Shown piece by piece: positions 1 through 34,826 of a stretch of DNA of 34,826 nucleotides. Under the pieces are notes generated by a model. It saw only the letters and a program-made list of their open reading frames with translations. It had not been told where the DNA came from and made no database searches. How positions within the stretch are numbered: position 1 is the stretch's first letter; the number at the start of each line of letters is the position of its first letter. The stretch is from Acidobacteriota bacterium. Lineage in GTDB: Bacteria; Acidobacteriota; UBA890; WLXD01. The position numbers and the translations under genes were made by a program. The stretch spans positions 1-34,826 of the forward strand of contig JAJCXS010000071.1 in the NCBI GenBank assembly GCA_029263335.1, written 5' to 3'.

Positions 1-981
1 AACATCACCAGCGGTCGCGAGCGCGACTTCGCCTGGAGCGATGTCAACGGCAACGGTCAGGTCGAACCGTCCGAGATCGGCGCGCTGCTGTGGACCAGCG
101 GCGGCTGGGATCCGGCCAACCCGACGGCACCTTCGCCCAACCTCGTAGATGACACCTCCGCGCCCTGGACCAACGAGCTGATCGTTGGTATCGAGCGTGA
201 GATCAACCGGTCGTTCGCGATCGGCGGTAACTTCATCTACAAGAAGAACAGCAACTTCACCTGGAACATCCGTGACGGTGAACAGAACGACGCGTTCTGG
301 ACGCCGGCCTCTGCTGGTGGAGTCAACTTCTTCGAGCCGGTCGGTTCCCGATCGATCAGCAACCACTACCAGCAGCGTAACGGCTACGAGCGCAACTACA
401 CGGGCGTTGAGCTGTTCCTCAACAAGCGCTTCGCTGACAAGTGGATGGGCAACGCGTCGTTTACGTTCGCCAACCCGACCCAGAACTTCACCGAGTCCAC
501 CGGCTACACGGATCCCACCAACATCGGCGTGACCGATGGTGAGATCAACGCTGCCGGTTCGCGCACGAGCGCGTGGTGGGGTGCGAGCCGCTGGTTCTTC
601 AAGGCGTCCGGCATGTACTCCCTGCCCGCAGGGTTCAACGTGTCCGGCTTCTTCCAGATCCGTGAGGGCAACATCATTGCTCCCGCGACCTTCATCAGCT
701 CGGGCAACCGTGCCTTCGGTGCTGGTTCGGTCAACGTGATCCGGGACACCTTCGGCTCCGAGCGTCTGCCGACGTTCTGGACCGTCGATCTGCGCGCGGA
801 GAAGACCTTTGATCTTTCCGATCAGGGTCGTATCCATCTGATCGCGGACGCGTTCAACGTGCTCAACCAGGACACCGTCCTGGCCCAGCACACGTCGATC
901 ACGTCTTCGGCTTTCGAGAAGATCCGTGAGGTCCAGCAGGGCCGCACGATCCGCTTCGGAGTCCGCGCAGTTCTCCGCTAG
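1..981 (+). CDS. TonB-dependent receptor, Oar-like, C-terminal part (5' end outside window)
   Basis: The reading frame is open from base 1 to the stop at 981, giving about 326 residues of the C-terminal part of an outer-membrane beta-barrel. It shows alternating amphipathic strands rich in Asn, Tyr, Phe and Gly. It contains segments typical of the last strands of TonB-dependent receptors, such as VDLRAEKTFDL and HLIADAFNVLNQ. Near the start is an EF-hand-like acidic loop (DVNGNGQVEPSE), common in large Oar-type receptors of Acidobacteriota. The family imports or binds large substrates at the outer membrane using TonB energy; the ligand cannot be read from this part. The last residue is Arg, whereas most barrels end in an aromatic residue recognised by the BAM complex. 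A strong terminator follows 42 bases downstream. The plug and signal peptide lie outside the window. Confidence 0.88.
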   Translation, partial: NITSGRERDFAWSDVNGNGQVEPSEIGALLWTSGGWDPANPTAPSPNLVDDTSAPWTNELIVGIEREINRSFAIGGNFIYKKNSNFTWNIRDGEQNDAFWTPASAGGVNFFEPVGSRSISNHYQQRNGYERNYTGVELFLNKRFADKWMGNASFTFANPTQNFTESTGYTDPTNIGVTDGEINAAGSRTSAWWGASRWFFKASGMYSLPAGFNVSGFFQIREGNIIAPATFISSGNRAFGAGSVNVIRDTFGSERLPTFWTVDLRAEKTFDLSDQGRIHLIADAFNVLNQDTVLAQHTSITSSAFEKIREVQQGRTIRFGVRAVLR

Positions 982-1023
982 TCGGAGTTCTGTGTAGGGT
1001 CACTTCGGTGACCTGACGAAATC

Positions 1024-1054
1024 GCCCCCGGGGCTTCGGCCTCGGGGGCTTTTT
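1024..1054 (+). terminator. Rho-independent terminator of the upstream receptor gene
   Basis: An 11-bp GC stem (1024-1034 with 1039-1049, one G-U pair) closes on a TTCG tetraloop and is followed by five T residues (1050-1054). It lies 42 bases after the receptor stop codon. It separates this transcript from the convergent polA gene. Confidence 0.93.
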
Positions 1055-1118
1055 CTGTCTGCGGTGCCTCAGGGAGAAGCGCGTTTCTGAACGTGTGCGG
1101 GCGAACTCATTGCTGCGA

Positions 1119-1267
1119 CCGGTCGGGCGGCGAGCAGGGTGCGGCCGGGGTGCATCGCCTGCAGTGCGGTGCCGAGTTCTCGGCCAAGACGCGAGGGCAA
1201 GGACGATCGAGAAACGTGTCAGGCGGTCACCGCACAGCCGGACGCACCCTGCTCGCCTCCCGACCGG
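1119..1267 (-). repeat. Palindromic element copy 1 (E1), 3' of polA
   Basis: Arms 1119-1148 and 1238-1267 are reverse complements at 28 of 30 positions. A further inner pairing, GTGC with GCAC, closes the stem next to a 78-nt core (1154-1231). Read on the minus strand, the polA sense strand, the core begins with GGTGACCG, contains CTCGCGTCTTGGCCGA and ends with TGCAGGCGAT. The same blocks occur in the elements at 10476-10618 and 10796-10929, while the arms are unrelated to theirs. The element starts 6 bases after the polA stop codon. No T-tract follows the stem, so it is not a classical intrinsic terminator. It is non-coding, since core length differs among copies by single bases. Function is unknown. 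Confidence 0.85.
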
Positions 1268-1273
1268 CCTCAG

Positions 1274-3952
1274 TTACGCCTTCGCTTCCATCCAGTTCGG
1301 CCCCGTGCCGACGTCGACTACGAGGGGGACGTCGAGTTCTATGGCGCCTTCCATCTCTTCGCGGACGATGGTCGTGATCGCTTCGATCTCGTCCTCGGGG
1401 ACCTCGAGCACGAGCTCGTCGTGTACCTGGATGGTCATGCGGGCGCCGTAGTCCTCATCCGTCAGGCGCGCGTCCAGGTTCACCATGGCCAACTTGATGA
1501 GATCGGCGGCGGTGCCCTGCAGCGGGGTGTTCACGGCGATCCGTTCGCCGAATGCGCGAACCATAGAGCGCCCGCTGTGGAGTTCGGGCAGATGGCGTAC
1601 GCGGCCCAGCAGAGTCGTCACGTAACCGACCTCTTTCGCCTCTTCAACGGTACCTTCCAGGTACTCGCCGACCTTCGGATAGGCGCTGCGGTACTGCGCA
1701 ATGAAGTCCTTGGCCTCCTTCACCGAGACCTCGAACTCGCGCGCGAGCCGCTGCGGACCCATGCCGTAGAGGACCCCGAAGTTGATGACCTTGGCGCGGT
1801 CGCGCTGCTCGTGGCTGACCTCGTCCGGATCGACATGGAATATCGCCGCGGCGGTGGCGCGATGGATGTCGAAGCCCTCACGAAAGGCGCGTTGTAGCTC
1901 GGCATCGCCGGACAGGTGGGCCATGATGCGCAGTTCGATCTGGGAATAATCTGCGATCAGCAGCTGGTGGCCGTCGGCAGGAACGAAAGCCTGGCGGATC
2001 TGCCGTCCCGTGGCGGTTCGGATCGGGATGTTCTGCAGGTTCGGGTTGCTGCTCGATAGTCGGCCGGTGGCCGCCACCGCCTGATCGAACGAAGCGTGCA
2101 CACGACCCGTCTCGGCGAACACAAACGTAGGCAGGGCGTCGAGGTAGGTGCTCTTCAGTTTGGTCGCTTCACGGAATTCGAGCACCTGACGGGCGATCGG
2201 GTACTCCACGGCCAGCGCCTCGAGGACCTCGGCCTTGGTCGACCGATTGCCACTCTTGGCGGTCTTGCCAGCGGACGGGAGTCCCAGCGTGTCGAAGAGC
2301 ACCTCGCCAAGTTGCTTGGGCGAGTTGATGTTGAACGTGGTGCCGGCGGCGTCGAAGATCTGCCGCTGGAGGTCGTCGATACGGGTGGCGAATGACGCGC
2401 TCAGTTCGGCCAGGTACGACGTGTTGATGCGCACGCCAGAACTCTCCATGCGTGCCAAGACACGGCACAGCGGCATCTCGATGGTTTCGAACAGGGTGGC
2501 CAGCCCGGGCTGGGCGGCGAGGTCGGCCGTGAAGGCCAGCGCCAGCTGCAGAGTTACGTCGGCGCGTTCGCCGGCAAACTGGGCGGCCTCCTCGATGGGC
2601 ACCATGTCGAACGTCGATTTCTTGTCGGGCAGAATGTCGGCGCGCTTGGTTGCCTGGGTTCGCAACAGATCGAGCGCGAGTTCCTCGATCGAGTGCGACG
2701 TACGTGTCGGATGCAGAACATACGAGGCCAGCATCGTGTCGAGCGTCGGCCGCGGCATGGGCAGCCCGTGGTGTGCGAACGTGATCAGGGCGCGCTTCAT
2801 GTCGTGCCCGATCAGCTGTACGGAGCCGTCGGTGAGAACTGAGCACAATTGCTCGAGGCAGGCCGACGGACTCATCGTGTTCGCGGCCGTCAGACCTTGG
2901 TGGCCTACTGGTAGATAGACCGCCTGCCCGGGCTCCGTCGCCATGGCGATACCGACGATGTTGGCTCGCATGGGCTCGGGGTGATCCGTCTGCAGCGCGA
3001 AAGCCAGACGCCCTGCGACGCGTGCCCCTTCCAGGAAACTATCGAGGTCCGCAGCGCTACTCAGTATCGCGTAGGCGCCTGTCGGTGCTTCGGGCTCGTC
3101 GGCGTATTCATCCACCAGACGTCGGAATTCCAGCTCGATGAAGAGATCGCGGACATCCGATCGGTTGGGTTCGGCGGCGCGCAGGTCCTCGAGTGCGACC
3201 GGCAGTTCCAGCTCCGTATGAATGGTGGCGAGGTGTTTGGACAGGATCGCCTGATCGGCGTACTCGACCAGGTTGCGACCATATTGGAAGCGGATCACGT
3301 CGTCGGCGTGTTCGATCGCCCCTTCCACGGAGCCATAGGCTTGGATCAGCTCACGGGCCCGCTTGGGGCCGACGCCCGGGACGCCGGGAATGTTGTCGAC
3401 GTTGTCGCCCATGAGTCCGAGCAGGTCTGCCATCTGACTCGGTAGCACTCCGTACTTCTGCTCGACCGCCGCCGTGTCGTACACGACCGTTTGGTTGCGA
3501 TCGCTGCGCAGTTCTACATGGTCGTCGACGAGCTGTAGCAGATCCTTGTCCTCAGAGGCGATAACTGTCCGGACGCCTGCCGCGGAGGCGGTCTTGGCGA
3601 GGGTGCCGATGACGTCATCGGCCTCGTACCGGTCGAGCTGCACCATCGGGATCCCCATGGCCTCGATTACCTTGCGTACCCACGGGAGCTGGGCGCGCAG
3701 ATCGTCGGGCATGGGCGTGCGGTTGGCCTTGTATTCAGCGTATTCTTCGTGCCGGATCGTCTTGCCGCCAGGATCAAACACCACCGCGACATAGTCGGGT
3801 TTCTCCTCGTGCAGAAGACGGCGCAGCATGGTCGTGAAGCCGTAAGTCGCGTTGGTGGGCACGCCGCGCGCCGTGGAGAGTTCCGGCAGCGCATGGTAGG
3901 CGCGGTGGATCTGGTTGTAGGCATCCACCAGACACAGTTTCTTGGTCGCCAT
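1274..3952 (-). CDS. polA: DNA polymerase I with an inactivated proofreading domain
   Basis: The 892-residue protein has the full Pol I layout. Residues 1-290 form the 5'-3' flap nuclease (LVDAYNQIHRAYH, YEADDVIGTLA, GDNVDNIPGVPGVGPKRA). A 3'-5' exonuclease-like domain follows at about 300-480, then the polymerase domain with motif A (ADYSQIELR, Asp668), motif B (RAKVINFGVLYGM) and motif C (VHDE, Asp845). It fills gaps and removes RNA primers during replication and repair. By manual alignment to E. coli Pol I, all four exonuclease metal ligands are replaced: D355 to Ala, E357 to Gln, D424 to Ala and D501 to Arg. Proofreading should therefore be absent, as in Taq. I chose the ATG at 3952 over one 18 bases upstream, because GGAG sits 8 bases before it and the family usually begins here. 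Element E1 follows the stop codon. Confidence 0.97.
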   Translation of the reverse strand: MATKKLCLVDAYNQIHRAYHALPELSTARGVPTNATYGFTTMLRRLLHEEKPDYVAVVFDPGGKTIRHEEYAEYKANRTPMPDDLRAQLPWVRKVIEAMGIPMVQLDRYEADDVIGTLAKTASAAGVRTVIASEDKDLLQLVDDHVELRSDRNQTVVYDTAAVEQKYGVLPSQMADLLGLMGDNVDNIPGVPGVGPKRARELIQAYGSVEGAIEHADDVIRFQYGRNLVEYADQAILSKHLATIHTELELPVALEDLRAAEPNRSDVRDLFIELEFRRLVDEYADEPEAPTGAYAILSSAADLDSFLEGARVAGRLAFALQTDHPEPMRANIVGIAMATEPGQAVYLPVGHQGLTAANTMSPSACLEQLCSVLTDGSVQLIGHDMKRALITFAHHGLPMPRPTLDTMLASYVLHPTRTSHSIEELALDLLRTQATKRADILPDKKSTFDMVPIEEAAQFAGERADVTLQLALAFTADLAAQPGLATLFETIEMPLCRVLARMESSGVRINTSYLAELSASFATRIDDLQRQIFDAAGTTFNINSPKQLGEVLFDTLGLPSAGKTAKSGNRSTKAEVLEALAVEYPIARQVLEFREATKLKSTYLDALPTFVFAETGRVHASFDQAVAATGRLSSSNPNLQNIPIRTATGRQIRQAFVPADGHQLLIADYSQIELRIMAHLSGDAELQRAFREGFDIHRATAAAIFHVDPDEVSHEQRDRAKVINFGVLYGMGPQRLAREFEVSVKEAKDFIAQYRSAYPKVGEYLEGTVEEAKEVGYVTTLLGRVRHLPELHSGRSMVRAFGERIAVNTPLQGTAADLIKLAMVNLDARLTDEDYGARMTIQVHDELVLEVPEDEIEAITTIVREEMEGAIELDVPLVVDVGTGPNWMEAKA

Positions 3953-3960
3953 GGGTCGCG

Positions 3961-3964
3961 CTCC
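3961..3964 (-). promoter_or_regulatory. Shine-Dalgarno site deciding the polA start
   Basis: On the minus strand GGAG is followed by 8 bases and then the ATG at 3952. The alternative ATG at 3970 has no purine-rich site before it. A 6-bp inverted repeat, CTGGCC/GGCCAG (3973-3978 and 3985-3990), lies just upstream in the leader and may be incidental. Confidence 0.6.
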
Positions 3965-4053
3965 GTACATGACTGGCCGGGGTTGGCCAGGTTAGAATAC
4001 TGTGGAGTTGATGGCGCCGGGTCAGCCAGCTAATTGCGGAGAATGCCGGTCGG

Positions 4054-4083
4054 TTGACCCTTGCCTGACCGCAGTGATAGCGT
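4054..4083 (+). promoter_or_regulatory. Candidate sigma-70 promoter for the small receptor-like barrel gene
   Basis: TTGACC (4054-4059) lies 18 bases from TAGCGT (4078-4083). The latter is preceded by TG one base upstream, giving an extended -10 of the form TGnTAnnnT. The predicted start of transcription is about 35 bases before the ATG at 4127. The -10 match itself is weak, so this is a candidate only. Confidence 0.35.
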
Positions 4084-4126
4084 GCCTCTACCTACCCCTG
4101 AGCGGAGCCCCTTTAGGTCACCACCG

Positions 4127-5830
4127 ATGCCTAGTACAAAGCGCATCGGGGCCGTAGCGACGATTCTTACACTTTTCGTTGCTGCTCTTGCCCCATCGGT
4201 ACATGCACAGGTGCCTGTGTCGCGCACGATCGCGTCCGACATGACACTGTCCGGGGTGGTGCAGGACACGCGCGGGCTGCCCTTGCTCGGTGCGTTCGTG
4301 GCCGTCATCGCGCTCGGCGCTGATGAGCCCGCCGCTGTTGTGGTTACCGACGGACGGGGCGCATTCAGTGTCGGCAACTTGCCGCAGGGTGTGTACTCGC
4401 TCCTGGTAGGAAGCCTCGGTTTTACCGGCACCGTACTGCAGGGCATCAACGTTCCGACGACGGTCCCGGTTACGCTGCAGCTCGAGCCGGACCAGGAGCG
4501 CAGCCTGGCGGCGTTTGATGCGCCGCTCGACCTCGGCTACGCGCTGCGGTCTTCCAAGCGCGATGTGCTGCGCCAGACCGACACCACGCTCGTGACCGCG
4601 GATGGCGAGGTGGCTGCGGGAAACCACGCTGCTGCCGGCGACGGCACGGTGCGCCCTGCGATGATGATGGGCGGCGAGATTCGCCTGTGGAGTTTTGCCA
4701 ACGTTGGCAGCCGCGAGAGCGTCGGCGTGACGACCCTGGATCTGAGCGGCGAGAACATGTGGAACCTGCGGGCGCATGTCGGCAACCGGGGTTCGGTTTG
4801 GGCCGCGAGCAATCTCGAACAGGACCTGGGCAGCGGCCATAATCTCCGTGTTGGCTTCGGGTACGTCGGCGGCGGCTTCCAGTTCGTACTGCCCGAAGAG
4901 TTGGACGGGCCCGGGAGTTGGATCGGCCGCTTGGACGTTGAAGATACGTGGCAGGTGGCCGAGCCGCTGCAGGTCCGCTACGGCGTCCGCTACGAACACC
5001 ACAACTATCTCGGCAATACCGAGATGGTTTCTCCAGCATTCGAGCTGGCGTTTGCGGTTGTCGACAACACCCGTCTCACGACGGGTGTTTCTATGAATTC
5101 GACCGGGCTGGGACTGGCGCATGACAACGGCTTCGCGGTCATGTCCATGCTCAACAAGGCGAACATTCGCATCAACGACACGGCTCGGGTAGTGCCCGAA
5201 CGTGCCCTGCGATATCACCTGGGCCTGGAGCAAGTGATCGGCGGGGCCGCAGTTAGCGTGCGCGCCTACTACGACGATGTCACCGACGAGCTTCTCGGCG
5301 TGTATCTGGCGGGCGCCAACGGTCAGCACAACTATCTGTTCTTCAACGTCGGCGACACCGGTGCGCGCGGCGTCGAGCTTGGGGTCGCGGGCAAGATCGT
5401 CGACGCGGTGTCGGGTGAGATCACCTACGCGTTCCGCGACCGCGAGACTGCTTATGGCTGGCGGGCGCTCACTCCGGTCGGGCCCGCGAGCGGCGCGGCG
5501 TCGGTGGATCAACTGGCGCGCCAGACCCACGAGGTCAACGCTACGGTCGCCGCCCAGATCCCAACCGCACAGACGTTCGTGGAAGCTACCTACAACTGGC
5601 GTCACGGCATGCTTGCCGTGCGGGACGGGCAGGCGCGTCCGGACATTGGCCGCTTCGATTTTCGTGTGCGACAGCCGCTGCCATTCCATGGGCTGCGCAC
5701 CGAGTGGTCGGCAATGCTGCAGGTACGCAACCTGCTGGGACAGGAGTACGAAGGTCTGTACAACGTTTCGCTCGCCGAGCTGGTGGGCCTGACCCGCGGG
5801 ATCGCGGGCGGCTTGGCGGTGCGTTTCTAG
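4127..5830 (+). CDS. Small TonB-receptor-like beta-barrel with N-terminal carboxypeptidase-regulatory domain, no plug
   Basis: The 567-residue protein begins with a signal peptide (MPSTKRIGAVATILTLFVAA, cleavage after about residue 27 at SVHA). A carboxypeptidase-regulatory-like beta-sandwich follows at about 37-120 (SGVVQDTRGLPLLGAFVAV, TDGRGAFSVGNLPQGVYSL). From about 170 to the end there is a series of amphipathic strands resembling a receptor barrel, ending in Phe (GGLAVRF), the usual signal for BAM-dependent insertion. No plug domain or TonB box is visible, and the length is well below the 750-1000 residues of full receptors. It may be an outer-membrane pore or anchoring protein; the substrate is unknown. 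I chose the ATG at 4127 because it starts a proper signal peptide and follows an AGG-containing site; an in-frame TTG at 4061 would add an odd, basic leader. A long antisense frame over this gene is a codon-bias shadow. Confidence 0.8.
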   Translation: MPSTKRIGAVATILTLFVAALAPSVHAQVPVSRTIASDMTLSGVVQDTRGLPLLGAFVAVIALGADEPAAVVVTDGRGAFSVGNLPQGVYSLLVGSLGFTGTVLQGINVPTTVPVTLQLEPDQERSLAAFDAPLDLGYALRSSKRDVLRQTDTTLVTADGEVAAGNHAAAGDGTVRPAMMMGGEIRLWSFANVGSRESVGVTTLDLSGENMWNLRAHVGNRGSVWAASNLEQDLGSGHNLRVGFGYVGGGFQFVLPEELDGPGSWIGRLDVEDTWQVAEPLQVRYGVRYEHHNYLGNTEMVSPAFELAFAVVDNTRLTTGVSMNSTGLGLAHDNGFAVMSMLNKANIRINDTARVVPERALRYHLGLEQVIGGAAVSVRAYYDDVTDELLGVYLAGANGQHNYLFFNVGDTGARGVELGVAGKIVDAVSGEITYAFRDRETAYGWRALTPVGPASGAASVDQLARQTHEVNATVAAQIPTAQTFVEATYNWRHGMLAVRDGQARPDIGRFDFRVRQPLPFHGLRTEWSAMLQVRNLLGQEYEGLYNVSLAELVGLTRGIAGGLAVRF

Positions 5831-5898
5831 AGACAAGAGGCGAGACGGTGTTTGCCGCGGGGCGCGGCTAGCACGGTGGCGACGAAGAGGTTTAGGGC

Positions 5899-5927
5899 GG
5901 CGAGGGGAGGTATCCCTCGCCTTTTTT
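5899..5927 (+). terminator. Rho-independent terminator of the small barrel gene
   Basis: An 8-bp stem, GGCGAGGG (5899-5906) with CCCTCGCC (5914-5921), encloses a 7-base loop and is followed directly by six T residues (5922-5927). It lies about 70 bases after the stop codon at 5830. Confidence 0.93.
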
Positions 5928-5959
5928 ATTTACGACTAATCCAATAGCGCGGATCGTTC

Positions 5960-5975
5960 ATCCAAATGGTTGGAT
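5960..5975. promoter_or_regulatory. Perfect dyad, candidate enhancer site for the NtrC-like regulator
   Basis: ATCCAA (5960-5965) and TTGGAT (5970-5975) form a perfect 6+6 inverted repeat with a 4-base centre. It lies about 85 bases upstream of the sigma-54 promoter, a usual distance for a bacterial enhancer-binding protein. Assigning it to the regulator encoded at 9071-10468 is inference from position. Confidence 0.4.
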
Positions 5976-6056
5976 TTTAGATTGTCGATTTTTGTCAGTC
6001 TGAAGGCGAGAGCCAGTAGAATCAGCGATTTACGGGAGTCAGAAAGGTCTGCGACC

Positions 6057-6073
6057 TTGGTACGACTCTTGCG
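6057..6073 (+). promoter_or_regulatory. Sigma-54 (RpoN) type promoter of the kinase-regulator operon
   Basis: The sequence TTGGTACGACTCTTGCG matches the -24/-12 consensus TGGCACG-N4-TTGCW closely, with invariant GG and GC separated by exactly 10 bases (6059-6060 and 6071-6072). It lies 58 bases before the kinase start codon. The downstream regulator carries a sigma-54-interacting AAA+ domain, which suggests the operon activates itself. Confidence 0.68.
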
Positions 6074-6131
6074 TACGTAACGGGAGAGCCTCCGTCTGTC
6101 CGGCGGCCAGGTACAACTCGGTGAAGCGACG

Positions 6132-8999
6132 ATGACCCACGACGAACAACGAATGGACACGCTGCAGGTGGCGGGGCTGATTGCCCTCGCCGGCGCGTTG
6201 CTGTTCCTTGGCGTGATCTCGTTCACCAACCAGTTGAGCTGGCGCGAGCCAACCGACGGCGTGATCTGGGAGCAGCAAGGGGCCGACGTGGTGGCCGCCA
6301 GCGTCGAGTCCGACGGGCCCGGCGCCGACGCCGGAATCCGCAGCGGCGATGTCCTGATTGCAGTCGACGGCCAGCGGCCGGTCAATCCCGACGTTGTCGA
6401 CGTGATGCTGTTCCAGCGTGACGTGGACGAGCGGATGAACCTGACGATCGATCGCGCCGGCCGCGACATCGAAGTAGATCTGATCGTCGGCGGTGTTGAC
6501 GATCTTGACGTTCGGGCGACCCTGTACCTGGCGTTTGTTGGACTCGCCTTTCTGATCGCCGGCGTTTTCGCGGTGCTGCGCAACCCCGAAGGGCCGAGCC
6601 GGCGCTTCCTAGTGCTTGCCGTGGCGTTCTACGCGCTGTTCGCGTTGTCGCCAACGACGCGAGTGACCGACCCCTGGCACACCACGCTGTTCTGGCTCGA
6701 CCAGATTGCTCGCGACCTGGCGCCAGCTTTGTTTCTCTACTTTGCTCTGACGTTCCCGAAACCCAAAGAGGAGCTCGAGGAGGCCCGCCGCGCCGTCACG
6801 ATGTTGGTCTTCGGCCCGGGGCTGCTCCTGCTCGCGGTGAATCTCTTTGCTCAGTACGGCGCCCATCGGTTTGGCATCAGCCAGCTCGGCGCCCAGCGCG
6901 TGTTCGAGGCAGGTGCTCGCCTGGAGCTCGTTTATTTTGCCGCCTCGATTGCCCTTGGCATCCTGGCGTTCGCCCACACGATTGCCCACACCACCAACGC
7001 GATGGAGCGTATGCGCCTGCGGTGGCTCGTCGGCGGCGTCGCCGTTGGTGCGCTCCCGTTAGTCGTGTTCTACGTGCCCATGCAGTTGCTCGGGGCCAGT
7101 AACCCTGCCCTGGTCAACGTGCTGGTATTGCCGCTGTTGTTGGTGCCGCTTTCGTTCGCCTACGCCGCGGTCGGGTTCCGGCTCTGGGATGTCGAAGTCA
7201 TCCTCAAGGGCGCGATTACCTATGCGATTACCATCGCGTTGGCGTTGGGCGTCTACTTCACCACGCAGTGGGCGCTCGCGAGTACCCTCGGGCCGGACGA
7301 CAACCTGGTGCAGACGGCGGCGCTCATCGCCACGCTGATTGTGGCTCTGGGCTTCGCCCCTCTACGCGACAAGCTCCTCGACGTCGCCGACCGCATCTAC
7401 TACCGCGATGCCTATCGCGGCCGCCGCACGCTCATGGACTTCGGCCGCGAGCTGAACGGCGAGACGGACCTGGCCAACGTCGTCAGCCTTTTGGTGCAGC
7501 GTGTCCGCGAGACGATGCGGGTCGGGCGGGTGGCGGTGCTGCTTCGCATCGAGGCCACCGACAACCTACGCATCGTTCCCGCCGATGGTCACCTTTCCAG
7601 CGGCCCGGCCCTGTCGTCGAACTTCTCCCAGTTCGTGGCCGGTGCTCTGGTAAAACGGCCGTACCTGTTCATAGATGACCTCGACGCCATGCTCGAGGAG
7701 TACCCGGCCGACCGTGAGGTGCTGGAGGCCGAGGATCTCGCCTACTTCCTGCCACTCGACGTGAAGGGCGACATCATCGGTGTGCTGGCGATTGGCCGCC
7801 GCCTCTCCGGCGATTTTCTGTCTACCGACGATCTCAAGGTGTTGCAGCCGCTCGCCGCTCACCTGGCGCTGGCCGTGGACAACGCCCTGCTGTACCGAGA
7901 AGTACGCCGTCGTGCCACGGAACTCGAACAGCTCAAGGAGTACAGCGAGAACATCGTCGAGAGCATCACCGCTGGCGTCATGGTTCTCGATGCTGGTGGC
8001 CACGTGCAATCGTGGAACCGGGCCCTGGCCGACCTGCACTCTCTGGAACCAGAACAGGCGACAGGGCACACGGTCGAAGAGCTGTTCTCTCCTGGCTTCT
8101 GCAAGGTTCTCGGCGAGGCTCGCGAGAAAGTCCGCCGCGGTTTTGAACCGCTGACTTCCGCGTATCGCATCCCGATGCGTACTCAAGACGGCGAAGATCG
8201 CGTGGTCACTCTGTCGGTTGCACCGCTCGTTGGTGAGGAAGGCGAGGAGGGAACGGTCGTCATCATCGATGATGTAACCGAGCGGACCGAGATGGAATCA
8301 CAGCTGCGTCAGGCCGAGAAACTCACTTCGGTGGGGCTGCTCGCGGCCGGCGTGGCTCACGAGGTCAACACTCCGCTCGCGGGGATCTCTGCCTACGTGC
8401 AGATGCTGCAGCGCAAGTTGCCCGACACTGATCCGCGCGGCGCGATTCTCGAAAAGATCGAGAAGCAGACCTTCCGCGCGTCGCGAATCGTCAACAGTTT
8501 GCTGAATTTCTCGCGCCAGGAGACAGGCGACTTCCGCCGCGTCGATCTGAACAGTGTCGTCGACGAAACGCTGGCGTTGGCGGAAATTCAGCTGCGCAAA
8601 CGACAGATCGAGGTCTCGACCACGCTCGATGACGACGTTCCGGTGCAGGGCGATCCGATCAAGCTGCAGCAGGTGCTGATGAACCTGTTGCTGAACGCCC
8701 GCGATGCGATGCCGCAGGGTGGCTCGGTGAGCATTAGCACGGCCCGCCACAACGGCAGCGCCGTACTGCAGGTTCGGGACAGTGGCACGGGCATCGACGC
8801 CGAGGCCATCGACAAGGTCTACGACCCGTTCTTCACCACGAAGGGTATTGGCAAGGGCACCGGACTCGGTCTGTCGGTGTCCTACGGCATCATCCAGGAG
8901 CATCACGGCTCGATCACCGTCGACAGCGTTCCTGGCGAAGGCACCGTTTTTCGCATCAGCCTGCCGGCGTTCGTCGCTACACAGGCCGCCGCCGGTTAG
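6132..8999 (+). CDS. Membrane histidine kinase: TM-PDZ-multi-TM-GAF-PAS-HisKA-HATPase (NtrB-like)
   Basis: This 955-residue sensor kinase has, in order: a transmembrane helix at about 12-31; a PDZ-like domain at about 45-120 (ADAGIRSGDVLIAVDGQ); about eight to nine hydrophobic helices at about 130-430; a GAF domain at about 445-590; a PAS domain at about 604-720 (ITAGVMVLDAGGHVQSWN); a HisKA domain with phospho-acceptor His743 (GVAHEVNTPLAGI); and a HATPase domain with N box (NLLLNARDAMPQGG), G1 (DSGTGID) and G2 (GKGTGLGLSVS). It should autophosphorylate and pass phosphate to the regulator encoded immediately downstream. The PDZ between the first helix and the membrane bundle probably lies outside the cytoplasm and could bind exposed peptide ends. 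The signal is unknown. The start is the ATG at 6132; an ATG at 6153 is possible. Transcription probably comes from the sigma-54 promoter at 6057. Confidence 0.93.
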   Translation: MTHDEQRMDTLQVAGLIALAGALLFLGVISFTNQLSWREPTDGVIWEQQGADVVAASVESDGPGADAGIRSGDVLIAVDGQRPVNPDVVDVMLFQRDVDERMNLTIDRAGRDIEVDLIVGGVDDLDVRATLYLAFVGLAFLIAGVFAVLRNPEGPSRRFLVLAVAFYALFALSPTTRVTDPWHTTLFWLDQIARDLAPALFLYFALTFPKPKEELEEARRAVTMLVFGPGLLLLAVNLFAQYGAHRFGISQLGAQRVFEAGARLELVYFAASIALGILAFAHTIAHTTNAMERMRLRWLVGGVAVGALPLVVFYVPMQLLGASNPALVNVLVLPLLLVPLSFAYAAVGFRLWDVEVILKGAITYAITIALALGVYFTTQWALASTLGPDDNLVQTAALIATLIVALGFAPLRDKLLDVADRIYYRDAYRGRRTLMDFGRELNGETDLANVVSLLVQRVRETMRVGRVAVLLRIEATDNLRIVPADGHLSSGPALSSNFSQFVAGALVKRPYLFIDDLDAMLEEYPADREVLEAEDLAYFLPLDVKGDIIGVLAIGRRLSGDFLSTDDLKVLQPLAAHLALAVDNALLYREVRRRATELEQLKEYSENIVESITAGVMVLDAGGHVQSWNRALADLHSLEPEQATGHTVEELFSPGFCKVLGEAREKVRRGFEPLTSAYRIPMRTQDGEDRVVTLSVAPLVGEEGEEGTVVIIDDVTERTEMESQLRQAEKLTSVGLLAAGVAHEVNTPLAGISAYVQMLQRKLPDTDPRGAILEKIEKQTFRASRIVNSLLNFSRQETGDFRRVDLNSVVDETLALAEIQLRKRQIEVSTTLDDDVPVQGDPIKLQQVLMNLLLNARDAMPQGGSVSISTARHNGSAVLQVRDSGTGIDAEAIDKVYDPFFTTKGIGKGTGLGLSVSYGIIQEHHGSITVDSVPGEGTVFRISLPAFVATQAAAG

Positions 9000-9070
9000 C
9001 GGTCGGCGCTTAGAAGTACTACCCCACGGGCCGTCAGCCCTGCTGCTTGGCTGAGGCCGCGAGAGAAGAC

Positions 9071-10468
9071 TTGGCGAATACGAAGACCATTCTCGTCATC
9101 GACGACGAAGCGATCATGCGGGAGACGCTCTCCGACTTCCTGCACGATGAAGGCTTCCAGGTGGACGTTGCGTCCTCCGGTGAGGAAGGCCTCGAACTGG
9201 CGAAGGCGAAGCCCTACGACTGTGCCATCGTCGATTTGATGATGCCGGGGATGGACGGCGTCCAGACCACGCGCGCACTCAAAGAGCACGACAGCACGCT
9301 GCCGGTGATCATGATTACCGCCTACGCATCGGTGGAATCGGCCGTCGATGCGATGAAGCAGGGCGCTCACGAGTACATCACCAAGCCGTTCAAGATCGAT
9401 GAGGTGCTTCTCGTTATCGAGAGTGCCATCCGCCAGCGCGATCTGGAACTTGAAGTGCGGAGCCTGCGCCGGGCGTTACGTGAGAAGTACCGCTTCGAGA
9501 ACATCATCGGCAAGAACCGCAAGATGCAGGAGGTCTACGCCCTCATCTCGCAGGCGGCCCCTTCGCGTTCGACGATTCTCATCCTCGGGGATAGCGGCAC
9601 CGGCAAGGAGTTGGTGGCCAAGGCGATTCACGCCAACAGCACGCGCGCCGACAACGCCTTCGTCACGGTCAACTCCGGCGCGATGTCGTCGGAGCTTCTC
9701 GAGAGCAACCTGTTCGGCCACGAGAAAGGTTCGTTCACGGGTGCGGTGAGCAGCAAGAAGGGCCTTTTCGAGGTGGCGGACGGCGGTACGATCTTCCTCG
9801 ACGAGATTGCCAACGTTGCTCTCGATGTTCAGGCCAAGCTGCTGCGCGTGATTCAGGAGCGCGAATTCATGCGCGTCGGCGGCCTCGAGAACATCAAGAC
9901 GGACGTGCGCATCATCTCGGCAACCAACGTGGACCTGCGACGTAAGGTGGCTGATGGTGAGTTCCGCGAGGATCTCTACTACCGTCTCAACGTGATCACC
10001 TTGTCGCTACCACCACTGTGCGATCGGGCCGACGATATTCCTCTCCTGACCCAGCACTTCCTCGACAAGTACGCCGAAGAGAACGGCCGACAAGGTCTCG
10101 CGATGAGCGAGGAGGCCGTCGACGTGCTCAAGGCGTACCAGTGGCCGGGCAATGTCCGCGAGCTCGAGAACGCGGTGGAGCGCGCCGTCGTTCTGGCCCC
10201 TGTCGACGGCCACATCGGCGCCAGCCTGGTGCGTGAGTACATCGACCCGGAGCCACTCGATGGCGCTGCCTTGCCCCACCTGATGCTAGGCACGGCGCCC
10301 CTGCGCGGCATGGTCGAGGAATTCGAGAAGCGACTGATTCTGCGCGCCCTCGAACAAACGGAGTGGGTGCAGAAAGACGCCGCGGTCCTGCTCGACGTGA
10401 AGCCGACTACGCTGAACGAGAAGATCAAACGTTACGGCATCCGAGCGGTGGTCAAGGAACACGCTTAG
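9071..10468 (+). CDS. NtrC-family sigma-54-dependent response regulator
   Basis: The 465-residue protein has three domains. A receiver domain spans about 1-120 with phospho-acceptor Asp55 (AIVDLMMPGMDG). An AAA+ sigma-54 activation domain spans about 140-370 with Walker A (GDSGTGKE, 173-180), the sigma-54 loop GSFTGA (220-225, a variant of GAFTGA) and Walker B (TIFLDEI). A Fis-type helix-turn-helix is at the C terminus (KDAAVLLDVKPTTLNEKIK). It activates sigma-54 promoters after phosphorylation by the kinase encoded 71 bases upstream. I chose the TTG at 9071 because it follows a GAGAGAAG purine run and places the receiver at the usual distance from the N terminus; another TTG at 9047 lacks such a site. 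Palindromic element E2 begins 7 bases after the stop codon. Confidence 0.95.
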   Translation: MANTKTILVIDDEAIMRETLSDFLHDEGFQVDVASSGEEGLELAKAKPYDCAIVDLMMPGMDGVQTTRALKEHDSTLPVIMITAYASVESAVDAMKQGAHEYITKPFKIDEVLLVIESAIRQRDLELEVRSLRRALREKYRFENIIGKNRKMQEVYALISQAAPSRSTILILGDSGTGKELVAKAIHANSTRADNAFVTVNSGAMSSELLESNLFGHEKGSFTGAVSSKKGLFEVADGGTIFLDEIANVALDVQAKLLRVIQEREFMRVGGLENIKTDVRIISATNVDLRRKVADGEFREDLYYRLNVITLSLPPLCDRADDIPLLTQHFLDKYAEENGRQGLAMSEEAVDVLKAYQWPGNVRELENAVERAVVLAPVDGHIGASLVREYIDPEPLDGAALPHLMLGTAPLRGMVEEFEKRLILRALEQTEWVQKDAAVLLDVKPTTLNEKIKRYGIRAVVKEHA

Positions 10469-10475
10469 GCGCTTG

Positions 10476-10618
10476 GGAGCGGGCGGCGCCCCACTACTCT
10501 CCAGGGGCGGTGACCGTTCGTGAGTTGCTCGGTCTGCCGTGCCCTCGCGTCTTGGCCGAAGACTCTTCAGCGCAGTGCAGGCGATGCCCCTGGAGAGTAG
10601 TGGGGCGCCGCCCGCTCC
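10476..10618 (+). repeat. Palindromic element copy 2 (E2), 3' of the NtrC-like gene
   Basis: Arms 10476-10508 and 10586-10618 form a perfect 33-bp inverted repeat around a 77-nt core (10509-10585). On the plus strand, the sense strand of the regulator gene, the core starts GGTGACCG, contains CTCGCGTCTTGGCCGAAGAC (a possible inner hairpin, GTCTT with AAGAC) and ends TGCAGGCGAT. The core matches the elements at 1119-1267 and 10796-10929, but the arms do not. It begins 7 bases after the stop codon at 10468. No T-run follows the stem. Confidence 0.9.
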
Positions 10619-10664
10619 AGTGACTTGCGGGGTTCTTGGCTACCGGGATTCCTTTCGAACGCCT

Positions 10665-10761
10665 GAGCTTCGGCGTGGGCCGGTAAGGTTGTCGCGGTCT
10701 TTCGAGACGCGAAACGTTCGCTCCGCCACCGGCATCGGCGCCCGGCCGCACGCCGACGCTC
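10665..10761. repeat. Imperfect palindrome between elements E2 and E3
   Basis: Bases 10665-10683 pair with 10742-10761 at 18 positions, with one mismatch and one bulge. The 58-base interior holds a smaller hairpin with a TTCG loop (about 10693-10711). It lacks the core shared by E1-E3, so it is either a different structure or a fully decayed relative. Confidence 0.6.
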
Positions 10762-10795
10762 CGCAGTCACGCCCGGTCACACTCAGGTGTCGCCA

Positions 10796-10929
10796 GGGCG
10801 GAGGGGATGTCCCTCTTACGCGGCATCGCCTGCAGTGAGCCAAAGAGTCTTCGGCCAAGACGCGAGAGCACGGACGTCTGCCTGGGCAATAGCGGCGACC
10901 GCCGCGAAAGAGGGACATCCCCTCCGCCC
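10796..10929 (-). repeat. Palindromic element copy 3 (E3), 3' of the DUF5916 gene
   Basis: Arms 10796-10824 and 10901-10929 pair perfectly over 22 bp, then have one A-A mismatch, then pair over 6 more. They enclose a 76-nt core (10825-10900). On the minus strand, sense for the neighbouring gene, the core starts GGTCGCCG, contains CTCGCGTCTTGGCCGAAGAC and ends TGCAGGCGAT, as in the other two copies. The arms share no sequence with the arms of E1 or E2. The element lies 10 bases beyond the stop codon of the gene ending at 10940. Confidence 0.9.
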
Positions 10930-10939
10930 AGTCCTACAC

Positions 10940-13234
10940 CTAAAGCATGAACAGGTACGTGAACTTCAGAATGATCGCCCGATCCGCCGGCAGCGTGCCG
11001 TGGCCCGTTTCCCATTCCTGGTTGTAGACCAGGAACAGATCGGCGCCCGGTCGGTAGATCCAGTTGAAGCGCGAGTTGAGGCTCAGCAGGTCGTCCGAGT
11101 CGTTGTACTGGGCGAAGGTGTTCCAGAACAGGTTCGGGCTCAGGGCCACGTTTACTCGCTGGCGCAGCGTGTTTACGGTGAACTCGCCTGCCGGCAGGGT
11201 GACGTCGTTGTACGACCAGTCGGTGTTCAGGCTCAGGTGCTTGCTGGCGCGCACGGTGAGGCCGTTGGTTCCCTGCAGGCGGTTGCCGTTGTAGAAACCG
11301 CCGGTTGTCCAGAAGCCGAAGTAGGAGACTGGGCGGCTGCTGTCGGTACGCAGAAAGATGCCGACGGTCGTCCAGTTGTAGCGGCCCGGCTCGATGAAGA
11401 TGCCCGGCTGAATCTCGAAGCGAGCGTCGAGCCGATCGAAGTTGTGATCGCCGAAGAACGTAGCTCGATCGCCGGAGAGCAGGTCGAAGCCGAAGAAGCG
11501 CAGCGTCGCGCTGACGCTCTCGAGTTGGCCGTCGTTGTCGAGGGTGTAGGTGCCGCGATGCGCGAAGCTGAGATTGCGCACGCCGAGGTCGTTGCTCGGC
11601 CGTGGTTCGAAGTTGATGTTGTAGCTGTACTGGCTGATGCCCCGGCGTCGCAGGAATCCCATTTCCGGGTCGAAGTCGTCGCTGATGCGAGTGAGCCCGG
11701 CGCTGGCCTGCAAGATGCTGCCACGGTAGTTGAAGCCCGCGCTGCCCGCCCAGCCGGAACCCTCAACGCCGGCGCTGCGGCTGGTGGCGAACGACCCGTT
11801 GAAGTTGATCCGCTGGCTCGGGTTGATGTCGGTGTCGATGCCGAAGACCCGGTTCCAGTCATTGCCGCCCGTCTGCCGATTGGTGAACATGCCACCCACG
11901 AACGAGCGGGCGCCGAAGTTGCGTTTTAGTCGCGCGACGCCCCAGTTGGTTGAGCGCACGCCGATGTCTTCGATCGAGTCGGTCTGTACATCGAGCAGAC
12001 CCCAGTTCCAGCCACCAGACCGGCCGGTGAAACGGCCGCCGGCGAGGATCGGCACGATGGCGCCTTCGCCAATGCCGATGTTGCGCGAGTGGAACATACG
12101 CCACAGCGGACCGCCGCGGTTGGTGCCGCCCGCCGCACTGGTGTTGGCGAACTCGAAAATGCCCGCGTTCTCCAGGAAGAACTCTCGTTTCTCGGGGAAG
12201 AACAGTGAGAAACGCGTCAGGTTGACCTGCTGGTCGTCCACTTCGACCTGGGCAAAATCGGTGTTCGCCGTGAGATCGAGCGTCATCGAGTTCGAGATAC
12301 CCCAGCGCAGCAGATCGAGGCCGGCGTCGAGTTCGGTCTCGGCCTCGCTCATCGGGTCGCGATAGTCGCGGGCGGCGGTGCCGGAGCCAAAGGGCTTGAT
12401 GCGAAGGTTCAGCCCGGGCTCCAGTCCCTGCATGCCAATCAGGTCGCCGGCCAGCGATACCCGCAGCAGATCGGCGTCGAGGTCGATCGGCGCCCAGTGA
12501 ACCTCTTCGTTCTTGCGACGAATCAGTCGCCGGATGTTCACACCCCAGGTATCGGTGTTGGGATCGAACCGCAGGGTCGAGAACGGCACCACAAGCTCGG
12601 CCGACCACCCTTCCGGGGTGCGGCGCGCGGCCGCGTTCCAGACACCGTCCCATTCGAAATTGGCGTTGCTCTCGTTCTCGATCAGCGCGTCGGCGCGAGC
12701 CCCGTTGGGGTTGGTCTCGAAGTAGAAGCCGTTGCGGCCATCCAGAAACGTATCGAGGATGACGCCGATCGAATCGTCGTCGCGGTACGCACCCGCGTTG
12801 CCTCCGAAACCCCCGAAGCTGCCCTCGCCGTCGCGCTGCATCTCCTTGGCGACGACGGCGCTCGGCTCGCTGTCGAACGCCATGATGCCGATGTAGAAGT
12901 TCTTGTCGTCGTACGCGAAGCGCACCTCGGTGCGCTCGGTCGCGGCGTCGCCCGGGTCGGGCTGCCGCTGCGTGAACCCGGTGGCGGGTAAGGCCTTCTG
13001 CCAGAAGGGCTCGTCCAGATAGCCGTCCATGCGCACGGGTTCGTCGATGATCAGCGCGCCGGTGGCCGGTGTCTCACGGGCTTGCTGGGCGCCCGCGGGT
13101 CCAGCAAGGGCGGCCAGCAGTAAGAGTGCCACCACGATGGCGCTACAGAGCCCCTGGCGTGAGCGCTGAGCCTGTGCTCGCGTGGACGGCGAGCGAACTC
13201 CGAGCGCACGGATTTCGACGTTTCTTCTTGGCAT
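10940..13234 (-). CDS. DUF5916 / CBM9-domain outer-membrane protein
   Basis: The 764-residue protein starts with a long signal peptide (hydrophobic core about 30-46, cleavage near AGAQQ). A family-9 carbohydrate-binding-like domain follows at about 60-230 (VRMDGYLDEPFWQKALPA, VRFAYDDKNFYIGIMAFDSE). After it comes a DUF5916 beta-barrel-type region (FSLFFPEKREFFLENAGIFEF). This domain pair is widespread in Bacteroidota and Acidobacteriota. It is predicted to sit in the outer membrane, but its biochemical role is not established. The C terminus (FTYLFML) is hydrophobic with a penultimate aromatic strand. I prefer the ATG at 13234, which gives a signal peptide; a GTG at 13273 extends it but neither has a clear ribosome site. 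It lies 66 bases after the kinase gene stop on the same strand, so it may share that transcript. Confidence 0.87.
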   Translation of the reverse strand: MPRRNVEIRALGVRSPSTRAQAQRSRQGLCSAIVVALLLLAALAGPAGAQQARETPATGALIIDEPVRMDGYLDEPFWQKALPATGFTQRQPDPGDAATERTEVRFAYDDKNFYIGIMAFDSEPSAVVAKEMQRDGEGSFGGFGGNAGAYRDDDSIGVILDTFLDGRNGFYFETNPNGARADALIENESNANFEWDGVWNAAARRTPEGWSAELVVPFSTLRFDPNTDTWGVNIRRLIRRKNEEVHWAPIDLDADLLRVSLAGDLIGMQGLEPGLNLRIKPFGSGTAARDYRDPMSEAETELDAGLDLLRWGISNSMTLDLTANTDFAQVEVDDQQVNLTRFSLFFPEKREFFLENAGIFEFANTSAAGGTNRGGPLWRMFHSRNIGIGEGAIVPILAGGRFTGRSGGWNWGLLDVQTDSIEDIGVRSTNWGVARLKRNFGARSFVGGMFTNRQTGGNDWNRVFGIDTDINPSQRINFNGSFATSRSAGVEGSGWAGSAGFNYRGSILQASAGLTRISDDFDPEMGFLRRRGISQYSYNINFEPRPSNDLGVRNLSFAHRGTYTLDNDGQLESVSATLRFFGFDLLSGDRATFFGDHNFDRLDARFEIQPGIFIEPGRYNWTTVGIFLRTDSSRPVSYFGFWTTGGFYNGNRLQGTNGLTVRASKHLSLNTDWSYNDVTLPAGEFTVNTLRQRVNVALSPNLFWNTFAQYNDSDDLLSLNSRFNWIYRPGADLFLVYNQEWETGHGTLPADRAIILKFTYLFML

Positions 13235-13300
13235 AGGAAAACCGGCAGTGGGGCAGTCGCCGAAGGCTAGCACTTTGGGCAGGGGCTGATCGTCGGGCGA

Positions 13301-13936
13301 TTAGCCCGCGCGTCGGGGGACGTACACGCGGCGTCCGGCCTCCATGGCATCGATCTGGGTCATGAGGTCTTCGAAGTCGGCGGAGTCCTTTACGAAATCA
13401 ATATCGGTCGTGTTGATCACCAGCAGCGGCGTGTCGTCGTATTGCAGATAGTAGTGAGCGTACGCCTCGGCCACCTGCGCCAGGTAATCGCGCGAGATAT
13501 TGCGCTCAGCATCCCGATCGCGCTTCTTCACCCGCTCCACCAGTACGTCGATGGAGCCCTGCAGGTAGACGATGAGGTCGGGCTTCGGCACCTGCGGCTC
13601 GAGCACCCCATAGAGCTTCTCGTAGAGGAGCAGCTCGCTGTCGGTGAGGGTGAGATGAGCGAACACGCGGTCCTTCTGCATGGTGAAGTCGGCCACGGTG
13701 AACCGTGAGAACAGATCGCTTTGCCCCGCTTCGGTGAGGATCTGATAGCGCGATAGCAGGAAGTACAGCTGTGCCTGGAACGCTGCGCCGGCCTGTTCCT
13801 TGTAGAAGGGCTCCAGAAACGGATTCTCTGGATCTTCGAGCATCTTGGTGGCGCCGAGGTGCTGCACCATGAGGTTGACCATGCTGGTCTTGCCGACGCC
13901 GATTGGACCGTCGAGAGCGATGTAGTTCTTCCGCAT
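13301..13936 (-). CDS. Deoxynucleoside kinase
   Basis: The 211-residue protein matches the bacterial deoxyguanosine/deoxyadenosine kinase family in length and motifs. The P-loop is GPIGVGKT (10-17). The middle has the substrate-side segment TVADFTMQKDRVFAHLTL, and an Arg-rich lid (KKRDRDAERNI) follows the strand PDLIVYLQ. It phosphorylates deoxynucleosides for nucleotide salvage in the cytoplasm; base preference cannot be told from sequence alone. Its ATG shares one base with the folK stop codon (TAATG), so the two are translationally coupled. This pairing of folK with a deoxynucleoside kinase is seen in other bacteria. Confidence 0.92.
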   Translation of the reverse strand: MRKNYIALDGPIGVGKTSMVNLMVQHLGATKMLEDPENPFLEPFYKEQAGAAFQAQLYFLLSRYQILTEAGQSDLFSRFTVADFTMQKDRVFAHLTLTDSELLLYEKLYGVLEPQVPKPDLIVYLQGSIDVLVERVKKRDRDAERNISRDYLAQVAEAYAHYYLQYDDTPLLVINTTDIDFVKDSADFEDLMTQIDAMEAGRRVYVPRRAG

Positions 13937-14469
13937 TAAGCTGGCGTCCAGTCGGGCTCGTGTCGAGGGGAGAGCGCGGCGGGCGCCGGGGCCAGCAGCC
14001 AGACCCGCTCGGGAGAGTGCAGTTCATCTCGTAAGGCTGCGATTGACCGCCCGGCCGTTGGGTGAACGAGGTTCATTGCGATCTCGGCGAGCGGGTTCAG
14101 CACGAAGCGGCGCTCACACATACGCGGGTGGGGAACCTGAAGCTCGGGATCGTCCATGACGCGGCCATCATAAAGCAGAACGTCGGCATCGAACGTGCGA
14201 GCCGAAAGTACGCCCGGCTGGCGGGTTCGACCGCAGCGCTGTTCCGCGGCCAGCGCCGCACGCAACAGCGCCTCGGGTGAGGGGGGGCGGGCGATGCGCA
14301 CGACACAGTTCACGAACCAGGGCAGGGTGTCGTCGCCGACCGGCTCGGACAGCCACAGCGACGAGCTGGCGTCGATATGGAGCCCCTCGTTCTGCAGCGC
14401 GGCGATACCGGCACGCAGCCAGGCACCACGATCTCCTCGGTTCGAACCCAGTCCCAGGTAGGCGTGCAT
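13936..14469 (-). CDS. folK: 2-amino-4-hydroxy-6-hydroxymethyldihydropteridine pyrophosphokinase
   Basis: The 177-residue protein has the HPPK signatures. YLGLGSNRGDR is at the N terminus, ARTFDADVLLYDGR corresponds to the family RxxDxDLLLY signature, and VPHPRMCERRFVLNPLAEI follows. It transfers pyrophosphate from ATP to the pterin in folate synthesis, just before dihydropteroate synthase. The length fits the family (about 160-180), with a short Pro-rich tail. It is the first gene of a minus-strand unit with the deoxynucleoside kinase and is divergent from the dehydrogenase at 14628, so the gap 14470-14627 should hold both promoters. Confidence 0.94.
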   Translation of the reverse strand: MHAYLGLGSNRGDRGAWLRAGIAALQNEGLHIDASSSLWLSEPVGDDTLPWFVNCVVRIARPPSPEALLRAALAAEQRCGRTRQPGVLSARTFDADVLLYDGRVMDDPELQVPHPRMCERRFVLNPLAEIAMNLVHPTAGRSIAALRDELHSPERVWLLAPAPAALSPRHEPDWTPA

Positions 14470-14500
14470 GGCACTTCGCTTGTTTGCGCTCCAACTTAGC

Positions 14501-14530
14501 TTGCTCAGGCTGAACGGCGGTCCCTATACT
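14501..14530 (+). promoter_or_regulatory. Candidate sigma-70 promoter of the nucleotide-sugar dehydrogenase
   Basis: TTGCTC (14501-14506) and TATACT (14525-14530, five of six consensus bases) are 18 bases apart. This places the transcript start near 14537 and leaves a leader of about 90 bases before the ATG at 14628. Confidence 0.5.
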
Positions 14531-14627
14531 GCCTGCTCACGCAGCTACCCGGCGCCGGCGACGAATCCGACCGCCGCAACGAGGCCTGCCGGACTTCCGC
14601 GACGGGCCGCTAGGACGCTGACAGACA

Positions 14628-15935
14628 ATGACCGACCTACTCTCGCGCATCGAGAAGCGTGACGCACATGTTTGTGTCATCGGACTCGGTTATGTCGGCT
14701 TGCCGCTGGCGGTAGCCTTTGCCGAGGCCGGGTTTCGCGTAACGGGCCTCGACGTCGACAGTAGCAAGGTTGACGCGATCAACGCCGCTAGCTCCTACAT
14801 TCCGGACATCACCACCGAGCGCGTACGCGAGCAGGTTGATGCGGGCCGTCTGGATGCCACCACCGACGCCGAGATCCTGGCCAAGGTGGATACGGCACAC
14901 ATCTGCGTGCCGACACCATTGAGCAAGACTCGCGACCCGGACATCTCGTACCTGGTCGTGGCGGGAGAGCAGGCCGCGGCGCATGTCCATGCCGGCATGC
15001 TCATCGTCCTCGAGAGCACCACCTACCCGGGCACGACCGAGGAGGTGCTGGCGCCCCGATTGGCCGAGAGCGGCCTCGAGCTGGGTAAGGACTACCATCT
15101 GGCGTTCTCGCCGGAACGCATCGATCCGGGCAACCCGACCTTCACGCTCGAGAACACGCCGAAGGTTCTTGGCGGCATGACGCCGGAGTGCACCAGGGTC
15201 GCTGCGGCGCTGTACGGCACGATCGTGTCCGAGGTGCACGAGATGACCTCGCCCGCAGCGGCGGAGCTGGTGAAGTTGCTCGAGAACACGTTTCGATCGG
15301 TCAACATCGGCCTCGCCAACGAGATGGCGCTCATGTGCGACCGCATGGGGATCGATACCTGGGAGGTCATTCACGCTGCGGCGACAAAACCCTTCGGGTT
15401 CATGCCCTTCTTCCCGGGGCCTGGCCTGGGCGGGCACTGCATCCCGGTCGATCCGCTGTATCTGACCTGGAAAGCAAGGACGCTGAACTACCGGGCGCGC
15501 CTGGTCGAGACCGCCGCCGAGATCAATGCCGGTATGCCCGAGTACGTGGTGGAGAAGGTCGCCGGGGCACTCAACGACCATGAAAAGAGCGTAAGAGGAT
15601 CGCGAATCCTGATGGTTGGCGTGGCCTACAAGCGGGACATCGACGACACCCGTGAATCACCCGCCCTCGATGTCATGCGACTGCTGCAGGACCGTGGTGC
15701 GCTGGTGGACTACGCCGACCCATGGGTTCCCAGACTGACCCCGGCCCAGGGCGTGCTCGCCGATCAGGATTCGATCGAAGGTCTGCCGGAGGTCTGCGCC
15801 GAGTACGACTGCGTGGTCGTGGGCACGGATCACACCGACATCGACTGGCCCGGCGTTCTCGCCGCTGCAGTCCTCGTCGTGGATACGCGCAACGTGGCGA
15901 ACGGGCTCACCACGCCTAACGTCGTCCGGATCTGA
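14628..15935 (+). CDS. wbpA: UDP-N-acetyl-D-glucosamine 6-dehydrogenase-type nucleotide-sugar dehydrogenase
   Basis: The 435-residue protein belongs to the UDP-glucose/GDP-mannose dehydrogenase family. It has an N-terminal NAD fold (VCVIGLGYVGLPLAVAFAEA), a central domain with FSPERIDPGN, the catalytic Cys271 in GPGLGGHCIPVDPLYL, and a C-terminal substrate domain (GVAYKRDIDDTRESPALDV). The FSPERIDPGN and GGHCIPVDP forms are those of the WbpA/WecC branch that oxidises N-acetylhexosamines, rather than UDP-glucose dehydrogenase. The product would be a UDP-N-acetyl-hexosaminuronic acid for surface glycans. This fits the WbpE-like aminotransferase at 32375, although the two genes are 16 kb apart. 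The smpB gene follows after 8 bases and is probably co-transcribed. Exact substrate is inferred. Confidence 0.9.
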   Translation: MTDLLSRIEKRDAHVCVIGLGYVGLPLAVAFAEAGFRVTGLDVDSSKVDAINAASSYIPDITTERVREQVDAGRLDATTDAEILAKVDTAHICVPTPLSKTRDPDISYLVVAGEQAAAHVHAGMLIVLESTTYPGTTEEVLAPRLAESGLELGKDYHLAFSPERIDPGNPTFTLENTPKVLGGMTPECTRVAAALYGTIVSEVHEMTSPAAAELVKLLENTFRSVNIGLANEMALMCDRMGIDTWEVIHAAATKPFGFMPFFPGPGLGGHCIPVDPLYLTWKARTLNYRARLVETAAEINAGMPEYVVEKVAGALNDHEKSVRGSRILMVGVAYKRDIDDTRESPALDVMRLLQDRGALVDYADPWVPRLTPAQGVLADQDSIEGLPEVCAEYDCVVVGTDHTDIDWPGVLAAAVLVVDTRNVANGLTTPNVVRI

Positions 15936-15943
15936 GGGCGGCC

Positions 15944-16405
15944 GTGGCCGAAGGTCAGAAGACGATCGTCTCGAACCGTCGGGCCCGTAAAGACTACGAG
16001 GTGATGGACACCTACGAGGCGGGCCTCGTGCTCCTCGGCACCGAAGTCAAGGCCCTGCGCAGTGGCAATGCCAATCTCAAGGACTCCTACGCCGCGCTCG
16101 ACGGTGACGAGCTGTGGCTGCACAACTTACACATCGGCCCGTACCCGCCCGCCGGCCCGGACAACCAGCATGAGCCGGAACGTCTGCGCAAGCTGCTTCT
16201 GAACCGGCGTGAAATCGATCGGCTAATCGGTCGCGTTATCGAGAAAGGGCTCACGCTGGTACCGCTGCGGATCTACTTCAAGGGCGGGCGAGCCAAGCTC
16301 GAACTGGCGGTGGCGCGCGGCCGCAAGCAATACGACAAGCGCGATATCAAGCGACGCGAAGCGGTGAATCGCGAGATCGAGCAGGCACTGCGCCGCCGCC
16401 GATAA
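15944..16405 (+). CDS. smpB: SsrA-binding protein SmpB
   Basis: The 153-residue protein has the SmpB features. The N-terminal segment is IVSNRRARKDYEV; the strands include YEAGLVLLGTEVKALRSGNANL; KGGRAKLELAVARGRKQYDK follows; and the Lys/Arg-rich C-terminal tail inserts in the ribosomal A site. It delivers tmRNA to stalled ribosomes for trans-translation. The start is GTG with GAGGG five bases upstream, overlapping the end of the dehydrogenase gene. No tmRNA gene is visible nearby. It converges on pdxA with a gap of only 31 bases and no obvious terminator. Confidence 0.95.
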   Translation: MAEGQKTIVSNRRARKDYEVMDTYEAGLVLLGTEVKALRSGNANLKDSYAALDGDELWLHNLHIGPYPPAGPDNQHEPERLRKLLLNRREIDRLIGRVIEKGLTLVPLRIYFKGGRAKLELAVARGRKQYDKRDIKRREAVNREIEQALRRRR

Positions 16406-16436
16406 CCGTTCGTTGCGGGGCCGGCTGCTCCTGCGA

Positions 16437-17498
16437 CTAGGTGGCCAACTTCGCCGCCAGGCGCATGGCTGCCAACATGGGGGCGTGGTCGGCTCCGTGC
16501 GTGCCCGCGAGGTCGTACGCGGTACCGTGATCGGGCGAGGTGCGCACATACGAGAGGCCCAGCGTCAGGTTCACCGTCGGCCAGGGCGCACGCTTCGCCA
16601 TGATCGTGCCCTGGTCGTGGTACAGCGCCAGAATCACGTCGAGTTCGTCCCGTAGGAAGATCGAGTCGGCAGGGTACGGCCCGCGCGCGTCGATCGCGTC
16701 GTCAGCCACTGCGCGGATCGCTGGCGCCAGCAGACGAGGTTCCTCGCCGCCGATCGCACCGTGCTCGCCGGCGTGCGGGTTCAGGGCCGCCACGCCGACC
16801 ACCGGTTCCCGGCCGAAGCGTTTGTGCCACGCTGCGTGCAGGCGACGCAGTGCAGCTTCGACCGTTACGGGTCGCACCATCGCGATCGCGCTGGCGAGAG
16901 GCAGGTGTGTGGTCAAGAGCGCGATGTCCGCGGCCACACTGTCGCGTGCGGGTCGGTCGCCGGGTCCGGACTGAGCGGCATTCTCGATACACCGCCGCGA
17001 TGTCCGCGGCGCGGCGAAGAGCATGATGGGATGGGCAGTGCCGTCGAGGGTGGCGAGAAACTCCGTGTGTCCCTTGAATCCCGGCGCGTGGACCGCCACT
17101 CCCTGCTTGCTCAGTGGGGCCGTGACGAGCGCGTCAATTGCGCCTGCGGCAGCGAGTTCGGCACCTGCCTGAATCCCGGCCAGTGCCGCCGCCCCGTCGA
17201 TCGCGCGCGGGCGCCCCGGCACTAGGCCCTGTGGGACCGTCGCGCATGCCAGAAGGAACGGCCCCGACTCTCCTTTGCGCGTCATGTCGCGGGCCGCGGC
17301 CGCCGACGAAACGAGCTGGGGCGGTTCGACGCCGTCCAGACGCGCCGCGTAGGTCGCGAAGACGGAGGCGTCGCCGAGGAAGAGGCACGCCGCGTCTGGC
17401 TCGGGCGCCGCCGCGAGTTCGGCAGCGGCGGCGAGCAGTATCTGCGGCCCGATGCCGGCCGGGTCGCCCATGCTGCACCCGAGCAGCGGGAGGCTCAC
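16437..17498 (-). CDS. pdxA: 4-hydroxythreonine-4-phosphate dehydrogenase
   Basis: The 353-residue protein begins with the family signature MGDPAGIGPQ. It has the three metal-binding histidines His144 (GHTEFLA), His198 (TTHLPL) and His294 (LYHDQGT), plus LNPHAGEHG and PDHGTAYDLAG. It oxidises 4-phosphohydroxy-L-threonine in pyridoxal-phosphate synthesis. The start is a GTG at 17498 overlapping the holB stop codon (GTGA); it places MGDPAG at the usual distance from the N terminus. The protein is about 20 residues longer than E. coli PdxA, partly from an insertion between the first two metal histidines (about 165-190). It is the last gene of the coupled minus-strand run. Confidence 0.94.
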   Translation of the reverse strand: MSLPLLGCSMGDPAGIGPQILLAAAAELAAAPEPDAACLFLGDASVFATYAARLDGVEPPQLVSSAAAARDMTRKGESGPFLLACATVPQGLVPGRPRAIDGAAALAGIQAGAELAAAGAIDALVTAPLSKQGVAVHAPGFKGHTEFLATLDGTAHPIMLFAAPRTSRRCIENAAQSGPGDRPARDSVAADIALLTTHLPLASAIAMVRPVTVEAALRRLHAAWHKRFGREPVVGVAALNPHAGEHGAIGGEEPRLLAPAIRAVADDAIDARGPYPADSIFLRDELDVILALYHDQGTIMAKRAPWPTVNLTLGLSYVRTSPDHGTAYDLAGTHGADHAPMLAAMRLAAKLAT

Positions 17499-18574
17499 GA
17501 AGCGACCCGTTGTCCCGCACCACCCAGTGCGCCGCCGATCTCGATCAGCGTCTGTTCGAGTGCCATCTTGATGTTGGGCTGGATGCCCGTGGTGAACCGT
17601 TCGATGCCGACGTTGAGCGCCCGCAGCGCGTCGATCACCGCGTCCTCGTTGACCTCGCGGCCCCAGGCTACCCAGGCGTCGCGCTGCGCCGAATTCACCA
17701 GACCGGCACCCTCGGCCTCGCTCGTCACCACCAGTAGATCGCGCAGCACGTCGCGGCCAACGCGCAGAGTGCTGGCCGCCCTCTGCGTAGCGGTTTCTCC
17801 ATAGCCGTTGTTGGCCAGGCTGTCGGCCGCGGCGACGACGCCACCACCGCCATGCTGAGACAGACGCAGAGCCTCGACGACCGTCTCGAGCAGCGTTCCA
17901 TAGGCCTCCAGGTCCATGGCCAGGGCTCCACCGATGCTGCCGGGGTTCAGGGCCGCCCGCAGGCGAGCCTCTTCGCCAGGCAGCTGCATCTGTTGCTCGA
18001 GGTACTGCCGTACAGTTTCCTGGCCAACGGGGGAGAAGCGCAGCGTCTGGCAACGCGATTGCACGGTGGGGAGGAGCGATCCGGGCGCGGCGGTAGCCAA
18101 GACGATGGTGGTGGAGGCGGGCGGTTCCTCGAGCGTCTTGAGGAACGCGTTTTGCGCCGCGCCGGGCATCGCGTGTGCGTCGTCGACGATGACGACCCTG
18201 CGCTTGCCCTCGTGGGGGCGGTAACCGATGGCGCTGATCAATTCGCGGATCTGCCCGATGCGGATGATGCGCGGAGCCGGGGCGATCCACACGACGTCGG
18301 GGTGGATGCCTCGCGCGATCTTGCTGCAGGAGATGCACTCGCCACAGGCGTCTGTCGGGCCGATCGATTGACAGTTGAGGGCCTGTGCGAGCAACAGCGC
18401 GGTGGTGGCCTTGCCGACCCCCTGGGGCCCCGCGAACAACAGGGCGTGCGGTAGCCGGTCGCGCTCGATCGCTCGCTGCAGCGCCTGCACGGCGACCCGC
18501 TGGCCAACGATGGCTTCCAGTCCATTGCCAATGGGGCGCGGTAGCTCCGTGGCGATGTCTTTGGCAGCACTCAT
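17495..18574 (-). CDS. holB: DNA polymerase III subunit delta'
   Basis: The 359-residue clamp-loader protein has Walker A (GPQGVGKAT, 49-57), a four-Cys zinc module (Cys68, 77, 80, 83), Walker B region VVIVDDAHAM, the LEEPP motif and sensor SRC (QSRCQTLRF). It forms part of the clamp loader that places the sliding clamp on DNA. The Walker A is complete, unlike E. coli delta', so it could bind ATP. The C-terminal third is less conserved, as usual. Its ATG overlaps the stop codon of the SurA_N-like gene (ATGA), and its own stop overlaps the pdxA start. Why a replication gene is coupled to outer-membrane assembly genes is unclear; it may be only a conserved local order. Confidence 0.92.
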   Translation of the reverse strand: MSAAKDIATELPRPIGNGLEAIVGQRVAVQALQRAIERDRLPHALLFAGPQGVGKATTALLLAQALNCQSIGPTDACGECISCSKIARGIHPDVVWIAPAPRIIRIGQIRELISAIGYRPHEGKRRVVIVDDAHAMPGAAQNAFLKTLEEPPASTTIVLATAAPGSLLPTVQSRCQTLRFSPVGQETVRQYLEQQMQLPGEEARLRAALNPGSIGGALAMDLEAYGTLLETVVEALRLSQHGGGGVVAAADSLANNGYGETATQRAASTLRVGRDVLRDLLVVTSEAEGAGLVNSAQRDAWVAWGREVNEDAVIDALRALNVGIERFTTGIQPNIKMALEQTLIEIGGALGGAGQRVAS

Positions 18575-19374
18575 GGGTACATCCGGCGGATTGTCGCGCG
18601 TTCACGCAGGTCGAGAATCCACGATTGTACCCGGCGGTTTACCTCGCGCTGCCGCAGGATCGGGATGACGTAGTCGTTCGCGACCTCCTCGAAGGCCGGC
18701 ACCGGGACACCCTCGGTTTCCATGTTCGGCACAAACTCCTGCGCCCAGGCCGCGCGCGCCTGTTCCTCGGTAATCTCCACCGTTGCGCGGAAGCGGCCAT
18801 CGACGTACTCCCCAACGAGGAGCTGACGGCGCAGGTCGCTGCGGATCTCTTCGAGGCCCATGCCGAGCCGCCGCATCTCCGCCGCGAACGCTGCCGGCGT
18901 TTCGAACTGTGCGGTCAGCGCGTCCATCATCGCATCGATCCGTTCGTCGTCAGCGCCGACTCTCGGGAAACGCCGGACCTCACGAAACACCAGGCGGGTG
19001 TCGATCAGGCACTCCCGCGCGCGCTGTAGCTCCGCGGGCGATAGTTCTCGGTCCGACGCGCCCGGTATCGGTGATGGCGTTGCGGGCTGGTTACCCAAGG
19101 CTGGCTCCATCGCCAACCCCGACTGCGCTGCGCACAGCTCGCCAATGCCGAGACTCTCCTCGCGGGCGAGCAAGGCGGTGCGGCGAACCTCACCGATGCT
19201 GATTACCTCGCCGTTGACGACCGCAGCGATCCCGTCGAACAGCTCTCCCGTCTGGGCCCCGGCCTGGGCAGCGATCAACAAGCCTCCGGCAAGGGCTGCG
19301 CAGGCCAGCCGCCGCGACGTGGGTCGCGGAGCCGGCGATCGAACAAGGCGATGAGATCGTTGATGAAGGGTCAT
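18571..19374 (-). CDS. SurA N-terminal-domain periplasmic chaperone-like protein lacking a PPIase domain
   Basis: The 267-residue protein has a signal peptide with a basic start and hydrophobic core (LACAALAGGLLIAAQAGA). A SurA_N-like opening follows (FDGIAAVVNGEVISIGEVRRT), then helical segments, ending in a helix with ILRQREVNRRVQSWILDLRE. That layout, an N-terminal helical chaperone module with a returning C-terminal helix, resembles SurA without its parvulin domains. No PPIase motif is visible. It probably escorts outer-membrane proteins through the periplasm, consistent with its place directly after the Omp85 gene (stop TGA abuts ATG). Its stop overlaps holB. Assignment by motif and context; overall similarity looks low. 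Confidence 0.78.
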   Translation of the reverse strand: MTLHQRSHRLVRSPAPRPTSRRLACAALAGGLLIAAQAGAQTGELFDGIAAVVNGEVISIGEVRRTALLAREESLGIGELCAAQSGLAMEPALGNQPATPSPIPGASDRELSPAELQRARECLIDTRLVFREVRRFPRVGADDERIDAMMDALTAQFETPAAFAAEMRRLGMGLEEIRSDLRRQLLVGEYVDGRFRATVEITEEQARAAWAQEFVPNMETEGVPVPAFEEVANDYVIPILRQREVNRRVQSWILDLRERATIRRMYP

Positions 19375-22149
19375 TCAGAAAGTGTGTCCGATTGAGAAGA
19401 AGACCTGATAGCGGTCTTCGCCCACGCGGCGGTCCATGAGCCGCGCAAAGTCGAAGCGAATCGGTCCGACCGGCGTCGAGTAGCGAATGCCGATACCGAC
19501 GGTCTCGCGCACCTCACGCCAGGTGATTGTCCCTGCTTGGGCGAAGACGTTGCCGAAGTCGGCGAAGGCGACGCCTCCCAGCTCTCCCCACAGTTGAGCA
19601 CGGAGTTCGATGTTGCTAATCAGCAAAACGCGCCCGCCCAGGGGATTGCCGCTATCGTCGACTGGCCCGGCACCGTCCAGTTGGAATCCCCGAAGCGTGG
19701 TGGAGCCGCCCGCGAAGAAACGCTCGGGCAGCGGAATCGAGTCGCTGCCGCTGTGGGGGATCTTGATCCCCGCGCGAGCCCCCAATGCGAGCGTGAGGCG
19801 GTCGGTCAGCCGTCGATAGCCAAACCAACGACCCAGCACGGTCACGAAATTCGTGTTGCTGCCCAGCATGCGCGTTGCCAGTTCCACGTCGGTGGTGCCG
19901 TAGAACCCGCTGGTGGGATTGATCGGGTTGGGACGAGTGTCGACGATGAGCGAGTAGGTCAGCGCGCCCACCCTCGTGGATTGGTCCTCGGGGCGGATCA
20001 GACGGGGGTTGATCTCGACATCGAAGGTGCTGGTGTCTCGGAACACCAGGCGCGGCAAGCTGGCCACCCGGTCGCTGTGCTGGACAAGCAACTGGAAAGA
20101 GACGCCGTACCGTTGCACCTTGAACGATGCCTCCTGCTCGTTGGTGTAGAAGGCAGTCGCCGTGCCCTCCGTTCGTCTGCCCAGGAAGTAGGGCTCGCGA
20201 AACAACACGCGGAAACGTTGCTCGCGGACCGAGGCGCGAGTACTGAACGACAGTTCCTGGTTACGCCCGGCGATGTTGTTGTGCCCGATCGTAAAGGTGC
20301 CGCGCACCTTCTCCTCGGTGTCGAAACCGGCGCCGTAGGTTATGAACATTGGAGGGGCTTCCTGCACGCGGACCACCAGAGGCTGGGTGACCTCCAGGTC
20401 GTCGGACACCGCTGGCGCTACATCGACCTGGCTGAACAGGCCGGTCGCGTACAGTCGGCTCTGCGTTTCCAGGAGGTCCGCAAAGGAGAAGGGGGCTCCC
20501 GAAGCGAAGGCCAGTTCGCGCTCGATGACGTTGTCCCGGGTGGCGTCGTTGCCGGCGATCAGCACCTTGCCGACACGTTGGAGAACGCCCGGAACGACGG
20601 TATGCGTGATCGCGACGCCCTCGTCGTCGCGTTCCGCGTCGCTGGTCACGATCGCACGCGGGTAACCGACGCTGGCGAGCAGGGCGCGCAGGAGATCTGC
20701 GTCGCGGCGCACGGCTCCGGGGTCGAACGGGCCTCCCGGGTATAGCTGGAGCGCCGTGGCCCACAGACTACTGTCGATGCTGCTCGGCGCGTCGCTGCCC
20801 AACAGCGTTACATCGACGCTACGTACCCGGGAGATCGGCCCTTCCTGAACCGACATGGTGGCGACGACTCCGCCCGCTTGCTCGTCGTAGCGCGCCCTGG
20901 CATTGACTACGGAGGCCTCGCTGAAGCCGCGCCGTCGATACGACGTGGTGACGGCCCGTTGGTCCTCGAGCCACCAGTCGCTGATGAATCGCCGAGGAGC
21001 CAGGAAGCCTGCCGGTTGCGACCGAATCGTTGCCGCCAGCGTGCTCGCGGCGACACGATCGGTGCCGGTGAATTCAATCCGAACGAGCTTTGCTGTGCGC
21101 CCGGCCAACACGCGAAAGCGGACCGAGGTGTTGCGACCCTGCTCGTCACGGTCGCGGCTGTAGCTGACCAGCGGCCGCCAGTGGCCCCGCTCCTGTAGCC
21201 AGCGCACCAGCTCATGGCGACTGTCCTTCAGCGCCCAGTCGTCAACGGTGCCGAATTCAAATACCGCCAGGCGTTGCCTCAGGATCTCCTCGCTGAAGGG
21301 CTGCCCCGAAAAATCCAGGTCGACCCGTGGACCCACGGCAACCTCCACTTCCAACCACATCGAGTTGTCGCTCAGGTCGAGCGACTGTTCCACGACCCTG
21401 GTCTCGTGGAAGAAGAAGTTGCTCTGCAGGAGCCTTGCCCGCACTCGATCAAGAGCTTCCTCGAACACGATCGGTCGGTAGGGGGAACCCGCCGGCAACG
21501 CCAGGGCGATGGCCAGCTCCGAGCCCGCGATGCCACCATCGGTAGTGATGGACACGTCGGCGAGTCGGGCCTGCGCACCCGGTGTGATGTGAAGTTCGAG
21601 AATGCCGCGGGCCGGCGTATCGCCCTCGACGATCTTGCCGGACACGGCGGCCAGCAGGTAACCATCGTCGGCGAGCGCCTGCTGCAGGCGTGTTTCCTGG
21701 TTTCCCAGGGCTTCCGCGTCCAGCGCATCACCCTCGCGCACAGACAGTGCGGCACGAAGGCGACCCTTGCTCCAAGGCCGCTCGCCGGTGAAGTGGACGT
21801 CCCACAGGTGTACCTGAGGCTCGAGAACGAACCGGAGCAGGAGCCCGCCGGCGGCCGCACTGGCTTCGACCCGGACGTTGGCCACGGTGCCGAGCGCGTA
21901 GAGGTTCTGAAGAGTCGTGCGCATCCTGGCGATGTCGTAATCGTCGCCCGGCTGCACGGTGATTGCTGTCCGTGCCGAGGGGATCAGCCGTTCCCACCGC
22001 GAGACGACCTCCACTGCCGCGATCGTGTGGCCGCCGCCCGTCCGCTCCACCAGCGACAGATTCTGGGCCGCGGCTGTCCCGGCCGCGAACGAAGCCGTTG
22101 CGAGCACCGTTGCCGCCAGCAGCAACCGGCCGGCGTGGACGCTACTCAT
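19375..22149 (-). CDS. Omp85-family outer-membrane assembly protein (BamA/TamA type)
   Basis: The 924-residue protein has a signal peptide (residues 1-28, ending GTAAA). Several POTRA repeats follow (the first about 40-115, IAAVEVVSRWERLIPSA; one late, VGKVLIAGNDATRDNVIER). A C-terminal 16-strand Omp85 barrel carries the loop-6 motif in FFAGGSTTLRGFQLDG, the segment GPIRFDFA, and a terminal Phe (FFSIGHTF). It inserts barrels into the outer membrane. A tamB gene lies two genes upstream in the same operon, so this may be the TamA partner; the number of POTRA repeats seems high, nearer BamA, and I leave the symbol open. The ATG at 22149 overlaps the upstream stop by 8 bases and gives a clean signal peptide. 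The frame extends further upstream only by chance. Confidence 0.93.
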   Translation of the reverse strand: MSSVHAGRLLLAATVLATASFAAGTAAAQNLSLVERTGGGHTIAAVEVVSRWERLIPSARTAITVQPGDDYDIARMRTTLQNLYALGTVANVRVEASAAAGGLLLRFVLEPQVHLWDVHFTGERPWSKGRLRAALSVREGDALDAEALGNQETRLQQALADDGYLLAAVSGKIVEGDTPARGILELHITPGAQARLADVSITTDGGIAGSELAIALALPAGSPYRPIVFEEALDRVRARLLQSNFFFHETRVVEQSLDLSDNSMWLEVEVAVGPRVDLDFSGQPFSEEILRQRLAVFEFGTVDDWALKDSRHELVRWLQERGHWRPLVSYSRDRDEQGRNTSVRFRVLAGRTAKLVRIEFTGTDRVAASTLAATIRSQPAGFLAPRRFISDWWLEDQRAVTTSYRRRGFSEASVVNARARYDEQAGGVVATMSVQEGPISRVRSVDVTLLGSDAPSSIDSSLWATALQLYPGGPFDPGAVRRDADLLRALLASVGYPRAIVTSDAERDDEGVAITHTVVPGVLQRVGKVLIAGNDATRDNVIERELAFASGAPFSFADLLETQSRLYATGLFSQVDVAPAVSDDLEVTQPLVVRVQEAPPMFITYGAGFDTEEKVRGTFTIGHNNIAGRNQELSFSTRASVREQRFRVLFREPYFLGRRTEGTATAFYTNEQEASFKVQRYGVSFQLLVQHSDRVASLPRLVFRDTSTFDVEINPRLIRPEDQSTRVGALTYSLIVDTRPNPINPTSGFYGTTDVELATRMLGSNTNFVTVLGRWFGYRRLTDRLTLALGARAGIKIPHSGSDSIPLPERFFAGGSTTLRGFQLDGAGPVDDSGNPLGGRVLLISNIELRAQLWGELGGVAFADFGNVFAQAGTITWREVRETVGIGIRYSTPVGPIRFDFARLMDRRVGEDRYQVFFSIGHTF

Positions 22150-23992
22150 CGCTGGCGATTGGGATGAGAAGCGCGTCGAGAATGCGTTGCACGCGTGGGG
22201 TGTCGCGTAGCGGGCGTAGGTACGGATTCTCGAGCAGGGCCGGCAGCCAGAAGGCCCGGCGGTTCTCGGCGCTCTCGAGTACCGCGATGGCGGCGTCCTG
22301 TTCGCCCAGCGCGACATGAGCCGTGGCGATCGCCAGTGCGGCGGCTGTCGTGTCGAGTTGTTGCAACTCGACCAGCGTGGCTCGAGCGGCGGCGATGTCG
22401 CCATCGCCAGCTTCTGCGTATGCGCGAGCGCCGAGTTCCATCGCGTGTCCAGGCATGGTGGCGGCGCGCGCGCAGCTGCTGCGGGCCTCCGCGTATCGGC
22501 CACTGAGGTTAGCGATCGCGCACAGCCCGGCGTAGGCGCTTGCGAACGACTCGTCCAGATCGAGGGCCGATTCGAGCAGGCTGCGGGCCTCGACGAGTTC
22601 GCTGCCAAGAATCAGGCTCCAGGCATGGCTGACGGAGATCGAGATCGATTCGGGCTGCAGCGCAAGAGCGGCGCCTGTGCTCACCGCAGCTTCCTCGACA
22701 CGCCCCATGCGGCGCTGGTAGCGGCCGTACCGCTCGAGCGCGAATGCCGATTGAGGCTCCAGCCCGACGGCTGTCTGGAAGCGTCGTTCAGCCTCGGGCC
22801 AGTCCTGGTTTCGTTCCGCGGCTACGGCCGCCAGTACCGCATGGGCCTCGGCGAGCGTCGGATCGAAGTCGAGTGCCGTGTGGGCGGCGGTGCGGGCCTC
22901 GGCGTAGGCGGTCGACGGGTTGGACCAGTTATTCCAGGCGAGGGTCGCCTGCACGTCCGCCAGCAGCGCCCAGGCGAGCGCATAGTTGGTGTCGATCTCC
23001 AAGGCGCGGCGGAAGTGATCGAGACTGCGGACGGCGTCGACCGGGCTGCCCCGGAGCGCGAGGAGTCGACCACGATCGAGTTCGACGCGTGCGGCTGGGT
23101 TTTCGGGCCGTACTTCGTCGATGCCGCGGAGCGCGGCCAACGCCAGAGCGATCTCACGCGTCGCCTGAGCCCCGACTTCCTGTTGGATCTCGATCCAGTC
23201 GTCGCCGCGTTCCTGGTAGCTGCCGCCCCAGATGAGCCGCTCCGTGGATGCCTGAATCAGTTCGAGGCTGACCAGAGTTCGCTGGGCTGAGCGCTGCACG
23301 GTGCCGTCGACGACGGCGTCGACGCCGAGCGCTTCGGCGATCGTCGAGGCGCTGGCGGCGGCATCCCGAGCCAATCGCGCCGCGCGCCCCGAGACCACAC
23401 GCACGGAGTCGATCGTCGTCATGTTGGCGATCAGTTGTTCGGTGAGTCCCTCGGCAAAGAAACGCTGTTGGGGGTCGTCGGAAAGTGCGCGCAACGGCAG
23501 AACCGCAATCGTTCTGATTTCGTTGGTCTCTGGCGTCGGCCTCATCTGCCACCAGGCCAGCAGCAGGATCGGTACGAGGCCCAGCGGCAACAGTTTTCGC
23601 CAGAGCGGCTGGTGCGGGCCGCGTTCACGGGGAGCGTCCAGCGGCTCCGTGTCCGTTGCCGGCGAGCTGACAGGAGCTACCAGCCGGTAGCCACGCTTGG
23701 GCAGTGTTTCGATGTAGCGTGGCTCACGCGCATCGTCGCCCAGGGTGCGTCGGAGTTCCGAGATGCAGCGGCTCAGCGCCGCTTCGCCGACGTAGGTGTC
23801 GGCCCACACGACGCTGATGATGTCTTCTTTCGAGCGAACGTTGCCCGCGTGCGTGACCAGATCGAGAAGCACGGCCATGACCCTCGGCTCGACGCGCGTT
23901 TCTTCTGTGCCGCGGGTCAGTACGCCGCTGCTGGCGTCGAGTGTCCAGTCGCCGATTTGCAGCAGTCGGGACGGTTCGCGAGAAATCGTCAT
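22142..23992 (-). CDS. CadC-like membrane transcription regulator: winged helix, TM, TPR repeats
   Basis: The 616-residue protein has an N-terminal OmpR/CadC-type winged helix at about 10-108 (VEPRVMAVLLDLVTHAGNV, LSRCISELRRTLGDDA, YIETLPKRGYRLV). One transmembrane helix follows at about 130-148 (LLPLGLVPILLLAWW). Next is a FlgO-like segment at about 160-260 (IAVLPLRALSDDPQQRFFAE, FAEGLTEQLIANM), then TPR repeats to the end (EAERRFQTAVGLEPQSAFAL). DNA binding is cytoplasmic and the TPR part should be periplasmic, so it could sense envelope conditions and act directly on promoters. This architecture is abundant in Acidobacteriota. Its start overlaps the tamB stop (ATGA) and its end overlaps the Omp85 start, an embedded position that suggests control of envelope genes. 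The target is unknown. Confidence 0.9.
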   Translation of the reverse strand: MTISREPSRLLQIGDWTLDASSGVLTRGTEETRVEPRVMAVLLDLVTHAGNVRSKEDIISVVWADTYVGEAALSRCISELRRTLGDDAREPRYIETLPKRGYRLVAPVSSPATDTEPLDAPRERGPHQPLWRKLLPLGLVPILLLAWWQMRPTPETNEIRTIAVLPLRALSDDPQQRFFAEGLTEQLIANMTTIDSVRVVSGRAARLARDAAASASTIAEALGVDAVVDGTVQRSAQRTLVSLELIQASTERLIWGGSYQERGDDWIEIQQEVGAQATREIALALAALRGIDEVRPENPAARVELDRGRLLALRGSPVDAVRSLDHFRRALEIDTNYALAWALLADVQATLAWNNWSNPSTAYAEARTAAHTALDFDPTLAEAHAVLAAVAAERNQDWPEAERRFQTAVGLEPQSAFALERYGRYQRRMGRVEEAAVSTGAALALQPESISISVSHAWSLILGSELVEARSLLESALDLDESFASAYAGLCAIANLSGRYAEARSSCARAATMPGHAMELGARAYAEAGDGDIAAARATLVELQQLDTTAAALAIATAHVALGEQDAAIAVLESAENRRAFWLPALLENPYLRPLRDTPRVQRILDALLIPIASDE

Positions 23993-26900
23993 CGGCGAAT
24001 TCTCTGCTGCACGAGAAAGTCGATGCCGAACGAACCGTCCTCGTCGCGGGTCCCCTTGACCCTGACGCGAGGCGACAGCTGATACTCGACCGTGATCAGC
24101 TGATCTTCGCTCGTGGACAGCAGCCTGGAATAGGTCAGATAGACGTTCCGATCGAGGCGCTTGCCGAGCGTGACCCGGGCGGTTGCGTCGGTTTCCTTAC
24201 CCGAGATCGTCGGCGAGATCCGGAAGCGATCCACGCCGAAGAGCCGGCGGGCGCCGCTCTCGACCTCCGAAAAGTAGGCGTCGGTGAGGTAGCGAGTGGC
24301 CTGCAGGCCGAGCGCCTGCTGGTAGCGGTCGGGGTCCTGGATCGTGTTGCTGTCGGGCTCCTCGCCGAACGCGAGCAGATTGAATAGTTCCAGGTCGGAG
24401 AGCGTCGGGGTCGACGTGTAATCGAAATCGACCCCGCGGGTGAGCGAGCCGGAGAAGCGCATGTCGACGGTGTATCGGCGCATCTCGGTGCGGGCCCGTA
24501 CCTCGAACGTTGCTTCGGTCTCGAACGGGTTGTTGAACTCGACAGTGCCCTGCAACACGTCGAAGTTGTTTCCGTTCCAGAACAAGCGACCGGATAGCAG
24601 CGACGTTCGCCCTAGCACCACAGGCTGCGCTGCAGTGCCGCGCACGTCGAAATCGGCGGACACCTCGACATCGGCGAGGTTATTGTCGATGAAAAGGTCC
24701 TTGTTGCCACGAACCGCGACCGCCAGGTTGATCGAGTCAAGGAAGGGGTCTGGGTCGGTCTCCGGGGCGTCGAGCAATTCGAGCAGCGCGCGGTCGCTCT
24801 CGTACTCGCGGCGATACTGCAGCTCCGCCATGTCGATGGTGCCGGACAGCAGTGAACGTTCGGGCGTGCCGTCGTGCACAAGGTCAGCGCTGGCGGTAAA
24901 TCGCACCTCACGCTCCAGACGGATGACGGCGCCATCCACACGAACCGCGAGGCTGAACGATTGCGGGACGTTGCGGCGCAGGAAGATCTCGCCACCGCCG
25001 GTCACGTCACCGCCGCCGAGGGTGCCGCGTACCGCGCTGATCCCGATGCGGCGATCCTGAAAATCGAGACGGGCGGAGACGTCCTCAACGGGCTGCCGCA
25101 AGGTTGGCGGCGACAGGACGACATCGCGCAGGTCGGCGAAGCCCTGATAGGCGAGATCGGAACTGTCGCCGTAGATCCGCAGATCGAGCTCGGCGGCGCC
25201 GCCAGTGCCCCAATAGGGGCTGAGCACGTTGAGCGCTTCGAACCCCAGCGCGCCATCCGCCCGCAGATCGATCTCGAGCGTGTCGAGGTCGACCGTGCCG
25301 CGGAGCGCGAAATCGGTTCGTCCTCCAACCAGCCGGGTCAATGGTGGCAGCGCCAGTGCCCCGCCACCGATGTGGGCGGTCACGGGTTCGGCAAGTTCGG
25401 TGCGGTACTGCTGCATGCGGAGATCGAGCTGTTCCAGGGCAACATCGCCCTGCCACTCGCGCGGATCGGCTCCCGAGCCGGCGATGTCAACCGATGCGGT
25501 TACGGATCCGCCGTTGACCAGACGGTGAACCGCGGGCGAGCGAGCGAACATCGGCTCGAGCGGCAACGCGCTGACGGACATCTGCAGGCTGGAGGTGGCC
25601 GTCGCGGAGGCACCGGTGAAAGCGTCGAGCGCCAGGTTGCCGGTCAGTGTCAGTGGCTGGGCCCCGAGATGTCCCTGGAAGTCAGCGATATGCAGACGGC
25701 CGTCGGCCGCCTCCAGCGAAGCGGCGTCGATGGTTAACGGATACGGCCAGTCGGCGTCGAGCAGGAGTTCTTCAAGGTGTACCGAACCACGAAGCCTGGG
25801 GGCTTCCGTCGTGCCCCGTAGCTCCGCGTCGAGCACCAGCGTTCCCGCGGTGGTGAAGTTCGGGTCGTACAGGTGAAGCGCGTTGGCGGGAAGGCTGCCG
25901 CGGATGTGTCCCGCGAGAGTTCCCGTTCTGAGGTCGATCACCGGGGAGAGCTCGGCCGCGCCGGCTTCGGTCTGAAGGGTCGCGGATACCGCGGCGCGCG
26001 AGTTCACCAGCGTTATCGCCAGCGTTTCGGCTCTCGCCGCGAAGGCGCCACGGCTGACCGCCAGGCCCAGGATCGAGCCCTCGCCACGGAGCTGGTCGGG
26101 CGCCGACAGCGCGCCGGACACCTCGAGATCGGCGCGCCCCTGGATCATCAGATCGTCCGGCAGAGCCACGCCCGAGTGGATGAACAACAAACGGGCGATC
26201 TGGGCGTCGGCAGCGACTCGTGCGGCTGTCGGGTAGGGGAAGTGCGTTTCGACTGTGGCCGAAGCGGACCAGCCGCCGGCCGGTGGTCGTGGCAATGGCG
26301 TCATCTGGGCCACGGTCGTGCGTGCGACCCCGGGCGGATCGAGTACCTCATCCGGGCTGGCGATCGCGCGGGCGGCGACGATACCGTTGTCCGCGCGCAT
26401 GCTCAGCACCACGGATCCCAACGCTACGTTGGCGGCCGTGGCGTCGCTCCAGTGCAACGTGCCGCTGCCCGACAGACTCGTCACCGGGCCGCTCAGGTTC
26501 ACGGTACCGGCCACGGGCCCACCGAGGTCGGCGTTCACACCGAGCAATTCGCTCATCGGCGCCAACTCGAAGCGCGTAACCTCCGCGCCGAGCGTGAGTT
26601 GGCGGTCGGTTGGGCCATACAACCCGGAAGCGACAACGGACCCGGCGCCTATCCCGAGTTGGAGACGATCGAACAGCCAGAGTTCCTCGGCTTTGCGACC
26701 CGACAGAGTCAGGACGTCGAACCGCGCCCCCGGAACAACGACGTCGCTTCCAGACAATCGGGCGGTGCCGGTTAGCGGCCGACCGAACTGGCCACGAAAT
26801 CCGAGATCGCCAGTCAGCATGCCCTCGGCGGTCCACTCCGGGCCGTCGAACTGCACGTCGAGGCTGGCGGGGTAGTTTCGTAGCTGCAGCTGAACGTCAT

Positions 26901-28740
26901 AGTCAGCAACGTCGGAACTCGGCGATGCCCCACGAACGGGCAACCGGATGTGGGCCTGGCCGACAATGTGGCCGTCACCTCGCCGCGCGCGGAGATTGCG
27001 TGTCGTGACCATCCCCTCGACCGTGAGTAACTCGGCGTTGACGTCGCCGATGCGGACATCGGCGATAGCCAGACCCCTTGCCGAAACGCTGCCGGTCAAC
27101 AGGGGGGCTCGGACAGTCCCCGCCAGCTGCACGCGCGCATTGCCGGCGCCACGAAGTCCCAAGCGTTCCACTGGCGCACGATTGACCGACCGAGCCTGGG
27201 CCACCACGTGATCGAGAATGCGTAGATCGCGCCCCTCGAACACCCCGTCGACGGCCAGCGTGCCATCAAGATCGATGGCACCGCGCACATCGAGATGGGC
27301 GCCGGGAAGGTCAGCGGTCGCCGTGTGGAGCTCGATGGTTCCATCGGCCACCGAGTAGCGTGCCGTGAGCTCGCCCGGCAGGGGCAGAGTCGGAATTCGC
27401 ACGCGTTGGCCAGCGTCGATGTCGCGCCCGTCGCCGCTGCTGGGGTTGCCGGTCACCGCATTGCGGACGTCGGCGACGCGCACCGTGAACGAGCCAGCTC
27501 CCCGCACGGTTTCCAGAAAGGGCTGCTGCCAGGCCAGGGTGCCGTCGCCATCGAGTGCCCCGGCCAACCGGAGGCCCGCGAGCTGGTCCCACGCGGTGAA
27601 ACTCGCAGCGTCGATCGCTGTGGCCCGGTAGGTCGCCTCGATTCTGCTCGGCTGCACCGACGAATCCACCAGCAACTCACCCACGATATCGCCGCCATAG
27701 ACCCCGCTGCGCACGTTTCGTAGCGCGACCAGGCCGCGCCGCAGCTGCAGGTCGGTGGAGAAGGACTCGACATCCAATCCCATGAAGCGTGCAGAGGTGG
27801 CGTTCAAGCGCCCCGCCGCGACCGTGGCGCCGTCGCGCACCTGCAAAGTGCCCTGAAAACTGGCACGACCCGAATGATCCTGGATCCCAGGCGGTACCCA
27901 GATCTTGAAGACATCGGCCAACGCCAGATCGGCGCGCAGCTCGAGGTCGACATTCGCCAGCCCGCGTAGCGCGCCCTCTGCGGTGAGCGTGCTGTCGCCA
28001 ATCGTCAGGCGAACCATGTCGAGGTCCGCTACGCGCGGCCGCGTGCCGTAGACCACTTCGAGTTCCAGCGGTGTCAGCAGCGAGGTGGGGCCGTTACGCG
28101 AGGTGAGATCGAGGCGCCCCGAATCGATGTGGAACTGGCCGGCACCTCGTCCTGTGCCCAGGCCGAGTCGGCCCACGCCTTCCGGGTCGAGACTCAGATT
28201 CACCCCGAAGATCTCGCCAGCGATGCCGGTGCTGGCATCGCCGATGGACAACTCCCCGTCGACGATACGCGCGCGCCGCACGGTTACGTCGATCGGCTCG
28301 AGGGGAGATGGCGCGGAATCGTCGTCCGTCTCCAGCGGCAGCCGTAGCGCGATCTTGGGACGATCGAGTTCGATGTTCTCGATGGCGATTTCCTGTGTCA
28401 ACAGCTCGATCGCCCCGAACTCCGCCAGCACTCTGTCGACCTCCAGCAGCGGATCGGACTCTTCGCCCACGCGAACACGGCCCATTTCGAGGCGGGGTGG
28501 TACGACGTCGAGCTGGAGCCGCCCGATGCTGACGGGCATCCCGAATGCCGCGCTGCCGCGGATCTCGAGCAGGCGCCGCACCTGCTCGGCCGCTGTGCCG
28601 GTCTCGAGCACGTACCAGGCGATCAGGAAGGTCAGCACCATCAGCGCGGTTACTGCGCGCAGCACACCGAGTGCGTGTCGGCCGATAGGACGGCCCCTCG
28701 CGGGGCCGCGGGAATGCCTGGCATCCGCTGGGGAGGTCAC
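23989..28740 (-). CDS. tamB: TamB-family inner-membrane-anchored translocation/assembly protein
   Basis: The 1583-residue protein has one N-terminal transmembrane helix (about 29-47, VTALMVLTFLIAWYVL). An AsmA-like start follows (FGMPVSIGRLQLDVVPPRLE), then a very long beta-rich region typical of the periplasm-spanning beta-taco fold. It ends with a TamB/DUF490 domain (about 1350-1583: VLQGTVEFNNPFETEATFEV, DVRGTAAQPVVLGRTSLLSG, DLELFNLLAFGEEPDS). TamB-type proteins link the two membranes and take part in outer-membrane protein assembly and phospholipid transport. Length exceeds E. coli TamB (about 1260). The GTG start overlaps the BCCP stop (GTGA), and its own stop overlaps the regulator start. 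The Omp85 partner lies two genes downstream, the reverse of the enterobacterial tamA-tamB order. Confidence 0.92.
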   Translation of the reverse strand: MTSPADARHSRGPARGRPIGRHALGVLRAVTALMVLTFLIAWYVLETGTAAEQVRRLLEIRGSAAFGMPVSIGRLQLDVVPPRLEMGRVRVGEESDPLLEVDRVLAEFGAIELLTQEIAIENIELDRPKIALRLPLETDDDSAPSPLEPIDVTVRRARIVDGELSIGDASTGIAGEIFGVNLSLDPEGVGRLGLGTGRGAGQFHIDSGRLDLTSRNGPTSLLTPLELEVVYGTRPRVADLDMVRLTIGDSTLTAEGALRGLANVDLELRADLALADVFKIWVPPGIQDHSGRASFQGTLQVRDGATVAAGRLNATSARFMGLDVESFSTDLQLRRGLVALRNVRSGVYGGDIVGELLVDSSVQPSRIEATYRATAIDAASFTAWDQLAGLRLAGALDGDGTLAWQQPFLETVRGAGSFTVRVADVRNAVTGNPSSGDGRDIDAGQRVRIPTLPLPGELTARYSVADGTIELHTATADLPGAHLDVRGAIDLDGTLAVDGVFEGRDLRILDHVVAQARSVNRAPVERLGLRGAGNARVQLAGTVRAPLLTGSVSARGLAIADVRIGDVNAELLTVEGMVTTRNLRARRGDGHIVGQAHIRLPVRGASPSSDVADYDVQLQLRNYPASLDVQFDGPEWTAEGMLTGDLGFRGQFGRPLTGTARLSGSDVVVPGARFDVLTLSGRKAEELWLFDRLQLGIGAGSVVASGLYGPTDRQLTLGAEVTRFELAPMSELLGVNADLGGPVAGTVNLSGPVTSLSGSGTLHWSDATAANVALGSVVLSMRADNGIVAARAIASPDEVLDPPGVARTTVAQMTPLPRPPAGGWSASATVETHFPYPTAARVAADAQIARLLFIHSGVALPDDLMIQGRADLEVSGALSAPDQLRGEGSILGLAVSRGAFAARAETLAITLVNSRAAVSATLQTEAGAAELSPVIDLRTGTLAGHIRGSLPANALHLYDPNFTTAGTLVLDAELRGTTEAPRLRGSVHLEELLLDADWPYPLTIDAASLEAADGRLHIADFQGHLGAQPLTLTGNLALDAFTGASATATSSLQMSVSALPLEPMFARSPAVHRLVNGGSVTASVDIAGSGADPREWQGDVALEQLDLRMQQYRTELAEPVTAHIGGGALALPPLTRLVGGRTDFALRGTVDLDTLEIDLRADGALGFEALNVLSPYWGTGGAAELDLRIYGDSSDLAYQGFADLRDVVLSPPTLRQPVEDVSARLDFQDRRIGISAVRGTLGGGDVTGGGEIFLRRNVPQSFSLAVRVDGAVIRLEREVRFTASADLVHDGTPERSLLSGTIDMAELQYRREYESDRALLELLDAPETDPDPFLDSINLAVAVRGNKDLFIDNNLADVEVSADFDVRGTAAQPVVLGRTSLLSGRLFWNGNNFDVLQGTVEFNNPFETEATFEVRARTEMRRYTVDMRFSGSLTRGVDFDYTSTPTLSDLELFNLLAFGEEPDSNTIQDPDRYQQALGLQATRYLTDAYFSEVESGARRLFGVDRFRISPTISGKETDATARVTLGKRLDRNVYLTYSRLLSTSEDQLITVEYQLSPRVRVKGTRDEDGSFGIDFLVQQRIRR

Positions 28741-29261
28741 TCGATCGTCGCCAGGAGGGTTCCGCCCTCCACGCCCTGACCTTCCTCCACGAGCACCGAG
28801 ACGACGATGCCGTCGCGGGGTGCTTTGAGTTCGTTCTCCATCTTCATAGCCTCGAGAACGATGATGCCATCGCCACGGGTCACCGCGGTACCCTCGGCGG
28901 TGAGGATCTTGACGACACGGCCAGGCATCGGCGCGACGATTTGCACCGGACCGTCAGGGCCGGCGCCGTCCTTGACGATCCGACGTTTGCGCGCGTCGGA
29001 GGCCCGGCTTCGGATCACTCGGCTCAAGAGGTGAACCTCGAGGACCTCTTCATCAGCGCTGTTCTCGTCGATGTGTACGTCGTACGACTTTCCCTCGATC
29101 AGGAGCGAATAGACCCGCGGCTCCGGAGTGCGCCAGTCCAGGCACACCGTTTCTCCATCGCCGTCATCGTCGAGCCGACGCAGGCACACCTCGCCGTCTT
29201 CGCGGGCAACGCGATAGCGGCGCGCCGTGTCGTCGCCTTCGAGCTGCACTTCGATGATCAT
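28737..29261 (-). CDS. Biotin carboxyl carrier protein of an acyl-CoA carboxylase
   Basis: The 174-residue protein ends in a biotinyl/lipoyl domain (about 105-174) with the biotin site EAMKMENELKAP, biotin on Lys140, preceded by APMPGRVVKI. The N-terminal 100 residues hold a charged, beta-rich segment (YSLLIEGKSYDVHI) like the region before the biotinyl domain in alpha subunits of propionyl/methylcrotonyl-CoA carboxylases. It carries the carboxyl group between the carboxylase encoded upstream and a carboxyltransferase. No carboxyltransferase gene is in the window, so the acyl-CoA substrate is unknown. Its ATG overlaps the accC stop (ATGA) and its stop overlaps the tamB GTG. Confidence 0.93.
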   Translation of the reverse strand: MIIEVQLEGDDTARRYRVAREDGEVCLRRLDDDGDGETVCLDWRTPEPRVYSLLIEGKSYDVHIDENSADEEVLEVHLLSRVIRSRASDARKRRIVKDGAGPDGPVQIVAPMPGRVVKILTAEGTAVTRGDGIIVLEAMKMENELKAPRDGIVVSVLVEEGQGVEGGTLLATIE

Positions 29262-30781
29262 CGAGAAAAGTCCCTTAGCCCCGAGTTGCGGCCGGCGAGC
29301 TTCCAGGGCGAACGGGAACCGTTGTGGATCTGGAAAGCACGGGCTTCTTCGCGCAGGAAGGTGTGCAATGCGGCGGCGATGGCAGCAACATCGTCGATCT
29401 CGTCGTGACGGTCATGGTCGGGGCCGAGCACTCCATCTTGAAGTAGTTCGTCGAGATAGCCGGTGTCGAAGTCGCCGGCGATGAAGGCGGGGTCCTCGAT
29501 GATGCGCTGAAACAGCGGGATCGTCGTGGCGATCCCTACCACCTTGTATTCCTGCAAAGCTCGCCGCATACGTGCCAGTGCCGTGCTGCGATCGTGGCCC
29601 CAGGCGACCAGCTTGGAGATCATCGGGTCATAGTAGATGGGTACGTCGTAGCCTTCGTATAGTGCCGAGTCGTCGCGGATTCCCGGCCCGCCCGGCACCC
29701 GCAGGCCTTCCACCAGTCCGGGGCAGGGGGAGAACCCGTTGGCCGGATCCTCGGCGTAGATGCGGCACTCGATCGCCGCGCCCTTCAGAGAGATGTCCTC
29801 CTGTCTCCAGGGCAACGGCTGGCCCTCGGCTACCGCGATCTGGGCTGCGACGAGATCGATCCCGGTGACCATCTCGGTAACGGCATGCTCGACCTGGAGC
29901 CGTGCGTTGACCTCGATGAAGTAGAAGTCTCGTTGCTCGTCGAGCAGGAACTCCACGGTGCCGGCATTGCTGTACCCGGCTTGCGCCGCGATGGCCAGCG
30001 CCGCGACGCCCATGCGTTCGCGCAGGTCGTCGCTGAGAATCGGTGAGGGAGACTCTTCCACAACCTTCTGGTGCCGCCGTTGCAGCGAGCACTCGCGCTC
30101 GCCCAGATGAATACGGTTGCCGTGCTCATCGCAGAGGATCTGAATCTCCACGTGGCGTGGGTTGAGGATCGCCTTCTCGATGTAGACACGGCCATCGCCG
30201 AACGCCGAATTGGCTTCCGAGGAGGCCGATCGCAGCGACGACTCGATATCGGCGGGGTCGTCAACGCGCCGCATGCCTTTGCCGCCGCCGCCTGCCACCG
30301 CCTTGAGCATTACGGGATACCCGAGTTCGGCCGCGATACTTCTGGCCGTGTCGGCATCCTCCACGGGCTCGGGGCTGCCAGGTACCGTGGGCGCACCGGC
30401 CGCCAGGGCGATCTGGCGCGCACGGTTCTTGTCGCCAACCGACTCCATCACCTCGGGCGCAGGGCCGATGAACGTGAGCCCGGCAGCCACTGCCGCGCGC
30501 GCGAAGTCGGCGTTCTCCGCCAGAAAACCGTAGCCGGGATGAACGGCGTCCGCGCCCGACTCGGCGGCTATCTCGAGCAGGCGATCGATCCTCAGATAGG
30601 AATCGGCCGCGGGCGCGGGCCCCAGGCGATAGGCCCGCGACGCGTAGCGCACGTGGAGCGCCTCGCGATCGGCATCCGAATACACGGCCACAGCCTCGAT
30701 ACCGAGGTCTCGGCACGCGCGGATGATCCGTACGGCGATTTCGCCGCGGTTAGCCACCAGGATCCGTTTGATCTTCGCCAT
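29258..30781 (-). CDS. accC: Biotin carboxylase subunit of an acyl-CoA carboxylase
   Basis: The 507-residue ATP-grasp enzyme has ILVANRGEIAVRIIRACRD at the N terminus, HPGYGFLAEN, the glycine-rich ATP loop KAVAGGGGKGMR, HVEIQILCDEHGN, ERECSLQRRHQKVVEESPSP, and the catalytic EVNARLQVEHAVTE. It carboxylates biotin on the carrier protein with bicarbonate and ATP. The C-terminal 60 residues extend beyond E. coli AccC (about 450), as in propionyl-CoA-type split alpha subunits; the symbol denotes the biotin carboxylase role and not certainly acetyl-CoA carboxylase. The start is ATG at 30781. The gene heads the coupled run that continues through tamB to pdxA; 63 bases separate it from the gene upstream. 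Confidence 0.94.
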   Translation of the reverse strand: MAKIKRILVANRGEIAVRIIRACRDLGIEAVAVYSDADREALHVRYASRAYRLGPAPAADSYLRIDRLLEIAAESGADAVHPGYGFLAENADFARAAVAAGLTFIGPAPEVMESVGDKNRARQIALAAGAPTVPGSPEPVEDADTARSIAAELGYPVMLKAVAGGGGKGMRRVDDPADIESSLRSASSEANSAFGDGRVYIEKAILNPRHVEIQILCDEHGNRIHLGERECSLQRRHQKVVEESPSPILSDDLRERMGVAALAIAAQAGYSNAGTVEFLLDEQRDFYFIEVNARLQVEHAVTEMVTGIDLVAAQIAVAEGQPLPWRQEDISLKGAAIECRIYAEDPANGFSPCPGLVEGLRVPGGPGIRDDSALYEGYDVPIYYDPMISKLVAWGHDRSTALARMRRALQEYKVVGIATTIPLFQRIIEDPAFIAGDFDTGYLDELLQDGVLGPDHDRHDEIDDVAAIAAALHTFLREEARAFQIHNGSRSPWKLAGRNSGLRDFSR

Positions 30782-30844
30782 CTGTGAAAGGTACCCCGGC
30801 GCACCGTCGCGGCCAAACGCACTCAGGGCGAGGAGATCAGGCTG

Positions 30845-32140
30845 CTAGGCGTCGGGTGCCGTCTGCTGCGCGGCGATCCAGGTGTCGACGATTTCGTCGA
30901 GAGTGGTCATTGGGGTCGGGCCATAGCGCAGCAAGACGCTGTGGAAGTCGCGGATGTCGAAAGCTGGGCCAAGTGCGGCCTCGGCCCGGGCTCGCATCGC
31001 CAGGATGCGCTGCTCGCCGAGCTTGTAGGCAACGGCCTGGCCTGGATTGTCGGAATAGCGCCGGATCTCCACGTCGATCTGCTCGCGCGGCAGTGCCGTG
31101 TGGTCGGCGAAGAACTGAGCAGCTCGGGCAGGGCTCCAGTCGAAGGCGTGCAGGCCGGTATCGACAACCAGGCGGATGGCTCGCCACATCTCCAGGTTCA
31201 GGCGGCCGAAATCACTCATCGGGTGGCGGTAGACCCCGAGGTCTTCGCCCAGGCTTTCGGAGTACAGCCCCCATCCCTCGATGTAGACGGTGAGCATGAG
31301 TTCGCGTCGCCACCTGGGCAGGTCCGCCTTCTCGGTTGCCCATGCCATCTGGAAGTGGTGACCGGGCACGGCCTCGTGCAGGAGCAGGGCGTCGAGAACG
31401 AACAGGGGCACCTGGGCAGGGTCAGGATTGAGCACCACATAGCCGTATGCCGTGCGGCCACGGCCCGGCCCCCGATACCAGGCCATGTAGCCGGGCGCCT
31501 CGCTGTCACCGGGGGTGACGATCTGGAACCTGCGGACCATCTCTTCATGGAAGAGCGTCGGTATCTCCGACTGAATGAGGTTCACGGTCCGACGCGCCTG
31601 GCCCAGTAGCTCGCGCCTCGATCCTGCATACAGGCGCTCGTCGGTGCGAGCCGCGTCGAGGAATTCCGCCAGGTCGAGTTCGGCGTCGTAGCTGTGTACG
31701 AGTGTCTCCATCTCGCGCTGTAGTCGCCTGACTTCCTGCAGGCCGAGGGCGTGGAGATCCTCCGGGTTCTGGCGTTCTCCGGTGTGGCGCAGCAGCGCCA
31801 GCTCGTATGGCGTGAGTTCGTCCTCCATGGCCGCGGCGATGCCCATCCCGAGCACCCAATCGAGGATGTCGTAGTCGATACGACCGGCCTCGGCGAGATC
31901 GTCGCGATCGAGCTGGGCGAGCTCGCTGGACAGGAGAATGAACTCGCCGGCGAGCGCGGCCGGATTCTCGGGGCCCTCCCCATCGACGAGGTCGGCATAG
32001 GCCCGCGTCATCTGTTGCAGCCTTTCCGTGGAGGCCTCGTCCTGCGGCACGCCGGCAGTAGCCGGCCCTGTGACGAGCAGCAGCGCCAAGAGGATTCCCG
32101 ACAGCAGGGTGCTGACGGGCTTGGCGAGTTGGGCGGCCAT
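30845..32140 (-). CDS. DUF885-family putative metallopeptidase, short form
   Basis: The 431-residue protein has a signal peptide (LLSGILLALLLVTGPATAG) and the DUF885 hallmark HEAVPGHH (255-262). The latter is followed by VYIEGWGLYSESLGEDLG, which contributes further probable metal ligands (Glu in EGWGLY). The family is thought to be zinc-dependent peptidases related to M32-like gluzincins, though activity is rarely proven. Most members are near 550-600 residues; this one lacks over 100 residues between the signal peptide and the metal site, yet the core motifs are intact. It should be periplasmic or lipid-free and secreted. It is on the same strand as accC, 63 bases upstream, so it may be the first gene of that transcript. 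Two palindromic boxes lie 32-73 bases before its ATG. Confidence 0.86.
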   Translation of the reverse strand: MAAQLAKPVSTLLSGILLALLLVTGPATAGVPQDEASTERLQQMTRAYADLVDGEGPENPAALAGEFILLSSELAQLDRDDLAEAGRIDYDILDWVLGMGIAAAMEDELTPYELALLRHTGERQNPEDLHALGLQEVRRLQREMETLVHSYDAELDLAEFLDAARTDERLYAGSRRELLGQARRTVNLIQSEIPTLFHEEMVRRFQIVTPGDSEAPGYMAWYRGPGRGRTAYGYVVLNPDPAQVPLFVLDALLLHEAVPGHHFQMAWATEKADLPRWRRELMLTVYIEGWGLYSESLGEDLGVYRHPMSDFGRLNLEMWRAIRLVVDTGLHAFDWSPARAAQFFADHTALPREQIDVEIRRYSDNPGQAVAYKLGEQRILAMRARAEAALGPAFDIRDFHSVLLRYGPTPMTTLDEIVDTWIAAQQTAPDA

Positions 32141-32171
32141 CGAGACTCCAGATCAGGGAGAGTACGCGCGC

Positions 32172-32213
32172 GTGTCCGACACGGATCCACCGTACACAAC
32201 CCGTGCCGGACAC
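32172..32213. promoter_or_regulatory. Paired palindromic operator-like boxes
   Basis: GTGTCCGACAC (32172-32182) and GTGCCGGACAC (32203-32213) are each near-perfect palindromes around a central base, and the second is the reverse complement of the first at 10 of 11 positions. Their spacing is 31 bases, about three helical turns. They lie in the 234-base gap between the DUF885 gene (minus) and the aminotransferase gene (plus), nearer the former. This is the usual look of a dimeric repressor or activator site; the protein is unknown. Confidence 0.5.
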
Positions 32214-32374
32214 GACGCGACTTACATGATCTAGGACGCGCCGCCGGCGATTCCAGTCGACGAGTATCCACAGACCCGCGCGGGGAGCCTCGCGGGGCCC
32301 TCAGCAGCCGCCTGCGAGATATACAGTGGTGAGCTGCAACCCGCGCCGCCCGCCAACCGGAGCGTAGATCTCCA

Positions 32375-33502
32375 GTGTCTGCACAGATTCCGTTTATCGA
32401 CCTGCACGCTCAGCGGCGACGTATCGAGCCGGACCTTCGCGAGCGAATGGATGCCGTGCTCGAACATGGCCAGTTCGTGCTCGGTGCGGAAGTCGCCGAT
32501 CTCGAGCGGCGTCTCGGCGAGTTTGCCGGAGTCGAGCATGTCGTCGGTTGTGCCAACGGCACCGACGCGCTCGTGCTGACCCTGCGCGCGCTCGGAGTTC
32601 AGGCTGGCGATCACGTGATCGTGCCCTCCTTTACATTCTGCGCTACGGCCGAAGCGGTTGTTCTGTGCGGTGCGATTCCAGTGTTCGCGGAGGTTGACGC
32701 GCGGACCTTCAACATCAGCGAGGCGACCGTGGCCGCCGCTCTGGAGTCGTGCAGCGCTGCGGCGATCGCCCCCGTGGGGATTATCGCGGTCGATCTGTTC
32801 GGCCAGCCTGTGGACTACAGTGCCCTGCACGCCCTCGTGGCCGACCGCGGGATCTGGATCCTGGCCGATGGCGCGCAGAGTTTCGGTGGCAGCTTCGGGG
32901 ACCGGCGCGTAGGCAGCCTGGCTCGGGTGACAACGTTGAGCTTCTTCCCGGCCAAGCCGCTCGGCTGCTACGGCGACGGCGGAGCCATCCTGACGGACGA
33001 CGCGGATCTAGCCCAGCTGTTGCGTTCGCTGCGCTTCCACGGCATGGGGACCCACCAATACGACAACGTTCGCGTTGGCTTCAACAGCCGTCTCGATACG
33101 CTGCAAGCAGCGGTTCTGCTGGCCAAGCTCGAGGTGTTCGAGGATGAACTGCGGGTGCGCCAGGAGGTGGCGGCGCGCTACTCGGCCGGGCTGGGCGATG
33201 TGGCGATTGTGCCGCTGGTGGCCGATACCGCCGTGTCGGCCTGGGCGCAGTACACGCTGACGTTCGAGTCCGGGCGCCGCGACGCGGTGGCGGCGGCGTT
33301 GCGAGCGCAGGGCATCCCCACGGGCATCTACTACCCTCTGCCGCTTCATCAGCAGACGGCTTATCGCGGATATCCCGTGGCCGGCGCGGGGCTGCCGACA
33401 TCGGAGATGCTGGCCAGCCAGGTTCTCAGCCTGCCGATCCATCCCTATCTGGATCCGAGCGTGCAGGCACGCATCATCGAGCTGGTGCGAGACAACGTGT
33501 GA
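32375..33502 (+). CDS. wbpE: DegT/DnrJ/EryC1 aminotransferase, WbpE type
   Basis: The 375-residue PLP enzyme closely resembles P. aeruginosa WbpE. It has IPFIDLHAQRRRI at the start, HGQFVLGAEV, CANGTDALVL, the PLP lysine Lys194 in SFFPAKPLGCYGDGGA, VGFNSRLDTLQAAVLLAKLE, and SLPIHPYLD near the end. WbpE transfers an amino group to UDP-3-keto-N-acetylglucosaminuronate in synthesis of di-N-acetylated mannuronic acid for O-antigen. The other required enzymes (oxidase and acetyltransferase) are not here, but a WbpA-type dehydrogenase is at 14628. The start is GTG at 32375 with GGAG 12 bases upstream, a somewhat long spacing. A glycosyltransferase follows after 22 bases. Confidence 0.93.
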   Translation: MSAQIPFIDLHAQRRRIEPDLRERMDAVLEHGQFVLGAEVADLERRLGEFAGVEHVVGCANGTDALVLTLRALGVQAGDHVIVPSFTFCATAEAVVLCGAIPVFAEVDARTFNISEATVAAALESCSAAAIAPVGIIAVDLFGQPVDYSALHALVADRGIWILADGAQSFGGSFGDRRVGSLARVTTLSFFPAKPLGCYGDGGAILTDDADLAQLLRSLRFHGMGTHQYDNVRVGFNSRLDTLQAAVLLAKLEVFEDELRVRQEVAARYSAGLGDVAIVPLVADTAVSAWAQYTLTFESGRRDAVAAALRAQGIPTGIYYPLPLHQQTAYRGYPVAGAGLPTSEMLASQVLSLPIHPYLDPSVQARIIELVRDNV

Positions 33503-33524
33503 CGATCCGCGTCGGAGAGTCGTC

Positions 33525-34514
33525 GTGACCAACGCGGAATCGCTACCTGTGCGTCTGTCGGTCACCATACCGACGTACCGTGCCGACGAACTCGTTACGC
33601 GCGCCGTCCGCGCCCTCGGGCCGACACCCGAGGAGTGTGAGCTGATCGTCGTCGACGACGGTTCGGGTGGCAACGCTGCAGATCGCCTGCACGCCTCGAT
33701 ACCCGAGGCCGCGGTTGTTGCCCTCGACACGAATCGCGGTTTCGGCGCTGCCGTGAACGCCGGATTCCAGGCGGCGGCGGGCAAGTACCTGGCGACGCTC
33801 AACAACGACGCGTTGACCAGCTGGCATGACCTCGGCGCGTTGGCGGACTTCCTCGATGCCAATCCGGATGTGGCCGCGGTCGGTCCGGCTATCGTCGATT
33901 CTCGGGGTCGGACGGTCCAGATGGCGTTCCGATTTCCCCGTCCCGCGTGGAGCAAACTCCTGAGTTTGCGACAAGCCCGCGTGTTCAGGCGGCGCGTGCG
34001 GGCGGAGACTCTCGGGGACGCACCCTTTCGCGTGGAGTACTTGAAGGGGGCGTGCGTGGTCTTTCGTCGAACCGCGCTCGAGCAGGTCGGGCTGTTCGAC
34101 GAACAGTTCTGGCTGTTTGCCGAGGAGATTGATCTTTGCCGGCGGTGCATCGACCAGGGTTGGGGAGTCTGGGTGGTGCCGGCCGGGCGTATCCTCCACG
34201 CTGGCGGCGCGACGACCCGCAACCATCCCGATCGAGCCGAGTCTTCGCGCTACCGGCAGCAATCGTATCGAAGCATCTGCCGGTACTTCGCCAAGCACCA
34301 TTCGCCGCCGGCGCGATATTGCCTGCGGCTCGAGCTTGCCCTACGGGTGCTCGGCCGCATGTTCGCCGAGGCGGCCCGCCTGGTGGCTGGTCGCGGCGAA
34401 GCCTGGTGGGTAGCCGAACATGCCCGGTGTCTGCGGATCTTGTTGCGGGCGTGGGGGAGCGAACCTCGCGAGGGCAAGTTGCGGGGTCGTTCGCCATCAG
34501 CGGAGCCTGGCTGA
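33525..34514 (+). CDS. Family 2 glycosyltransferase (rhamnosyltransferase-like)
   Basis: The 329-residue protein has a GT-A fold. The start is LSVTIPTYRADELVTRAV, the first Asp pair is in LIVVDDGSGG, the next element is NRGFGAAVNAGFQAAAGKY, and the metal-binding region is LNNDALTSW (NND in place of DxD). The acceptor-side segment FDEQFWLFAEEIDLCRRCID contains the general-base ED-type motif of GT2 rhamnosyl and related transferases. It has no clear membrane helix, so it probably acts at the inner face on a lipid-linked glycan. The start is GTG at 33525 with GGAG about 7 bases upstream. It follows the WbpE-like gene by 22 bases, so they form a glycan-synthesis unit. Donor and acceptor cannot be told. 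Confidence 0.92.
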   Translation: MTNAESLPVRLSVTIPTYRADELVTRAVRALGPTPEECELIVVDDGSGGNAADRLHASIPEAAVVALDTNRGFGAAVNAGFQAAAGKYLATLNNDALTSWHDLGALADFLDANPDVAAVGPAIVDSRGRTVQMAFRFPRPAWSKLLSLRQARVFRRRVRAETLGDAPFRVEYLKGACVVFRRTALEQVGLFDEQFWLFAEEIDLCRRCIDQGWGVWVVPAGRILHAGGATTRNHPDRAESSRYRQQSYRSICRYFAKHHSPPARYCLRLELALRVLGRMFAEAARLVAGRGEAWWVAEHARCLRILLRAWGSEPREGKLRGRSPSAEPG

Positions 34515-34518
34515 AGGA

Positions 34519-34826
34519 CTACTGCCGCCGCGCATCGGACTTTGGCATGCGGTGTAGAAGCCGCACCGGCGGCGCCGCCGGTCCGGGATTGCCGAAGACG
34601 TGCTCGTGAATGTCGGCGCGATTCTCGAAGCGGCGATCGGGGACATCGAGCATCACTGTCTCGTAGCGACTGAGATCGATGCTCTCTTCGACCCATTCCA
34701 GAACTCTCGACGAGAGATGATGGTCCTGCCACTTCTCTCTTGTCCAGATCCACTCGGGGGAATCGCCAGTTGGTAGCTGGCAGGTCAGCCCACCGTATGC
34801 GGCGAGGCCGGAGTGGAAGCGGAGAG
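34519..34826 (-). CDS. Unrecognised protein, C-terminal part (5' end outside window)
   Basis: The minus strand is open from the window edge to a TAG at 34519-34521, giving about 101 residues. The composition looks like a real globular protein, with segments such as FHSGLAAYGGLTCQLPTG, DSPEWIWTREKWQDHHL and YETVMLDVPDRRFENRADIH, and codon third positions are GC-rich as in neighbouring genes. I do not recognise the family. It converges on the glycosyltransferase with a gap of 4 bases. A longer frame in another phase across this stretch, ending inside the glycosyltransferase gene, is Arg/Ser-rich and looks like a shadow. A role in the same glycan locus is possible but not shown. Confidence 0.6.
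   Translation of the reverse strand, partial: LRFHSGLAAYGGLTCQLPTGDSPEWIWTREKWQDHHLSSRVLEWVEESIDLSRYETVMLDVPDRRFENRADIHEHVFGNPGPAAPPVRLLHRMPKSDARRQ

Follow-up and report, generated by a model that had tools for sequence, protein, structure and literature searches.

A genus-restricted family of palindromic intergenic repeats with a conserved core and variable, paired arms

The described systems closest to the hairpins reported here are the ERIC (IRU, RU-1) elements of enterobacteria (127 bp), short imperfect intergenic palindromes that lie near genes and lack a transposase of their own, and for which orientation matters in the reported RNA effect (PMC2229807). Small stem-loop-forming repeats with inverted ends, such as Correia/NEMIS, RUP, and the Rickettsia RPE, have been described by their conserved terminal repeats and, mostly, by target-site duplications (PMC2229807), and among the extragenic palindromes of the REP, BIME, and REPIN type, the REPs are given in PMC3733652 as 20 to 40 bp long with tagged ends. 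Template switching, which homogenizes the arms of inverted repeats and can produce perfect stems in a single event, is documented as well (PMC8604942, PMC8794818, and, for E. coli, PMC7202029), and the events described favor short spacers (PMC8604942).

The window analyzed here, a 34,826-nt stretch of an Acidobacteriota contig, contains three hairpins, E1, E2, and E3 (Table 1), whose arms are complementary far beyond chance. The arm lengths and pairing previously reported in a sequence-only reading of this DNA, including the inner 4-bp GTGC/GCAC pair of E1, were all reproduced; the conserved core also stood, although the number of positions identical in all three hairpins among its best 50 columns came out as 39 and not 38. 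The whole of E2 folds at z = -10 relative to dinucleotide shuffles. Its core taken alone is no more stable than shuffles on either strand, and the proposal that the core is a structured RNA was rejected.

Table 1. Hairpins of the window, their parts, and the adjacent genes
Feature	Positions	Strand	Remarks
E2 left arm, 33 bp	10476..10508	+	Perfect complement of 10586-10618
E2 core, 77 nt	10509..10585	+	Alone, folds no better than shuffles
E2 right arm	10586..10618	+	33/33 complementary to 10476-10508
E2 right flank, probable decayed inverted copy of the 3' end of the upstream gene	10619..10690	+	p ~3e-4 (60 nt, 3000 shuffles), plus alignment
E3 left arm (element reads on - strand)	10901..10929	-	28/29 complementary to 10796..10824
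E3 core, 76 nt	10825..10900	-	
E3 right arm	10796..10824	-	28/29 complementary to 10901..10929
E3 right trailer TGGCGACACCTGA (family consensus ~GGCACCACCGAG)	10783..10795	-	Mean between-copy trailer identity 68% (31% shuffled)
E3 outer right flank, probable decayed inverted copy of the 3' end of the DUF5916 gene	10720..10782	-	p ~3e-4, plus alignment
E1 left arm (element reads on - strand)	1238..1267	-	28/30 complementary to 1119-1148
E1 loop, 89 nt: core 1154-1231 plus inner GTGC/GCAC pair	1149..1237	-	
E1 right arm	1119..1148	-	28/30 complementary to 1238-1267
Sigma-54 response regulator gene	9047..10468	+	Pfam; E2 7 nt behind stop, co-directional
DUF5916 gene	10940..13273	-	Pfam; E3 10 nt behind stop, co-directional
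polA (DNA polymerase I)	1274..3970	-	Pfam; E1 6 nt behind stop, co-directional

Searches with the core as a DNA query, then with a sequence model, and then with a covariance model recovered 28 copies across three congeneric species, which bears out the view that E1 to E3 form a family. Nine are in the window's own genome, G000 (three on C71, two on C79, and one each on C41, C115, C44, and C229), seven in the congener G001, and 12 in the congener G002, where 11 are complete and one is split over two contig ends; in the latter case, contig C115 ends in a left half that the regulator gene leads into, the matching right half is found where C34 ends, and we infer that the two halves are one copy. 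All 27 complete copies have variable arms of 17 to 34 bp that pair around a core of 74 to 95 nt, as the sequence-only reading had led one to expect, and the elements are laid out as left arm, core, right arm, and a trailer of ~13 nt, ~140 to 150 bp in total. The family is restricted to one genus, being absent from 393 other sampled genomes of the phylum and from plasmids, phages, and IMG/VR. A match to an already described RNA family, considered earlier, did not materialize: Rfam gave 0 matches in the window, and those obtained at relaxed thresholds were weak and far below the gathering scores. Two exact-pattern matches in GTDB contigs were dismissed as chance occurrences inside unrelated sequence without arms, and weak model matches were likewise rejected for lack of arms, both outside the genus and within the genomes compared (G002_C120, G001_C6a, and G000_C210). 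On C115 of G000, a truncated right half (locus L123, positions 1265-1318; core end, decayed right arm, and trailer) comes immediately after the complete copy behind ssb and represents a partial copy that lacks the left arm. In G002, the regulator and DUF5916 genes are separated by a MacB/FtsX gene, which has an element of its own.

The arms had been regarded as unrelated between copies, an impression that arose because only three divergent copies were compared (arm identity among E1, E2, and E3 is 39 to 52%). In a 25-copy alignment, of which 24 copies were used and one partial copy was left out, the mean between-copy identity of the left and right arms is 51 to 52%, compared with 29 to 30% after shuffling, and that of the core is 69%. 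Judged by these identities, the arms are homologous and fast-evolving and the core is slow, in keeping with its earlier description as the better-conserved part. Conservation of the arms in the manner of a MITE, which the sequence-only reading had set against its own interpretation, is found within subfamilies, where arms are up to 100% identical and some paralogues have near-identical arms, while overall arm identity stays at 51%. Arms resembling GGCGGGACGGATACCCCGGCAC are common to many copies; C41, C67a, C67b, and G002_C115 have in common arms of the form AGAAGGGCGG..CACACC..CTCTC, and the arms of E2 are 78% identical to those of G002_C34a.

Pairing is kept while the arm sequence changes, as had been proposed. 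In the 28-row covariation alignment, 94.5% of the cells pair versus 65.9% after shuffling, 183 cells represent changes on both sides, and covariation is scored at 0.71, as opposed to 0.19 after shuffling and no more than 0.18 when the structure is slid, all of these values being subject to the tendency of structure-fitted alignments to lean toward that structure. One-sided changes are almost absent across the 17 arm pairs, and the arms of each copy are ~96% self-complementary; in the clean arms, 28 of 675 pairs (4%) are mismatched (3 G.U, 11 A.C, and 14 other). C67a and C67b, whose arms are paired at 29/32 positions in one and 34/34 in the other, differ at 2 of 78 core positions and, in the arms, by a substitution and a 2-bp indel, both of them paired; C12a and C12b show 3 core differences in 93 positions and one paired arm change. 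Paired multi-base changes between near-identical copies are what template switching calls for, and independent double hits would be expected at ~0.007 per such comparison. The signature of selection on an RNA fold, one of the two explanations previously offered for the maintained pairing, is absent: because such selection would favor G.U over A.C, the mismatch counts, few as they are, do not support selection on the sense RNA. A.C on the sense strand is G.U on the antisense strand, but the excess of A.C (p = 0.06) is too weak to be an argument for the latter. Given the two-sided changes, the paired indel, the lack of G.U intermediates, and cores that differ at only two or three sites, template switching at the DNA level fits the arm changes better than RNA-fold selection, and the best explanation, on balance a probable one, is that of a genus-specific non-autonomous palindromic intergenic repeat whose arms are kept matched by template switching (quasipalindrome correction).

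Placement and orientation are strongly biased. In every assignable copy, the core reads in the same direction as the nearest transcription unit upstream, whose stop codon is located 6 to 36 nt before the left arm in ~17 copies. The genes upstream belong to unrelated families (polA, sigma-54 regulator, DUF5916, ssb, succinyl-CoA ligase, carbamoyl-phosphate synthase, MacB/FtsX, TerC, PQQ propeller, SpoIIE, and outer-membrane proteins); further copies are found behind tRNA-Glu or behind a 192-codon reading frame, a tRNA-Ala, and a terminator-like hairpin, and C41, which is near a contig edge, was placed by flank homology only. On C79 of G000, two elements stand 1.8 kb apart, the first behind tRNA-Glu and the second behind an apparent duplicated tRNA tail and its T-run. 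Such a distribution could arise because the element inserts at gene ends or because it is tolerated, or useful, as a 3'-UTR hairpin. The distribution speaks for a functional 3'-UTR RNA hairpin (a factor-dependent terminator or an mRNA-stability or RNase III element) with a selected stem and compensatory two-sided changes, as do the concentration of long hairpins at the 3' ends of coding sequences in many bacteria (PMC1590033) and the occupation of the E2 and E3 positions in other congeners. A hairpin of this kind is a possible but rather unlikely explanation, however, not only in view of the mismatch spectrum and the near-total lack of one-sided arm changes but also because several copies are already preceded by what was judged by eye to be an intrinsic terminator, the right arm has no U tract after it (0 to 3 T in the next 8 nt in the 27 copies), and paired changes precede core change.

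Inverted similarity is not confined to the arms. When each left flank was compared with the reverse complement of the right flank of the same copy, with mismatched pairs from other loci as the control, own-locus flanks stood out at p = 3e-7 (50 nt outside the arms) and p = 1e-5 (nt 15 to 60); the per-copy p value was ~0.01 or less for E2, E3, C229, C41, C67a, C67b, G002_C115, and G001_C6c, and the combined value (Fisher, without duplicates) was 1e-8. The signal is strongest in E2 and E3, where it reaches the floor of 3000 shuffles and where the matched left flanks take in the end of the coding sequence of the regulator gene and of the DUF5916 gene, respectively. In some copies, the inverted repeat thus probably extends, in a decayed form, into the 3' end of the neighboring gene, a grading that allows for a possible contribution of terminators and convergent gene ends. 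The inner arms are near-perfect, whereas the outer repeat is heavily decayed.

On this probable explanation, the element spread to sites at the 3' ends of transcription units and has since been inherited in part vertically. During replication, the nascent strand would fold back or switch strands at the inverted repeat, and one arm would be copied from the other, rewriting both together, sometimes with paired indels; copying would occasionally overrun the base of the arms, inverting the left flank, i.e., the 3' end of the gene, into the right flank, and the core, as the loop, would remain outside this correction. Several features argue against template switching: loops of 74 to 95 nt are long compared with the events described (PMC8604942), strict co-directionality is not predicted and calls for a second explanation, and many copies show little or no flank extension, a signal that could also be mimicked by convergent gene ends or terminators. 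A broader reading, which we regard as speculative and unlikely, holds that the loop is the conserved heritable part, that the stem is continually rewritten by template switching and grows into the end of the adjacent gene, and that the spread is coupled to transcription units, with the element always behind a gene and in the same direction as it; if true, this would be a palindromic element propagated and maintained by fold-back synthesis and not by terminal-repeat recognition.

Occupancy differs between the species. The E2 position is occupied in G000, G001, and G002 and the E3 position in G000 and G001, and the interval between the regulator and DUF5916 genes is ~35 nt in the outgroup G003, whereas the E2-E3 interval in G000 is 471 nt. 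Directly behind the DUF5916 stop codon, where G000 has E3, G002 carries a short palindrome, GGGCGGctGGGGTTAACCCCgcCC, possibly what is left of a copy that was deleted. G000 and G002 carry the ssb element and G001 and G003 do not, the carB element is found in G002 only, and behind polA, G000 has E1 whereas G001 and G003 lack an element; the polA interval of G002 holds an element in the opposite orientation that is tied to the neighboring gene. Inspection of the empty ssb, carB, and polA sites and of the DUF5916/regulator site of G003 revealed no arm-like sequence, so the arms arrived together with the element, and the comparison proposed earlier, whether one arm pre-exists at element-free loci, gave a negative result at all four. 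Of the earlier suggestion that flanking DNA is copied as an inverted duplicate, what survives is that, in some copies, inverted similarity continues past the arms into flanks specific to the locus. That similarity, reaching into coding 3' ends, and the long E2-E3 interval would suit a mobile core whose arms are generated at insertion by copying flanking DNA in inverted form, but such fold-back insertion is improbable in the face of the armless empty sites, the homology of the arms between loci and species, and the contrast between inner arms and outer repeat, which are not of one age or process. In a tree of the cores, positional orthologues do not group: E2 is placed with G002_C34a (support 90), and the G001 copies at the E2 and E3 positions fall together (94), which makes conversion between copies or repeated insertion likely. 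On C12 of G002, C12b is preceded by a copy of approximately the last 40 codons of ssb, indicating that the gene 3' end and the element were duplicated as a unit.

Target-site duplications gave no general signal (direct-repeat test, p = 0.53), the only two suggestive cases being CTAGCT at G002_C12b and GACGGACG at G002_C2a. The Y1 (RAYT-type) transposase PF01797 was absent from G000 to G003 and detected in 5 control genomes; no terminal motif was found in the family copies, the listed copies do not consistently end in TA, and attC ends (RYYYAAC / GTTRRRY) were lacking, with an isolated 7-mer in 2 of 27 copies that was not at the ends. As these searches, which for transposases covered the Y1 family, turned up neither a transposase nor a target-site duplication nor a terminal motif, mobility is deduced from occupancy only. 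An ordinary MITE mobilized by an unidentified transposase, with arms that differ purely through subfamily divergence, would agree with the variable occupancy of the ssb, carB, and polA sites and with arms shared within subfamilies but is the least probable explanation, as the target-site test was negative and divergence alone would not hold each copy so close to self-complementarity.

The family resembles ERIC/IRU in that its hairpins are ~140 bp long, intergenic, near genes, and devoid of their own transposase. Unlike ERIC, it showed no TA ends or target-site duplications, its arms vary between copies and are near-perfect within each, and it is low-copy, strictly 3' and co-directional, and found in a different lineage. 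It shares stem-loop formation and inverted ends with Correia/NEMIS, RUP, and RPE, but its conservation is highest in the loop; it is extragenic and palindromic like REP, BIME, and REPIN but, in contrast to REP/REPIN, its genomes encode no RAYT-type transposase. Arm homogenization, paired multi-base changes, and identity extended between arms are features of quasipalindrome correction (PMC8604942, PMC8794818, and PMC7202029), although the reported cases mostly involve short spacers, whereas a whole repeat family with 17- to 34-bp arms and 74- to 95-nt loops is seen here. The 28 natural hairpins offer a series for separating template-switch mutation from RNA-fold selection, and their strict 3' co-directional placement poses a testable question. 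Covariation, which is usually read as proof of a functional RNA, occurs here without G.U intermediates, which calls for caution in covariation-based RNA discovery. The repeats constitute a new palindromic family restricted to one genus and akin to ERIC elements and MITEs, but in which the pattern of conservation is reversed; template switching is the most likely means by which its arms stay matched.
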